From: Brucella daejeonensis
GTDB taxonomy: Bacteria; Pseudomonadota; Alphaproteobacteria; Rhizobiales; Rhizobiaceae
NCBI RefSeq assembly: GCF_014199265.1
Contig: NZ_JACIJG010000003.1
Location: forward strand, 124,001-188,000
Direction of reading: 5' to 3'
DNA length: 64,000 nt
A program made the translations under genes and the position numbers. Shown one piece after another: positions 1 through 64,000 of this stretch. Each line of letters starts with the position of its first letter. Positions within the stretch are counted from its first letter, which is position 1. The notes beneath the pieces were generated by a model that saw only the letters and a list, made by a program, of their open reading frames with translations, ran no database searches and was not told where the DNA came from.

Positions 1-13
1 TGTCACCAAGCGT

Positions 14-38
14 AAAACCCGCCCCGTCAAAGGGCGGG
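14..38 (-). terminator. Intrinsic terminator of the integrase gene
   Basis: A 7-bp GC stem (CCCGCCC/GGGCGGG) encloses the integrase stop codon. On the minus strand it is followed by TTTT, the form of a Rho-independent terminator. The stop codon therefore lies in the hairpin loop. Confidence 0.65.
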
Positions 39-1283
39 ATCCAGCTCCATCAAGGGCATAGCTTGCGGCAAAAGCGTGGGCGCATACTTCCGTCCGTCGA
101 TCCAGGCGTCCACGGTATCCGCCCACTGCTGCATCATATGCCGACGCTGCACCTCATACTCAGCCTTGTTATAGACGCCGCGCGACGAACGCCCGTCCTC
201 GTGCGCCAGGCACTTTTCGATCCAGTCGCTGTTAAAGCCCAGCTCATTTAGTAGCGTTGACCCCGTCCGCCGCAGATCATGGACCGTGAATGGCTCCAGT
301 GGCAGCCCCTCCTTCTTGGCTCGCTCGACGACGGAGTAGGTGATCCGATTGAAGGTCGCGCGAGACATCGGCGCGTCCGCGTCATACCGGGACGGCAAAA
401 GATATCGGGAGTTGCCGGAGCAAGTCTTGAGCGCGATCATGATGTCTAACGTCTGTCGGCATAGGTAGACGTTATGCGGCTTCGACCGCTTCATGCGCTC
501 CTTCGGGATGGTCCAGACGGCGTTGTCGAAATCGATCTCGTCCCACACCGCATCCTGCAGCTCGCTCTTCCGGACCATGGTGAGGAGGTAAAGCTTCATG
601 CCGAGGCGGATTGTCGGCAGCGTCGCGACATGCTCGAGCTGTTTGAACATGATGCGGATCTCGGCGGGTGAAAGCGCGCGATCCTTCGGGGTAAAGATGG
701 CGATCGAGGCCGGACCGACGTCATCGGCCGGATTGGCGACCTTCTCTCCGTGAAGAATGGCGAAACCGTAGATCTGCTTCAGAATATCCCGCACATGGAT
801 GGCGGTCGCAGGCGCACCCCGCTCGACGATCTTGCCGCAATGGGCGCGCAGGTCATCAGGTGTGATCTCTGTCAGAAGTCGGTTCCGCCAGACGGGCATG
901 AGTTCGCGTTCGAAGATGGAGCGACGCATCGCGCGCGTGCTGTCGGCCATCGGTGCGTTGGTCAGCCATTTCTCGCCGAACTGGCCGAAGCTCTTTGCTT
1001 CCTTGATCCTGCGCTTCTCCCGCTGCTTCTCGATGGCGGGGGACCGCCCCTCGGCAATCGCCCGGCGCGCATCAATGCATAGCTCTCGAGCCCTGGCGAG
1101 CGATATCCCGTCACGGGCATACCGACCGAGATAGACGGTCTCCCGCCTGCCGTTCAGCCGATAGTCGAGCCTGAACGAGATGGCACCCGACGGCGCGACG
1201 CGCACATACATGCCGTCACGATCGGATACCTTGTACATTTTAGCTTTTGGTTTCAAGCACTTGAGTGCTGCATCGGTCAACAT
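27..1283 (-). CDS. Tyrosine recombinase / integrase, P4 type (DUF4102 + catalytic domain)
   Basis: This 418-residue protein is a site-specific tyrosine recombinase expected to integrate and excise a genomic island. Residues 1-90 form the N-terminal arm-binding DUF4102 region, the core-binding part follows, and the catalytic domain fills about 200-380. Visible catalytic residues are Arg238 (in TMVRKSEL), His335/Arg338 (HDLRR), His361 and the nucleophile Tyr371 (VYNKAEY), so it looks intact. It is transcribed away from the 3' end of guaA, with about 294 bp between them that carry three copies of a 12-mer. Integrases of this family commonly use tRNA or guaA 3' ends as targets; that guaA is the target here is inferred from position. 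Confidence 0.93.
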   Translation of the reverse strand: MLTDAALKCLKPKAKMYKVSDRDGMYVRVAPSGAISFRLDYRLNGRRETVYLGRYARDGISLARARELCIDARRAIAEGRSPAIEKQREKRRIKEAKSFGQFGEKWLTNAPMADSTRAMRRSIFERELMPVWRNRLLTEITPDDLRAHCGKIVERGAPATAIHVRDILKQIYGFAILHGEKVANPADDVGPASIAIFTPKDRALSPAEIRIMFKQLEHVATLPTIRLGMKLYLLTMVRKSELQDAVWDEIDFDNAVWTIPKERMKRSKPHNVYLCRQTLDIMIALKTCSGNSRYLLPSRYDADAPMSRATFNRITYSVVERAKKEGLPLEPFTVHDLRRTGSTLLNELGFNSDWIEKCLAHEDGRSSRGVYNKAEYEVQRRHMMQQWADTVDAWIDGRKYAPTLLPQAMPLMELDPAL

Positions 1284-1301
1284 TTCGGGCCTCCTTGCGG
1301 A

Positions 1302-1413
1302 AAAGTACCGTCACGCGGTTTTTGGAGGCCGATGGTGTCGAAAACGCTTATATTTCAGTGTATTAGCGCGAAAAAAGTACCGTCATTGGCCTCGTTTGAC
1401 CTGACGGTACTTT
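1302..1413. repeat. Three copies of a 12-mer upstream of int (candidate arm-type sites or operators)
   Basis: The 12-mer AAAGTACCGTCA occurs perfectly at 1302-1313 and 1374-1385 on the plus strand and inverted at 1402-1413. The first copy begins 19 bp before the int start codon and the last two form an inverted pair 16 bp apart. Such repeats fit arm-type integrase sites or autoregulatory operators. The role is inferred; the repeats are seen directly. Confidence 0.7.
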
Positions 1414-1577
1414 CGTTTTCACGGTTGATCAATGGGGGCGAGGCCCGTCAGCAAGGCTGACGAACGCGATCTATGCCTACCGATAGATGTCGATAGGAAT
1501 AGAAGGAATTTATTTTTGTTTTCAGTTGGTTAGATCGTATTTCAGCGTAAATTCGGCGGCGTTCGGATGGGCCTGAA

Positions 1578-3140
1578 TCATTCCCACTCGATGGTGCCGG
1601 GCGGCTTCGAGGTCACGTCATAGACAACGCGGTTGATGCCGCGCACTTCATTGATGATGCGGGTGGCCGCATTGCCAAGGAAGTTCATATCGTAATGGTA
1701 GAAATCAGCGGTCATGCCGTCCACCGACGTCACCGCACGCAGCGCGCAGACGAATTCGTAAGTGCGGCCATCGCCCATCACGCCAACAGTCTGGACCGGC
1801 AGCAGAACCGCAAAAGCCTGCCAGATGGCATCGTAAAGACCAGCCTTGCGAATCTCATCGAGATAAATCGCATCGGCTTCGCGCAGGATTTCGAGCTTTT
1901 CGCGCGTGATCCCACCGGGGCAACGGATGGCCAAGCCCGGTCCGGGGAACGGGTGACGTCCGATAAAGCTGTCCGGCAGGCCCAGTTCCTTGCCGAGCAG
2001 GCGCACTTCGTCCTTGAACAATTCGCGCAGCGGCTCGACCAGTTGCATCTTCATGCGTTCCGGCAGGCCGCCCACATTGTGGTGCGACTTGATCGTCACC
2101 GATGGGCCACCAGTGAACGAAACGCTTTCGATGACGTCAGGATAAAGCGTACCCTGCACGAGGAAATCAGCGCCACCAAGCTTTTTCGCCTCTTCCTCGA
2201 ACACTTCGATGAAAAGACGGCCAATCGTCTTGCGCTTCTTTTCCGGGTCGCTTTCGCCTTCCAGTTCGCCAATGAAACGGTCGGCTGCGTCCACGAGGAT
2301 CAGCGGCAGATTGTAATGTTCGCGGAACATCTCGACGACTTGGCTCGCCTCGTCCTTGCGCATCAAACCGTGATCGACAAGGATACAGGTCAGCTGATCG
2401 CCAATGGCCTCATGCGCCAGGAGTGCTGCCACGGAAGAATCCACGCCGCCCGACAGCGCGCAGATCACCTTGCCGCTGCCGACCTGCTTACGGATTGCCG
2501 CAACGGCCTGCTCGCGGTATGCGCCCATCGTCCAGCCCGGCTTTACGCCGACAATGCGATGCACGAAATTTTGCAGAAGTTTTGCGCCATCCGGCGTATG
2601 CACCACTTCCGGGTGGAACTGCACACCGTAATATTTGCGCTTCTCGTCGGCAATCGCCGCAAAAGGCGCATTCGGCGAGGTGCCGATGATGGTAAAACCA
2701 TCAGGCAGCGACGTCACGCGGTCGCCATGGCTCATCCAGACCTGATGACGGGTGCCCTTAGCCCAAATGCCAGCAAACAGCGGACTGTCTTCCTTCACAT
2801 CAAGGAAGGCGCGACCGAATTCGCGGTCGTGGCCATTTTCCACCTTGCCACCGAGCTGGGCGCAGATGGTCTGCTCGCCATAGCAGATGCCAAGAACCGG
2901 AATGCCTGCCTCGAACACGGCCTGCGGCGCGCGCGGCGAGCCGATATCGACCGTTGAATGCGGGCTGCCCGAAAGGATCACGCCTTTCGGCTGCAATCGC
3001 TTGAAGGCTTCTTCCGCAGACTGGAAGGGAACGATTTCACAATAGACATTGGCTTCGCGCACGCGGCGCGCAATCAGCTGCGTGACCTGACTGCCAAAGT
3101 CGATGATAAGGATTGTGTCGGGATGTGCCGTGGTGCTCAT
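1578..3140 (-). CDS. guaA: GMP synthase (glutamine-hydrolysing)
   Basis: GuaA converts XMP to GMP using ATP and glutamine, the last step of guanine nucleotide synthesis. The 520-residue protein has the usual length. A class I glutamine amidotransferase domain occupies about 8-200, with Cys86 in GICYGEQ and His176/Glu178 in FHPEV. The ATP pyrophosphatase P-loop SGGVDSS lies at 230-236. The C-terminal dimerisation domain ends with PPGTIEWE. It stands alone on the minus strand, with guaB in the same direction about 4 kb upstream. Its 3' end is a known insertion hotspot for genomic islands in many bacteria, which fits the adjacent integrase. Confidence 0.98.
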
Positions 3141-3231
3141 GTGCAGCGTCTATTGAAAAAGGGACGAATTTGCAATGTCTAAATAGGGTTTATACCAGCG
3201 CCTCTCAACAGGAGAGTGACGCAAAACCACC

Positions 3232-3882
3232 CTATCCTGACATAACATTGTCAGGAAGTGATAGAAGACCATCGGCAATAGCTACTTCCAGTTCTTCGAC
3301 TGCCGCAGCCATTTTTTCATCGATGACATGCAGATATTGCGTCCAGTCGCCGACATGATGCAGCTCTTCCGCCCCATCCGATATGCCGCGCAGACCGAAC
3401 AGCGGCACGCCATGGATCTGGCAGGCGCGCAGGCAGGCAAATGTTTCCATATCGACCATATCCGCATCGATCGTCTCATAGACCTTGCCGGAAACGATAT
3501 TCCCGCCGGTCGAAAGCGATGCACGGCTAAGACCCGGCAGTTGGAATGGCAGGTCGATCACCGTCGGCAAATCCAGAAACGGTGTCTCGCCCTTGGCAAA
3601 ACCCAGCGGCGAAGCGTCCATGTCGCGATAGGAAACGGAAGAGACCTGAAAGACTTCCGCTTGTGGCAGCTTGGCGGAACCGGCAGAGCCGAGCGAAATT
3701 ACCAGATCGGGGCGTGTATTGTCCTGCTCCATGCCGACCAGAGCGCGCGACAGGTTGATTGCGGCCTCGACCGGCCCAACGCCGATCATGACGGGCGTGA
3801 AGAGCCTGGCCAGATGACGCCCATATTCGGCATCCGCAGCCATGACATAAAGGAGACGTCTTCCGGCGACGGTCTTGATCAT
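3232..3882 (-). CDS. mtnN: 5'-methylthioadenosine/S-adenosylhomocysteine nucleosidase-like phosphorylase
   Basis: A 216-residue protein of the PNP/UDP phosphorylase fold, cytosolic, expected to cleave adenine from MTA or SAH in methionine salvage. The family substrate-binding motif VDMETFA and the GISDGA segment with its catalytic Asp are visible, with GSAGS in the N-terminal half. The ATG overlaps the stop of the upstream thioesterase gene by 4 bp (ATGA), so the two are translationally coupled. Exact substrate preference among nucleosides cannot be read from sequence. Confidence 0.85.
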   Translation of the reverse strand: MIKTVAGRRLLYVMAADAEYGRHLARLFTPVMIGVGPVEAAINLSRALVGMEQDNTRPDLVISLGSAGSAKLPQAEVFQVSSVSYRDMDASPLGFAKGETPFLDLPTVIDLPFQLPGLSRASLSTGGNIVSGKVYETIDADMVDMETFACLRACQIHGVPLFGLRGISDGAEELHHVGDWTQYLHVIDEKMAAAVEELEVAIADGLLSLPDNVMSG

Positions 3883-4334
3883 CCCTGCAAGCCTTTGCGA
3901 TCCTGCACCACCATCATCGTGCCCGTCATCGTGGCGATGAGGCGCACATCCGTATCGGTCACCGCGAAAGCCTGTCCGTCGCTGACCATGATCGTGCGGC
4001 CGGGCTTGGTGACTTCACCGCGAAACAGGAAGCGGTCGCCCCGCCCCGGCGCCAGCAGGTTGACCTTGAATTCGATGGTCAGAACAGCGGCATCCGCAGG
4101 CATCAGCGTCAGCGCGGCATAGCCGCAGGCGGAATCGAGTGCCGCGGAAATCATGCCCGCATGGAGAATGCCGTGCTGCTGGGTCAGCTCTTCGCGAAAT
4201 GGCATCTCGATTTCAACAATACCCGGTTCACAACGCGTCAGCTCCGCGCCAATGAGTTTCATGGCCGCCTGCCGTCCGAAACTCTCCTCGACGCGCTCCC
4301 TGAAATCCGGCTCCGCTATGTGCTGCGCTGACAT
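3879..4334 (-). CDS. PaaI-family hotdog thioesterase
   Basis: This 151-residue hotdog-fold protein probably hydrolyses acyl-CoA thioesters. The family segment HGGMI-like HAGMISAALDSACGYA lies near residue 60, followed by the strand VNLLAPGRGDRFLFRG typical of PaaI-type enzymes. I chose the ATG just inside an in-frame GTG because it is the stronger start codon; a purine-rich GGGGGC precedes both. It lies between the RsmB-type gene and mtnN, with 15 bp upstream and a 4-bp overlap downstream, suggesting one transcript. Substrate unknown. Confidence 0.85.
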   Translation of the reverse strand: MSAQHIAEPDFRERVEESFGRQAAMKLIGAELTRCEPGIVEIEMPFREELTQQHGILHAGMISAALDSACGYAALTLMPADAAVLTIEFKVNLLAPGRGDRFLFRGEVTKPGRTIMVSDGQAFAVTDTDVRLIATMTGTMMVVQDRKGLQG

Positions 4335-4349
4335 CACGCCCCCAGTAGT

Positions 4350-5636
4350 TTATTGTTTTTGCAGAATACTCACATAAAACCCGTCAGTGCCCGTGGACAA
4401 TGGCGAAAATACGCTGCCATGAGCAGGATAAACCGGCGCGTCATCGCCTGCATCAGCGACCACCGCATCCCAAATGGATTTCGGCGCGACCTCGGTAAAA
4501 TCGGGATTTTCAGCCAGAAAACGTGTGATCTGGCGCGTATTTTCCTCGGCGAACAGCGAACAGGTGACATAGGCCAACCGTCCGCCCGGCTTGACATAAT
4601 GCCTGGCCGCTTCCAACACCTCTTGCTGATCCTGCACGCGGCGTTCGAGTTGCTGATCGTTGAGACGCCACTTGGCATCCGGCCTGCGTCGCCATGTGCC
4701 GGAGCCGGTACAAGGCGCATCGGTCAGCACAAGATCCATGCGACCGGTGAGCGGGTCGAGCGCATCGAGATTGCCATGCACCTGCGTGTTGCGCACGCCT
4801 GCGCGCTGCAAGCGCTCATACATCGGCGACAGGCGCGCCAGCTCCGCATCATAGGCGTGAACCTGACCGCTATTGCCCATGCAAGCTGCCAGCGCCAGCG
4901 TCTTGCCACCAGCGCCCGCGCAATAATCAAGCACCTGTTCGCCCGGCTTCGCACCGGCAAAAAGCGCCGCCAGCTGCGAGCCCAGATCCTGCACCTCGAA
5001 CCAGCCATCGAGAAAAGCCTGTTCACCCTGCACATTGGGATGACGGCCCAGCGCTTCGATGGGCGGAATACGCAGCGCCTGGTCGAGCAAAGGTGCGGGC
5101 GCAGCGCCTGCTTTTTCAAGAATGGCAAGTGTCTGGGCGGGCGTGGCCTTCAGCGGATTGACGCGCAGATCGACCGGCGGGCGCGCGGCAAGCGCCCTGC
5201 CCTCCTCCACCCAGCGGCTCCCGAAAAGCTCTTCCAGAGACGGTGCGCACCATTCCGGCACATCGGCCTGAACATGGGCGGGCGCTTGCGCAATATCGCG
5301 GGCCTCCCATGCGGCGCGGCGCGGCTGTTCCAGCGTTTCGGGCGCGAATTTGTCGTCTTCGAGTACTGTATCAATCGCCGCAATATCCATGCCGCCATCG
5401 ACAAGCAACGCGCCGAAGGCCAAAGCCCGTGCATCGTCGGCATCCATGCGCCATGCGATGGACGATTTGCGCCGCAGCACGTCATAGACAATATTGCCGA
5501 TCACCGCGCGGTCGCCCGCACCTGCGAAACGGTGCGCAGAACCCCACTCTTTCAGCACATCGGAAGCCGGTCGCTTGCCCGCTTCGATCTCGCCCAGAAC
5601 TTCAATCGCCGCCTGCAGGCGTCCGCCAAGCCGCAT
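4350..5636 (-). CDS. rsmB: RsmB/NOP-family rRNA (cytosine-C5) methyltransferase
   Basis: A 428-residue SAM-dependent RNA m5C methyltransferase, probably acting on 16S rRNA like RsmB. An N-terminal NusB-like region precedes the Rossmann domain with the SAM-binding motif LDYCAGAGGKT. The two family cysteines are present in DAPCTGSG (motif IV) and TCSLFAEEN (motif VI). It is the first gene of a likely operon with the thioesterase and nucleosidase genes. The assignment to position 967 is from family resemblance, not proven here. Confidence 0.88.
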   Translation of the reverse strand: MRLGGRLQAAIEVLGEIEAGKRPASDVLKEWGSAHRFAGAGDRAVIGNIVYDVLRRKSSIAWRMDADDARALAFGALLVDGGMDIAAIDTVLEDDKFAPETLEQPRRAAWEARDIAQAPAHVQADVPEWCAPSLEELFGSRWVEEGRALAARPPVDLRVNPLKATPAQTLAILEKAGAAPAPLLDQALRIPPIEALGRHPNVQGEQAFLDGWFEVQDLGSQLAALFAGAKPGEQVLDYCAGAGGKTLALAACMGNSGQVHAYDAELARLSPMYERLQRAGVRNTQVHGNLDALDPLTGRMDLVLTDAPCTGSGTWRRRPDAKWRLNDQQLERRVQDQQEVLEAARHYVKPGGRLAYVTCSLFAEENTRQITRFLAENPDFTEVAPKSIWDAVVADAGDDAPVYPAHGSVFSPLSTGTDGFYVSILQKQ

Positions 5637-5954
5637 GGCTTCTCCTTATCTTCATGACATCCGGGCATAGCCTTCCTTGACAAGAAAAGGCAATGGCCAA
5701 ATCAAAAAAGCCGACGCGGCTTTCGCTCCGGCTCCTCCTTGCGAAACAACAGTCTGGTCTTGTTCGGCGGCGCTCACATCTTCAATGACAGAAAACGTGT
5801 TAGCCGACTGCATCATCGGAAGCGCAAACGCGTTAAAAATAATCCCACCGAACTCCATGCCGGCAAATCATCCCGCCCGTCTCTTAAGACTGCATTAAGC
5901 TGCGAGGCATAGCCACCGAACGTTTGATTCTAAACGTTTTATCTGGAGAGGTTA
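5637..5954. other. Intergenic region with a candidate operator
   Basis: This divergent spacer of 318 bp separates the RsmB-type gene from the cytochrome gene. I see no convincing gene in it. It holds a perfect inverted repeat AACGTTT-N6-AAACGTT at 5919-5938, about 16 bp before the cytochrome start codon, and a small hairpin (AAAGCCG ACG CGGCTTT) near 5706-5722. The first could be an operator for the cytochrome gene. Confidence 0.5.
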
Positions 5955-7055
5955 ATGAGGTGGTCGGATTTGGGGATATATGGCGCGGTCTTCTGCCTGA
6001 GCTTGGCATATTTCGGTGTGACGAGCGATAGCTCGCGCTCGAAACCGGCTTCGGCGCCGCCGCGTACCGGCAATGTCGCGGCAAGCAGCAACCAGACTGC
6101 GCCGCAAACCACGGCAGCAGTCACCAGTCGAGAGACAGCGCCCGCAAAGGCCGCGGAGCCGGAACAGACAGTGTGGGACATACCCGATCCCGATACGCTG
6201 CCTGATGATGCATGGGGGCGTACCGTGCGGCAAGGACGCGACATGATTACGCAAACCTATGCGCATATCGGCCCTGAAGTGGCCGACGAAACGAAGCGCT
6301 TTGCAGGCAATAATCTCTCTTGCCAGAGTTGCCACCTTGAGGCGGGGACCAAACAATATGGCTTGCCACTTGTCGGGGTTTACGGGGATTTTCCACAATA
6401 TCGTTCACGTGAAGGCCAGATCGGGACAATCGAAGACCGGGTCAACGGCTGCATGACCAGAAGCCTCAACGGCAAGCCGCTGCCGCTCGATTCTACCGAA
6501 ATGAAAGCCATGGTGGCCTATATCAAGTATGTTTCAGCAGGCACGATTGTCGGCGAAAGCACCAAGGGCCGTGGCTCCGGCAAAATACCCGAATTGAAGC
6601 GCCCAGCCGATCCGGCGCGCGGTGAAAAGCTCTACGCTGAAATCTGTAGCCTGTGCCATGGAGCCGATGGACAGGGCAAACGCGTCGGCGTCGTCGGCGA
6701 TGCAAAGGGTTATGAATTTCCACCTCTGTGGGGACCGGACAGCTTCAACAACGGCGCAGGCATGAACCGGCTGATCTCGGCCGCGAATTTCATTCATGCC
6801 AACATGCCGAACGGCGTATCGCTGGAAGAGCCGCAACTGGAACCGGAGGATGCATGGGACATTGCGGCCTTCTTCCAGTCGAAGCCGCGCCCGACAAAAG
6901 CCAGCCTGGAAAACGACTTCCCGAACCGGTTGGAAAAACCCGTCGATGCGAGCTATGGCCCATATGCCGATAATTTACCGGCACAGGTGCACAAGGTCGG
7001 CCCCTTTGATGAAATCAGGGCCGAGATCAAGAAGCTGAAGGCAGCGACAAACTAA
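5955..7055 (+). CDS. TsdA-like dihaem cytochrome c (thiosulfate dehydrogenase family)
   Basis: A 366-residue exported cytochrome with an N-terminal hydrophobic segment (about residues 5-22), an Ala/Pro/Thr-rich linker to about residue 70, and two haem c motifs, CQSCH at 123-127 and CSLCH at 231-235. In TsdA an unusual Cys ligates haem 1; from memory it lies 43 residues after the first haem Cys, and here Cys166 (RVNGC) is at exactly that spacing. TsdA enzymes oxidise thiosulfate to tetrathionate, or the reverse, in the periplasm. GGAGAGG precedes the ATG. The redox partner is not encoded nearby and the activity is inferred. Confidence 0.8.
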   Translation: MRWSDLGIYGAVFCLSLAYFGVTSDSSRSKPASAPPRTGNVAASSNQTAPQTTAAVTSRETAPAKAAEPEQTVWDIPDPDTLPDDAWGRTVRQGRDMITQTYAHIGPEVADETKRFAGNNLSCQSCHLEAGTKQYGLPLVGVYGDFPQYRSREGQIGTIEDRVNGCMTRSLNGKPLPLDSTEMKAMVAYIKYVSAGTIVGESTKGRGSGKIPELKRPADPARGEKLYAEICSLCHGADGQGKRVGVVGDAKGYEFPPLWGPDSFNNGAGMNRLISAANFIHANMPNGVSLEEPQLEPEDAWDIAAFFQSKPRPTKASLENDFPNRLEKPVDASYGPYADNLPAQVHKVGPFDEIRAEIKKLKAATN

Positions 7056-7057
7056 AG

Positions 7058-7156
7058 TATGTCGCGGAAAAGTGGGAACCGGTTTTCCGCTCAAGACATG
7101 CGTAAAAACAAAAACTTAAAGCGTGTTGCCTGAGTATGGTTGAACGCAACACGCTT
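7058..7156. repeat. Bipartite palindromic intergenic repeat (copy A)
   Basis: Two hairpins separated by a linker. The first has stem GCGGAAAA/TTTTCCGC around the loop GTGGGAACCGG. The linker is ATGCGTAAAAACAAA. The second has a 12-bp stem AAAGCGTGTTGC/GCAACACGCTTT. The same architecture recurs at about 45.3 kb and 60.4 kb, with a first-hairpin-only copy near 41.3 kb. It lies between convergent genes. Confidence 0.7.
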
Positions 7157-7159
7157 TAA

Positions 7160-7191
7160 AAACAGAAAAGGCGGCTCGCTGGAGCCGCCTT
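7160..7191 (-). terminator. Intrinsic terminator of guaB
   Basis: A 10-bp perfect stem (AAGGCGGCTC/GAGCCGCCTT) with a 4-nt loop lies 25 bp beyond the guaB stop codon. On the minus strand it is followed by a T-rich run (TTTTCTGTTTTT). Confidence 0.8.
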
Positions 7192-7216
7192 CCTTGGTCA
7201 GATCAGGCAATGCGTG

Positions 7217-8812
<1,596 letters not shown>

Positions 8813-8924
8813 TTATGACCAAATGAAAAGTCTTTTACGGACAAGTTTCAGTTACCGATAAGAATTTGCGTGATAAACCTCTTTGCAATTCGAAATCAGG
8901 CACCGACTAGTTTGCAGGGGTAAA

Positions 8925-10274
8925 GTGAGGCAATCATATAAACGCGTTCCGCTTATCCGCCGTTCAAGAGCCATGTGGATGTCTCCGCGGCTCTGGAAGC
9001 CGCGGCTCGTTTTCTGGTGCGGAGCGCTTGCAATCGGCATAATCAGCGTCGGCTTTGCGGAAGCCGCCGACATCGCCCAGGGCTGGTTCAGAACGTTAAC
9101 CGGCGGCAGTACCTGGCGAGGCTGGCTACCTCTCCTCATTACACCTTTGGGCTTCATGCTCTGTTCGTGGATCGCGCTCACCTGGTTTCCCAGTTCCGGC
9201 GGCAGCGGCATTCCGCAGGCGATCGCTGCGCGACACCTGACGAACCATGAAGACCGGTCACTTCTCCTTTCGATCCGAACCGCTATCGGCAAGATAGTCC
9301 TTACGGTAGCGGGCCTTTTCTTCGGTGCATCCATCGGGCGTGAAGGCCCGACCGTACAGATCGGCGCGTCCATCATGCTGCAGTCTGCGCGGTTCGGCGG
9401 CATGGAGCAGGCACGCGGTCTTATCCTGGCAGGATCCGCGGCCGGCATCGCCGCCGCATTCAACACACCCCTTGCCGGAATTGTTTTCGCAATCGAGGAA
9501 ATGGGGCGAGCTTATGCAGCGCGAACGAACGGGCTGGTTCTTTCGGCCGTCATTCTCGCCGGTCTGGCCTCGCTCGGCCTTGTCGGAAACTACAATTATT
9601 TCGGCATGACGACCGTCACAGCCTCGGCGGGCAAGGACTGGATTCTCGTTATTGCCTGCGGTGTAATCGGCGGGGCGGTGGGAGCGACCTTCAGCGCGAT
9701 GGCGCTCGATCTGGGTCGGCGCGTCCGTCGCCGCGTCCAGAAAGCTCCCGTTCGCAATGCCGTGCTTTTCGCAGGTATCTGCGGTTTGCTTGTGGCAATC
9801 ATCGGTGTCGTTTCCGGCGGTGCGACTTTTGGCGCCGGCTATGAACAGGCGCGCGGCGCCGTCGAGGGACTGGCCCTTCCGCCGCTCTATTTCATCGGAA
9901 AACTGCTGGCCGGACTCCTTTCGATGATTTCAGGGATACCCGGAGGCATTTTCGCCCCTTCGCTTTCGGTCGGGGCGGGACTCGGCAGCACGATAGGCCT
10001 CATGCTGGGAACGAGCATCAGCCTGGCGGCAGTGCTTGGCATGGCAGGCTATTTCGCCGGGGTCGTGCAGGCGCCGATGACAGCTTTCGTCATCATTCTG
10101 GAAATGACCGGCAATCACAGCAATGTCATCCCCCTGATGTGCGCATCAATGCTGGGTTATGGCACAGCGCGGCTGATCTCGCGTGAACCTCTGTACCATG
10201 CCCTGTCTCGCAATTTCGTGGCGGACGTGCTGCGCCAGCGCCGCGCCCGAGAAAAAAATGCTCTCCCGGAATAG
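8925..10274 (+). CDS. ClC-family chloride channel / H+-Cl- exchanger
   Basis: A multi-helix inner-membrane protein of about 449 residues carrying the ClC selectivity motifs GSGIPQ, GREGPTVQ and GGIFAPSLSVGA. I chose the GTG start because CAGGGG lies 4-5 nt upstream; an ATG 48 bp further in and a TTG 42 bp upstream are alternatives. The motif GREGP carries the gating glutamate of H+-coupled exchangers. There are no C-terminal CBS domains. It is divergent from guaB and followed after 36 bp by the P1 peptidase gene. Confidence 0.9.
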   Translation: MRQSYKRVPLIRRSRAMWMSPRLWKPRLVFWCGALAIGIISVGFAEAADIAQGWFRTLTGGSTWRGWLPLLITPLGFMLCSWIALTWFPSSGGSGIPQAIAARHLTNHEDRSLLLSIRTAIGKIVLTVAGLFFGASIGREGPTVQIGASIMLQSARFGGMEQARGLILAGSAAGIAAAFNTPLAGIVFAIEEMGRAYAARTNGLVLSAVILAGLASLGLVGNYNYFGMTTVTASAGKDWILVIACGVIGGAVGATFSAMALDLGRRVRRRVQKAPVRNAVLFAGICGLLVAIIGVVSGGATFGAGYEQARGAVEGLALPPLYFIGKLLAGLLSMISGIPGGIFAPSLSVGAGLGSTIGLMLGTSISLAAVLGMAGYFAGVVQAPMTAFVIILEMTGNHSNVIPLMCASMLGYGTARLISREPLYHALSRNFVADVLRQRRAREKNALPE

Positions 10275-10310
10275 GGTCTGTCGAGAACCAAATGGAGGAG
10301 GAAACGCTTT

Positions 10311-11402
10311 ATGGATCGCAGAACATTTGCCAAATCGCTTGCGGGACTTGGGGCAGCGCCCTTTGTGGTGAATGCCGCATCGGCGGCAACCGAGGGAGGA
10401 AATAACATGCTGGAACTCATGGGCGGAAGCATCACCGATGTGCCGGGAATAAAGCTCGGGCACCATACGCTCACGAAACGCCCGACCGGCTGCACGGTTC
10501 TGCTCTGCGAGGAAGGTGCGACGGCGGGCGTCGACGTGCGTGGTTCCGCGCCCGGCACGCGGGAAACCGATCTGCTCGATCCGATCAATTTTGTCCAGCA
10601 GGTACAGGCAATCCTGCTTTCCGGCGGCAGTGCCTATGGCCTTGCAGCCGCGACCGGCGTGATGCGCTATCTGGAGGAGAACAATCTCGGCTTCAAGATC
10701 GGCAAGGGCGTCGTCCCCATCGTTCCTGCCGCAATCCTGATGGATCTGGGCGTCGGCGACTTTTCCATTCGACCGGATGAGGAAGCGGGTTATCTCGCCT
10801 GCAAAGCCGCGAAGGCCGAACCGTCGGGCGAAGGCAATGTCGGCGCAGGCGCGGGCGCCTCCGTCGGCAAGATGTTCGGGATGGACTATGCGATGAAAGG
10901 CGGCCTGGGAACAGCCAGCTACAAGGTGCCCGGTACTGAAATCGTCGTCGGGGCGATTGTCGCAGTCAACGCCGTGGGCGATGTTTATGCGCCGAATTCA
11001 CGCCGCATACTGGCAGGTGCCCGCACAGAAGACGGCAAGGGTTTTCGCGATACGATGTCCGCCATCATGCAGGGACATGGCGTGGTCAAATCAGGCGGAG
11101 CAAATACCACCATCGGCGCAATCGCGACCAATGCGCCATTCGATAAAGCGCAATTGAAAAAGATAGCCGGCATGGCGCATGATGGTTTTGCGCGGACGAT
11201 CAACCCGATCCATACCATGTGGGACGGCGACACGATCTTTGCGCTGTCGACCGGCAAGGCGCAGAACACGGAAGCCGACGTGACTGCCGTCGGCGCAATC
11301 GCGGCAACGGTCATGGCTGAAGCCGTTGCACGGGCGGTGGTTAACGCAGACGGCCTTAAGGATTTGAATTTGCCGGCATATAAGGACTATTACCAGCAAT
11401 AA
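10311..11402 (+). CDS. P1-family (DmpA/NylC-like) N-terminal-nucleophile peptidase with twin-Arg-like signal
   Basis: A 363-residue self-processing hydrolase of the L-aminopeptidase/D-esterase family. The N terminus MDRRTFAKSLAGLG followed by a hydrophobic, Ala-rich stretch ending near residue 26 looks like a Tat or Sec signal. The processing site is probably Asn265-Thr266 (GGANTTIG), which would make Thr266 the nucleophile after autocleavage, as in NylC. GGAGGAGG precedes the ATG. A second ATG at 10407 (Met33) has its own strong GGGAGGA, so a form without the signal may also be made. Physiological substrate unknown. Confidence 0.85.
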   Translation: MDRRTFAKSLAGLGAAPFVVNAASAATEGGNNMLELMGGSITDVPGIKLGHHTLTKRPTGCTVLLCEEGATAGVDVRGSAPGTRETDLLDPINFVQQVQAILLSGGSAYGLAAATGVMRYLEENNLGFKIGKGVVPIVPAAILMDLGVGDFSIRPDEEAGYLACKAAKAEPSGEGNVGAGAGASVGKMFGMDYAMKGGLGTASYKVPGTEIVVGAIVAVNAVGDVYAPNSRRILAGARTEDGKGFRDTMSAIMQGHGVVKSGGANTTIGAIATNAPFDKAQLKKIAGMAHDGFARTINPIHTMWDGDTIFALSTGKAQNTEADVTAVGAIAATVMAEAVARAVVNADGLKDLNLPAYKDYYQQ

Positions 11403-11530
11403 GGTGCATATTGTTGCACCAATAGAGAAATTACCCTTTCGGGATAATGTTATAAGATGACAGGCGGCTTGAGCAAGGCTGTGTTTCGGTGCACAGCTGA
11501 AACAGTAATCCAGAGGGATTGAGTTAAAAT

Positions 11531-12961
11531 ATGAGCGAGACATCCCTCAAATTTGGTACCAGCGGCCTTCGAGGGCTGGCAAACGAACTGAACGGTTTGC
11601 CTGCCTACGCCTATTCACTCGCCTTCATCAAAATGCTGACGGCAAGCGGACGGCTACAGGAAGGCGCGCCGGTTTTCGTTGGGCGAGATCTCCGGCCATC
11701 CAGCCCGGATATTGCCGCGCTGTGCATGGCTGCAATCGAAGATGCCGGCTTCAGGCCGGTCAATTGCGGTGTGCTGCCGACCCCCGCCCTGAGCTATTAT
11801 GCGATGTCGCAACGCGCGCCCTGCATCATGGTTACGGGCAGCCATATCCCGGATGATCGCAACGGTCTGAAATTCTATCGCGCCGACGGCGAAATCGACA
11901 AGAATGACGAGCAGGCGATCAGTACGACCCATGCCGCCCTCCCTCTGTCGCTTTCCTTCCGGCATCAGCGCGATATAGCTGAAAACGACGCGGCCATTGC
12001 GGCCTATACCCGACGCTATGTCGATTTCGTGGGTCGCGGCTCACTCCGGGGCCTGCATGTCGGCGTCTATCAGCATTCCTCCGTCGCGCGCGACCTGATG
12101 ACCCGCATTCTCGCCGAGCTTGGTGCGAAAACTATCGCGCTCGGACGGTCGGACGTTTTCGTTCCCGTCGATACGGAAGCCCTGCGTCCGGAAGACATCG
12201 GGTTTCTCGCCGGTTGGGCCAAAGAAAACCGCTTCGATGCCATCGTTTCCACCGATGGCGATGCGGATCGTCCTCTGATCGCCGATGAAAACGGCCGGTT
12301 TGTGCGAGGAGATCTTGTCGGCGCAATCACTGCGAACTGGATCGGCGCAGACACGATCGTAACGCCCGTCACATCCAATGCCGCGCTTGAAGAAACCGGC
12401 CGTTTCGCCCATGTCGTCAGGACACGTGTCGGCTCGCCCTATGTGATCGAAGGCATGGCGCGCGCAGCGATTGACGGCGCGCAGTCCATCGTGGGCTTTG
12501 AGGCAAATGGCGGCGTCCTGCTCGGCTCCGCTGCGAACAGGCAAGGCCGTGAATTGGCAGCACTTCCAACACGCGACGCACTGCTCCCGATCCTTGCCTG
12601 CCTCAGCACAGTCAGCCAGGAGGGAAAGCCCCTGTCGAAGATCGGCGCAGACTTTCAATTCCGCGCTACGCTCAGCGACCGGCTGCAGAATGTGCCGGGA
12701 GACAGGAGCAGGCCATTTCTAAGAATGCTTGAAGACGAAACCGCTCGCCGCAAACTCTTTCCCGCTGGCGACAGGATATTACGATCCGAAACGATTGACG
12801 GGGTGAAGCTCTTTTTCGCTTCCGGCAATACCGTCCACTATCGCGCTTCCGGCAATGCGCCCGAATTGCGGTGCTATGTGGAGGCAGCGAATAAAAATCA
12901 GGTCACCGAACTTCTGGCCCTGGGCCTCGATATCGCCCGCAATGCAACAAAGGACAAGTGA
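11531..12961 (+). CDS. manB: Phosphomannomutase
   Basis: A 476-residue alpha-D-phosphohexomutase that converts mannose-6-phosphate to mannose-1-phosphate. Domain 1 begins with FGTSGLRG; the phosphoserine loop is VTGSHIPDDRNG, an atypical TASHNP-like loop with the Ser retained; the Mg2+ loop is STDGDADRP; and the sugar loop GFEANGG is present. It is followed 3 bp later by manC, so the pair makes GDP-mannose, used in Brucella for LPS core and O-chain. Brucella has more than one manB/manC pair; the neighbouring LPS genes suggest the core pair, which is an inference. Confidence 0.92.
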   Translation: MSETSLKFGTSGLRGLANELNGLPAYAYSLAFIKMLTASGRLQEGAPVFVGRDLRPSSPDIAALCMAAIEDAGFRPVNCGVLPTPALSYYAMSQRAPCIMVTGSHIPDDRNGLKFYRADGEIDKNDEQAISTTHAALPLSLSFRHQRDIAENDAAIAAYTRRYVDFVGRGSLRGLHVGVYQHSSVARDLMTRILAELGAKTIALGRSDVFVPVDTEALRPEDIGFLAGWAKENRFDAIVSTDGDADRPLIADENGRFVRGDLVGAITANWIGADTIVTPVTSNAALEETGRFAHVVRTRVGSPYVIEGMARAAIDGAQSIVGFEANGGVLLGSAANRQGRELAALPTRDALLPILACLSTVSQEGKPLSKIGADFQFRATLSDRLQNVPGDRSRPFLRMLEDETARRKLFPAGDRILRSETIDGVKLFFASGNTVHYRASGNAPELRCYVEAANKNQVTELLALGLDIARNATKDK

Positions 12962-12964
12962 GCA

Positions 12965-14380
12965 ATGAGCTTTATTCCTGTCATCATCAGCGGCGGTTCC
13001 GGCTCAAGGCTCTGGCCGCTTTCACGCGATGCCCACCCCAAACCCTTCATCGAACTGCCGGACGGCAGCACCCTGATTGGAAAAACATACAAGCGCGCCG
13101 CCAACCTTGACGGCGTGGACCATATCCTCACGGTCACCAATCGCGATTTCCTGTTCCTGACACTGGATGCCTATGCCGACGCACAGGCGCCAAAAATCGA
13201 CAATGCCTTTCTGCTGGAACCGCTCGGGCGCGATACTGCCCCCGCCGTTGCGCTCGCCGCCATGCACGCCGCCGCAACCTATGGCCCGGAAACGACGCTT
13301 CTCGTCATGCCCGCCGATCATCTCATCGAAGACGAAGTGTCTTTTGCGCAAGCCGTTCTCAAAGCACGCCAGCTTGCCGAAACGGGGCGTATCGTTACTT
13401 TCGGTATCGTACCGGACCACCCCGAAACCGGCTTCGGCTATATCGAAATCGACGGGACCGATGTGCTGCGTTTCGTGGAAAAGCCTGATGCGATCACCGC
13501 GCAGGCCTATATCGAGAGCGGGCGCTATTTCTGGAATTCCGGCATGTTCTGCTTTACGGCGGCCACTATGCTCGATGCGTTTCAACACTATGCGCCCGAC
13601 ATTTTCAACGGCGTTCAGGCATCGCTCGAACATGCACGCCGCGGCGTCAATGGCGACACGAAAACCGTTGAGATTCCGAAGGACGATTTCGCGGCGACGC
13701 CCGCCATTTCCATCGACTATGCAATCATGGAAAAGGCCGACAACATCGCCTGCATACCAGTCTCTTGCGGCTGGTCCGATATCGGCTCGTGGGCGGCGAT
13801 GGCCGACCTGGTGCAACCGGACAATGAAGGTAACCGCCTGCGCGGTGAGACCGTTCTCGAGGATACGACCAACAGCTTCGTCCTGTCGGAAACGCGACTG
13901 GTCAGCCTCGTCGGCGTCCATGACCTTCTGGTGGTCGACACGCCAGATGCCCTTCTCGTCGCGCATCGCGACAAGGCGCAGGAAGTGCGCAGCGTCTTCA
14001 ACAGATTACGCGCGCAGGGCCATGAGGCCGCAAAGCTGCACCGTACGGCTCACCGTCCGTGGGGTACCTATACCGTTCTCGAAGAAGGTGACGGCTTCAA
14101 GATCAAGCGCATCGAGGTCAAGCCCGGAAGCAGGCTGAGCCTGCAGGCGCATCATCATCGCTCCGAGCACTGGATCGTGGTTTCGGGTACCGCGAAAGTT
14201 ACCAACGGCGAACGCGAAATTCTGCTGACCACCAATCAGTCGACCTATATCCCCTGCGGTTTCCGGCACCGGCTGGAAAATCCCGGCATATTGCCGCTCG
14301 TGCTCATCGAAGTGCAGAGCGGTGAATATCTGGGAGAAGACGACATCGTCCGTTTCGACGATGTTTACGGGCGGACATGA
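12965..14380 (+). CDS. manC: Mannose-1-phosphate guanylyltransferase / mannose-6-phosphate isomerase
   Basis: A 471-residue bifunctional type II enzyme. The N-terminal nucleotidyltransferase carries GGSGSRLWPLSRDAHPKPF at residues 7-25 and the FVEKPD motif; the C-terminal cupin has the PMI motif around PWGTYTVLEEG and the histidine-rich QAHHHRSEHW. It supplies GDP-mannose from mannose-1-phosphate and possibly mannose-6-phosphate from fructose-6-phosphate. It follows manB with 3 bp between them and must be co-transcribed. Confidence 0.95.
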   Translation: MSFIPVIISGGSGSRLWPLSRDAHPKPFIELPDGSTLIGKTYKRAANLDGVDHILTVTNRDFLFLTLDAYADAQAPKIDNAFLLEPLGRDTAPAVALAAMHAAATYGPETTLLVMPADHLIEDEVSFAQAVLKARQLAETGRIVTFGIVPDHPETGFGYIEIDGTDVLRFVEKPDAITAQAYIESGRYFWNSGMFCFTAATMLDAFQHYAPDIFNGVQASLEHARRGVNGDTKTVEIPKDDFAATPAISIDYAIMEKADNIACIPVSCGWSDIGSWAAMADLVQPDNEGNRLRGETVLEDTTNSFVLSETRLVSLVGVHDLLVVDTPDALLVAHRDKAQEVRSVFNRLRAQGHEAAKLHRTAHRPWGTYTVLEEGDGFKIKRIEVKPGSRLSLQAHHHRSEHWIVVSGTAKVTNGEREILLTTNQSTYIPCGFRHRLENPGILPLVLIEVQSGEYLGEDDIVRFDDVYGRT

Positions 14381-14443
14381 CCCCTCCTGGCTGGGCTATA
14401 ATGATGAGTTCTTTACGGAAGCGAATCCTTTTATAGTCTGGCC

Positions 14444-16318
14444 ATGCCGATCCGACACTTAAGCGAAACCATCATCAATCAGATCGCGGCGGGCGAAGTT
14501 ATCGAACGCCCGGCCAGCGTGATCAAGGAACTTGTCGAAAACGCCATCGATGCCGGTGCCGACCGGATCGAGGTCGTCACGGCTGGCGGCGGAAAGACAT
14601 TGCTGCGTGTGACCGATAACGGCTCCGGCATTCCCGCCGATGAACTGCCGCTTGCGGTTTCGCGTCATTGCACCTCCAAGCTTACCGACGATGTGCACGA
14701 TATTCGCGCGCTGGGTTTTCGCGGCGAAGCCTTGCCTTCCATCGGCTCCGTGGCAAAACTGTCCCTGAAATCGCGCCCGCAAGACGCGGAATCCGGTTTC
14801 GAAGTCTCTGTCCTGGGCGGACATCTGGAAGGTCCGCGCCCGGCAGCGCTCAATCGCGGCACAATCGCCGAAGTACGCGACCTTTTTTACGCCACGCCCG
14901 CGCGTCTCAAATTCATGAAAACGGACCGCGCCGAAGCCTCCGCCATCACGGATATAGTGAAGCGGATCGCCATCGCCTTTCCGCATATCCGTTTTTCGCT
15001 CGCTGGTACGGACCGCACTTCGTTGGAGATGCCCGCAACCGGTACGGGCGCGGACGCAACGCTGGAACGCATCGGGCAGGTTCTGGGCAGAGAATTCGGA
15101 GAAAACTCGCTCGCCATCGATGCGGAGCGCGACGGTGTCAGGCTGGCTGGCTTTGTCGGCATACCGTCTTATAACCGTGGTAATGCCCTGCATCAGTTTG
15201 CCTATGTGAACGGTCGCCCCGTGCGGGACAAACAGATTTTCGGTGCGCTGCGGGGGGCCTACGCCGATGTCATCGCCCGCGACCGTCATCCGGTCGCCGT
15301 TCTGTTTTTGACACTCGACCCCGCTTTGGTGGACGTCAATGTGCATCCCGCCAAAGCCGATGTGCGCTTCCGCGACCCTGGATTGGTGCGCGGATTGATT
15401 GTCGGGGCGATCAAACAGGCGCTGGCGCAATCGGGTATCCGTCCCGCGACCAGCGGCGCGGAAGCCATGCTGCAGGCATTTCGTGCGGAAGGTTTTCAGC
15501 CGCAATCGCCAGTCGATCCCCGTCCGGCCTCCGGCGGTTATGCATCCGCCGGTTGGCGACCTGCACCAGCGGCCGCACCGCGGGGCGAATGGTCGCCGCA
15601 AACAGCCCACCCGGCCCACCGCCCCCTCGATCTCGGTTCCGCCTTTCGCGAGAACGAACAGGCTGACCTCGCCGCAGTCCGCGTTCTCGCAGCCGATACG
15701 CGCGCGACCGCTGAAGAAGCCCCCACGGAGCTTCAGCAAAAACCGCTCGGTGCCGCTCGTGCCCAGATACATGCCAATTATATCGTATCACAGACGGAAG
15801 ACAGCCTCGTCATCGTCGACCAGCACGCAGCCCATGAGCGTCTGGTTTATGAAGCACTGAAGAATGCCCTGCACTCGCGTCCGATCCCCGGTCAGATGCT
15901 GTTGATCCCGGAGATCGTCGACCTCCCGGAAGAAGAAGCCGAACGGCTGGCCGGCCATGCGGAAACTCTTGCGCGCTTTGGCCTTGGCATCGAACAGTTT
16001 GGCCCCGGCGCCATCGCCGTTCGAGAGACGCCTGCCATGCTCGGCGAAATGAATGTCCAGCAACTGATCCGCGATCTGGCCGATGAAATTGCCGAACACG
16101 ATACGTCCGATGGTCTGAAAGCCATGCTGAACCACGTGGCAGCCACCATGGCCTGCCACGGCTCTGTCCGTTCAGGACGACGCCTGAAGCCTGAAGAGAT
16201 GAATGCGCTTCTGCGTGAGATGGAAGCAACTCCCGGTTCCGGCACGTGCAATCATGGACGCCCGACCTATATAGAGTTGAAACTCACTGACATCGAACGG
16301 CTGTTCGGCAGGCGCTGA
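14444..16318 (+). CDS. mutL: DNA mismatch repair protein MutL
   Basis: A 624-residue protein with an N-terminal GHKL ATPase (the [12 protein letters not shown] and [10 protein letters not shown] motifs) and a C-terminal dimerisation domain joined by a Pro/Ala-rich linker (about 330-430). The C-terminal domain keeps the endonuclease motif [12 protein letters not shown] (the DQHAx2Ex4E pattern) and CNHGRPT, so this MutL should nick DNA itself, as expected where MutH is absent. It is 63 bp after manC. Confidence 0.97.
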
Positions 16319-16390
16319 CAGATTTCCGGTTCGCGACGCTGGACGCAAGGGCTGGCGGTTGCTAGAGTCCGACATAAAGGTTTGACACAT

Positions 16391-16627
16391 ATGAATAGAT
16401 TTGAATCCCCACGCTCTTCGGAAGCTGTCCTGCGTTATCTCGACGGCGATTATGAAATTGTAAGGCACGGCTCCTATGTGGCCTGTGCCGTGACCGGCGC
16501 GCATATACCGCTGGACGAATTGAAATACTGGAGCGTCGCCCGGCAGGAGCCTTATGCGAGCGGTCTCATTTCATTCGAGCGCGAGCTTGAATTCAACCCG
16601 GAGATGCGCAGCCGAAAAAAAGGCTGA
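16391..16627 (+). CDS. DUF2093 domain protein
   Basis: A 78-residue conserved rhizobial protein of unknown function, recognised by the segment RYLDGDYEIVRHGSYVAC and the following IPLDELKYWS. I chose the ATG 9 bp inside an in-frame TTG because AAAGG is well spaced only for the ATG. It is convergent with lpxK, 12 bp away. In many Rhizobiales DUF2093 genes sit beside lpxK, as here. It has Cys26 but no other obvious metal site. Confidence 0.8.
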   Translation: MNRFESPRSSEAVLRYLDGDYEIVRHGSYVACAVTGAHIPLDELKYWSVARQEPYASGLISFERELEFNPEMRSRKKG

Positions 16628-16639
16628 TATCCGCAAAAT

Positions 16640-17665
16640 TTATTTGCGGATACGGTTCTTGAACCGCTCGATCGTTGTATCGAGGATATGATCCAGAACA
16701 TCCGCGCGCTCGAACTGCAATTCGACATTCAGCACAGCGAGTCCGGCCAGAAAGCTGGCCGGGACACTTGGCATTGTTGCCAGCCGCACATGATCCTTGG
16801 CGGTGGTGATCAACCCCAGCCCCCGCTGGCGTGCATCTTCCATCAGGTCGTGGATTTCATCTTCGGCAAAGCTGTGATGGTCGGGAAAGGAGCGCGCTTC
16901 GACCACCTCGCCACCGGCCTGCCTGACGCTCTCGTAAAACTTGTCCGGATTGCCGATACCCGCGAAGGCCAGCCAGCGATTGCCCGCCACCTCAGCGGTC
17001 GACGATGGAACAAGGGTTGCTTCATAAGCAGGGCGACCGGCACGTGCTGTCTGACGGATGATGAAATCCGCACCCTCGCCCTTGCCAATGCGAAGGACCG
17101 CATCGGTCTTGCGCATCTGGTCAGTGATAGGGGCCCGCAATGGGCCTGCCGGAATGACCCGGCCATTTCCAATGCCGCGACTGGCGTCCACGACCAGAAG
17201 CGCAAAATCCGTATATAGCCGGGCACTCTGGAAACCGTCATCCATTATGATGAAATCGCAGCCGAGCCTTTGCAGATGCTGCGCTGCTTTGAAACGATCC
17301 GGGCAAAGGGCAACAGTTGCATGTCGCGCCAGCAGCAAGGGCTCGTCGCCCACATGCCGGGCACTGTCATGGCCCGGATCGACCAGATGAAGTCCCCGAT
17401 AACTGCCACCATAGCCGCGCGAAACGATGCCGGGTTTAAACCCGCGCTGTTTGGCACCACAGGCAAACGCAATAGCGGTCGGCGTCTTGCCCGCACCGCC
17501 GACCGTAAAATTGCCGATGCACAAAACAGGCAACGGGATTCCCGGAGGAGTTGCCTTGAGAAGCCGTCTCCCCGCGATGGCACCGTATATCCACGCGGCG
17601 GGAGCAAGCGCGAAAGCACGCCAGTCGGGCTTCTCCCACCAGAAGGGCGGCGCCTCGCTTGTCAT
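16640..17665 (-). CDS. lpxK: Tetraacyldisaccharide 4'-kinase
   Basis: LpxK phosphorylates the 4' position of the lipid A disaccharide at the inner membrane. The 341-residue protein has an N-terminal membrane-associated helix and the P-loop GNFTVGGAGKTPT near residue 55, with DDGFQ (Walker-B-like) further on. The ATG is 2 bp after the waaA stop; a TTG two codons upstream overlaps it. It is the last gene of the minus-strand envelope operon. Confidence 0.95.
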   Translation of the reverse strand: MTSEAPPFWWEKPDWRAFALAPAAWIYGAIAGRRLLKATPPGIPLPVLCIGNFTVGGAGKTPTAIAFACGAKQRGFKPGIVSRGYGGSYRGLHLVDPGHDSARHVGDEPLLLARHATVALCPDRFKAAQHLQRLGCDFIIMDDGFQSARLYTDFALLVVDASRGIGNGRVIPAGPLRAPITDQMRKTDAVLRIGKGEGADFIIRQTARAGRPAYEATLVPSSTAEVAGNRWLAFAGIGNPDKFYESVRQAGGEVVEARSFPDHHSFAEDEIHDLMEDARQRGLGLITTAKDHVRLATMPSVPASFLAGLAVLNVELQFERADVLDHILDTTIERFKNRIRK

Positions 17666-17667
17666 CC

Positions 17668-19008
17668 TCAATTACTGCCCGGCAAAAACGCAGCCTCATT
17701 ACGGTTGCCAGGCAATTGCGCCTGAAGAACGAGCGGCTGAATGAAGGGTTCAAGCGCGGCCAGCGTACGGTCCAGCGCACCGCGCAGATTTCTGACCGTG
17801 TCTGCACCCGCATCGATCATGGCGCGCAAATGTTCTGGATTGTTGAACAGGAAGTTGATCGCTCCCGCGAGCATGTTGCGGTCCTTCACAATGCGCGCCC
17901 CGCCATTCTTGATGAGGCGCTGGAAGGCTTCGCGGAAGTTCTGCACGTTGCGGCCGGTCAGCACGGCCGTGCCCATCATGGCGGGTTCAAGCGGATTGTG
18001 CCCGCCTTCCCTGGTGAGGGAATTGCCGATAAAGGCGATTTCGGTCAGTTGAAGATAAAGCCCCATTTCGCCGATGGTATCGCCAAGGAAAATATCGGTA
18101 TCCGCTTCGATCGGCTCGCCCGTACTGCGGCGGGCGGTCTTCAATCCCTTCTCCGTCAGCATCGCTTCGATTGCAGGCGTTCTGTCCGGATGGCGAGGCA
18201 CGATGATCGTGACGAGATGGGGATAGCGAACCTTCAGCATCTGATGAACTTCCGCCGCGATTTCCTCTTCACCGTCATGAGTCGAGATGGCGGCCCATGT
18301 CCTGCGTCCGTTCAGTTGGCGCTGCAATCCAGCCAGCGCTTGCGGATCGGCCGGAGGCGGCGCCGTATCGACCTTGAGATTTCCCGAAACACTGACCGGG
18401 CGAGCACCGAGCGCCCTGAAACGGTCGGCATCCAGCTCGGACTGGGCAACCACATGAGCAAAATTTTCAAAAAGTGCTTCGGCCAGAGCCGGTCGTTTTT
18501 GCCAGGCCGCGAACGAACGGTCGGACATGCGCCCATTGACCAGAACATGCGGTGTATGGCGACTTCCGAGCGAAAGAACTGTCGCAGGCCAGACCTCGGA
18601 TTCGCAGCCAATGGCAAGGTCCGGCTTCCAGTGGTTGAGGAACCTGTTCACTGCCGGCTGCAGATCCAGCGGCGCATATTGGTGAATGACCTTGTTACCC
18701 AGCTGATCAGCCACAACTTTCGCCGAAGTGACGGTTCCGGTTGTCATCACGACATGAATTCCTGTCGAGGCAATCCGTTCTATCAATGGCGCAATCGCCA
18801 CTGTTTCACCGACGCTTGCGGCATGAGCCCAGATAACCGGGCCAGCCGGGCGCGCAATGGGCGATTTTCCGTAACGCTCACCGCGACGCGCTCGCTCTTC
18901 CTTGCCGCGAGATGCACGATAAGCGATATATGGTCCCATGAAGGGATAGGCGGCGGAGCCGAGTACACGGTAGGCAGACAATATATTGCGCGCCCAGCGT
19001 TCGCTCAT
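17668..19008 (-). CDS. waaA: 3-deoxy-D-manno-octulosonic acid (Kdo) transferase
   Basis: WaaA/KdtA transfers Kdo from CMP-Kdo to the lipid A precursor, beginning the LPS inner core. The 446-residue GT30 protein has the N-terminal membrane anchor region, the WAHAASVGE segment with the catalytic Glu, and a C-terminal GT-B domain with GGHNPLEPA. Its ATG overlaps the stop of the DUF374 gene by 4 bp, and lpxK follows 2 bp later. Confidence 0.96.
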   Translation of the reverse strand: MSERWARNILSAYRVLGSAAYPFMGPYIAYRASRGKEERARRGERYGKSPIARPAGPVIWAHAASVGETVAIAPLIERIASTGIHVVMTTGTVTSAKVVADQLGNKVIHQYAPLDLQPAVNRFLNHWKPDLAIGCESEVWPATVLSLGSRHTPHVLVNGRMSDRSFAAWQKRPALAEALFENFAHVVAQSELDADRFRALGARPVSVSGNLKVDTAPPPADPQALAGLQRQLNGRRTWAAISTHDGEEEIAAEVHQMLKVRYPHLVTIIVPRHPDRTPAIEAMLTEKGLKTARRSTGEPIEADTDIFLGDTIGEMGLYLQLTEIAFIGNSLTREGGHNPLEPAMMGTAVLTGRNVQNFREAFQRLIKNGGARIVKDRNMLAGAINFLFNNPEHLRAMIDAGADTVRNLRGALDRTLAALEPFIQPLVLQAQLPGNRNEAAFLPGSN

Positions 19009-19778
19009 TTCGCGTTCTCCAGAGCAGCATGGGCCTTGGCGGTTGCATCATTGAGTTGTCGCGTCAGTTCCATGCGTTTTTCTTCCAGTTGCGTTTCATC
19101 GGCCTCGGCATCGACCCAGACATTTTCTCCGCGTACGATAACCGAGCGCCCGAAAGGCAGCGGAATCGCCGTTTTGTCCCAGGACTTTTCAAGAACATGG
19201 TTTCGCGAGAAGGCATAGGCAACCGGTATTATCGGGCGACCGGACAATTTGGCCAATAAAATGATCCCCTCACCCGATTCACGCGCTTTTCCGTGAGCAA
19301 TGTCAGCGATCATCGACGCTGACTGCCCTTTCCTGAGCGCGTTCTTCAAGGTCAAAAGCGCACGAGCTCCACCTTTTTCGGGTTTGGAACGTGACCCTCG
19401 CCCTCCCGAGCCGCGCACTGTGATCAGTCCCAGCTTTTCCGCAACGCGAGCATTCAGTTCCGCGTCCGCGCTGCGGGAAAACATGGCAACCAGTTCGATC
19501 CCTTTGGGGCATATGAACGGTCCCATGAGATGCTGGCCATGCCAAAAAGTGACGATGAAGGGATCGTCTTTACCCACCAACGCTTGCGGATCAGCCGATC
19601 CCTTCAAGCGTGGATTGGTGTAATAGACCAACTTGAAATAGGCCGCGATCAGCCAGACCAGCACGGCCTTGAATATAGCGGACTGCGCCAATGGCCCGCG
19701 AATGCGCCGCCAGAGGCGTTTCGCAAGGCCATCTTTCTTCCGCTTGACGGTCCTGATCTGGTTATCGTCGCTTTTCAT
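19005..19778 (-). CDS. DUF374 lysophospholipid acyltransferase-like protein
   Basis: A 257-residue protein with an N-terminal basic region, one membrane segment near 30-45, and a DUF374 domain related to the LPLAT acyltransferases: TFWHGQH gives a histidine motif, and GSGGRG and DIAHGKA follow. I start it at the ATG rather than an upstream TTG. Its place directly before waaA and lpxK suggests lipid A or Kdo-lipid acylation, but the reaction is unknown. Confidence 0.85.
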   Translation of the reverse strand: MKSDDNQIRTVKRKKDGLAKRLWRRIRGPLAQSAIFKAVLVWLIAAYFKLVYYTNPRLKGSADPQALVGKDDPFIVTFWHGQHLMGPFICPKGIELVAMFSRSADAELNARVAEKLGLITVRGSGGRGSRSKPEKGGARALLTLKNALRKGQSASMIADIAHGKARESGEGIILLAKLSGRPIIPVAYAFSRNHVLEKSWDKTAIPLPFGRSVIVRGENVWVDAEADETQLEEKRMELTRQLNDATAKAHAALENAK

Positions 19779-19807
19779 CCGGCATTGGTCGGGAGCAGCC
19801 AAGCCGC

Positions 19808-20059
19808 TCAGTCCGCCTTCAGCGTCACGCCTTCGGGATCGAGCAGCCGGTGCAGGTGCACGATGAAATAGCGCATGTGAGCATTATCCACGGTCTGTTG
19901 CGCCTTGGACTTCCACGCGACCTTGGCCGACTCGTAGTTTGGATAAATGCCGACGATATCGAGGTTTTCAAGATCGCGGAACTCGACGGTTCCAAGCTTT
20001 TCAAGCTCACCGCCAAACACCAGATGAAGAAGCTGCTTTTTGTCGCCTTCGACGCTCAT
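19808..20059 (-). CDS. DUF4170 domain protein
   Basis: An 83-residue soluble protein conserved in Hyphomicrobiales next to the waaA region. It has the family core LVFGGEL, IVGIYPNYESAKVAWKSKAQ and a C-terminal MRYFIVHLHRLLDP. I used the ATG one codon inside a GTG. It is 29 bp before the DUF374 gene and 48 bp after cysQ, in the same direction. Function unknown. Confidence 0.82.
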   Translation of the reverse strand: MSVEGDKKQLLHLVFGGELEKLGTVEFRDLENLDIVGIYPNYESAKVAWKSKAQQTVDNAHMRYFIVHLHRLLDPEGVTLKAD

Positions 20060-20107
20060 CACAATAATCCCTGATAAATTCGGTTTGCGGCATGATTACC
20101 CCAAGGG

Positions 20108-20905
20108 TCAGCCCGCGACAACACTCAACATTTCCTGCAGAAGGTCACCGCTGGCGGCGACCAAAGCACCATGGCTCCGGGTCGCGCCCCCGTATGAGAC
20201 CGGCAACGCATCGCTTGTCAGGATTGCCCCGCCCGACTCACTCAGGATCAGATCAGCCGCGGCCAGATCCCAATCATGCGAATTTGGCCGAATGAAGGTG
20301 CCGGCAATATCCCCGCGCGCCACCATCGCAATGCGATAGGCGAGTGACGGCACATGGGGATGAATAATTGCGCGACTTTTCCAGCTATCCGGCAACGCCG
20401 TCACCATGTTGCGGGCAGACGCTATCGCCAGTTTCTCACCCATGGCAGGCAGTTTCGCGTGAATGGTATTGCCATTTTGCAGTGCGCCGAGCCCCCTGCC
20501 CGCTTCGATAAGTTCCTTGCGCGCCGGACATTCCAGCACACCGGCCAAAGGACGATCGTTTTCCACGACTGCGATGCTCACGCACCACTGATCCTGCCCC
20601 GCAAGATAGGCGCGGGTTCCGTCAATGGGATCAACCACGAAAACACGGCTTCGTTTGGCCGCCGCACGCTCATCCGCCGTTTCTTCCGAGATCCAGCCAT
20701 AGTCTGGCCGCGCGCCCAAAAGGAAATCCTTCAGATAGCTGTCAACTGCGAAATCCGCTTCGCTGACCGGTGAAACCCCGTCCTTGAGCCAGACTTCCGG
20801 CGATTGTCCGAAATAACGCATGGCTATACGCCCCGCCTCGCGGGCAGCGTTCCGCAATAGCGTCATTTCACTGAGGATATCGTCAGGCTTTTCAGTTTCC
20901 GGCAA
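20108..20905 (-). CDS. cysQ: Inositol monophosphatase-family phosphatase (CysQ-like 3'(2'),5'-bisphosphate nucleotidase)
   Basis: A 265-residue metal-dependent phosphatase. The Li+-sensitive family motifs are visible: SEE in WISEETADE, DPIDGTRAYL, and HDWDLAAADLIL. CysQ hydrolyses PAP made in sulfate assimilation; other members act on inositol or fructose phosphates, so the substrate is a family-level call. It overlaps the pmbA 3' end by 14 bp. Confidence 0.83.
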   Translation of the reverse strand: MPETEKPDDILSEMTLLRNAAREAGRIAMRYFGQSPEVWLKDGVSPVSEADFAVDSYLKDFLLGARPDYGWISEETADERAAAKRSRVFVVDPIDGTRAYLAGQDQWCVSIAVVENDRPLAGVLECPARKELIEAGRGLGALQNGNTIHAKLPAMGEKLAIASARNMVTALPDSWKSRAIIHPHVPSLAYRIAMVARGDIAGTFIRPNSHDWDLAAADLILSESGGAILTSDALPVSYGGATRSHGALVAASGDLLQEMLSVVAG

Positions 20906-22235
20906 GGGTCATGCCTTCGATCACAAGTGTCGGCGCCGTCATCCCGAAATTGTGGTCGATATCGGAGGCAGGCGTCATATTGAGGAACATGTCCTTGAGA
21001 TTCGATGCGATCGTGACTTCGCTGACCGGGTAGGCAAGCTCGCCATTTTCGATCCAGAACCCCGATGCGCCACGGCTGTACTGACCGGTAACCATGTCCA
21101 CGCCCTGTCCGACAACTTCGGTCACGTAAAACCCGGTCCCAACAGCGTGAAGCAATTCTTCCGGCGACTGAGCGCCGGGTTCGATGGCAAAATTCGTGGA
21201 TGCAGGTGAAACGCCGGAGCCGGAACGCACACCGCGCCCATTGCCTGCCAGGCCGAGCTCGCGTGCGCTCGAACCTGAAAGCAGCCAATGATTGAGGACG
21301 CCGTTCTCGACCATCACGAGAGGCTGTCCCTCAATACCTTCCCCGTCAAATGGCCGCGAGGATGAACCGCGCACACGCAACGGATTGTCCGTGACGCTGA
21401 CGCCATCCTTCAATATCCGCTTGCCGAGGCTTTCACGAAGAAAGCTTGTCTTGCGGGCGACGGAAGCCCCATTGATGGCGCTTGCAAGATGCCCGGCGAT
21501 ACCGCGTGCAAGGCGTTGGTCGTAAACGACGGTGACAGGACCGGTCCGGACCTGACGCGCACCCAACCGGCGCACGGCGCGTTCTCCGGCGCGACGACCG
21601 ATATCTTCCGGCCTATCGAGATCGGAGAAATGCAGTCGCGAACTAAAATCGTAATCGCGCTCCATTTTCGTGCCTTCGCCTGCGATGGCGGAGACGGATC
21701 GTCCGAAACGCGTTGCTGCATAATGGCCCGAAAAGCCGGTAGATGTGACCAGAACCAGTCCGCCGAGGCTACGCGATGCACCTGCGCCTCCTGAATTCGT
21801 GACCCCTTTGACGGCCAGCGCCGCCGCTTCCGTCGCAAGCGCATCCTGCGTCAGGCGTTCTGTATCGATATCTGCCGAATCATAGAGATCGAGGTCGCGG
21901 GGCGAAACCACCAGCAACGATGGGTCGGCCAATTGCTCGTATGGGTCTTCAGGTGCTACACGCGCCATCGCAACCGCCCGCTCGGCCAGCCGATCAGGAT
22001 CGGCACCGGCATTCGCAGAGACGCTGGCAATACGACGGCCCACAAAAACCCGCAGGGCGAAATCGTCGCTCTCCGACGATTCGGTTCCCTCAACCTTGCC
22101 AAGTCTGACCGATACGCTGACGGACCGGGCGCGCATTACGACCGCGTCGGCATGATCGGCGCCCGCGCGCTTCGCCGCAGCAACAAGCGCGGCTGCCCGC
22201 TCGATCAGTTTATCCGTCGAATTATCTGAAATCAT
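20892..22235 (-). CDS. pmbA: TldD/PmbA-family metalloprotease PmbA
   Basis: PmbA (TldE) is the non-metal partner of TldD in a heterodimeric cytosolic protease. The 447-residue form begins at MISDNSTDKL; a longer reading from TTG upstream adds unrelated sequence. The family segments GATRFG-like AATRFGRSVSAIAGEG and the C-terminal YSRGASGFWIENG are visible, with no HExxH, as expected of the PmbA half. tldD is not in the window. It heads the minus-strand run toward lpxK. Confidence 0.9.
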   Translation of the reverse strand: MISDNSTDKLIERAAALVAAAKRAGADHADAVVMRARSVSVSVRLGKVEGTESSESDDFALRVFVGRRIASVSANAGADPDRLAERAVAMARVAPEDPYEQLADPSLLVVSPRDLDLYDSADIDTERLTQDALATEAAALAVKGVTNSGGAGASRSLGGLVLVTSTGFSGHYAATRFGRSVSAIAGEGTKMERDYDFSSRLHFSDLDRPEDIGRRAGERAVRRLGARQVRTGPVTVVYDQRLARGIAGHLASAINGASVARKTSFLRESLGKRILKDGVSVTDNPLRVRGSSSRPFDGEGIEGQPLVMVENGVLNHWLLSGSSARELGLAGNGRGVRSGSGVSPASTNFAIEPGAQSPEELLHAVGTGFYVTEVVGQGVDMVTGQYSRGASGFWIENGELAYPVSEVTIASNLKDMFLNMTPASDIDHNFGMTAPTLVIEGMTLAGN

Positions 22236-22437
22236 TATACAATCCGATTTCCTCAAACCTGCCGCCACCCAATCATGCACTGGACCTGCTGCAGGATCGA
22301 AATCGGGGCATGTCAAAAAATTTCGTTAAATTGTTCGACATCGGGCTGATTGCAGCCATATCTTGTCTCTATATTGCCGAAATCGGGGGGCTTCAAGGTA
22401 AGCTCTGCTACATTTCTCCAAATTCCAAGAGCTGAGC

Positions 22438-24285
22438 ATGGTCGCAACGAGCGGAAGCCTCTACCTACAGAGCCTGGTGATTTTGGGAGGGGCCATCATC
22501 GCCGCCCCTCTTTTCAAGCGACTTGGGCTTGGCACGGTCCTCGGTTATCTGGCCGCGGGCATTACGATCGGCCCCGTTGCACGTCTCATTGCGGACGGTG
22601 AAGAGTTTCTTCATTTTTCGGAACTCGGCGTCGTATTCCTCCTTTTCATTATCGGCCTTGAACTGAAGCCTTCGCGGCTTTGGGCGCTCCGGCATTCGAT
22701 TTTCGGCCTTGGCACTGCCCAGGTTCTTCTATGCGGCGCGGCCCTGACCGCGCTTGGCATCTACCTTGCGGGTCTCAGCCTGAGCGCTGGCATCATTATC
22801 GGTTTCGGCCTCGCGCTTTCTTCCACGGCGTTTGCAATGCAGGTTCTGGAAGACAGGGCAGAGACAAACCAGAAGCACGGCCAACGTGCCTTTGCGATCC
22901 TCCTGTTTCAGGATCTCGCCATTGTTCCCATTCTCGCGATCATTCCGGCACTTTCTCCCAATGAGCCTTCGCAGGCCAGTGCGGGTTTTCATCTCGCCAC
23001 GGCCATTGCGGCCATAGCGGCGCTGGTGGTTGCAGGGCGTTATCTCATCAATCCGATGTTCCGGATCATCGCCAATACCGGCGCACGCGAGGTCATGATC
23101 GCAGCGGCGCTTTTCGTGGTGCTCGGATCGGCGAGCCTGCTTCAATATGCCGGTCTGTCCATGGCGATGGGAGCCTTCATCGCCGGTGTTTTGCTGGCTG
23201 AGTCGTCATATCGTCACGAACTTGAAGCCGACATCGAACCTTTCCGCGGCATTTTCCTCGGCCTGTTTTTCGTTGCTGTCGGCCTTTCGCTGAACCTGAC
23301 CGTGATTCTGCAGTACTGGGCGGCGATCCTTCTTGCGGTGCCTGTTTTCATGGTGACCAAGATCGCGATCATCTATCTGCTGTGCCGCATCTTTCGCTCA
23401 AGCCATAACGATGCCGTGCGGATCGCTTTCCTCCTCCCCCAGGGTGGTGAATTCGCCTTCGTGTTGTTCTCCGCAGCTTCAGCAGCCGCAATCATTTCCA
23501 GCGCTCTCGGGTCCGAACTTGTCGCAGCGGTCACGGTTTCCATGGCGCTTACGCCTCTTTCTGTCGCCATTGGCTCGAAGCTTCTCATCAAGGACAAGTC
23601 TCTCGACGAGATGGAAGAAAACTTCGAGGGCGCCGGTTCCGACGTCTTGATGATCGGCTTCTCGCGCTACGGCCAGATTGCGTCCCAGATTCTGCTTGCC
23701 GGCGGTATAGACGTAACCGTCATCGACAATTCGCCCAATCGTGTTCGGGCCGCCGGAAAATTCGGCTTCCGCATCTATTTTGGCGACGGAATGCGTAAGG
23801 ATGTGCTTGAAGCGGCTGGCATCCGGAAAGCGAAGATTGTCGCGGTCTGCACCCATAAGAAGGAAGCGACGAGCCATATCGTCGATCTCATCCGGTCGGA
23901 ATATCCGGACGTACGCCTGTTCGTCCGTTCCTACGACCGAGAGCACACGCTGAAACTGCGTGCCCAGGGCGTCGAATACGAACTGCGTGAAACGTTCGAA
24001 TCGGGTCTTCTTTTCGGCCAGCGAACGCTGGAAGGATTGGGTATGACCGAAACGCAAGCCTACGAGATTCGCGAAGACGTGCGCCAGCGCGATGAAGACC
24101 GGCTGCACGTGCAGGCATCGGAAGGCATCATGGCCGGTCGCCATCTGCTTTTCAACAAGCCGGTCACGCCCGAACCACTCGTCAAACCGAGCCGCGAGGG
24201 ACTGCGCATCGACAAGGGCGCGGAAGATGTCACGGACGGGTCATCGACAAATGAGGCGACAGGTTCACCTGTTCCGGCAGAATAG
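22438..24285 (+). CDS. CPA2-family cation:proton antiporter with RCK domain (Kef-type K+ efflux)
   Basis: A 615-residue inner-membrane antiporter. About twelve hydrophobic segments fill residues 5-380, followed by a TrkA-N/RCK nucleotide-binding domain starting at VLMIGFSRYGQIA (about 400) and an acidic hydrophilic tail. This is the KefB/KefC architecture, which exports K+ for H+ under electrophile stress. No KefF/KefG ancillary protein is adjacent, so glutathione gating is not supported here. Confidence 0.9.
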   Translation: MVATSGSLYLQSLVILGGAIIAAPLFKRLGLGTVLGYLAAGITIGPVARLIADGEEFLHFSELGVVFLLFIIGLELKPSRLWALRHSIFGLGTAQVLLCGAALTALGIYLAGLSLSAGIIIGFGLALSSTAFAMQVLEDRAETNQKHGQRAFAILLFQDLAIVPILAIIPALSPNEPSQASAGFHLATAIAAIAALVVAGRYLINPMFRIIANTGAREVMIAAALFVVLGSASLLQYAGLSMAMGAFIAGVLLAESSYRHELEADIEPFRGIFLGLFFVAVGLSLNLTVILQYWAAILLAVPVFMVTKIAIIYLLCRIFRSSHNDAVRIAFLLPQGGEFAFVLFSAASAAAIISSALGSELVAAVTVSMALTPLSVAIGSKLLIKDKSLDEMEENFEGAGSDVLMIGFSRYGQIASQILLAGGIDVTVIDNSPNRVRAAGKFGFRIYFGDGMRKDVLEAAGIRKAKIVAVCTHKKEATSHIVDLIRSEYPDVRLFVRSYDREHTLKLRAQGVEYELRETFESGLLFGQRTLEGLGMTETQAYEIREDVRQRDEDRLHVQASEGIMAGRHLLFNKPVTPEPLVKPSREGLRIDKGAEDVTDGSSTNEATGSPVPAE

Positions 24286-24300
24286 CGCGTTCGGGTGATC

Positions 24301-25176
24301 TCAAGTCGCGGCGCTTGAGATCGCCCCCGCAGCCCTGCCCTCGACGGCTTCTTCGACAGCTCGTTTCAGTTCGTCCCGAACACCGGCGCTTTGCGAAAGA
24401 ATCTGTTCGAACTTCAGAAAGTCCAGAAGTCCGATCCGCTCGACATTCGGCCGAATGAAAATATGCGGCGGGCGAATGCGGAATTTATTTTCGATGATGG
24501 AACACATCGTCAGTTGGTTTGCGCCGATCACAGCCTCGAAGGTGGTGGGCATATGGTCGTCCGGGCCTACCGGAGCGCCAACAACGTCGATCCCGATCAC
24601 GATATCGGCCTTGTCGAAAAGCAGATCGAACGGCACCGGATTGAGCAGACCGCCGTCGACCAGAATTCGCCCCTCCCGGCGCACCGGCGCGAAAATCGGC
24701 GGTATGGCACAGGAAGCGGCAATTGCCGATCGCAGATCACCATTGCTAATATCGAGTTCGCGCGCCGCGTGAAAATCCGACGCTGTGATGCTCATCGGAA
24801 TTTTCAGCTCTTCGACATTGGGCGGCAAGCTGGATGGCAGGAAGACATCCAGAACCTTTTCTATGTTGAACTGGCTGACCCGCAGCCCTCCCTTCAACAA
24901 CTCAACCCAACGCGCAGGGCGGGTTTGCCACATGCGCTTCGCAACCTCGGAACGACGATTGAAAATCGCCGCCATATATTCGCGTATCTCCCGGCCAGTC
25001 ATGCCATTGGCCGTTCCGGCGCCGACAATCGAGCCTATGGACGAGCCAGCTATGGCAACCGGCCTGATACCGAGTTCATCGAGCACTTCCACGATGTGGA
25101 TATGAGCAATGCCGCGCGCCCCGCCGCCGCCGAAAGCGACGGCAAATCGGGGCGATGACGGCATTGCCTTATTCAT
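24301..25176 (-). CDS. Patatin-like phospholipase (RssA type)
   Basis: A 291-residue cytosolic or membrane-peripheral serine hydrolase with the patatin motifs: oxyanion loop GGGGARG (about residue 15), nucleophile GSSIG, and the catalytic Asp in DGGLLNPVP. AAGGG precedes the chosen ATG. It is convergent with the antiporter gene (15 bp) and starts 10 bp after the stop of the M16 gene, so it may be the last gene of that operon. Confidence 0.88.
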   Translation of the reverse strand: MNKAMPSSPRFAVAFGGGGARGIAHIHIVEVLDELGIRPVAIAGSSIGSIVGAGTANGMTGREIREYMAAIFNRRSEVAKRMWQTRPARWVELLKGGLRVSQFNIEKVLDVFLPSSLPPNVEELKIPMSITASDFHAARELDISNGDLRSAIAASCAIPPIFAPVRREGRILVDGGLLNPVPFDLLFDKADIVIGIDVVGAPVGPDDHMPTTFEAVIGANQLTMCSIIENKFRIRPPHIFIRPNVERIGLLDFLKFEQILSQSAGVRDELKRAVEEAVEGRAAGAISSAAT

Positions 25177-25186
25177 GACAAGACCC

Positions 25187-26542
25187 TTAGCTTTGTGCTG
25201 GCCCAAAAATCAGGATCGCCGGCTCCGCTTCAAGCAGCTTCCTGGCAATGACCTTGACCTGATCCAGCGTTACGGCATCGATCAATTGTGAACGCTTGTC
25301 GATATAGTCGCGTGGAAGTTCGGCCTCCTGTAGACTGACCAGCGTTTCAGCGATAGCCGCCGACGAATCCAGATTGTTGACGGCGTAAGAACCCTTCAGG
25401 AAATTCTTGGCTGCGGCAAGTTCGGCTTCCGTAGGACCGTCGGTTGCCATGGCGGCGACCTGTTCGCGAATGATTTTCAGCGAATCCTGTGCCTTCTCGG
25501 GCCGTGTGGCGGTGGAAATCATCAGCGCCGAAACATGATCGCGCATGACCATGGATGACGAAACCGAATAAGCAAGACCGCGCTTTTCACGCACCTCGGC
25601 GTAGAGACGTGAAGTAAAGCCTCCACCCAGAATGTGGTTCATCAGATAGGCGGCAAAAAATTCGGGGTCCTTGCGTGGAATTGCCGGATAGACGAAGCTG
25701 ATCGACGTCTGCGGCATATCGAAATTGAGGCCCGTCGTCGTACCGAGCGCGAGCTTCGCATCCGGCACCGGGACAAGTTCCGCACTGGCGGGCAGATCGC
25801 CGAAAACCTTGTCCAGCAACACGCCCAGATCCTGCGCGTTGATGGAGCCCACGACCCCCACCGTCAGATGGTCGCGGGCGAAATTCTTGCGATGGAAACT
25901 CAACAGATCGTCCCGGGTGATCGACTGGAGTGATTTCACCGTACCTTCATCGGGGCGCGCATAGGGATGATCGCCATAGAGAACTTCGGCGAATTTTCGT
26001 GACGCGATGGTCGAAGGGTCGCGTTGCGAAGCTTCGATACCTGCCACCACCTGCTGACGGATACGATCCACCGCATCCTGATCGAAGCGCGGTTTGTTGA
26101 CGGCCAGCGCAAGAAGATTGGTCACGGCGTCGCGATTTTCCGCGAGCATACGAATTCCACCCGAAACGGCATCCGGCGATGCGGAAAAGCTCATTTCCGC
26201 TCCCAGATTATCCATGCGTTCCTGAAAAGCGTCCGATTTCAGATCGCCCGCGCCCTCATCGAAAAGACCTGTCATCAGATTGGCCAGCCCCTCCTTGCCG
26301 GACGGGTCCTGCGATGCGCCCCCCTTGAAGGAAAAACGCATGGAAACCAGCGGGACAGAACCGTCTTCCACAAGCCAGGCATGAATGCCTTTCGGAGAAA
26401 CGACCTCCTGAATTTCAATGGCACGTGCAGGCAAGGCGCACATGATCAGCAAAGCCATCGATGCCGCCAGCATGGAAACTGCTGACCGGACCGGACTGGA
26501 AGCGACAACGCTTTTAAAGTTCGACATTGCAATATTCTTCAC
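25187..26542 (-). CDS. M16-family peptidase homologue, catalytically inactive subunit
   Basis: A 451-residue exported M16 protein: signal peptide about residues 15-42 (AASMALLIMCALPARA), then two M16 half-domains. The zinc motif HxxEH is missing; the matching position reads GLANLMTGLFDEG. Start is taken as GTG overlapping the upstream stop (GTGA) with GGAGGAG ahead; an ATG 15 bp further in is possible. It probably pairs with the active M16 subunit encoded immediately upstream. Confidence 0.88.
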   Translation of the reverse strand: MKNIAMSNFKSVVASSPVRSAVSMLAASMALLIMCALPARAIEIQEVVSPKGIHAWLVEDGSVPLVSMRFSFKGGASQDPSGKEGLANLMTGLFDEGAGDLKSDAFQERMDNLGAEMSFSASPDAVSGGIRMLAENRDAVTNLLALAVNKPRFDQDAVDRIRQQVVAGIEASQRDPSTIASRKFAEVLYGDHPYARPDEGTVKSLQSITRDDLLSFHRKNFARDHLTVGVVGSINAQDLGVLLDKVFGDLPASAELVPVPDAKLALGTTTGLNFDMPQTSISFVYPAIPRKDPEFFAAYLMNHILGGGFTSRLYAEVREKRGLAYSVSSSMVMRDHVSALMISTATRPEKAQDSLKIIREQVAAMATDGPTEAELAAAKNFLKGSYAVNNLDSSAAIAETLVSLQEAELPRDYIDKRSQLIDAVTLDQVKVIARKLLEAEPAILIFGPAQS

Positions 26543-28074
26543 TGGATCGCTCCTCCGGTGCTTCCGGCGCCAGCTCCCCCGACGGACGCGCCAGGATTTT
26601 CACGTGCACTCTCAGCCTCGGCATCCGGCGGAAGCAGATAACTGGTGACGGACTGCCCCTGAACGAGATAGCGTGTCGCCACGTCCTTGATCTGCCCGAC
26701 CGTGACACCCTTGATAAGCTCCGGCCACTTCTGGATGTCATCGACCGTCTGGCCAACCGATAGCGTAGAACCATAAATACGCGCCATGCCAGCCTGGCTG
26801 TCGCGTGCGAAGATCACAGCCTTCAGGAAGCGATTGCGGGCCTGGTCGAGTTCCGCCTGGCTGACGCCGTCCTTGACGATCCGGGCGACCTCGGCTTTCA
26901 CCGCTTTCTCGACATCTCCGAGCGTCGCGCCGTTGCGCGGCGCGCCATAAACGGAGAATGTACCGTCATCAAGGGCATCGCCGCCATAGCTCGCGCCCGT
27001 ATTGGCCGCGATCCCCTGTTTTACGATCAGTTCCTGATAGAGACGGGAACGCAGCGAACCGCCCAGAATTTCACTCAGGAGATCGAGCGCAGGCGCATCG
27101 CCCGCCTTTACCCCAGGGAACCGCTTTTCATTCGCATAGGACGGCACCAGCCATGAGATACGGAAAGACGGCGTACTGACGCGTTCATCATGCAGGGTCA
27201 CGACCCTTTCCGCATGTTTCGCCGGTTCTTGCGGACGCTCACGCGGCAGGATTTCTGCGCGTCTTGGCACCTTTGCCCATGTCTTGAGTGTCAGCTCCCG
27301 CACCCGCTCCGGCGTCACGTCACCGGCAATCACCAATGTCGCGTTGTTCGGCGTGTAATATTGTTGGTAAAAGTCGATGGCATTCTTCTGGCTCAGTCTT
27401 TCCATCTCCTGCTGCCAGCCGATAACCGGCCTGCGATAGGGATGGTTGTAATAGAGCACCGCGTCGGTATTTTCCATCAGCATCGAAGCCGGGTTGGATT
27501 CGACGCGCATACGGCGTTCTTCCAGAATGACCTCGCGTTCCGTCGTCACCGCTTCTTCGTTCAGGACCAGATTTTCCATCCGGTCGGACTCGAATTCCAT
27601 CACCATCCCCAGCGCTTCGGGCGAGACCCTCTGGAAATAGGCGGTGTAATCATAAGAGGTAAAAGCGTTTTCCTGCCCGCCGATAGAAGCAACCTTTGCG
27701 GAAAATTCTCCGGCCGGGTGATTTTTCGTTCCCTTGAACATAAGGTGCTCAAGAAAGTGCGCGATGCCGGAAACGCCCGGTGCTTCATCCGCCGATCCCA
27801 CATGATACCAGATCATCTGCGTCACGACCGGGGCACGGTGGTCGGGGATAACCACGACTTCCAGACCGTTCTGCAGGGTAAAGCGGCTGACGCCATCCGA
27901 CTGCTTGATTTCGGGGAGAGCGGCCTGTTCTGCAGCTGGCTGCGCCGCAGTCGCTTTTTGCGCTTCGGCAGTGACAGCGGTCTCCGCTGAAGCAAAGCCC
28001 GTCGCGAGCGGCAAGGCCAGCACAAAACCCAAAGCGGTGGACAATAACAGGCGCCGGAGTGAGGGGTTATTCAC
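26539..28074 (-). CDS. M16-family zinc peptidase, active subunit
   Basis: A 511-residue periplasmic peptidase with a signal peptide (LLLSTALGFVLALPLATGFASA) and the inverted zinc motif HFLEHLMFKGT, with the distal Glu in the NAFTSYDYTAY/E region as in pitrilysin-type enzymes. The start is GTG preceded by GGAGA; a TTG one codon earlier is also possible. It overlaps the inactive homologue by 4 bp, so the two are made in equal amounts and likely form a heterodimer. Substrate unknown. Confidence 0.92.
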   Translation of the reverse strand: MNNPSLRRLLLSTALGFVLALPLATGFASAETAVTAEAQKATAAQPAAEQAALPEIKQSDGVSRFTLQNGLEVVVIPDHRAPVVTQMIWYHVGSADEAPGVSGIAHFLEHLMFKGTKNHPAGEFSAKVASIGGQENAFTSYDYTAYFQRVSPEALGMVMEFESDRMENLVLNEEAVTTEREVILEERRMRVESNPASMLMENTDAVLYYNHPYRRPVIGWQQEMERLSQKNAIDFYQQYYTPNNATLVIAGDVTPERVRELTLKTWAKVPRRAEILPRERPQEPAKHAERVVTLHDERVSTPSFRISWLVPSYANEKRFPGVKAGDAPALDLLSEILGGSLRSRLYQELIVKQGIAANTGASYGGDALDDGTFSVYGAPRNGATLGDVEKAVKAEVARIVKDGVSQAELDQARNRFLKAVIFARDSQAGMARIYGSTLSVGQTVDDIQKWPELIKGVTVGQIKDVATRYLVQGQSVTSYLLPPDAEAESARENPGASVGGAGAGSTGGAIQ

Positions 28075-28163
28075 CAAGCGACATCTCCAATCGATTTAAC
28101 TTCCGCCCGGCCCTTCCGGGCGGCATGTATTATTTGCAATGCGAACGGAATCGCCCGCTAATT

Positions 28164-28727
28164 TCAACCGGTGGCTTTCAGCTGGATCAGCCGAATGATT
28201 GTGCCCCCATAATTGCGCTCTTCGAAGATGACGAATCGCTCATCGAGTTCAAGCGCTGCTTCCGCATCTTCTTCAAGCACCAAAAGTGCGTCAGGATTAA
28301 GCCAGCCGCCCTGAAGCGCCGATAAAAATGCTTTTTCCCCCATGCGGCGTCCATAAGGAGGATCTGCGAAAACCAGATCGAAAGGCTCCATCGTACCGAC
28401 AATGCCAAGCTGGCAGGCATCCCGCCGCAAAATCTTGGTGTGTCCCTGCAGGCCGAACGCTTCGATATTCTGCCGCAACACCCCTCGCCCTTCGGCAGAC
28501 TCCTCCACGAAAGTTACATGGCGCGCACCGCGCGAAAGAGCTTCCAGACCGAGCGCGCCCGTACCCGCAAACAGATCGAGCACACGGGCATCTTCCACTT
28601 TATCCGGGAAATTATGCGCGAGAATATTGAAAAGGCTTTCGCGTGTGCGGTCGGTCGTTGGCCGGATTGCGTTGGTCGACGGCGTTACGAGCGGACGCCC
28701 GCGAAACTTACCGCCGACGATCCGCAC
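28164..28727 (-). CDS. rsmD: 16S rRNA (guanine(966)-N2)-methyltransferase
   Basis: RsmD methylates G966 of 16S rRNA. The 187-residue protein starts with GTG at MRIVGGKFRGR, the conserved N terminus, and contains LFAGTGALGLEALSRGA (SAM site) and DPPYG (NPPY-type motif). The start lies inside the 3' end of the pseudouridine synthase gene (20-bp overlap), in another frame. The reading frame stays open for a further 245 codons upstream, but that part is only the shadow of the Arg/Gly-rich tail of the neighbour. Confidence 0.93.
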   Translation of the reverse strand: MRIVGGKFRGRPLVTPSTNAIRPTTDRTRESLFNILAHNFPDKVEDARVLDLFAGTGALGLEALSRGARHVTFVEESAEGRGVLRQNIEAFGLQGHTKILRRDACQLGIVGTMEPFDLVFADPPYGRRMGEKAFLSALQGGWLNPDALLVLEEDAEAALELDERFVIFEERNYGGTIIRLIQLKATG

Positions 28728-30366
28728 CGCCGCCCCCAGTTCTGCCACCACCCGACTTGCCGCCGCCCGGTTTACCACTCGACTTGTTTCCCGGTCCGCG
28801 ACGCGGACCATCCTTCGGGCCGTCGTCGAACTTACGGGAACGATTGCCGGTTGCGCCGCCGCGCGACCGCGTATCGCGGTCAGAGCCACCGAAACGGCTT
28901 TCTCCACGCGGACCTCCCGACTTGCCGGATGTCCGTCCTTCGAAACCGCCCTTGCCGCGCTCGCCAGCCTGGCCTTCCGCATTGCGAAGTTCTGCACGCT
29001 CACGTTTGCCGGGGCGCCGTTCCTTGCGGCCATCTTCACGCCGTTCCGGGCGTCCCTCCTCCGGGCGACGTCCTTCCGGGCGCTTGCTGTAACGGCGCTC
29101 CGTGGCTTCCTCGCGCCCCTGCTCCTCATCGCCCACCCTACGGGGACGCATCTGGAGGTCACCGCTGAACTTTGCCGAACGGTGTGGAACCTGATGCTCG
29201 ACACGGGCTGGCTTCGCAGCCGCTTTTTCGCCCTTTGGTCGCGCCCCTGGAGCCATCCAGACATTGGCATTTCCGCGACGACGCGGTTCGACTTTTTCAG
29301 TTTTCTTGTCATCGCGTCCACGGCGACGCTCAGGTCCACTGGAAATCCATTCGCGTTCGCGCGGCGTATGGCGGCTTTCGCCTTCCGATGCCTCGTCTTC
29401 CATTTCACGGCGCGTGCGGCCCCGAACCGTGGCGTTTGAAAATTCATTGAGTACCGGCGCATCGAAATCCGCGCCGGAATCCTCGATCAGCTTGTCGCCC
29501 AATTGATCGCGCAAGGTACGGCCCTTGATTTCGCGTACAGCACCTTCCTCAAGATCTCCGAGCTGGAACGGCCCGAACGACACGCGGATAAGACGGCCGA
29601 CGGTCAGACCGAGCGCACCGAGAATGTTCTTCACTTCACGGTTCTTGCCTTCGCGTAGCCCGATTGAAATCCAGACATTCGCGCCCTGCACACGTTCCAG
29701 TTCCGCTTCCACGCTGCCGTAAAACACGCCATCGACTGCGATACCGTTCTTCAGCTCATCCAGTTGCTGCTGCGTGACCTTTCCGTGAGCGCGCACGCGA
29801 TAGCGGCGCAACCAGCCTGTCGACGGCAATTCCAGAACACGCGACAGACCGCCATCATTGGTGAGAAGCAAAAGCCCTTCGGTGTTGATGTCGAGACGAC
29901 CGACCGAAAGAACGCGCGGCATTTCGGCGGGCAATGCTTCGAAAACAGTCGGACGCCCTTCGGGGTCACGATTGGTCGTCACAAGACCCGCTGGTTTGTG
30001 ATAAAGCCAGAGACGGGTCCGTTCCGCTTGCTTGAGCGGCTTGCCATCAACGGTGATGATGTCAGTGCGCTTGACATTAACCGCGGGGCTTTCCAGCACC
30101 TTGCCATTGACCGCGATACGCCCGGCGGCAATCATGGTTTCCGCTTCACGGCGCGAGGCTATTCCGGCGCGAGCCAGACGCTTGGCGATCCGCTCGCTGC
30201 TCGCCTCCTGATCATCGCCATCGCGCGAACCGAATTTGCGTGGCTTGTCACGTCCGCCATCCTCGCGGCGCGGACGGCTATCGCGATCCGGCCGACCGGT
30301 GCGGTCGGAGCCGCCGTTACGGCCATGGGGGCGCTTGCCGCCCTTATTGTCGTCGTCTGTGGTCAT
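28708..30366 (-). CDS. rluB: RluB-type 23S rRNA pseudouridine synthase with long Arg/Gly-rich tail
   Basis: A 552-residue RsuA/RluB-family pseudouridine synthase. A basic, Arg/Asp/Gly-rich N-terminal extension (1-55) precedes an S4 RNA-binding domain (about 58-115) and the catalytic domain with GRLDINTEGLLLLTNDG, whose Asp is the catalytic residue. After about residue 300 comes a roughly 230-residue disordered tail of Arg, Gly, Glu, Lys and Pro, ending GGGKSGGGRTGGGGADRRR. The family core alone is about 240 residues. The ATG follows AAAGG. It overlaps rsmD and is divergent from tadA. Confidence 0.9.
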   Translation of the reverse strand: MTTDDDNKGGKRPHGRNGGSDRTGRPDRDSRPRREDGGRDKPRKFGSRDGDDQEASSERIAKRLARAGIASRREAETMIAAGRIAVNGKVLESPAVNVKRTDIITVDGKPLKQAERTRLWLYHKPAGLVTTNRDPEGRPTVFEALPAEMPRVLSVGRLDINTEGLLLLTNDGGLSRVLELPSTGWLRRYRVRAHGKVTQQQLDELKNGIAVDGVFYGSVEAELERVQGANVWISIGLREGKNREVKNILGALGLTVGRLIRVSFGPFQLGDLEEGAVREIKGRTLRDQLGDKLIEDSGADFDAPVLNEFSNATVRGRTRREMEDEASEGESRHTPREREWISSGPERRRGRDDKKTEKVEPRRRGNANVWMAPGARPKGEKAAAKPARVEHQVPHRSAKFSGDLQMRPRRVGDEEQGREEATERRYSKRPEGRRPEEGRPERREDGRKERRPGKRERAELRNAEGQAGERGKGGFEGRTSGKSGGPRGESRFGGSDRDTRSRGGATGNRSRKFDDGPKDGPRRGPGNKSSGKPGGGKSGGGRTGGGGADRRR

Positions 30367-30556
30367 CTGGTATTGGCCTTTCAGCAGCGCCGCCGTGTCA
30401 CCTTGCACCTTCCATGGCAGACAAGGGACAATCGGAAACAGAAACGCTGTATAATCCCGTTCGGAAATCGGTTTCGATTTCGAGAATTATGCAGTAACAA
30501 ATCGCTCCGTGGCTTGCGAGCGAAATTTCGGAAAGAATGCACGAAATGGAACAGGC

Positions 30557-31033
30557 ATGAAGAGAATTGCCACTGTTCGGGATCAGAACACAGCCACGCC
30601 CATGGATATAGCGCTGGAAGAAGCGCGCGCAGCGGGCGCACGCGGCGAAGTTCCGATAGGCGCGGCAATCGTGCATCGAGGTACAGTCATCGCACAGGCA
30701 GGAAACCGCACGCGCGAACTGAATGACGTAACCGCCCATGCAGAGGTACTGGCAATTCGCGACGCCGGGAGAATACTCCAGTCCGAGCGATTGATCGACT
30801 GCGATCTTTATGTAACTCTGGAACCCTGCGCCATGTGCGCCGCCGCCATTTCCTTCGCGCGCATTCGTCGTCTCTATTACGGAGCTTCCGATCCCAAAGG
30901 CGGTGGCGTGGAAAATGGGCCACGCTTTTACGCGCAGCCCACCTGTCACCATATACCGGATGTCTATACGGGCTTTTCGGAAGAAATCATCAGAGATATC
31001 CTGAAAGAATTCTTCAAGAACAAGCGCGATTAA
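30557..31033 (+). CDS. tadA: tRNA-specific adenosine deaminase
   Basis: TadA deaminates A34 of tRNA-Arg(ACG) to inosine. The 158-residue protein has the zinc deaminase motifs HAE (in VTAHAEVLAIRDA) and PCAMC (in TLEPCAMCAAAI). I chose the ATG preceded by GGAACAGG; a Met 15 codons further in is also plausible because the conserved core begins there. It is divergent from the pseudouridine synthase gene and convergent with the cytochrome b gene. Confidence 0.93.
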   Translation: MKRIATVRDQNTATPMDIALEEARAAGARGEVPIGAAIVHRGTVIAQAGNRTRELNDVTAHAEVLAIRDAGRILQSERLIDCDLYVTLEPCAMCAAAISFARIRRLYYGASDPKGGGVENGPRFYAQPTCHHIPDVYTGFSEEIIRDILKEFFKNKRD

Positions 31034-31095
31034 TTCTGATAGTGACCGAAATTATAACCGAACACGACAGCCAACCGGTGGACAGGCTATCGCGC

Positions 31096-31665
31096 TCAGG
31101 CCCCGGTCTTTTTCCGTCCTGTCATATAACGCAGCGTATCGTCATGCATGACAAAATGATGGATCAGCGCCATCAAAGCGTGGCCGGCGACCGTAACCAG
31201 CAATACCCAGCCCAATAGACTATGAAATGCATTGCCGGGGGCGGTCAGTGTATCATTCACAATGCCGGTCTGCGGGAACAGCTCGACGCCCAAAAATGAA
31301 AATCCCCGCCCACGTCCATAACTGCGCAGAAGCGCCAAAGCGGGAACAACGAACATGAGCGCATAAATAGCCAGATGTCCAAGCACCGCCAGCCTCCCCG
31401 CCAGACTTACTTCGTATGGACGCCCAACAATATTCAACGCACCCCACAGCGCGCGGCACATAACAAGCAACAAAAGGATTAATCCAAGCTGCATATGCAT
31501 CGGCCAGAGAAAGGCATCCATGGTAGAACCTTTTCCCAGGAGATGAAAAAACGCAATACCGAACTCCAAAGCAAACAGAACAACCATCAGCCAATGAAAA
31601 CTTCTGCTGACAATGCCGTAACCATTCCGGTTGTCCCAGATTATATTCTTACCATTTGAAGACAC
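31096..31665 (-). CDS. Cytochrome b561-family membrane protein
   Basis: A 189-residue inner-membrane dihaem b-type cytochrome with four hydrophobic segments. The histidines RSFHW (helix 1), PMHMQLG (helix 2) and VAGHALMALIHHFVMHDD (helix 4) match the bacterial cyt b561 family, which passes electrons to or from quinone. It stands alone. Coding density of A+T rises in its 5' flank. No partner gene is adjacent. Confidence 0.87.
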   Translation of the reverse strand: MSSNGKNIIWDNRNGYGIVSRSFHWLMVVLFALEFGIAFFHLLGKGSTMDAFLWPMHMQLGLILLLLVMCRALWGALNIVGRPYEVSLAGRLAVLGHLAIYALMFVVPALALLRSYGRGRGFSFLGVELFPQTGIVNDTLTAPGNAFHSLLGWVLLVTVAGHALMALIHHFVMHDDTLRYMTGRKKTGA

Positions 31666-31753
31666 TCAACATCTCCTTATATATCGTTATAAACTAAAGT
31701 AGCTCTCATTAAAAATGTATTATACAAGTATATACATCATACAATCAAAAGTA

Positions 31754-31786
31754 AAATGCCGCAACATCAACAATGTTACGGCATTT
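31754..31786 (-). terminator. Intrinsic terminator downstream of the lipoprotein gene
   Basis: A 14-bp stem with one mismatch and a 5-nt loop, ending AAATGCCG/CGGCATTT. On the minus strand it is followed by TACTTTT. It lies 24 bp beyond the lipoprotein stop codon. Confidence 0.72.
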
Positions 31787-31809
31787 ATATAAATGAAAAG
31801 AAAAGCGGA

Positions 31810-32484
31810 TCAGTTCCAGGGCAGGTAATCGCGCCACCCCTTGGACTCACCTGCGGCTTTCTTGCGCTCGCGTTCCTTCTGCGCCTCATCGGTTCCCAGT
31901 TCGCCGGCAGCCGCAGTCGATGCAGGCTGGCGATAGGTAAGCGGTGGTTCGCTCAGATAACGGCGTGTCGTGGACGAACCCCGTATCTGCTGCTGTCGTG
32001 CGGCCTTATAAGCAGCAACCTTGTCTGAATCGAAAGTCGGCGTACGGGCTGCATAATCTTCACGACGACTGCTGCCGCTCGGAAGCGCCGCGTTGAGGTT
32101 GGACGCAACCGGGCCGTCCTGAACGACAGGCGAGACGAAATTCGGATCGTCTCTGTTGGCGGTGATTTCGTCACGCAGGCGCTTGCGACGCTGTTCCGGC
32201 GATTCCGGCCAGTTCGAGGAACCGGCACTTGCCACGCTTTCCTGCGGCGAAGGCAATTGTCCTTTGTCGTCGGCAGCCGGGCGCACCAGATCAGGACGCG
32301 GCTTGTAATCGATACGCGCTTTTTTGTTCCTGCCCTGGCCGAAGCTTGCCATATTCGACACGTCGTCGAGAAGCTGCGCTCCCGCCGTCTTGTCGGTTCC
32401 ATAGGTTGGCGAAGACATACAGCCAGATAGCGAAACACCCGCCATAGCGGCCACAAGTACCAGAACTCGTCCTTCAATCTTCAT
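31810..32484 (-). CDS. Predicted lipoprotein, unknown function
   Basis: A 224-residue envelope protein beginning MKIEGRVLVLVAAMAG with a lipobox LSGC, giving lipidated Cys22. The mature part is hydrophilic and low in hydrophobic residues, rich in Arg, Ser, Pro and Ala, with no domain I recognise. The ATG at this point is required by the signal peptide; upstream in-frame sequence does not look coding. It has its own terminator and no operon partners. Confidence 0.82.
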   Translation of the reverse strand: MKIEGRVLVLVAAMAGVSLSGCMSSPTYGTDKTAGAQLLDDVSNMASFGQGRNKKARIDYKPRPDLVRPAADDKGQLPSPQESVASAGSSNWPESPEQRRKRLRDEITANRDDPNFVSPVVQDGPVASNLNAALPSGSSRREDYAARTPTFDSDKVAAYKAARQQQIRGSSTTRRYLSEPPLTYRQPASTAAAGELGTDEAQKERERKKAAGESKGWRDYLPWN

Positions 32485-32685
32485 TAGCGCCACTTCTTTT
32501 CGCCTACCGGTCTTCTCTTCGCCAAAACCATGCATAATCAAGCTCTGGCCCAAGAAACCGGCAACTCCAAGGCAGATTTTGAAATTATTCGAGGAATGCC
32601 TTGTACATGAGTGAACCCACTGCGGCAATCCGGTGTTAACTTCTATTTCACCATGTCAGGACGCGGATTTGCAATCCACTCCTTT

Positions 32686-32719
32686 AAAAGCCCCCGGCAA
32701 AAGCACCGAGGGCCTTTTT
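32686..32719. terminator. Bidirectional intrinsic terminator beyond ileS
   Basis: An 8-bp stem with one C-A mismatch (GCCCCCGG/CCGAGGGC) and an 8-nt loop. Minus-strand RNA from ileS ends with TTTT after it; plus-strand RNA would end with CTTTTT. Confidence 0.7.
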
Positions 32720-32729
32720 CCGCTCATCT

Positions 32730-35642
32730 TCAAGCGCCCAGCTTGCCGAGCGCCTTTAGTTCGTGAAGCGCAACCGCATCACGCGCCGAAACGTCCGGAA
32801 ACTCGGGATCGGAGCCGACATCCGTTGTATAGCGCCACGAGCGGGCGCATTTTTCGCCCTGCGCACGTACGGGCACGACGGCAACGCCCTTTACTTCCTC
32901 AAGCGTAAAGGCGCCTTCCGGCATGGCCGCATCGCTGAACGAAATACCGCTTGTGATGCAGATTTCCGCGAAATCGAGACCGTCGAGAGAATCGCTGAGG
33001 CTCTTGTCCGCGATATGGACGACCGGGGCCGCCTCCAGCGACGAGCCTATGCGTTTGTCCGCGCGTTCCAGTTCAAGCGCTCCGGTCACGACACGGCGAA
33101 CCGCACGTACCTTGCGCCATTTTTCGGCCAGCACGTCGTCACGCCATTCGGCAGGCACCGTGCGGAACTGCTCGGCATGAATCGAGAGCGACTGCGGGTA
33201 GCGGTCCAGCCACGCTTCTTCCATGGTGAAGGGCAGCATCGGCGCGAGCCAAGTCGTCATGCGATCGAAGATTTCACGTACGGTCTGGAGCGCGGCCTTA
33301 CGACGGACACTCGACGGAGCGTCGCAGTAAAGCGCATCCTTGCGGATATCGAAATAGAAAGCCGAAAGCTCGACATTCATGAAATCGATCAGGGAGCGCG
33401 CAATGCGCTTGAAGTCGAAGGCATCGTAACCGGAGCGCACGACCTCATCCAGTTCCGCCAGACGATGCAGCATTAGCCGTTCAAGCTCGGGCAGGTCGGC
33501 GTAAGGCAGGTTTTCACCTTCGTCGTGGGCAAGCGTGCCCAGCATCCAGCGGATCGTGTTGCGCAATTTGCGATAGGCGTCGATATTGGTCTGGATGATG
33601 CTTTTGCCCAGACGCTGATCTTCCCAGTAATCGGTCGTCATCACCCACAGACGCAGGATATCCGCGCCGGATTCCTTGATCACGTCCTGAGGCGTAACCG
33701 TGTTGCCAAGCGACTTAGACATCTTCTTGCCGTGCTCATCCATGGTGAAACCGTGGGTCACGACGGCGTTGTAGGGAGCGCGACCGCGTGTGCCGCAGCT
33801 TTCCAGAAGCGAGGAATGGAACCAGCCGCGATGCTGGTCGGAACCTTCCAGATAGACGTCAGCCGGCCATTTCATGTCCGGGCGATCTTCCAGCGTGAAA
33901 GTGTGCGTGGAACCGGAATCGAACCACACATCGAGAATGTCACGCACCTGCACCCAGGCCTCACTGGCCCTGTCGGCAAGGAAACGCTCACGCGCGCCTT
34001 CCGCAAACCAGGCATCGGCGCCTTCTGCCTCGAAGGCGTCCATGATGCGTTTGTTGACCGCATCGTCCTGGAGGATATTGCCTTCTTCATCCACAAAAAC
34101 GCAAATCGGCACACCCCACGCCCGTTGCCGCGACAGCACCCAGTCCGGGCGGCCTTCGATCATGGCCCGCAGGCGCGTTTGACCGGCGGCGGGCACGAAA
34201 CGCGTCTCGTCGATTGCCTTCAGCGCGCGCGAGCGCAACGTGGTGCCGTCACCGAGGTTCTTGTCCATATAGACGAACCATTGCGGCGTATTGCGGAAGA
34301 TGACCGGCTTCTTCGAGCGCCACGAATGCGGATAGGAATGCTTCAACCGCCCACGAGCAAAAAGCCTGTCATGCGCGATAAGCTGTTCGATAACCGCCTT
34401 GTTGGCGTCACCCTTCTTGCCGTTATCATCGATGACGCGCGCCGCGCCGCCTTCGCGTGTCTGATCGAAGCCCGGCGCATCCTTGGTGTAGAAACCGGCA
34501 TCGTCAACCGGGAACGGGATAGCGACATCGATACCACGCGCTTCGAGTTCGCGAACATTATCCATCCACGCTTCAAAGTCTTCGCGACCATGGCTTGGCG
34601 CGGTATGGACAAAACCCGTACCGGCATCGTCGGTTACATGGTCACCGTCAAGCATGGGCACGACATATTCATAGCCGCCGCCAAAACCTTTCAGCGGGTG
34701 ATCGAGAACGATCTTGCCCAACTCGTCAGCCGAAACACCACGCAACCGCTTGCACTGAAGCTTGGCCTTGGCGAAGCACTCTTCCGCCAGCTTGTCGGCA
34801 AAGATGAGCTTTTCGCCGGGACGCGGGCCGAAATCATTTTCGGCTTCCGTGATTTCGAACAATCCATATTCGATGCGGGATGAATAGGAGACGGCACGGT
34901 TGCCTGGAATGGTCCATGGCGTGGTCGTCCAGATCACGACAAAACTCCCGGCTAGATCACCCAGACCAGCGACCGGGAACTTGACCCAGATCATATCCGA
35001 CTCGATGTCATGATACTCCACTTCGGCTTCCGCAAGCGCGGTGCGCTCGACGACCGACCACATGATCGGCTTCGAGCCACGGTAAAGCTGGCCGGAAGCG
35101 GCGAATTTCAGCAGTTCGCCAGCAATCCGCGCTTCCGCGTGGAAATTCATCGTGGTGTAAGGTTTCTCGAAATCGCCAAGGATCGCGAGGCGCTTGAACT
35201 CTTCCGTCTGGACCTTGATCCAGTTGGCGGCGAACTCACGACATTCCTTGCGGAATTCGTTGATCGGCACTTCGTCCTTGTTCTTGCCTTCCGCGCGATA
35301 TTTTTCCTCGATTTTCCATTCGATCGGCAGACCGTGGCAATCCCAGCCCGGAACATAGTTCGAGTTATAGCCACGCATCTGGAACGACCGCGTGATGACA
35401 TCCTTCAGAATCTTGTTCAGCGCATGACCGATATGGATATTGCCGTTCGCATAGGGCGGGCCGTCATGCAGCACGTAAAGCGGGCGATCCTTCGCCTCTT
35501 CGCGCAGCTTCTTGTAGAGGTTCATGCCCTCCCAGCGCTCGACGAAAAGCGGTTCGCGTTGCGGCAGCCCGGCGCGCATGGGAAATGCTGTCTGCGGCAG
35601 GTAAAGGGTTTTGGAGTAATCGATTTTTGTCATCTCAGTCAT
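32730..35642 (-). CDS. ileS: Isoleucyl-tRNA synthetase
   Basis: A 970-residue class I synthetase charging tRNA-Ile. The HIGH motif is in [10 protein letters not shown] (about residue 70) and KMSKS in [11 protein letters not shown], with the CP1 editing domain between. The start [11 protein letters not shown] is chosen because sequence upstream is not conserved in kind. The C-terminal zinc knuckle of E. coli IleS is not seen: one CARSW remains where two CxxC pairs would be. Confidence 0.97.
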
Positions 35643-35871
35643 GATGGGTATTCGCCTGTAAAGCCCAGGCCGGATATGGCGGGCATGTGGATCGATGAAA
35701 ACAGGGGGACTGTAGGAGCACAGCCGGTCGTTCCCGGACCTCCGCACCACAAAAAGCCTGGCAAATCAGCCGTTCAGGCAAAGCGGGAGGCCGGGCCAAT
35801 AATTCGTATGGCCGTCATGATAAGCCGAAGATCCGTCATCATGGGCTCGCTTTTAGCAACGAGCTTTCCAA

Positions 35872-35910
35872 GAATAAAGAGGCAGGGCGCAATAAAACTG
35901 CCTCCCTGCC
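35872..35910 (-). terminator. Intrinsic terminator of the MipA/OmpV gene
   Basis: A stem GGCAGGG/CCCTGCC with a 16-nt loop lies about 32 bp beyond the stop codon, followed on the minus strand by the T-rich TCTTTATTCTT. Confidence 0.68.
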
Positions 35911-35941
35911 CCTGAAAATGTTCACAGTGTTGCCGATCACC

Positions 35942-36784
35942 TCATTCAAGCGAGAAATCGAAACGGTATGTCGCGGAAACGCCAACCATGAACTGGTCTG
36001 GAGAACCGCGTTCCTTGACGATGCTCGAATCCTTGGCTGAACCTTGCAGGCGGCTATATTCGCCGAACAGGCTGGTATCGATCTTGTCCGTTGCCTTCCA
36101 GGTGATCGCCCCACCGACGCCCACCGACTTGAAGCCGCTACCGGGATGATATTCGGAAAGGCCAGAAGCAACGGCCTCCTCGGCATCGACGCCGTAATAG
36201 GTCTTGAAATAATCCTTCGATGCGAAGGTGGCGCGCGGACCACCGGAAACGCGGATCGCCGGCGTCACGTCATAAAAGGCGTCGGCAGCGATGTCGGCAA
36301 CCACGCCCTTATGCGCCCAGATACCCTGACGGACTTCGCCGCGCACACGCAGCCAGTCGGTCGGATAAACATCGACGAAACCGCCGACTTCACCGCCAAA
36401 CTTGTCGTCTTTCAGGCCATGAATATCGTTGTCCCCACCCCAAAGCAATTTGCCGGCAATACCTGCGCGAAAGCGATCATTGTCGATCAGGGCAAAAGAA
36501 ACATTGTCATTACGCGAAGAAAAGCGTGTCGCCTCGCCCTGTCGCCCGAGCGAGATCAGCGGCTGCGCCGAAAAGCGATACTTGTTCGAACCTTCGAACT
36601 TCGGAGCGACGAGACCTGCCGCACCGACCTTCAGATACCAGTCACCCGACCAGAAATGTCTGCGCACCGGCTGAACCGTTTCTGCCGCGTAAACATCGGT
36701 CTGCTGCACGTCAGCGGAAAACGCGAATGGACCGCTTGTCAAGAATGCGACGCCCGTAACGAAGGCCAGAGAAACGATACGCAC
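35942..36784 (-). CDS. MipA/OmpV-family outer-membrane protein
   Basis: A 280-residue beta-barrel protein with a signal peptide (MRIVSLAFVTGVAFLTSGPFAF... cleaved near residue 24) and alternating beta strands ending in a terminal aromatic pattern (VGVSATYRFDFSLE). The WYLKVGAAGLVAPKFEGS opening and the GVGGAITWKATDKI segment fit MipA/OmpV scaffolds. I start at GTG, with GGAG 9 nt ahead, rather than the upstream TTG codons. It may interact with murein-synthesising enzymes as MipA does, but that is by family only. Confidence 0.85.
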   Translation of the reverse strand: MRIVSLAFVTGVAFLTSGPFAFSADVQQTDVYAAETVQPVRRHFWSGDWYLKVGAAGLVAPKFEGSNKYRFSAQPLISLGRQGEATRFSSRNDNVSFALIDNDRFRAGIAGKLLWGGDNDIHGLKDDKFGGEVGGFVDVYPTDWLRVRGEVRQGIWAHKGVVADIAADAFYDVTPAIRVSGGPRATFASKDYFKTYYGVDAEEAVASGLSEYHPGSGFKSVGVGGAITWKATDKIDTSLFGEYSRLQGSAKDSSIVKERGSPDQFMVGVSATYRFDFSLE

Positions 36785-36899
36785 CAAAGGAAACTCCAAC
36801 AAAAAGCGCCCCGGTAGGTTCCGGGGTATTGACCACTCTTTGTCGGGAATAAGTAAAATTTGATTTAAATCTTAAGTGGAAAGTCGCAACCGATTTCAT

Positions 36900-37889
36900 C
36901 TAATCGAACGAAAGAATACGATCGAGTTCGCAGAGCGGCTTAGCGCCTGCAAGCAACGCCCGCGCCTCCGCATCATCCTGCCGCATCTGCTCGACAAGCG
37001 GATCGAGCCCGTCAAACTTCACTTCCCCACGCAAAAATCCAAAAAAGGAAACGCAGGCCGTTTCCCCATAGAGGTCGCCTGAAAAATCGAAAAGGAACGT
37101 TTCGAGAAGAGGCGCGCCATCGCTATCGACGGTGGGACGACGACCGAAACTGGCGACGCCGTCATATAGTTTTCCATCCTGCCGCCGGAACCGGACCGCA
37201 TAGATGCCGTGCTTCAAACCGGCCTGAGCATCGATTTGCATGTTTGCGGTCGGGAAGCCCAGGGTTCGTCCCAGCTTCTTTCCATGGATGACCTCACCGC
37301 ACACCATGTAGCGATAGCCGAGAAGCCCGGCGGCTTGTGCAACGTCACCTTCGCAAAGCAGGTTCCTGATGCGGGTCGACGAAACGAGATCGTCGGCCTC
37401 ATCCGTAAAGGCATCAACGAGCGTAACGGTAAAGCCGGACGCATCGCCGGCTTTTTGCAGGAACTCGGGCGTACCGCGACGTCCCTTGCCGAAATGAAAG
37501 TCATAGCCAGTCACGACGCGGTTCGCGTGCAGCCTTTCGACCAGAATATGCTCGACAAAATCTTCCGCCGACCGGGAGGAAAATTCGCTTGTGAAGGGCT
37601 GCTCGACAACGGCATCAAAACCCATGATCCGCAGGATGTCTGCCTTCTGCTGTGCAGGCGTCAGGCGGTCTATCGGCGCATCGGGTTTAAAGAAACTCCG
37701 GGGATGCGGCTCGAAAGTCAAAACAACCGCTGGAAGCCCATCTTTTTCCGCGAGTTCCAGCGCACGCTCGAGCACCGCTCGATGGCCGCGATGAACACCG
37801 TCGAAATTGCCGATCGCCACCACGCAGTTATGCAGGTGCTCCGGCAGAAAATCCGTTCCAGATAGGCGCTGAAAGCTGGACTTGGTCAT
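36900..37889 (-). CDS. ribF: Bifunctional riboflavin kinase / FAD synthetase
   Basis: RibF phosphorylates riboflavin to FMN and adenylates it to FAD. The 329-residue protein has the N-terminal nucleotidyltransferase motif IGNFDGVHRGH at about 27-37 and the C-terminal riboflavin kinase domain (GRTLGFPTANM and the catalytic Glu in PLLETFLFDF). It follows the HAD hydrolase gene by 32 bp in the same direction. Confidence 0.96.
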   Translation of the reverse strand: MTKSSFQRLSGTDFLPEHLHNCVVAIGNFDGVHRGHRAVLERALELAEKDGLPAVVLTFEPHPRSFFKPDAPIDRLTPAQQKADILRIMGFDAVVEQPFTSEFSSRSAEDFVEHILVERLHANRVVTGYDFHFGKGRRGTPEFLQKAGDASGFTVTLVDAFTDEADDLVSSTRIRNLLCEGDVAQAAGLLGYRYMVCGEVIHGKKLGRTLGFPTANMQIDAQAGLKHGIYAVRFRRQDGKLYDGVASFGRRPTVDSDGAPLLETFLFDFSGDLYGETACVSFFGFLRGEVKFDGLDPLVEQMRQDDAEARALLAGAKPLCELDRILSFD

Positions 37890-37921
37890 ATCGATCTGGA
37901 CTTGTTTGACAATGGCGGGAC

Positions 37922-38770
37922 TCAGACGAGGGCATAAAGCGTGGCAACCGGCTTGTTGCCGTGCTTGTGGAGAAACGCCTCCATCCGGGCAATGTCAACC
38001 GTGCCGTCGGTTGTGTAATCGGCGGCATGGACGCCGCCCGAAATATAGAGCACATCGAGACCGAATTCGGCGGCCCCCTTCACATCGGTCAGCACGCCGT
38101 CGCCGATACCGAGGATACGGCTTCTATCGATCTTCGCGCCACGAATCTCTTCAGCGAAGCGGAGGGCAGCCTCGTAAATCGGACGATGCGGCTTTCCGGC
38201 TATCAGCGTACGCCCGCCAAGCTGTCCGTATTCCCGCGCCAGCGCGCCAGCGCACCAGATCAGACGCGCGCCCCGTTCAACCATGATATCGGGATTGGCG
38301 CAAATGAAAGGAAGATTGCGCGAACGCAGGCGTTTCAGCAATTCCGTATAGTCATCCGGCGTTTCGCTTTCATCGTCAAATAGCCCGGTGCATACGATAC
38401 CGGCGGCTTCGAATTCCTCGACAAGTTCGACATCGAGGCCATCGTAAAGACCAAGTTCGCGCTCGCAACCAATGTGGAAAATCTTGCGCGGGCCTTCTGC
38501 GATCAAATCGCGCGTCACGTCGCCTGACGTTACAACACGATCGTAAGCGTCCGCGGGGACACCGAGCCCCTGCATCTGAGCCTCGACATCGGGATGCGGG
38601 CGCGGCGAATTCGTTACCAGAACGACTGTCACTCCCCGGGCGCGCGCGCGCTTCAACGCTTCGATAGCCGCAGGATAAGCAGCGACGCCATTGTGCACCA
38701 CACCCCATACGTCGCAAAAGAGAACGTCGTACTGGTCGGTCAGGTCATCGAGGCGTTCAAGCTGCTTCAT
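37922..38770 (-). CDS. HAD-superfamily class IIA hydrolase (TIGR01459 type)
   Basis: A 282-residue phosphatase-fold protein. HAD motif 1 is FCDVWGVVHNG, with the nucleophile Asp; motif 2 is VTNSPRP; motif 3/4 is ILGIGDGVLTDVKGA, with the GDG pair. It is a NagD-like class IIA enzyme; TIGR01459 members are common in Rhizobiales and have no proven substrate. I chose the ATG with GAGGA ahead, seven codons inside an alternative ATG. It probably shares a transcript with ribF. Confidence 0.88.
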   Translation of the reverse strand: MKQLERLDDLTDQYDVLFCDVWGVVHNGVAAYPAAIEALKRARARGVTVVLVTNSPRPHPDVEAQMQGLGVPADAYDRVVTSGDVTRDLIAEGPRKIFHIGCERELGLYDGLDVELVEEFEAAGIVCTGLFDDESETPDDYTELLKRLRSRNLPFICANPDIMVERGARLIWCAGALAREYGQLGGRTLIAGKPHRPIYEAALRFAEEIRGAKIDRSRILGIGDGVLTDVKGAAEFGLDVLYISGGVHAADYTTDGTVDIARMEAFLHKHGNKPVATLYALV

Positions 38771-39138
38771 ATTTTCCTCTTGGTGTTCCATTTATGCGGA
38801 CGAATGCCGCAAGAAAACCGCGTCGCTGCCGGTTTGGCAAACCATGGTCAGCGCTCCATCTAACGCAGCCAGCCAGCACTGTCACGATCTTTGGCTTTAA
38901 TATCCGCATGACAAGGCCGCGTCCAATCAGCCCACAAACCTTTGCGAGCCGTTTACCATGTCTGGAAAGTGGCTGTGGAAGGAAACAGTCGGTAGAGGGT
39001 ACCGACCTTGCGTGGCGACGGTTGATGTGAGCAACTGCGCGCCATATATCGGGCCTGTCCGACCGCGCCGGATTGTGGGACCGGGTTTCGGCCAACATCT
39101 GCCAACCATCATTGGCCTGTCAAATTCTTCAGGCAACC
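38771..39138. other. Intergenic region between the HAD gene and the groESL promoter
   Basis: Divergent spacer. A 78-codon plus-strand reading frame is present but its composition is not protein-like and it has no good ribosome-binding site. I see no RNA gene or repeat here. Confidence 0.4.
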
Positions 39139-39166
39139 TTGACAATCGAGGGCACCGCTTCTATCT
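39138..39166 (+). promoter_or_regulatory. Candidate groESL promoter
   Basis: CTTGACA at 39138-39144 is followed after 16 bp by CTATCT at 39161-39166. This fits both a sigma-70 -35/-10 arrangement and the CTTG-N17-type alphaproteobacterial RpoH pattern. It is directly upstream of the CIRCE element. No transcription start is known here. Confidence 0.55.
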
Positions 39167-39176
39167 CAAAACAGTC

Positions 39177-39203
39177 TTGGCACTCTCAATGGCAGAGTGC
39201 TAA
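39177..39203 (+). promoter_or_regulatory. CIRCE operator (HrcA-binding site) of groESL
   Basis: TTGGCACTC-N9-GAGTGCTAA matches the CIRCE consensus TTAGCACTC-N9-GAGTGCTAA with one mismatch in the left arm. It lies 64 bp before groES, just after the promoter, the usual place for HrcA repression in alphaproteobacteria. Confidence 0.92.
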
Positions 39204-39267
39204 CACATGCGGATCGGCTCGATCCATAACTGGGTTCAACGTCTATAACACCAAGGGTTATCATACC

Positions 39268-39564
39268 ATGGCTGATATCAAGTTCCGCCCGCTTCATGAC
39301 CGCGTCGTCGTTCGTCGCGTTGAATCGGAAGCCAAGACCGCTGGCGGCATCATCATCCCGGACACCGCCAAGGAAAAGCCGCAGGAAGGCGAAGTCGTTG
39401 CTGCTGGCGCTGGCGCGCGTGACGAAGCAGGCAAGCTGGTTGCTCTGGAAGTCAAGGCTGGCGACCGCGTTCTGTTCGGCAAGTGGTCGGGCACCGAAGT
39501 CAAGATCGGCGGCGAAGACCTGCTGATCATGAAGGAATCCGACATTCTCGGCATCGTCGGCTAA
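39268..39564 (+). CDS. groES: Co-chaperonin GroES
   Basis: The 98-residue cap of the GroEL chamber. It starts [17 protein letters not shown] and has the mobile loop [19 protein letters not shown] (GGI motif) that docks to GroEL, and the roof segment. It precedes groEL by 89 bp on the same strand. Upstream are a CIRCE element and a possible heat-shock promoter, so repression by HrcA and activation by RpoH are both likely. Confidence 0.98.
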
Positions 39565-39629
39565 CGATTCCATCGTGTCGGCACATGAGGCCGGCACATC
39601 AATCACAATACAACAGTTTACCTATCTGA

Positions 39630-41428
<1,799 letters not shown>

Positions 41429-41452
41429 TCACAATTTCTTATGGGAAACAGG

Positions 41453-41482
41453 AAAGGCGGTCATCGACCGCCTTTCTTTTTT
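41453..41482 (+). terminator. Intrinsic terminator of groESL
   Basis: A perfect 10-bp stem (AAAGGCGGTC/GACCGCCTTT) with a 3-nt loop, followed by CTTTTTT. It lies beyond the duplicated groEL end, so the mRNA carries the duplicated segment in its 3' region. Confidence 0.9.
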
Positions 41483-41661
41483 ACTCTATGTAACTATTTG
41501 TGATTTATACAAAATTTACCGTTCGAGCTTTTTCGGGCATTCGCGCCTCTATTTTAGAAACTACTGATTGACTCATACCCTGCAATTGTGGTCAATCCCA
41601 TCGAACTGGTGATGGACTTCCTGCTTGCCCCCGCACTTTGGAAGTCCTGTCTCAGGCAACA
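41483..41661. other. AT-rich spacer between groESL and the HxlR gene
   Basis: No gene seen. It contains an inverted pair GGACTTCC/GGAAGTCC (about 41612-41648) whose left arm resembles the groEL 3' end again. Confidence 0.35.
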
Positions 41662-41689
41662 GGAAAGGCAAGCTTCGGCTTGTCTTTCC
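41662..41689 (-). terminator. Stable UUCG-type hairpin after the HxlR gene
   Basis: A 12-bp stem with one G-U pair closes a TTCG tetraloop on the plus strand (CGAA on the minus strand), about 22 bp beyond the HxlR stop codon. There is no clear T-run, so it may terminate weakly or protect the 3' end. Confidence 0.5.
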
Positions 41690-41710
41690 ACTTGCTCCGG
41701 TTCCTCCCTT

Positions 41711-42106
41711 TCATTCCGCCGCGTCAGTTGCAACATTTCCCGATGCGAAAGCGTCGTAGCGGGCTCGCGCCATCATGACCCTTTGCTCATTGGCAATGGC
41801 CCATTCGCCAAGCTCGCGTACGGGGCGCAGAAGATCCCGCCCCATCTCCGTCAATTCATATTCCACCTTGGGCGGAATAGTCGGGAAAACGGTTCGTGAC
41901 ACGAAGCCGTCGCGTTCCAGGTTCCGCAACGTCGTCGTGAGCATCTTCTGCGAAATGCCGTTTACCGTTTTGCGCAATTCATTGAAGCGCATGGGACGGT
42001 TCCCCAGATAGCTCACGACGAGCACCGTCCACTTGTCTCCAACGCGGGAAAGAATATCTGTTACTGCCTTGCAGGCATGGGTTTCCTTAAAGTCACCGGG
42101 TTTCAT
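41711..42106 (-). CDS. HxlR-family transcriptional regulator
   Basis: A 131-residue winged-helix regulator. The family core WTVLVVSYLGNRPMRFNEL and GISQKMLTTTLRNLERDG is clear, and Cys12 precedes the first helix at the position of the redox-sensing Cys in YodB/HypR-type members. The ATG has a perfect AAGGAGG ahead. It is divergent from the FMN reductase gene with 80 bp between, the usual layout for a local repressor of a quinone or nitro reductase. Redox control is inferred. Confidence 0.92.
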   Translation of the reverse strand: MKPGDFKETHACKAVTDILSRVGDKWTVLVVSYLGNRPMRFNELRKTVNGISQKMLTTTLRNLERDGFVSRTVFPTIPPKVEYELTEMGRDLLRPVRELGEWAIANEQRVMMARARYDAFASGNVATDAAE

Positions 42107-42125
42107 AAAAGTGCCTCCTTGCGCC

Positions 42126-42147
42126 CTATAGATAGTCACTTATATAG
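42126..42147. promoter_or_regulatory. Candidate operator between the HxlR and reductase genes
   Basis: A dyad CTATA...TATAG lies in the 80-bp divergent promoter. HxlR-type regulators bind AT-rich dyads in such spacers. No other support. Confidence 0.3.
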
Positions 42148-42186
42148 CGTCGGTTTCCAACAGTTACCACTATGGAAGGTGCATTT

Positions 42187-42747
42187 ATGTCCAAGCTCAA
42201 AGTCGCCGTAATCGTCGGCAGCACGCGCGAACAGCGTTTTTCTCCCATTCCGGCACAATGGATCGCCAAGCTCGTTGCGGAGCGCCCTGAGCTAAACGTC
42301 GAAATTCTCGACCTCGCCGATTATCCGATGGGCTTTTTTGGTGACCCGTCCACGACCACCGAGCAGGCCGAGACCGCAGACAAATGGAAATCCAAACTGC
42401 GCGAGTTCGACGCCTATATCCTTACGGCGGCGGAATATAACCACGCGCCGACAGCCGTCCTGAAAAATGCGATCGACTACGGTGACTGGATTCAGAAGCC
42501 GATGGCTTTCGTCGGTTACGGTGGCGTCGGCGGCGCACGCGCCGTCGAGCAGCTTCGCATGATTGCCGTCGAGATGTCGTCCATGTCAGTCAAGACCGGC
42601 GTGCACATCCTGTTTCCGGACTATCTGGCGGTGGTCAAAGGCGAAAACACTCTCGATGACTTTCCGCATCTGACCGAAGCTGCCAAGAACATGCTCGACC
42701 AGCTCATCTGGTGGGGCAAGGCGCTGAAGGCAGCACGCGCCGTCTAA
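42187..42747 (+). CDS. NAD(P)H-dependent FMN reductase
   Basis: A 186-residue flavodoxin-like reductase. The phosphate-binding loop GSTREQRFSPIPAQWI opens the protein, and PTAVLKNAIDY and GYGGVGGARAVEQLR are typical of the NADPH-dependent FMN reductase family (azo/quinone/chromate reductases). The ATG with GGAAGG ahead is chosen over one 15 bp upstream. Probably controlled by the divergent HxlR regulator. Confidence 0.9.
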   Translation: MSKLKVAVIVGSTREQRFSPIPAQWIAKLVAERPELNVEILDLADYPMGFFGDPSTTTEQAETADKWKSKLREFDAYILTAAEYNHAPTAVLKNAIDYGDWIQKPMAFVGYGGVGGARAVEQLRMIAVEMSSMSVKTGVHILFPDYLAVVKGENTLDDFPHLTEAAKNMLDQLIWWGKALKAARAV

Positions 42748-42782
42748 AGCGCGTTTCGACCTGATTGAATCAGATCGGCGCT
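42748..42782. repeat. Short rhizobial palindrome
   Basis: AGCGC/GCGCT ends enclose CTGATTGAATCAG, a perfect 13-bp palindrome. It begins directly after the reductase stop codon and may act as a transcript end. Confidence 0.5.
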
Positions 42783-42887
42783 CCAGGGGCCAAGTCCAAT
42801 TAGGTTTCGAGCGTGGGGCGAGCCGGGATGTTTCCCATTCCGGCTTGCCGCTTGTGACTCTCGCGCTATGATTAGGGTCAGGAAACG

Positions 42888-43154
42888 ATGGATAATCATA
42901 TGCGCAAAGAGCTGCCTATCAATACCGCCCCCAGGGACGGCCGCAAGATCACAGTCGTCTGGACTGACGAGGACGATCAACGCAACGAGTCGATTGCCCA
43001 GTATCGGACGCTCGAACAGCTACAGGCTGGCGGCGGACAGTGGGATGAAACCGATACAGGCTGGTGGACATTCACCGACAGCAAGACCCAGCGCAAGATA
43101 GATCCGATCGCCTGGATATCCGTATCGGACGACGGCGAGGACAACGACGAATAG
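42888..43154 (+). CDS. Small conserved-looking protein, unknown function
   Basis: An 88-residue acidic protein (ends DDGEDNDE), rich in Trp (VVWTDED, GQWDET, GWWTF, IAWIS), no membrane segment. AGGA is well placed before the ATG; another ATG lies four codons in. It resembles short rhizobial proteins with an N-terminal PRDG motif, but I do not recognise a named family. A 17-bp sequence shared with the DUF1127/LysR spacer lies about 75 bp upstream. Confidence 0.7.
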   Translation: MDNHMRKELPINTAPRDGRKITVVWTDEDDQRNESIAQYRTLEQLQAGGGQWDETDTGWWTFTDSKTQRKIDPIAWISVSDDGEDNDE

Positions 43155-43299
43155 GTGACGGCGCTTTCGTCAATAAAAGTTGATATTTTTTCTATACTTT
43201 TATTTGCTGGACAGAACGTCGCCCCATCGGGAATGTGATACGCTGCGCTATGTTCGTTGACGGGCCCGTTCCCGAGCCCAACCTAGCCGGAGACATGAA

Positions 43300-44691
43300 A
43301 TGACCGCTACGCGTACCGAAACAGATACTTTCGGACCGATCGATGTTCCCGCCGACCGCTATTGGGGTGCGCAAACACAGCGATCCTTGCAGAATTTCAA
43401 GATCGGCGGAGAGCGTATGCCTCTGCCGCTGGTCCACGCGCTGGGTGTCGTCAAGCGCGCTGCGGCGGAGACCAACATCGCTCTCGGCAAACTCGACCCG
43501 GTCCTTGGTCAGGTCATAGCCGTGGCGGCATCGGAAGTGATCGAAGGCAAGCTCGACGAGCACTTCCCGCTCGTGGTCTGGCAAACCGGTTCGGGAACCC
43601 AATCGAACATGAATGCCAATGAAGTCATTTCCAACCGCGCGATAGAGTTGCTCGGCGGTGAGATGGGCTCCAAAAAGCCCGTTCACCCGAATGACCATGT
43701 GAATATGAGCCAGTCCTCGAATGACAGTTTTCCAACAGCCATTCACATCGCGACCGCAATGGAAACCGTCAACAGCCTTTATCCGGCGCTCGAACATCTG
43801 ACCACGGCGCTGAAGGCCCAGGAAGAAGCTTTCAAGGACATCATCAAGATCGGCCGCACTCACACGCAGGATGCAACGCCGGTTACACTCGGACAGGAAT
43901 TTTCCGGTTATCGGACTGCCCTTGAATATGCGCGTCATCGCATCGCGCAATCCCTCGCCGATGTCTTCTTGCTGGCGCAGGGCGGCACGGCAGTGGGCAC
44001 GGGGCTGAATGCACCGATCGGCTTCGACACGGGTTTCGCTGAAGCGGTTAGCGAGATCACCGGGCTCGCCTTCAAGACTGCGCCGAACAAGTTTGAAGCT
44101 CTGGCCAGCCATGGCGCGATTCTCAACCTCCACGGCAGCCTGAATGCGCTTGCTGCCGACCTGTTCAAGATCGCCAACGATATCCGCTTTCTTGGCTCCG
44201 GGCCACGCTCCGGCCTTGGCGAGCTTTCGCTGCCGGAGAACGAACCGGGCTCTTCCATCATGCCCGGCAAGGTCAACCCGACGCAGGCCGAGGCCATGAC
44301 GATGGTTGCAACGCAGGTATTCGGCAATCATACGGCTGTTACGGTTGCCGCGAGCCAGGGGCATTTCGAACTGAATGTGTTTAAGCCTGTCATCGCCTAC
44401 AATGTATTGCAGTCCATCCGCATTCTTGGCGATGCAATGATTTCATTTGCCGACCACTGCGTGGATGGAATCGAACCGAATCGGGCTCGCATCAAGGAAC
44501 TGCTGGACCGGTCGCTGATGCTTGTGACCGCACTGGCCCCGGCTATCGGTTACGACAATGCAGCAAAGATCGCCAAGACCGCTCACAAGAACGGAACGAC
44601 ATTGCGTGAGGAAGCGCTGGCAAGCGGGCTCGTAACGGAAGAAGACTATGATCGGCTGGTTCGCGCAGAGAGAATGATTGCGCCGGAGTGA
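43300..44691 (+). CDS. fumC: Class II fumarate hydratase
   Basis: FumC interconverts fumarate and L-malate in the TCA cycle; it is oxygen-stable and has no iron-sulfur cluster. The 463-residue protein shows [32 protein letters not shown] and the signature [15 protein letters not shown] with the catalytic Ser. GGAG precedes the ATG. It is a single gene. Confidence 0.98.
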
Positions 44692-44793
44692 TTTGGTATT
44701 CATACTGTAAACAAACTGTCGAGGATTAGACGGCTTTTCTTGACAGTCTTCAGTCGCTAATTGATGACTCAGTTCAACAGGAGATCCCCCCTT

Positions 44794-45195
44794 ATGTCCT
44801 CTATCACTCCACAGTCCAACGGCGCTGTGACGCTTATCGCCCGCATCTTTCTTTCAATTCTCTTCATCATCGCCGGTTTCAGCAAACTGACCGCAATTTC
44901 CGGCACCGCCGGTTATTTTGCCGCCCTCGGCCTGCCGCTCCCCACTGTTACGGCTGTGGTTGTCGGTCTGATCGAGTTTGTTGGCGGCCTGGCCATTCTG
45001 GTTGGTTTCCAGACCCGCATTGCAGCCGCCGTCGTGGGTCTGTTCACCATCGGTGCGACGCTGGTTGGCCACATGGATTTCTCGCAAGCCGGAAACATCA
45101 TGATGGCCCAGAAGAACCTCGCAATTGCTGGCGGTCTCTTCCTGCTTGCCCTGTATGGTGCAGGCTCGCTCTCGATCGACGCCAAGCGCGGCTGA
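44794..45195 (+). CDS. DoxX-family membrane protein
   Basis: A 133-residue inner-membrane protein with four hydrophobic segments. LIARIFLSILFIIAGFSKL and GLIEFVGGLAILVG match DoxX. AGGAGA precedes this ATG; upstream in-frame starts lack it. Relatives take part in thiosulfate or sulfide metabolism or radical defence, but no specific role can be given. A strong terminator follows. Confidence 0.88.
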   Translation: MSSITPQSNGAVTLIARIFLSILFIIAGFSKLTAISGTAGYFAALGLPLPTVTAVVVGLIEFVGGLAILVGFQTRIAAAVVGLFTIGATLVGHMDFSQAGNIMMAQKNLAIAGGLFLLALYGAGSLSIDAKRG

Positions 45196-45213
45196 TCACG
45201 CATCATCAACGCC

Positions 45214-45250
45214 AAAAAAAACCGCGTCCTTCACAAGACGCGGTTTTTTG
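45214..45250 (+). terminator. Intrinsic terminator after the DoxX gene
   Basis: AAAAAAACCGCGTC pairs with GACGCGGTTTTTT around an 8-nt loop, with the T-run part of the stem. It could act in both directions, but hisG ends about 160 bp away. Confidence 0.85.
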
Positions 45251-45285
45251 CCATCAGGCATTTCCAGTAAAAGCGTAAACCGGGT

Positions 45286-45390
45286 TAGAGCATTTCCAGC
45301 AAAAGTGCGAAGCGGTTTTGCGTAGGATAATGCGTAAAAACAAATAGTTGGAGTGGTTCCAACGATTTAGTCAAAACAGGAACCGCTCTA
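45286..45390. repeat. 105-bp bipartite repeat (copy B)
   Basis: Ends TAGAGC/GCTCTA are inverted. It contains GCAAAA/TTTTGC around GTGCGAAGCGG, the linker ATGCGTAAAAACAAA, and GAGTGGTTCC/GGAACCGCTC. It is 101/105 identical, in the same orientation, to the copy at 60.4 kb. A partial 5' copy (GCATTTCCAGTAAAAGCG) lies about 30 bp before it. Confidence 0.88.
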
Positions 45391-45409
45391 GCGCCCGGAA
45401 ATGCCCTGT

Positions 45410-46105
45410 CTAACCGCCCAGCCCTTCACGAATCCGGAGTGCTACTTCCGCTACCCGGCCATTCTCATGGCTTTGGCGGGCGGAGACAAGACAAGCCTGC
45501 GACCGCAGGATGACACCGTCTTCCAGAACCTTGAGCTTGTTGGCGCGCAGCGTCGAACCGGTGGACGTAATATCCACGATCATATCCGCCGACCCCGCAG
45601 CAGGAGCGCCTTCGGTAGCACCGAGGCTTTCCACGATACGATAAACCTGAATGCCATGCTTCTGCGAAAAGAACTGCTGCGTCAGCCGCCAGTATTTGGT
45701 GGCAATGCGCAGGCGGCGACCGTGGCGCTGGCGAAAATCGGCGGCGACGTCATCCAGATCAGCCATGGTCGTCACGTCGCGCCAGACTTCCGGCACGGCC
45801 ACCACCACATCGGCATGGCCAAATCCAAGTTCCGCTTCTATGGCCACGCGCTCATCGGCATGAGCCAGTGTCTCGCGCACGAGATCTTCACCCGTCACGC
45901 CAAGATCGACACTGCCGTAACCGAGTTCACGAGCGATTTCGGAAGCTGACAGAAACAGAATGTCGAGGCCTTCCTCGCCTTCGACGCGCGCACGATAATT
46001 ACGGCTGTCATCGGGCAGGATGACCTTGTAACCGGCTTTTTCCAGCACGGCGAGCGTCTGCTCCTTAAGCCGTCCCTTGGATGGCAATGCCAGCGTAACG
46101 CTCAT
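45410..46105 (-). CDS. hisG: ATP phosphoribosyltransferase, short form
   Basis: HisG joins ATP and PRPP in the first step of histidine synthesis. At 231 residues it is the short form, which lacks the C-terminal regulatory domain and needs HisZ. The PRPP site is near [19 protein letters not shown]. Its start overlaps the hisZ stop by 4 bp (ATGA). Confidence 0.96.
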
Positions 46106-47232
46106 CGTTGTTCTCCCGCCAGGGCCTGAAGCCGGTCGAGCCAGATTGAAAACCCGACACCGGGTATGGTTTCCGATGCGCCAAGCATGGTCAAAAGACG
46201 GTCGTAACGTCCGCCGCCTGCAATGACAGCATCTTTCTCCACGCCCGCCTGCCGGATTTCGTAGACGAGGCCGGTATAGTAATCGAGCGGCCGCCCGAAG
46301 GATGCGTCATAGACAATGTCCCGCGTGCTGATGCCCGCCTCGGCTATCGCTTCCGCACGGGCTTCGAATTTCTGCAGGACCGCACCGAGGTCAAGCGCGT
46401 GATCGGCCGCAAAGGCGCGCAGAGTAACGGCGGCGGAATCGAGCGGAACACGCGTTTCCAGAAACTGCTTCAGGAGATCGAGTGTCGATGCAGGGAAGCG
46501 CGTCGCAGCCAGATCTTCCTTTTCGATCAACCGACGGGCAATCTCGGCCGGAGAACGCCCGGCGCCCGGAGAGATACCGGCTTCAAGCATTTCCACTTCG
46601 AGCATCCGCGCAAGGCCGGTGTCGTCCCCCTCGGCGACCAGCACCGCCAGAACTTCCGGCAAGCGCGCGCTCCGTTGCGCGGCAGTCAGTTCGCCAAGAG
46701 CCGCATCCATGGAACGGGCATCGCCGAAAGCGCGCAGCAATTTCTTGCGCCAGCCCTGCGGCAAGCCCAGCGCCTTCAACATGCCCGCAAATACAGACTG
46801 GTCGCCCAGCACGATTTCCAGTTCGGCGTCGGGCGCGGCGGCCCTCACGCAGGAGAGCGCATCGGCGACGGAGCGCGCGTCGGAAGCGGCCTCGTCGGCG
46901 GCACCGAGATCTTCGATACCTGCCTGCAGAAATTCAGCGGCACCGTCGCGATGCTGGCGGAACACTTCACCCAGATAGGCATAGCGTTTGGGTGTCGCGG
47001 CATTGAGGGCGATATGATTGCGGCAGACCGGAATGGTGAATTCCGGGCGCAGACACAAACTATCGCCGTTTTCGTTTTCGGTCAGAAAGATGCGGCGGCG
47101 CAAATCCTCGCCCGCCATATCCAAAAACGGATCGGCAGGCTGGATCAACGGAATGTCCACCAGTTCCGCCTCGCGCGCATCGAGTTCCGCGCGAAGCGCA
47201 CCAAGGATGGGAGATGTGCGCGGTCCAGCCAT
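46102..47232 (-). CDS. hisZ: ATP phosphoribosyltransferase regulatory subunit
   Basis: HisZ is a histidyl-tRNA-synthetase-like protein without charging activity that forms an octamer with short HisG and confers histidine feedback. The 376-residue protein keeps the class II motif [13 protein letters not shown] and [13 protein letters not shown] chose the ATG; a GTG overlapping the hisS stop (GTGA) is an alternative. It lies between hisS and hisG. Confidence 0.94.
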
Positions 47233-47240
47233 GTTGCCTG

Positions 47241-48749
47241 TCACTTTACCTGCTGGGCGCGATCCCGCGCCTGTGCGTCAAGAATTTCGCGAACGGCTTC
47301 CACGAGGTCGCCTTCCTTGACCGTAATCTGAGCCGGGCGGCTTTCACGCCAGGTCACATTATCGGCAATCTCCGCCGACAGACGCTTACCCTCGATCAGA
47401 TCCTTGATCTGCGCCTCACCAGCCTCGCGCTCCTGCGATCCCTGAATGACGACACAGGGTGCATCGCGACGGTCGGCATATTTCATCTGCGCCTTCATGC
47501 CGGAGCCTCCGACATACATTTCGGCGCGGATGCCCGCATGGCGCAGATCGGAGACCATTTTCTGGTAGCGGCCAAGGCTTTCCGTATCCTTGTCCATAAC
47601 CAGCACAACGACCGGGCCGACCGTATCGGACACATCCAGCTTGCCGAGGTTTTTCAGCGCCGTCATCAGGCGCGAAACGCCGATGGAGAAGCCTGTCGCC
47701 GGAACGGGCTCGCCACGGAAGCGCGAGACGAGGCCGTCATAGCGCCCGCCGCCGCCGACCGATCCGAACACGACCTTCTGGCCATCCTCGTTGGTAACAT
47801 CGAAAAGAAGCTCGGCCTCGAAAACCGGACCGGTGTAATATTCGAGCCCACGCACCACCGACGGATCGATCTTGACGCGGCCTTCATAACCACCCGCCGA
47901 AAACAGTGCCTGCATGTCGGCCAGTTCCGTGACGCCTTCTTCGCCCTTGGCGTTGCCTGCAACGACAGCACGGAGATTGGCAATCGTGTCCGCACCGTTC
48001 GCCCCACCTGCGGCGGTGAAGGCCAGAACCTTTTCGATTGCCGCATCGGCAAGTTCCGCGCCCTTGGTGAAATCGCCGCTCTCGTCGAGACGGCCCTTGC
48101 CGAGCAGGAGACGCACGCCTTCCGGACCGAACTTGTCGAGTTTGTCGATGGCGCGGAGCACGTTGAGCCGCTTTGCGGCATTGCCCTCGCCTTCAAGGCC
48201 GATAGCGTCCAGCACGCCGTCCAGAACCTTGCGATTGTTGACGCGGATCGCATAATCGCCGCGGCTGATACCAAGACGCTCCATCGTGTCGGCCATCATC
48301 ATGCACATCTCGGCGTCGGCCGAAACATTCGGCGCACCGACCGTATCGGCGTCGAACTGCATGAACTGGCGGAAACGGCCCGGCCCCGGCTTTTCGTTGC
48401 GGAACACCCAGCCGTTGCGATAGCTGCGATAGGGCTTCGGCAAGGTCTCGAAATTTTCGGCGACATAGCGCGCCAGCGGCGCGGTCAGGTCGTAGCGCAA
48501 CGACAGCCACTGTTCGTCATCGTCCTGAAACGAGAACACGCCTTCATTCGGACGATCCTGATCGGGAAGGAACTTTCCGAGCGCATCGGTATATTCGATC
48601 AGCGGCGTTTCCACCGGCTCAAAGCCGTAAAGATCATAGACTTCGCGGATGGTTGCCATCATTTTCTCGGCGGCGCGCAAATCGTCCGGCACCCGATCGA
48701 CAAACCCGCGCGGCAACCGCGCCTTCATCTTGTCCGCTTTATCGGCCAT
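47241..48749 (-). CDS. hisS: Histidyl-tRNA synthetase
   Basis: A 502-residue class II synthetase. The class II motif 2 [16 protein letters not shown] and the histidine-specific segments [11 protein letters not shown] and [10 protein letters not shown] are present, and the C-terminal anticodon-binding domain follows (about 400-500). It belongs to the longer alphaproteobacterial HisS type. CAGGA precedes the chosen ATG; a TTG 10 codons upstream is less likely. It starts the hisS-hisZ-hisG operon. Confidence 0.96.
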
Positions 48750-48859
48750 TTTTCCTGCCTGATCGCTGATTTTGTTCAATTCATGCCGGAGGAAACCGGC
48801 AAGTTCGTTGCCGGTTTCCTAACGCATGAAATGCGGTGCGGCAAGTGCGAGAAGTGCGA

Positions 48860-49483
48860 TCAGCGTGTGGCAATAGCGACGGCAGCGCCCGCCATCATGC
48901 CGGCACTCGTCCTGTTGGCGATCCGCATCATGCGCGGACTGCGGAGAAACCGCCTGGCCTGCGCCGCCAGCACGACCCATGCGGTATCGACAGCGGCGAG
49001 AACAACAAACATGACCAGCAGCAATTGCGCCCAGCCAGCCAGCGAAACATGGGTGATATCGACTGCGGTCGGAAGGATGGCGAGATAGAAAACCATGATC
49101 TTCGGATTACCGAGCGTAATGGCCAGCGCGCTCATAAAAAGCTTACCTGCCTCACCCTGACGCGGAATGGTGTTGTCGTCTGGCGTTTCTCCCACGGGGG
49201 CTACCCACATTTTCCAGGACAGATAGATGAGATAGGCAACGCCCGCATATTTGAGTACGAGAAATGCCATATGGAAGGTGCTGGCCAGCGCCGCCAGTCC
49301 CCACACAGCCAGGGACAGCCATATGGCATCGCCAAGCCACAGCCCGAACATGAAGGGGAAAACGCCCTTGTGGCCACGGCTGATGACGCGTGCGACAAGG
49401 GCGCCGACATTCGGGCCCGGTGTTCCTGCAGCGACAGCCAGAATGCCGGCAAAAACGATCAGCGACGCCAGATTCATGTCCAT
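48860..49483 (-). CDS. LysE/RhtB-family amino acid exporter
   Basis: A 207-residue inner-membrane protein with about six hydrophobic segments. The family start GTPGPNVGALVARVISRGHKG is clear, with the central GDAIWLSLAVWGL segment. Such proteins export basic or other amino acids or homoserine lactones; the substrate cannot be read. Confidence 0.9.
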   Translation of the reverse strand: MDMNLASLIVFAGILAVAAGTPGPNVGALVARVISRGHKGVFPFMFGLWLGDAIWLSLAVWGLAALASTFHMAFLVLKYAGVAYLIYLSWKMWVAPVGETPDDNTIPRQGEAGKLFMSALAITLGNPKIMVFYLAILPTAVDITHVSLAGWAQLLLVMFVVLAAVDTAWVVLAAQARRFLRSPRMMRIANRTSAGMMAGAAVAIATR

Positions 49484-49547
49484 TCTCCCGAAAACAGTAT
49501 GCGCATCTTGCAGAAAGCGGCGCGGTTGGCAATTACCGTTTTAGACC

Positions 49548-50195
49548 CTACCGCGGGCGGTTGAATGTCCGGCGTAATTCTTCAATCCTCAGACGGCAAT
49601 GACAGCCCTCGATATGATCGTTGACAAGGCCCATCGCCTGCATGAACGCGTAAACCGTAGTCGGTCCGACAAAGGACCAGCCACGCTTCTTCAGGTCTTT
49701 TGAAATGCGGATGGAGGTTTCCGTCGTCGGATTGGCGATGAGTGTCGGATAATCCACGATTGCCGGACGTTCCTTGACGCCCGGTTCGAAAGACCAGAAA
49801 TAAGCCGCCAGCGAACCCTTCTCGCCGACCAGTTCGATGGCACGATTTGCATTATTGATGACCGAAACGATCTTGCCGCGATGGCGCACAATGCCCTTGT
49901 CGGCCAACAGACGCTCAATGTCCTGCTCGTCATAACGCGCAATGCGCCGGAAGTCGAAACCATCGAAAGCAGCACGAAAATTTTCGCGCTTGCGCAAAAT
50001 AGTGAGCCAGGACAGGCCTGACTGGAAACCTTCGAGGCAGATCTTCTCGAAAAGTCGACGGTCGTCGGCAACCGGAACGCCCCATTCATTGTCATGATAG
50101 GCGAGATAATCGGGCAGTGTACCGGGCCAGAAGCAGCGGGTCTTGCCATCTTCGCTGACGATCAAACCGGTCTTCGCTTCAACGGCATCGCTCAT
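49548..50195 (-). CDS. tag: DNA-3-methyladenine glycosylase I
   Basis: Tag excises 3-methyladenine from DNA in base-excision repair. The 215-residue protein shows CFWPGTLPDYLAYHDNEWG near the N terminus and a C-terminal HIEGCHCR, which together supply the Cys/His zinc site; the central helix-hairpin-helix fold is recognisable by FQSGLSWLTILRKRENF. AAGG precedes the ATG. Confidence 0.95.
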   Translation of the reverse strand: MSDAVEAKTGLIVSEDGKTRCFWPGTLPDYLAYHDNEWGVPVADDRRLFEKICLEGFQSGLSWLTILRKRENFRAAFDGFDFRRIARYDEQDIERLLADKGIVRHRGKIVSVINNANRAIELVGEKGSLAAYFWSFEPGVKERPAIVDYPTLIANPTTETSIRISKDLKKRGWSFVGPTTVYAFMQAMGLVNDHIEGCHCRLRIEELRRTFNRPR

Positions 50196-50431
50196 ACTGC
50201 ACCTTTCAGCTCTTTTTAACCCTGTCGCGCAACTTGCCGCTAACCACAACTTTAATTCGAAGTCGATCCAGGCAGAACACGCGGCCGAAATTTACTTTTA
50301 CGATTCTATTCCCCCGCACAATCGCCTGATGAAATTGAGGGCCGCTCTCCTGACAATCGATGTCAGGAACAGCGATGGGCAAACGCGCCGCGAGGGATCG
50401 GATACGGCGCAAAAAGAGACGGATCTGGATT

Positions 50432-51199
50432 ATGAAACCACGTCATCTTCTTCTTATCGGATCACTTGCGGCTATCGCCGTATCCGTCGTCAGCACGGGC
50501 ATGGCATTTGCCAGCGAGCGCTACGCCACCTTACCGTCAGTGCAGGTCAGCCCGGATGTCTCCGCGCCCTGGATTGCCCAGTTGCAGGGACAGCCGGCGC
50601 GCGCTGGCGCTTTTCAACAGGCCCGGCGACAGGCACCCCGCATGGTTGCAAAGCAGACGCAGAAGACAAGAAGCAATCGCCGGCAGATTTCCTATCGACG
50701 TCCGGCGGCAAACCCGGCAGCAGAGACACGGAAAAGCCGGATCGATCCGGCCTATCTACCAAAGGTCGTCGCCTATTCGGGCAAGGAAAAACCGGGCACC
50801 ATCGTCATAGACACGAACAGGCGCTTCCTCTATCTCGTCCAGTCCAACGGCTCGGCCAGACGTTATGGTGTCGGCGTTGGCAAGCAGGGTTTTGGCTGGA
50901 AGGGGTCGCAACGCATCAGTCGCAAGGCCAAGTGGCCAACCTGGACACCTCCGAAGACCATGATTGCCCGGGAGCGCAAGAAAGGCCGCATCCTGCCCGC
51001 GCAAATGAAGGGCGGCATCAACAATCCGCTTGGCGCCCGCGCACTATATCTCGGCTCTACGCTATACCGCATCCATGGCACCAACCAGCCTTGGACAATC
51101 GGAAAGGCCATGTCCTCCGGCTGCATCCGTATGCGCAACGAGGATGTGAAAGACCTGTACGAGCGCACACCGATCGGCACGAAAGTCGTCGTTCGCTGA
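50432..51199 (+). CDS. L,D-transpeptidase (YkuD domain)
   Basis: A 255-residue exported murein cross-linking enzyme. A signal peptide (LLLIGSLAAIAVSVVSTGMAFA) is followed by a basic linker and a YkuD domain from about residue 105, with the catalytic motif HGTNQ...SSGCIRM (Cys near 226). It could form 3-3 cross-links or attach beta-barrel proteins to peptidoglycan, as known in Brucella and relatives; which one is not clear. A terminator follows. Confidence 0.92.
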   Translation: MKPRHLLLIGSLAAIAVSVVSTGMAFASERYATLPSVQVSPDVSAPWIAQLQGQPARAGAFQQARRQAPRMVAKQTQKTRSNRRQISYRRPAANPAAETRKSRIDPAYLPKVVAYSGKEKPGTIVIDTNRRFLYLVQSNGSARRYGVGVGKQGFGWKGSQRISRKAKWPTWTPPKTMIARERKKGRILPAQMKGGINNPLGARALYLGSTLYRIHGTNQPWTIGKAMSSGCIRMRNEDVKDLYERTPIGTKVVVR

Positions 51200-51227
51200 A
51201 CCCTCGGAAGAAAATCCGCATCGCTTG

Positions 51228-51257
51228 CGACCGCCTTTACCCGAAGGCGGTCGTTTT
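51228..51257 (+). terminator. Intrinsic terminator of the L,D-transpeptidase gene
   Basis: A perfect 10-bp stem (CGACCGCCTT/AAGGCGGTCG) with a 6-nt loop, followed by TTTT, lies 29 bp after the stop codon. Confidence 0.85.
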
Positions 51258-51386
51258 GCATTGGCAAATCTGAAATGTGCGAAATTTCTGCACAGAAAGA
51301 ACGCCGCCTTTCTCCAAACACGGTTAAAGGGCTTTTCCTTTTCCAGCGAACACCCATATGCTGACTGCGACATCGGCCAAATCCCG

Positions 51387-51530
51387 ATGTGGAAGTTCTA
51401 CGAACTGGAGCGTTTCTTGCACGTCCACCGGGACGCACGACGCTCCGGGCAAGTCCGATGGAAGCATGTGGAGCTGCCGACGGCAGCGTGTGCCGGAGAG
51501 AACGGCACATTTTATTGGCATGTTCGTTGA
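51387..51530 (+). CDS. Possible 47-residue protein, or structured RNA
   Basis: A short frame giving an aromatic- and basic-rich product that begins MWKFYELERFLHVHRDARR and ends FYWHVR. Composition is protein-like, but no clear Shine-Dalgarno sequence precedes the ATG. The same DNA folds into three strong hairpins (GGAGCGT/ACGCTCC with an inner CGTCC/GGACG; GCTGCC/GGCAGC; TGTGCCG/CGGCACA followed by TTTTATT). Either a small gene or an RNA gene would explain part of this. It lies between the transpeptidase terminator and the aldo/keto reductase gene. Confidence 0.4.
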   Translation: MWKFYELERFLHVHRDARRSGQVRWKHVELPTAACAGENGTFYWHVR

Positions 51531-51577
51531 TCTGGCATTTGGCCGGACACGACATGTGTTGGAGGAAAGGATAGATC

Positions 51578-52408
51578 ATGACCGTACCGACAGTGAAACT
51601 GAACGACGGCAATCATATTCCGCAGCTCGGTTACGGTGTCTGGCAGGTGGGCAATGACGAAGCGGTCGCCGCTGTCGGTAAAGCACTGGAAGTCGGGTAC
51701 CGACATATCGACACCGCTGCTATTTACGGCAACGAAGAAGGCGTCGGCAAAGCGATCAGCGGTTCCGGCATGGCGCGCGGTGATATCTACCTTACGACGA
51801 AACTCTGGAACAGCGAACAGGGCTATGAGTCCACGCTGAAAGCTTTCGATGCAAGCCTGAAAAAGCTCGGCACGGATTATGTGGATCTTTATCTGATCCA
51901 TTGGCCGGTCCCTTCCAAGGATCTTTTCATGGAAACCTGGCGGGCCTTCATCAAACTGAAAGAAGAAGGCCGCGCCAAGTCCATCGGCGTATCGAATTTC
52001 CGCACCGCCGATCTTGAGCGTATTATCAAGGAAAGCGACATCACGCCGGTTTTGAACCAGATCGAGTTGCACCCTCAGTTTCAACAGGACGAACTGCGCC
52101 TGTTCCACAACAAGCACAATATCAAGACGGAAGCCTGGAGTCCGCTCGGACGGGGCAAGTTTCTTGAAGACCCGACGCTGAAGTCGATTGCAGAAAAGCA
52201 CGGCAAATCGGTAGCTCAGGTAATCCTGCGCTGGCACATCGAGACCGGCAACATCGTGATTCCGAAATCGGTCACGCCTGACCGCATCCGGGAAAACTTC
52301 GAAATCTTCGAGTTCAAGCTGAACGGCACCGACCACGACGCAATCACGAAACTCGACAAGGCAGACGGTCGCACCGGACCGAACCCGAACACGTTTTCGG
52401 CGAGCTGA
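51578..52408 (+). CDS. Aldo/keto reductase (2,5-diketo-D-gluconate reductase type)
   Basis: A 276-residue NADPH-dependent TIM-barrel oxidoreductase. The family signatures GYRHIDTAAIYGNEEGVG (catalytic Asp/Tyr), IHWPVPSKD (catalytic His) and the C-terminal IPKSVTPDRIRENFEIF are present. AGGAAAGG precedes the ATG. The carbonyl substrate is not known. Confidence 0.93.
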   Translation: MTVPTVKLNDGNHIPQLGYGVWQVGNDEAVAAVGKALEVGYRHIDTAAIYGNEEGVGKAISGSGMARGDIYLTTKLWNSEQGYESTLKAFDASLKKLGTDYVDLYLIHWPVPSKDLFMETWRAFIKLKEEGRAKSIGVSNFRTADLERIIKESDITPVLNQIELHPQFQQDELRLFHNKHNIKTEAWSPLGRGKFLEDPTLKSIAEKHGKSVAQVILRWHIETGNIVIPKSVTPDRIRENFEIFEFKLNGTDHDAITKLDKADGRTGPNPNTFSAS

Positions 52409-52465
52409 TGCCGTCTGTCATGCAACGCCTTGAAATCGAGAGGCGTCGTGGTAATATTTTGACGA

Positions 52466-52612
52466 GAAGGAGGTGAGACAGATCTTCTTCCGGCGGGAAT
52501 CGGGTCAAAGCCCGATCCCCTTTATCTTATCGGCTGATTGTTAGTGTCAGGCGCCAACCGAACATTCTAACAAGAACCGTAAGCCGGATTCTCAATCGTC
52601 TCACCTCCTTTC
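52466..52612. repeat. Inverted pair of strong Shine-Dalgarno sequences with convergent tiny frames
   Basis: AAGGAGGTGAGAC at 52467-52479 recurs inverted at 52598-52610. On each strand it could start translation of a very short peptide (about 22-25 residues). On the plus strand a hairpin GGGAATCGGG/CCCGATCCC (52495-52519) followed by TTTATC looks like a terminator. I cannot assign a function. Confidence 0.5.
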
Positions 52613-52692
52613 GCTTTGCCGGATCAAAATAATCCGACAACCATTTGTTGCATTGCGATTCTCGGTTGTAAATATTTATCGGATTGAGCGCA

Positions 52693-53982
52693 TCATTGGA
52701 TGCCTTGCGGCTTCGGCCCGCCATAAGCCCAATCGATCAGTTCCACTGTATGCACGATGGGCAATCGACTACCTGTCGAGATCTGGGTCATGCAGCCGAT
52801 ATTGCCGGTCGCGATCAGTTCCGCCCCCGTCGCCTCGATATTCTTCACCTTGCGGTCGCGCAACTTTGTAGCGATTTCCGGCTGCATGATATTGTAGGTG
52901 CCTGCCGAACCACAGCACAAATGCCCTTCCAGCGGCTCCTTCACCGTGAAACCGGCCTTGGCCAGCAGGTCTTTCGGCTGGCGGGTGATCTTCTGGCCAT
53001 GCTGCATCGAACAGGCCGAATGATAGGCGACCGTCAGCGCCTTCGGTGCGTCCGGCTCAGGCAAGTCGAGAGTGGCCAGATATTCGGTCACATCTTTCGC
53101 CAGTTCAGACACGCGCGCGGCCTTGTCCTTATAGGCAGGGTCAAGGCGCAGCATATAACCATAATCCTTGATGGTCGTGCCGCAGCCCGAAGCCGTGACG
53201 ATAATCGCATCAAGACCGCCCGTCTCGATCTCGCGCGTCCAGACATCGACATTGCGCCGCGCCTGCGCAAGTGCTTCCTCCTCACGACCCATGTGATGAA
53301 CCAGCGATCCGCAGCAGCCCTCGCCCTTTGGCGTCACCACCTCGATCCCGAAGCGATTGAGAAGACGCAAACTTGCAGCATTGATACCCGGATCGAGAAC
53401 GGCTTGCGCGCAACCGCCAAGGATCGCCACACGGCCGCGTTTTTCACCCTGAATCGCATTGGCTGCGGAAGGCGTCGCGGGCAAATGTTGAGGACTGAGG
53501 TCCAACATGGCGGCAACCGGCTTCAAGGCCGGGCTGTTGCGAAAGAAGGACGCGAACGGCTTTCCGATTTTTGCAAGTTTCAACGCCGTGCGGAACCGGC
53601 CCGGATAAGGCAGAATCCGCGCCAGCACACCGCGCAAAAAACGATCCATGAACGGTCGTTTATACGTCTTCTCGATATGCGCGCGGGCATGATCGACCAG
53701 ATGCATGTAATTGACGCCGGACGGACAAGTCGTCATGCAGGACAGGCACGACAGGCACCGATCCACATGGCGCACGATTTCCTCATCCGCCGGGCGTCCG
53801 TTTTCCAGCATATCCTTGATGAGATAAATGCGACCTCGCGGACTATCCAGCTCATTGCCCAGCGTCACATAAGTCGGGCAGGTGGCGGTGCAGAAACCGC
53901 AATGGACGCATTTGCGCAGGATTTTTTCGGCTTCGCTGACACCCGGATCGCGTAACTGTTCAGGGCTGAAATGGGTTTGCAT
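52693..53982 (-). CDS. glcF: Glycolate oxidase iron-sulfur subunit
   Basis: GlcF carries electrons from GlcDE to the quinone pool during glycolate oxidation. The 429-residue protein has two 4Fe-4S motifs, CVHCGFCTATCPTY (about 21-34) and CLSCLSCMTTCPSG (about 73-86), and two CCG domains (GEGCCGSLVHH; LCCGSAGTYN). It follows glcE with 4 bp between stop and start. Confidence 0.96.
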   Translation of the reverse strand: MQTHFSPEQLRDPGVSEAEKILRKCVHCGFCTATCPTYVTLGNELDSPRGRIYLIKDMLENGRPADEEIVRHVDRCLSCLSCMTTCPSGVNYMHLVDHARAHIEKTYKRPFMDRFLRGVLARILPYPGRFRTALKLAKIGKPFASFFRNSPALKPVAAMLDLSPQHLPATPSAANAIQGEKRGRVAILGGCAQAVLDPGINAASLRLLNRFGIEVVTPKGEGCCGSLVHHMGREEEALAQARRNVDVWTREIETGGLDAIIVTASGCGTTIKDYGYMLRLDPAYKDKAARVSELAKDVTEYLATLDLPEPDAPKALTVAYHSACSMQHGQKITRQPKDLLAKAGFTVKEPLEGHLCCGSAGTYNIMQPEIATKLRDRKVKNIEATGAELIATGNIGCMTQISTGSRLPIVHTVELIDWAYGGPKPQGIQ

Positions 53983-53986
53983 CGGT

Positions 53987-55213
53987 TCAAGCTCCAGCCG
54001 GATATGGATAGATGCGTCCCGGATTGAGGATATTCTCCGGGTCGAATTGCTGTTTCAATCGATGCGAGAGCGCGGCAAGCGCCGGTGCCTGCGGCTCGAA
54101 CACATCGACGTGAGTGCGCAAGGCATCCGGCGCACGCACCAGCGTTGCGTGGCCACCGCCATATTTGGCGATCAGATTGCGCAAGACCTGCGCTTCCGGC
54201 TCGGCTTCCATTCGCATCCAGATCAGGCCACCCTGCCAGTCATAATAGGCATCGACACCCGCGTGACGGCGGAACTCGTCCACCATGCGCCAACCCTGCA
54301 TCGGCGTCATCGACACGCGCCAGACTGCGCGACCATCGCCCGTCTTCGCATAAGGCAGGACGTCGCGCACCTCGCGCCAGATCTGGCGTGACTGCGCTTC
54401 ATCGAGCATATCGACCGATCCGCCAAGCAAGGCCTGCAACTGGCGGCTGCGCACCTCTACCGACGGCGCAAAACCTTCAAGCCGCAACAGGGTTGTCGCT
54501 TCCCAGCCAAGTTTTCCGTCCAGAAAACAATTGGCAACGGTCGGCGGCAGATGCGCAGCGGATGAGACTTCCTCGCGCGAGCCCATGGCCAGCGCCATCA
54601 CACGCGCCGCCTGTTCGTCGGTCAGACCGCGCACGGCAAGCGTCGTCACGGTTTCTGGCGCTGGCAGAACCTTGAACGTCACTTCGGTCGCCACACCCAG
54701 AGTGCCCCAGCTATTGGCCATGCCCTTGGAGAGATCATAGCCGGTCACGTTCTTCACCACGCGCCCGCCCGATTTGAACAGTTCGCCCCGGCCCGACACG
54801 ACACGCACACCCAATATGTGGTCGCGGGCGGCACCCGCCTTCAGGCGGCGCGGACCGGACAGATTGGCCGCCAACACACCGCCGATCGTACCGCGCCCTA
54901 CATCTCCGCCGAGCAACGGACCATAATCCATCGGCTCGAAATGAAAACACTGGTTATTGTCAGCAAGAAGCTTTTCAATCTCGGCAACGGGGGTCCCGGC
55001 TTTTGCCGTCAACACCAACTCGTCCGGTTCATAAAGCGTCACGCCCGACAGGCCCGACACATCCAGTACATGCTTCGCCTCGACAGAACGTCCAATCCCA
55101 CGCTTGGAGCCATGGCCGATGATTTCCAGCGGCGCGCTATTTGCCAGCGCCCGCTGCACCGCTTCCAATACACCCGCTTCATCCTGCGGTTTCAATATTG
55201 TTTTATCATTCAT
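53987..55213 (-). CDS. glcE: Glycolate oxidase FAD-binding subunit GlcE
   Basis: A 408-residue FAD-binding protein of the VAO/PCMH fold that completes the glycolate dehydrogenase with GlcD and GlcF. FAD-contact segments GHGSKRGIGR and GDVGRGTIGGVLAANLSGPRR are visible; the C-terminal domain ends with FDPENILNPGRIYP. The ATG lies 2 bp after the glcD stop codon. Confidence 0.94.
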   Translation of the reverse strand: MNDKTILKPQDEAGVLEAVQRALANSAPLEIIGHGSKRGIGRSVEAKHVLDVSGLSGVTLYEPDELVLTAKAGTPVAEIEKLLADNNQCFHFEPMDYGPLLGGDVGRGTIGGVLAANLSGPRRLKAGAARDHILGVRVVSGRGELFKSGGRVVKNVTGYDLSKGMANSWGTLGVATEVTFKVLPAPETVTTLAVRGLTDEQAARVMALAMGSREEVSSAAHLPPTVANCFLDGKLGWEATTLLRLEGFAPSVEVRSRQLQALLGGSVDMLDEAQSRQIWREVRDVLPYAKTGDGRAVWRVSMTPMQGWRMVDEFRRHAGVDAYYDWQGGLIWMRMEAEPEAQVLRNLIAKYGGGHATLVRAPDALRTHVDVFEPQAPALAALSHRLKQQFDPENILNPGRIYPYPAGA

Positions 55214-55215
55214 CG

Positions 55216-56712
55216 TCAAAACCTCGGCAAATCCGGGAACGCCAGCTCGCCGCGATGCACATGCATGCGGCCAAGCTCGGCGCAGCGGCGCAATTGCGGG
55301 AACACCTTGCCGGGATTAAGCAGATGATTGGCATCGAACGCGCATTTGACACGCATCTGCTGGTCGAGATCGGTTTCATTGAACATTTCCGGCATCAGGT
55401 CGCGTTTCTCGATCCCGACACCATGTTCTCCGGTCAGCACACCGCCAACCTTCACACAAAGCCGCAGAATATCGGCGCCAAAATTCTCCGCAGCCTCCAG
55501 TTCGCCCGGATTATTCGCATCGTAGAGGATCAGGGGATGCAGATTGCCGTCGCCCGCATGAAACACATTGGCGACACGCAGCCCGTATTTTTCCGACAGG
55601 TCGCGCATACCAGACAGAACACGCGGCAGTTCCTTTCGCGGGATCGTACCGTCCATGCACAGATAATCGGGCGAGATGCGCCCCACCGCCGGGAATGCCG
55701 CCTTGCGCCCCGCCCAGAAGGCCAGCCTCTGTTCTTCCGATTGCGACAGGATACAGGTGGTGGAACCGTTTTTCAGTGCGATTTCCTCTACGCGCCCGAT
55801 CAGATAATCGACCTCGACCGGCGGGCCGTCGAGTTCGACGATCAACAGCGCCTCCACATCGAGCGGATAGCCGACGCGCACGAAATCCTCGGCGGCCTTG
55901 ATCGCTGGCCTGTCCATCATTTCCATACCACCGGGAATAATGCCTGCTCCGATAATATCGGCCACGCATTGACCGGCCTGTTCGCTCGACGGAAAGCCGA
56001 TCATGACGGCGCGTGCCGTTTCCGGCTTTTGCAGGATGCGCACCGTGATTTCGGTGACGACGCCCAACAAGCCTTCCGAGCCGGTCATCAGCCCCAGAAG
56101 ATCGTAGCCCTCGCTGTCGAGATGCTTGCCGCCAAGCCGCAGCACCTCGCCGGTGATCAGCACCATTTCGATACCCAGCACATTATTGGCGGTGAGCCCG
56201 TATTTGAGGCAATGCACGCCGCCCGCATTTTCCGCCACATTGCCGCCGATGGAGCAGGCGATCTGCGACGACGGATCTGGGGCGTAATAAAATCCCTCAT
56301 GCTCCACGGCCTTGGTGATGCCAAGATTGGTCACGCCCGGCTGCACCACTGCAACACGGTTCGGATAATCGATTTCCAGAATACGGTTGAAGCGCGACAT
56401 GCCAAGCAGCACCGCATCCGCCAACGGCATGGAGCCACCGGATAGCGATGTGCCCGCCCCGCGCGGCACGACGCGAATGCCGTTGTCGTGGCAATAACGC
56501 AAAACTTTTGAAACCTGATCGACCGTTTCGGGCAGCACCACGACCAGCGGCAACGTTCGGTGAGCGGTCAAACCATCGGTCTCGAATACCCGCATCGCAT
56601 TAACCGTATCGACAACCCCCTCACCCGGCACGATAGCGCCAAGATCAGCCACGATCTGCGCGCGCCGCTGCATGACGGACGCGTCCGGCTCCGGCATGAT
56701 AAGTCCGCTCAT
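55216..56712 (-). CDS. glcD: Glycolate oxidase catalytic subunit GlcD
   Basis: GlcD is the FAD-linked catalytic subunit oxidising glycolate to glyoxylate. The 498-residue protein has the PCMH FAD segments RGAGTSLSGG and CSIGGNVAENAGG and the C-terminal HAGDGNLHP motif. AGGAGACG precedes the ATG of MSGLIMPEP; a longer reading adds 11 residues. It is divergent from a LysR gene with a 19-bp palindrome between them. Confidence 0.95.
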   Translation of the reverse strand: MSGLIMPEPDASVMQRRAQIVADLGAIVPGEGVVDTVNAMRVFETDGLTAHRTLPLVVVLPETVDQVSKVLRYCHDNGIRVVPRGAGTSLSGGSMPLADAVLLGMSRFNRILEIDYPNRVAVVQPGVTNLGITKAVEHEGFYYAPDPSSQIACSIGGNVAENAGGVHCLKYGLTANNVLGIEMVLITGEVLRLGGKHLDSEGYDLLGLMTGSEGLLGVVTEITVRILQKPETARAVMIGFPSSEQAGQCVADIIGAGIIPGGMEMMDRPAIKAAEDFVRVGYPLDVEALLIVELDGPPVEVDYLIGRVEEIALKNGSTTCILSQSEEQRLAFWAGRKAAFPAVGRISPDYLCMDGTIPRKELPRVLSGMRDLSEKYGLRVANVFHAGDGNLHPLILYDANNPGELEAAENFGADILRLCVKVGGVLTGEHGVGIEKRDLMPEMFNETDLDQQMRVKCAFDANHLLNPGKVFPQLRRCAELGRMHVHRGELAFPDLPRF

Positions 56713-56765
56713 CGTCTCCTCCACATTCCTGTCGGCAGAGTGCATTCCACATACACTTCGTCAAG

Positions 56766-56784
56766 TGGTAAAATAATTTTACCA
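56766..56784. promoter_or_regulatory. Perfect 19-bp palindrome in the glcD/lysR spacer
   Basis: TGGTAAAATAATTTTACCA is a perfect palindrome with one central base. It lies 54 bp before glcD and about 130 bp before the LysR start. It could be the operator for glcDEF, bound by the LysR protein or by a FadR-type GlcC-like regulator. Binding is not shown. Confidence 0.7.
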
Positions 56785-56911
56785 GTTTGGCGACCGGTTA
56801 AACAGTTTTCACGCCGCGGCATAATTGCTTGCCTCGCCTCACAGCGCTCGGCTAGATGCTTAAAAGTCCGGGCATTTCCAAGGTGCCCGACAGGGCGGGA
56901 GTAGCACAATC

Positions 56912-57841
56912 ATGATGAGCAGTCTGGCGGATATGGAGATATTTGCACGGGTTGTCGCAACGGGCAGCATGTCGGCTGCGGCACGCGATCTCGGTCTTTC
57001 GCCTGCTGTGGTCTCCAAGCGGCTCGGGCGACTGGAAGAACGGCTTGGCACCAGACTACTTCAACGCACCACCCGGCAGATCGCGCTTACCGAAGCAGGC
57101 CAAGGCTATCATGAGCGTGTGCTGGCAATCCTCACCAATATAGAGGAAGCGGAAGCCTTTGTCGCCCGCCGTTCGGCGGATGCGCGCGGCACGCTGAAGA
57201 TTTCAGCCCCCACGACTTTCGGGAGAATGCACATCGCCCCCTATCTCGTGCCTTTCATGCGCGCCAATGCCGATCTGACGGTCAACATGCAATTGACCGA
57301 CGAAATGGTCGACATCGTGGGGGATGGCTATGATTTGGCTATCCGTATCGCCGAACTTTCCGACTCGACCCTCGTAGCCCGACGGCTGGCGCCCGTACGG
57401 CGCATTCTGGTTGCCTCACCCGGCTATATAGCCGAACGTGGAGCCCCACAGACCATCGAAGACCTGCAAAATCACATCTGCCTTACGCCACACAATAACG
57501 ATCCGTGGCGGCTGGAAGGGCCGAAAGGCCCCATGATCATCCGCCCCGCAGGCCCGCTCCAGACCAATTCCAGCGAGATGGTGCGCGAAGCCGTTCTGGC
57601 CGGGCTCGGCATTGCACAAAGGTCTACATGGGACATCGGCCCGGAGCTTGCGGCAGGTAAACTCGTACAGGTGCTGCCGGACTATGCCGCCTCGCGCAAT
57701 GTCGCCATCCACGCAGTCTATCCCTCGAAACAGTTTCTTCCGGCCAAGGTGCGGCTGTTCATCGACTATCTGGCCGACCTTTACGGTCCCGTTCCTTATT
57801 GGGAAAGTGGCACATCTGCCCACGATATCCCCAGGGGATAG
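56912..57841 (+). CDS. LysR-family regulator divergent from glcDEF
   Basis: A 309-residue LysR regulator. The N-terminal helix-turn-helix is DMEIFARVVATGSMSAAARDL through SKRLGRLEERLG (about 8-50), followed by a substrate-binding domain. The layout, divergent from glcD, suggests control of glycolate oxidation, though glc operons elsewhere often use FadR-family GlcC. Confidence 0.92.
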   Translation: MMSSLADMEIFARVVATGSMSAAARDLGLSPAVVSKRLGRLEERLGTRLLQRTTRQIALTEAGQGYHERVLAILTNIEEAEAFVARRSADARGTLKISAPTTFGRMHIAPYLVPFMRANADLTVNMQLTDEMVDIVGDGYDLAIRIAELSDSTLVARRLAPVRRILVASPGYIAERGAPQTIEDLQNHICLTPHNNDPWRLEGPKGPMIIRPAGPLQTNSSEMVREAVLAGLGIAQRSTWDIGPELAAGKLVQVLPDYAASRNVAIHAVYPSKQFLPAKVRLFIDYLADLYGPVPYWESGTSAHDIPRG

Positions 57842-58033
57842 CATTCCAGCGTCAAGGTCGGTCCTGCTTTGCCCGACCCCGAGTAGTCGGCTAAGAAGCG
57901 GCGCTTGCTAAATTAGCATGACGACACACCAAAACAGCCAAGCATTTGATTTTCAATCGCTTGTGTTACCCACAACCCGTCGTTCAGACGAATCGGATGG
58001 CATCCTCCCATGTTGTCCTGACCACGAGGAAAG

Positions 58034-58324
58034 ATGATGAACACACCCACACGCCTCATTCTAGCAATCGTCGTTGCCGTTATCGTCGGCTGCGGCTTCA
58101 TGTTCTACGACAAATCGCGCGGTGCTGAATGGGTCGTCTCGCCCGAACAGATCGAACAGGCGAAAGCCGAAGGAAAGTCCGGCGTCGAAAGCCGCCCCGG
58201 TACCGTGACCGTGCTTCCGATTCGCAGCGAAACCGCTGACGCACTGCCATTCAAATGGGCAATGTATGGCGTCGTTGCCGGTCTCTTTGTGCTCGTCGCC
58301 ACGCGCAAGCGCAAGAAGGCCTGA
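58034..58324 (+). CDS. Small two-span membrane protein, unknown function
   Basis: A 96-residue protein with an N-terminal membrane helix (LILAIVVAVIVGCGFMFY), a 45-residue acidic periplasmic stretch, a second helix (WAMYGVVAGLFVLVA) and a basic end RKRKKA. GAGGA precedes the two adjacent ATG codons. A good terminator follows, supporting a monocistronic gene. No family recognised. Confidence 0.75.
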   Translation: MMNTPTRLILAIVVAVIVGCGFMFYDKSRGAEWVVSPEQIEQAKAEGKSGVESRPGTVTVLPIRSETADALPFKWAMYGVVAGLFVLVATRKRKKA

Positions 58325-58346
58325 CCGGCCGATATTCGAACGATGA

Positions 58347-58380
58347 GAAAGCCCGCACGATTGTCGTACGGGCTTTCTTT
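58347..58380 (+). terminator. Intrinsic terminator of the small membrane protein gene
   Basis: A 14-bp stem with one mismatch (GAAAGCCCG.ACGA/TCGT.CGGGCTTTC) and a 3-nt loop, followed by TTT. Confidence 0.85.
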
Positions 58381-58453
58381 CCCGATATATTCCGTTGCCC
58401 GGTTCCGGGCCAAGAGCTACCCTGCCACGATTATGGAGAGGGCTTCAAACGGC

Positions 58454-59263
58454 ATGTCCGATACGATTTTTTCCCGCATACAGACAAGCCGCACCGCGGA
58501 CGATGTCGTACACCAGATCGAAACGCTCATTCTGGAAGGTGTCCTGCGCGGAGGCGACCGGTTGCCCGGAGAGCGCGAACTGGCGCGTCAGTTCGATATT
58601 TCCCGCCCGATATTGCGCGACGCCCTGAAAAGACTGGAAAACGCGGGCCTCCTCATCTCCCGCCATGGCGAGGGAACTTTCGTCGCCGATGTCATCGGAC
58701 AGGTTTTCAGCGCGCCCGTGGTGAAGCTTTTCGCCGACCACCGAAAGGCGACCGCGGACTACCTCGAATACCGTCGCGAAATCGAAAGCATTGCAGCGGA
58801 ATATGCCGCCCTGCGCGCCACCCCGGCCGACAAGGCGCTTCTGACCGAAATCATGAACGCGATGGAAAAGGCCCACGGTGCCAGCGATTTCGACACGGAA
58901 GCCCATCTTGATGTGGAACTGCACAATGCCATCGGCGAAGCAGCCCACAATATCGTGCTCTTGCATACTTTGCGATCGTGCTATCAACTGCTGAAGGACG
59001 GCGTCTTCTACAATCGCAGCCTCATTTACAGCTATCCGGGTGTCGCCGACATGTTCCTGTCGCAACATCGCGCCATTTACGACGCCGTGATGGCCGGCAA
59101 TCCGCAAGCGGCGCGCGAGGCGGTGCGCAAGCACATGCGCTTTGTCGAACAGGCAACCCATGACCGCGAGCTTCATGCAGAACGTGAACGCGTCTCGCGC
59201 CTTCGTTATCGCCAGCGGGCCGGCGCGAAGATCGATGATACGAAGGAAGACGAAGACAAATGA
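58454..59263 (+). CDS. GntR-family regulator, FadR/FCD type
   Basis: A 269-residue regulator with a GntR winged helix (ERELARQFDISRPILRDALKRLENAGLI-like, about 38-75) and an all-alpha FCD ligand domain with metal-binding His residues (DVELHNAI, FLSQHRAIY, RKHMRF). I start it at the Met after GGAGAGG; longer readings run back into the terminator hairpin. The 3' end overlaps the metallophosphatase start (ATGA), so the two are coupled. Ligand unknown; organic acids are typical. Confidence 0.9.
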   Translation: MSDTIFSRIQTSRTADDVVHQIETLILEGVLRGGDRLPGERELARQFDISRPILRDALKRLENAGLLISRHGEGTFVADVIGQVFSAPVVKLFADHRKATADYLEYRREIESIAAEYAALRATPADKALLTEIMNAMEKAHGASDFDTEAHLDVELHNAIGEAAHNIVLLHTLRSCYQLLKDGVFYNRSLIYSYPGVADMFLSQHRAIYDAVMAGNPQAAREAVRKHMRFVEQATHDRELHAERERVSRLRYRQRAGAKIDDTKEDEDK

Positions 59264-60003
59264 GCGGCGTGGTTTTCAAGGATGCGAGCGGGCCGGAAAC
59301 GACCCGTCTTTATGCCATTGGCGACGTGCATGGACGCCTCGATCTGCTGCTGGAAATGCACGACCTCATCAACGCCGATCTCGACCGTCATCCCGCACAT
59401 GACTGGCGGATTATTCATCTCGGGGATTATATTGACCGCGGTCCGGCCTCGAAGGGTGTTCTGGACTTTCTGATCGACGCATCCAGCCGGGACGAGCACA
59501 TAATTTCATTGCTCGGCAATCACGACGACGGTTTTCTCCATTATCTCGCCACGGGCGATACCGCTGGCATATTCGCCTTGCATGGCGGCGTGGAGACAGC
59601 GCGCTCCTACGGCATAGAGCTCGATTTTTCCGATCCTGCCAAAGCAAGACACGGGTTTGACGCATTCGTCAAAACGGTGCCGCAGAGCCATGTCGACTTC
59701 ATTCGCGCCATGCCGTGCTGGCTGACATTCGGAGACTTTTTCTTCTGTCATGCCGGGGTCAATCCTGCCTTGCCGCTCGATGCGCAGGACCCGGAAGAAT
59801 TGATCTGGATACGCACGCCCTTCCTCAAATGGACCGAACCTTTCGGAAAGGTCATAATCCATGGCCACACGCCGCAAGGCCTGATCGACATTCAACCCAA
59901 CAGGGTCAATCTCGATACCTATGCATGGAAAAGCGGCGTGCTTTCGGCCATCGTGATCGACGGCCCGGAAAAGCGTTTTATGGAAGCGACTAGCGCGAAT
60001 TAG
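59260..60003 (+). CDS. Metallophosphoesterase (PrpA/ApaH-type serine/threonine phosphatase family)
   Basis: A 247-residue calcineurin-like phosphatase with motifs GDVHGRLDLL, GDYIDRGPAS, GNHDDGFL and HGHTPQG in order. This set belongs to bacterial protein phosphatases and diadenosine tetraphosphatases; the short form fits the former. Translation is coupled to the preceding FadR-type regulator. Confidence 0.93.
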   Translation: MSGVVFKDASGPETTRLYAIGDVHGRLDLLLEMHDLINADLDRHPAHDWRIIHLGDYIDRGPASKGVLDFLIDASSRDEHIISLLGNHDDGFLHYLATGDTAGIFALHGGVETARSYGIELDFSDPAKARHGFDAFVKTVPQSHVDFIRAMPCWLTFGDFFFCHAGVNPALPLDAQDPEELIWIRTPFLKWTEPFGKVIIHGHTPQGLIDIQPNRVNLDTYAWKSGVLSAIVIDGPEKRFMEATSAN

Positions 60004-60137
60004 TGCGCGCTGGAAATACCATAACCGTCGGTGGAAATGGCGCTGCTACCGGCGTCGACGGTGAAGATGCCGACCGCCATGAAGACGATTGCGGAAACCA
60101 TCAGAACGGTGAGAAGAGCGGCATTCTTGGCGGTCAT
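60000..60137 (-). CDS. Possible 45-residue single-span membrane protein
   Basis: A short frame with one membrane helix (ALLTVLMVSAIVFMAVGIFTV) and a small polar C-terminal tail. GAAAGAG lies ahead of the ATG. Its stop codon overlaps that of the phosphatase gene on the other strand, leaving no room for a terminator. Composition suggests a real small membrane protein; I cannot confirm conservation. Confidence 0.55.
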   Translation of the reverse strand: MTAKNAALLTVLMVSAIVFMAVGIFTVDAGSSAISTDGYGISSAH

Positions 60138-60379
60138 ATTCGGAAACTCTTTCGACGGTGGCCGGATGGAATTCGCAAGTGGGCCGCCAGCCGAAAGCGT
60201 GGCCATCAGCCGCGCCCGCTCGGTCGCTGCCCGGAAGACGGCGTTCAGTTACACCCGAAAAAAGTTACCTGCAACTAAACGCCTTCCGGCCTGCGATCGC
60301 TTTTCTATGGAAAAAACGAATTGCCGGAAGGCTGTGGCAAAGCGGCAACGCGGAGCTTGGACTTAAGGTTAACAGCCCC
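60138..60379. other. Intergenic region upstream of the small membrane protein
   Basis: No convincing gene or RNA seen. It must hold any promoter of the minus-strand 45-residue frame. Confidence 0.35.
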
Positions 60380-60484
60380 TAGAGCATTTCCAGCAAAAGT
60401 GCGAAGCGGTTTTGCGTGGGATAATGCGAAAAAACAAATAGTTGGAGCGGTTCCAACGATTCAGTCAAAACAGGAACCGCTCTA
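60380..60484. repeat. 105-bp bipartite repeat (copy C), overlapping the xseA stop codon
   Basis: It has the same ends and layout as the 45.3-kb copy, with four differences in 105 bp. The second stem is perfect here (GAGCGGTTCC/GGAACCGCTC), where the other copy has one G-U pair. The final CTA of the element is the xseA stop codon TAG on the minus strand, so the gene ends inside the repeat. Confidence 0.88.
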
Positions 60485-62071
60485 GAACAGCGACCCCTGA
60501 TTGCCGGGACCGGGAGATGAAGTTTTTTTCGTTTGCTGAGGCTTCGCCGGATCGCCCCCGCCAGGCCCTTTCGTCACCACAGCGATGTCGCCATCCCTGA
60601 AGCGGACAGACAGCATATCGCCGGTCGATACGGACGCGGCCTGCTTTACCGGCTTGCCGTCTGTATCGAACACGACGGCAAAACCGCGATCCAGTACACT
60701 TTCATAAGAAAGCGTGCGCATGAGGCGCTCCAGTTCCTGCCCCCCGCGCCTGGCCCGTTCGATCGTCAAGCGGACGGCCTGATCGCGGCGGCGGTCCAGT
60801 TGCTCAATGGCGACGCTGGTGAGTTTCACCCGTCGCAATATGGGATCGGCCGATAGCCGATTGGCGCGATGAGCCAACGCTGTACGGCGTTCGCGCAGGA
60901 ATGTTTCCAGCGCACGCGGCAGACGCTGGCCAAGATTGGACACGCCGCGTTGCATTTCCGAAAAGCGCCGTTGCAGAAGCCGCGACGATAATTGCCGCGC
61001 ATGACCCTCGAAATGAACACGTTTCTTTTGTGTGTTGACCAACAGGGCGCGTGTAAGACGCGATGCCGCCTCATCGAATCGCCGACGCGGTAAAGCCAGC
61101 AACTGATCGGCTGATGGAAGCGCGCGTGAAGCCGAGCGGTGAGCCTGCCGCTTCAGGTCGATAAAACGCGACATGGCAGAAGAAAGCCGGGCAGACTGTG
61201 CGGCAAGCGCGGCCATGAGATCGGCTTTCACCGGCACGGCCATTTCCGCGGCACCCGTGGGCGTCGGCGCCCGGACATCCGCGGCGAAGTCGATCAATGT
61301 CCAGTCGGTTTCGTGACCGACCGCCGAAATGACCGGTATATGCGAAGCCGCAACCGCACGAACGACGATTTCGTCGTTGAAACCCCAGAGATCTTCCAGA
61401 CTGCCGCCGCCTCTGGCCACGACCAGCACATCAGGACGCGGGATCGGACCGTTTTCAGGCAAAGCGTTGAACCCATCGACCGCCGCCGCGACTTCAGCTC
61501 CGCTCGTCTCCCCCTGAACCCTCACCGGCCAGACGATGACATGGATCGGAAAACGATCCGCAATGCGGTGAATGATGTCGCGAATGACAGCACCGGTTGG
61601 AGACGTGACCACACCGATCACGCGCGGCATAAAAGGGAGGAGTTGCTTGACTGCCGGATCGAACAGACCTTCCGACGCCAGCCGTCTCTTGCGCTCTTCC
61701 AGAAGCGCCATCAACGCACCAGTCCCCGCAGGCTCCATCTGCTCGATGACGATCTGGTACTTCGACGAGCCGGGATAGGTCGTGAGCTTGCCAGTGGCGA
61801 TGACTTCCATGCCCTCTTCGGGGCGGAAGCGCAGACGGCCCATCGAGCCGCGCCAGATCACGGCCTCAAGGCGTGCGCGGTCGTCTTTCAACGCAAAATA
61901 AGCGTGACCCGAGGAATGCGGCCCGCGATAGCCGGAAATTTCTCCCCGCACGCGCACATGACCGAATGTATCCTCGACCGTGCGCTTCAAAGCGCCGGAA
62001 ATCTCGGACACACTGTATTCGGCCACATTCGACGATACGCCGATAAAATTCGAATCGGAACCCATGCTCAT
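60482..62071 (-). CDS. xseA: Exodeoxyribonuclease VII large subunit
   Basis: XseA with XseB degrades single-stranded DNA to short oligonucleotides. The 529-residue protein has the N-terminal OB fold ([21 protein letters not shown] region) and the catalytic domain with [30 protein letters not shown] and [13 protein letters not shown]. The C-terminal 35 residues are Pro/Gly/Lys-rich. Its stop codon lies within the 105-bp repeat. xseB is not in the window. Confidence 0.95.
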
Positions 62072-62133
62072 CCCATCATAGGCAACCAGCGGACACGGCC
62101 GGTCAAGAAGCCGTGCGACGAATTACGCTCTGT

Positions 62134-63090
62134 TTACCAGCCCGGCAGCAGTTCGTTGGCTCGCACCCTCCTGGTACGAACCGCCGGAAACGGTGAAATT
62201 TCCACTGAAGCCATGCTTCCCGGCTGCGGCGACGATATATTGTCGAGGCTTTCGATAATATGCTGCGCAAGCGCATCCACCACGGCGTTCTGCTTCGCGT
62301 GGCCCCGCATGATGCCAATGCCGAATTCCGGCAGCGCCCCGAAACCGTCCGCTTCGCCAAGCACCCGCATACCGGGGCGCAGCGCACATTCGGGCAGCAC
62401 CGAAACGGCCAGTCCCGAAAGCACCGCCGCAGCCAGGACCGTTGCAGACCAGCTGGTGATGATGATGCGATAATCCCGCCGCGCCGATTCCAGCACATCG
62501 ATGGCGGCATGGCGCCAGATGCAGGTCGGGCGGCCGACAGCCAGCGGCAATACCGCCTCTTCATGCACCGCATGATTGGCGGATGCGACCCACAAAAGCG
62601 GCTCCGTGCGCACCACCTCCGAGCGGCGCTTGTCGTCACACTGCGTCACGAGCGCAATATCCAGCGTACCCTTGCGGATCATCTCATCCAGATTGACCGT
62701 CGGCTCACAGATCACCGAGAGTTCGACGCGCGGATTGGAGCGGGCGAACCGCGCCATGATTTCGGGCAGGAACCGGTCGGCATAATCGTCCGGCGTGCCG
62801 ATGCGCACATGACCTTCCAGTTGGGTATCGTCGAACGCCGCAATTGTCTCGCCATTGAGCTGCATCATACGACGCGCGTAGAGCAGGAGCCGATCACCAT
62901 CTTCCGTAAGACGGTTTGACCGCCCGTCGCGTTCGAATAACGGCTTGCCGATCCGTTCCTCCAGCCTGCGCATCTGCATCGAGACCGCCGACTGGGTTTT
63001 GAACACCGCATCGGCTGCGCGCGTAAAACTGCCGGTATCGGCGATAGCGATGAAAGTCTGCAACTGATCGAGATCCAGAGGCGCACTCAT
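62134..63090 (-). CDS. LysR-family regulator of the LsrB/VtlR type
   Basis: A 318-residue LysR regulator. The helix-turn-helix is FIAIADTGSFTRAADAVFK and the following QMRRLEERIG. The ligand domain contains VRIGTPDDYADRFLPEIM, and Cys residues in SVICEP, TQCDD, PTCIW and PECALRP. As I recall them, LsrB (Sinorhizobium) and VtlR (Brucella) look very similar; VtlR activates small DUF1127 genes and a small RNA. The next gene, divergent, encodes a DUF1127 protein. Identity by resemblance only. Confidence 0.88.
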   Translation of the reverse strand: MSAPLDLDQLQTFIAIADTGSFTRAADAVFKTQSAVSMQMRRLEERIGKPLFERDGRSNRLTEDGDRLLLYARRMMQLNGETIAAFDDTQLEGHVRIGTPDDYADRFLPEIMARFARSNPRVELSVICEPTVNLDEMIRKGTLDIALVTQCDDKRRSEVVRTEPLLWVASANHAVHEEAVLPLAVGRPTCIWRHAAIDVLESARRDYRIIITSWSATVLAAAVLSGLAVSVLPECALRPGMRVLGEADGFGALPEFGIGIMRGHAKQNAVVDALAQHIIESLDNISSPQPGSMASVEISPFPAVRTRRVRANELLPGW

Positions 63091-63120
63091 TAGGGTCTAA
63101 ACTCAATTAGGTTTCGGGCG
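63090..63120. promoter_or_regulatory. LysR-type dyad and shared 17-mer in the DUF1127 spacer
   Basis: TTAGGGTCTAA, a TTAG-N3-CTAA dyad, overlaps the LysR start codon. CAATTAGGTTTCGGGCG follows at 63104-63120 and recurs with one change at 42797-42813 before the 88-residue gene. Both could be regulator sites. Binding unproven. Confidence 0.5.
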
Positions 63121-63283
63121 ATGCAACTCATCATTATTTTTGAAGAATGACATTAAAAACATTCGCTGGAATAATCAATTCGATTGTTGGATAAAGCTGC
63201 CATCGTAAAGGAAAAGGAGCCGCGCAAGCGAATGACCCTGACGATGAGGACCCCATAGACCCGCTGATTAAAGGAGAGCGGAC

Positions 63284-63583
63284 ATGACAGCGACCAGCAA
63301 GTTCACGACGACACACTTACCGGCAAAGAGCGGACAGGTTTCCGGCTTCGCGCAAATGGTGAAGGCTGTAATCACGTCGGCATTGCGTCGCTGGGCCCTC
63401 TCCGGCGGCAGGCGACAGGTGATGCACCTCAGCGAATTTGACGACCACCTGTTGCGCGACATCGGACTGCGCCGCGAGGACGTCTACACGGCGGTCCATT
63501 ATCGCGGCCATGAGGACCCGACGCGCGTACTTGGCGAACTCGCGGATATGCGCCTGCGGATCAAGACCACGCGCAATATCTGA
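63284..63583 (+). CDS. DUF1127 domain protein
   Basis: A 99-residue basic protein whose C-terminal half holds the DUF1127 signature LSEFDDHLLRDIGLRREDV. AAGGAGAG precedes the ATG. Small DUF1127 proteins in alphaproteobacteria take part in stress responses, phosphate and carbon adaptation and RNA turnover, and in Brucella are activated by VtlR. The 3' region folds into a candidate regulatory RNA. Confidence 0.93.
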   Translation: MTATSKFTTTHLPAKSGQVSGFAQMVKAVITSALRRWALSGGRRQVMHLSEFDDHLLRDIGLRREDVYTAVHYRGHEDPTRVLGELADMRLRIKTTRNI

Positions 63584-63639
63584 TGAAGAAACCATCGCAG
63601 TTCCGGGAGGATCAGACCTTTCCGGGACCCGCCGACTGA

Positions 63640-63730
63640 ACATCTGGCAGGCGCCACCTTCACATGCCGAGCCCCCTCTCGGCCAGCCTGCCCCTTGCCC
63701 GGCCGCTCCTCCGCTGGCCGGGCTTTTTTT
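63640..63730 (+). ncRNA. Candidate 3'UTR small RNA, cuckoo/CcsR-like
   Basis: After the DUF1127 stop codon come two hairpins with C-rich loops. The first has an outer stem GGCAGGC/GCCTGCC (63646-63652 with 63686-63692) and an inner stem GCCGAG/CTCGGC with loop CCCCCT. The second has stem GCCCGGCC/GGCCGGGC (63697-63704 with 63715-63722) with loop GCTCCTCCGCT and TTTTTTT after it, which is also the terminator. Cuckoo/CcsR RNAs, known in alphaproteobacteria downstream of DUF1127 genes, have such anti-Shine-Dalgarno loops. 5' end unknown. Confidence 0.65.
63697..63730 (+). terminator. Intrinsic terminator of the DUF1127 transcript
   Basis: A perfect 8-bp GC stem (GCCCGGCC/GGCCGGGC) followed by seven T. 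Its loop carries CTCCTCC. Confidence 0.92.
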
Positions 63731-63944
63731 AAGCGGCGCCGGGAAACATGAATTCCAGCGTCGAAACATCCTTTCACACTGAAAAATCGGCAAGTGCTGG
63801 ATAACTGAAATCGCTGCAATTTTTTTCGACGAAAGGGGTTGCGTTCGCGGTTTGAGTTCGCTAGATGGATGCCACCGCGAACGAGCGTTATGCTTCTGTC
63901 GCATTTGCAAGCCGACAAAAATGAAGGCATTTGCAAATCCCTGC

Positions 63945-64000
63945 TGGGGGATAGTTTAAGGGTAGAACAGCGGACTCTGACTCCGTTAGTCTTGGTTCGA
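63945..64000 (+). tRNA. tRNA-Gln (CUG), partial at window end
   Basis: Starts TGGGGGATAG, has a D arm with AGTTTAAGGGTAGAACA, and an anticodon stem-loop GCGGA-CTCTGAC-TCCGT, whose loop gives anticodon CUG (Gln). The T arm begins GGTTCGA and is cut off by the window end. The 5' U1 is typical of tRNA-Gln. Confidence 0.92.

Follow-up and report, generated by a model that had tools for sequence, protein, structure and literature searches.

Cuckoo/ar14/CcsR RNAs are processed by RNase E from a DUF1127 transcript into stable small RNAs (sRNAs). RNAs of the ar14 family have several hairpins, each of which carries the motif CCUCCUCCC where it is unpaired (PMC10746234), and at the CIN1 locus a cuckoo/ar14/CcsR RNA is linked to a DUF1127 gene (PMC10253847); the definition of cuckoo RNAs used here follows the descriptions in such later papers. 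The other closely comparable system is that of AbcR1/AbcR2 (ar15). The Brucella AbcR seeds are CUCCCA (M1) and GUUCCC (M2) (PMC5461406), and AbcR of Sinorhizobium meliloti uses CUCCUCCC and UUCCCCUC (aSD2) (PMC8844928). In Agrobacterium, AbcR is reported to lie beside vtlR/trxB, and the order of vtlR and trxB is said to be well conserved in Alphaproteobacteria (PMC7486931).

The window, the whole 64,000-nt stretch of DNA analysed here, is part of contig C3 of the 4.64-Mb genome of Brucella daejeonensis. The two stem-loops that the initial annotation had described 3′ of the DUF1127 stop codon, with the second as the terminator, were both found at 63640-63730, and the compact unit of protein, RNA and divergent LysR gene proposed there was borne out and recurs widely. 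The features of the locus are listed in Table 1. The spacer between the DUF1127 gene and the element carries a strong extra hairpin, GUUCCGGGAGG...CCUUUCCGGGAC, at 63600-63629, and this spacer was different in the other same-genus loci read. The genome contains six other DUF1127 loci. A second divergent pair, consisting of a LysR gene and a weak DUF1127 gene, is present in the same genome (L007 / L012, G000:C5:4193-5387); its LysR is 38% identical to that of the window, its DUF1127 protein scored 21.7 bits, below the cut-off, and the RNA element had no match there at E <= 0.001.

Table 1. Features of the LysR-DUF1127-RNA locus and of the two ar14 control loci in the same genome
Feature	Position	Strand	Remarks
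xseA	60482-62071	-	Right end of window; adjoins window LysR
LysR-type regulator, 318 aa, LrhA-like	62134..63090	-	PF03466/PF00126; divergent from the DUF1127-RNA unit
Conserved intergenic box ATTAAAAACATTCGCTGGAATAATCAAT	63152..63179	+	Candidate LysR operator overlapping the DUF1127-RNA promoter
DUF1127 protein, 99 aa (long type)	63284..63583	+	Above Pfam gathering score of PF06568 (34.6 bits, cut-off 23.3); RBS AAAGGAG
Conserved structured RNA element (proposed sRNA)	63640..63730	+	Intrinsic terminator at end; fold, conservation, covariation, models R1/R2
Outer stem, 7 bp, GGCAGGC/GCCUGCC	63646-63652 with 63686-63692	+	Encloses hairpin 1 and linker
Unpaired C-rich linker GCCACCUUCACAU, 13 nt	63653..63665	+	Candidate anti-Shine-Dalgarno seed 1
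Hairpin 1, GCCGAG-CCCCCU-CUCGGC, loop CCCCCU	63666..63683	+	Candidate seed 2
Terminator hairpin GCCCGGCC-GCUCCUCCGCU-GGCCGGGC-U7, loop GCUCCUCCGCU (holds UCCUCC)	63697..63730	+	Stem kept in relatives
tRNA gene, truncated by window end	63945-64000		Downstream of RNA element
ar14/cuckoo array L001	G000:C4:287657-287777	-	CTCCTCCTCCC loops visible, behind short DUF1127 gene
ar14/cuckoo array L002	G000:C2:195719-195840	-	CTCCTCCTCCC loops visible, behind short DUF1127 gene

The fold of the 92-nt stretch 63640-63731 had a minimum free energy of -43.8 kcal/mol. Its 200 dinucleotide-shuffled versions averaged -28.7 (sd 2.9), which gives a z of -5.25, and none of them folded as well. The outer stem, which had been missed in the initial annotation, encloses hairpin 1 and the unpaired CCACCUUCAC segment. 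The predicted probability of being unpaired was 0.92 or more for three C-rich stretches: the linker, the loop of hairpin 1 (CCCCCU) and UCCUCC in the terminator loop. The automatic terminator scan, which covers loops of 3-8 only, listed no terminator for the element.

The element was present in all 30 same-genus loci read, with its GGCRGGC stem beginning at a distance of 12-181 nt, counted from the stop codon's first base. Mean pairwise identity was 0.861 for the element, 0.71 for the coding sequence, 0.32 for the spacer (18 loci with at least 5 nt) and 0.31 for the next 100 nt, as determined for 29 of the 30 loci; L039, in which the DUF1127 match is split in two, was left out. As the element is present at every genus locus read and is 86% identical between flanks of 31-32% identity, it is not a product of chance. 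The element with both stem-loops was thus confirmed as a real, conserved, structured RNA in the DUF1127 3′UTR. Among the 25 distinct genus sequences the linker was almost invariant, and TCTGGCRGGCGCCACCTTCACA was almost invariant in the genus at both paired and unpaired positions (alignment A1 omits five sequences identical to others, L017, L023, L024, L026 and L027). The terminator loop was UCCUCC in one group of the genus, CACCUCU in another, and CACCAAAC or CUUUUG elsewhere; in relatives it was GCACCUCUGCUG, CACCAAAC, CUUU or GCGA, with the stem kept, and CUCCUCC was present in 14 of 47 elements. Because its sequence changes in this way among relatives, the terminator loop is the least conserved of the loops. 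The emphasis that had been placed on the UCCUCC loop was therefore not supported; the better conserved C-rich parts are the linker and the loop of hairpin 1.

A covariance model, R1, was built from 25 genus sequences, and a second model, R2, was made later. R1 matched the RNA in 33 of 35 genus genomes with E below 1e-16, a count in which 30 matches are the loci that made the model (25 distinct sequences) and only those in G174, G176 and G180 are new. The window DUF1127 protein was matched at E <= 1e-6 in 32 of the 35 genomes. The RNA had no match in G158 (3.3 Mb, 99% complete) or G170 (72% complete), and the LysR gene likewise had none in these two at E <= 1e-60; in G158, neither LysR, DUF1127 nor RNA was found at the thresholds used.

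Identity as a cuckoo/CcsR-like RNA had been suggested for the element, and the covariance search called for in this connection was run. Neither of the Rfam models ar14 (RF02344) and CcsR1 (RF02791) matched anywhere in 61000-64000 up to E 5, and the hallmark CCUCCUCCC occurred in 0 of 47 elements. As a positive control, ar14 scored 93.7 bits at L001 and 87.9 bits at L002 (cut-off 58.8), each after another DUF1127 gene, of the short type, in this genome, and gave six matches genome-wide, five of them over the cut-off and none on C3; the CcsR1 model reached only 38.1 bits at these control loci, below its cut-off of 65.3. Conversely, R1 had no match at E <= 0.001 at any of the six other DUF1127 loci. 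The window element resembles the cuckoo/ar14 (NfeR1)/CcsR RNAs in its location in a DUF1127 3′UTR, which is shared by its relatives, and in its unpaired C-rich parts, which could pair with ribosome-binding sites. It differs in having neither CCUCCUCCC nor a series of equal hairpins, in the nesting of its hairpin within an outer stem, and in its link to an LrhA-like LysR. Membership in the cuckoo/ar14/CcsR family was rejected on the lack of a model match, the missing hallmark and the ability of ar14 to find that family elsewhere in the genome. Rfam anti-hemB, a sub-threshold candidate (15.3 bits against a cut-off of 49.5; 22 bits in L102), was also rejected; its matches look like a shared outline of a terminator plus a C-rich loop. 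Near the ar14 array of L002, a glycine riboswitch (RF00504, 60.8 bits) was found at L002:2105-2189 (+), close to a GcvT-like frame recognized by eye.

Among solved structures, the nearest to the window LysR was LrhA (PDB, 146 bits), and LrhA was also the best NCBIfam model, with 187 bits, well below the model cut-off of 530. The probable activator had been taken for the LsrB/VtlR type. The sole trxB over the cut-off in the genome is located at C8:110572-111489, with an adjacent LysR gene at C8:111547-111960, and the VtlR motif quoted in PMC12595884 did not occur between LysR and DUF1127, even with 3 mismatches allowed. As the trxB-linked candidate lies on C8, the window LysR adjoins xseA and the intergenic region lacks the VtlR motif at this tolerance, an identification of the window LysR as VtlR/LsrB was rejected. 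The locus shares with the VtlR/LsrB-controlled DUF1127 genes of Brucella and Agrobacterium the link between a LysR protein and DUF1127 expression, and differs from them in that the regulator gene is another LysR, with another conserved box. At L002, CATTGCAGCTATGCA upstream of the DUF1127 gene is 2 mismatches from the VtlR motif of the same source; when the locus was shuffled 200 times, 27 of the shuffles contained one or more matches with 3 or fewer mismatches.

The intergenic box is a 28-mer with the consensus ATTARAAACATTCGYTNGANNNATCAAT (the ATTARAAACATTCGTTGGA box, for short). It was found within 3 mismatches of the consensus at 30/30 genus loci, and matched the 4.64-Mb genome only once, exactly, and nowhere else up to 3 mismatches; the reversed control gave 0. 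Its position overlaps a sigma-70-like site at 63147-63175, weak evidence by itself (1 found, 0.4 expected). In the named-locus scan with a LysR alignment, the best 80 of 587 confirmed loci were inspected. The alignment, A4, consists of the window protein and those of 15 of the 22 loci outside the genus described below, and leaves out L055, L057, L060 and L063 (incomplete matches) as well as L053, L056 and L068. Next to LysR, the consensus occurred with 3 or fewer mismatches at 70 of these best 80 loci (65 exact), and an equal stretch inside LysR, used as a control, had 10 or more mismatches in all 80. All 64 of the best 80 loci with an RNA match at E <= 0.01 had the box; among the 16 without one, six had it, so that none of the 10 loci lacking the box had an RNA match at this threshold. 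The box is a candidate operator and promoter of the LysR/DUF1127-RNA unit, and the divergent LrhA-like LysR is the probable regulator.

At E <= 0.01, R1 matched 107 of 394 genomes of the Rhizobiaceae, in 44 of 109 genera, with 8 same-genus genomes included; E-values of R1 and R2 are rough, and the weak R1 matches in this family count may include terminator-only ones. No R1 match was found in the other 287 of the 394. The best 30 loci of the 107 matched genomes included 22 outside the genus, and among these best loci a DUF1127-like frame, recognized by eye, ended 0-133 nt before the modelled element in 22/22, a divergent ortholog of the window LysR, 64-89% identical, was present in 22/22, and tblastn with the window DUF1127 protein gave a match in 21/22, with 25-43% identity.

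R2 found the RNA at E <= 0.01 in 64 of the named loci (best 80 of 587), of which four share the core with an R2 training row. In 63 of the 80 the RNA had the expected orientation and lay no more than 1 kb from LysR, including L150, whose first domain is unlike the family. In the remaining locus, L151, LysR and DUF1127 are about 1.3 kb apart, and the RNA is found beside DUF1127. A DUF1127-like frame was detected by a loose pattern in 74 of the best 80 loci and on inspection in four more. In L110 (Tianweitania populi), which has no RNA match, a stop codon interrupts the DUF1127 frame beside a conserved LysR. Loci with the RNA came from Mesorhizobium, Aminobacter, Phyllobacterium, Rhizobium, Agrobacterium and S. 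meliloti, among others; the Aureimonas, Roseibium and Microvirga loci among the best 80 of 587 had no match at E <= 0.01. In an order-wide draw of 397 genomes, R2 matched 19 at E <= 0.001. Only 12 of the 19 belong to the family, own and training genomes included, and the seven outside it (E 1.7e-4 to 8.7e-4) were not counted as members. The unit LysR <- box -> DUF1127-RNA thus recurs in Rhizobiaceae.

A variant form was seen in Rhizobium-type elements, which occur in Rhizobium and Sinorhizobium and have an unpaired UCCCC directly 5′ of a GCAGGG/CCCUGC hairpin, followed by the terminator, and no inner hairpin. UCCCCGC stood directly 5′ of the stem in 28/28 Rhizobium-type sequences, hand-picked from 36. 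In L156 and L157 (Rhizobium), with sub-threshold matches of E about 0.25, a Rhizobium-type element was still found at the right place. A nearly invariant GCCAAU loop motif, not C-rich, occurred in 23 of 26 distinct Rhizobium-type sequences (for example, L133:1803-1877 (-), S. meliloti strain 4H41). As the shape of the Rhizobium type is much different, family-wide homology relies on the position, the box and the terminator no less than on the sequence.

Covariation was observed in both forms. In a structure-blind alignment, six of the seven outer-stem pairs were standard in 29/29 sequences and the outermost in 22/29. Within the genus, the outer stem showed G-C to G-U and A-U to G-U changes, and hairpin 1 showed compensatory G-C to A-U pairs. 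In A3 (structure-blind MAFFT, 29 diverse members; A2 and A3 take in 7 of the 30 genus sequences), 93.5% of the domain 1 cells were paired. Double-change cells numbered 23, compared with 10.0 after shuffling (0 of 500 shuffles as high), and four pairs had double changes, compared with 2.4 (14 of 500 as high). With the partner slid by +3 as a control, the covariation score was 0.106 against the observed 0.120, and only 41% of cells paired. In A6, the structure-blind MAFFT alignment of 28 hand-picked Rhizobium-type sequences out of 36 (without L115, L120, L123, L136, L143, L150, L154 and L159), 99.4% of cells were paired and three pairs had double changes, compared with 1.0 after shuffling and a value that 0 of 500 shuffles reached; further pair types were no more numerous than in the shuffles (424 of 500).

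Candidate seeds were counted in 60 distinct elements with an inner hairpin; of 111 sequences, 21 matched neither pattern and are not in the counts, and 15 of these came from the genus itself and have a CUCGG arm and a linker without ACUCCC. ACUCCC was present in 33 of the 60 linkers, compared with 1.5 expected by linker shuffling, and UCCCC was present in the loop of 40, compared with 8.3 expected, with shuffles that keep base composition only and ignore relatedness. These motifs resemble the M1 and M2 seeds of AbcR and its aSD2, UUCCCCUC. CUCCCA occurred in 25 of the 60 elements, GUUCCC in 19, and both in 16; Mesorhizobium-type relatives have unpaired CACUCCC and GUUCCCC. The window copy contains neither CUCCCA nor GUUCCC and its linker lacks ACUCCC; it has CCACCUUCAC and CCCCCU, and its seeds are drifted. 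The RNA is like AbcR1/AbcR2 (ar15) in having two C-rich unpaired seeds and a LysR gene nearby, and some relatives of the window RNA carry CUCCCA together with GUUCCC, like the M1/M2 seeds of AbcR. It differs from AbcR in its fold, its coupling to DUF1127, its drifted seeds and its location, since AbcR is reported beside vtlR/trxB in Agrobacterium, whereas the window lies on C3 and the trxB-LysR pair on C8. No Rfam ar15 match was listed for 61000-64000 up to E 5, a result without a positive control. The computed pairing of the C-rich segments with the ribosome-binding site of their own DUF1127 gene was no stronger than that with shuffled versions of the site (29 loci, mean z -0.6 to -0.8, L039 again being left out), and autoregulation through such pairing was rejected.

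The RNA was also found without the protein. G176 (L114, the same sequence) keeps a LysR 88% identical to that of the window, the box and the RNA (E 1.3e-17), whose start lies about 60 nt past the box; no DUF1127 frame was found at the locus, and the genome has no match to the window DUF1127 protein at E <= 1e-6. This single genome suggests that the RNA is maintained in its own right, at least in this case.

On this evidence we regard it as reasonably probable that the element represents an sRNA family of Rhizobiaceae that is uncatalogued, has C-rich seeds like those of AbcR, acts on ribosome-binding sites and is co-expressed with DUF1127 under a linked LysR. The RNA would form the 3′ end of the DUF1127 mRNA or, where DUF1127 is missing, a short transcript of its own, and the divergent LrhA-like LysR would probably set expression through the single conserved box between both genes. 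In the predicted fold, the outer stem would hold the C-rich linker and the C-rich hairpin loop, with the terminator after it. By analogy with AbcR and NfeR1, the most likely pairing partners of the C-rich stretches would be purine-rich ribosome-binding regions of target mRNAs, which would then be translated less.

A cis-acting 3′UTR element that protects or controls the DUF1127 mRNA, without a role in trans, is an unlikely alternative. The element follows a DUF1127-like frame in all loci read except one and stays with DUF1127 in L151, where LysR is about 1.3 kb away; that one exception, G176/L114, which keeps LysR, box and RNA without the frame, speaks against it. The element may in a variant of this explanation be a landing site of the DUF1127 protein itself, in an autoregulatory manner, and the Rhodobacter DUF1127 protein CcaF1 is reported to bind RNA and to help process RNAs of its own transcript (PMC10253847). 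Against a purely cis-acting element, conservation within the genus is as high in the unpaired segments as in the stems, beyond what a decay barrier needs, and the DUF1127 proteins outside the genus are only 25-43% identical to that of the window, compared with 64-89% for LysR (among the best 30 loci of the 107 matched genomes). A sponge or decoy that titrates a protein or another sRNA through the C-rich segments, instead of pairing with mRNAs, appears improbable. It would account for the retention of segments that are not C-runs and are unneeded for anti-Shine-Dalgarno pairing, namely UUCACA in the genus and GCCAAU in 23/26 Rhizobium-type sequences, but the C-rich seeds vary in sequence and yet stay complementary to purine-rich ribosome-binding sites. 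We know of no protein or sRNA partner that would match.

That the element is a divergent member of the cuckoo/ar14/CcsR family, as initially annotated, is very improbable: the same place behind a DUF1127 gene, the C-rich unpaired parts and the UCCUCC of the window terminator loop speak for it, and the silence of ar14 and CcsR1 up to E 5 beside the ar14 matches elsewhere in the genome, the absence of CCUCCUCCC from all 47 elements, the nested architecture and the failure of R1 at the six other DUF1127 loci speak against it. Least probable of all is a strong terminator accompanied by a chance hairpin and nothing more. The second hairpin is indeed a terminator and G+C-rich DNA easily forms hairpins, but the folding z of -5.25, the 86% identity against 31-32% in the flanks, the covariation and a syntenic location that is constant in 63 of the best 80 of 587 named loci point the other way, and the conservation of domain 1 refutes this reading.

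Returning to the preferred interpretation, a regulatory RNA acting on ribosome-binding sites, a more far-reaching version can be put forward tentatively, although we rather doubt it in full: LysR, DUF1127 and RNA would form a self-contained post-transcriptional switch of Rhizobiaceae, in which LysR binds only one box in the genome, at its own divergent promoter, and acts only via DUF1127 and the RNA, the RNA is the more essential of the two, and DUF1127 genes are coupled to two unrelated families of C-rich regulatory RNAs.

No published description of the RNA was found among the titles and abstract openings listed in the open-licence literature (supplementary sRNA tables of RNA-seq studies lay outside this scope), and six sequence fragments of the box and the RNA had no occurrence in the open-licence texts searched; the S. 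meliloti or Agrobacterium copy may be present, unnamed, in a published RNA-seq sRNA list. The cuckoo/CcsR story suggested that DUF1127 proteins travel with one RNA family. The RNA described here is not matched by Rfam 15, and the same protein family, DUF1127, is coupled in it to a different RNA. If the RNA acts as proposed, the coupling of DUF1127 with a C-rich RNA arose more than once, which, if true, points to a shared job of DUF1127 proteins in handling such RNAs. It would also make this family a third rhizobial group of Shine-Dalgarno-blocking RNAs beside AbcR and NfeR1, and the copy in S. meliloti makes the proposal directly testable.
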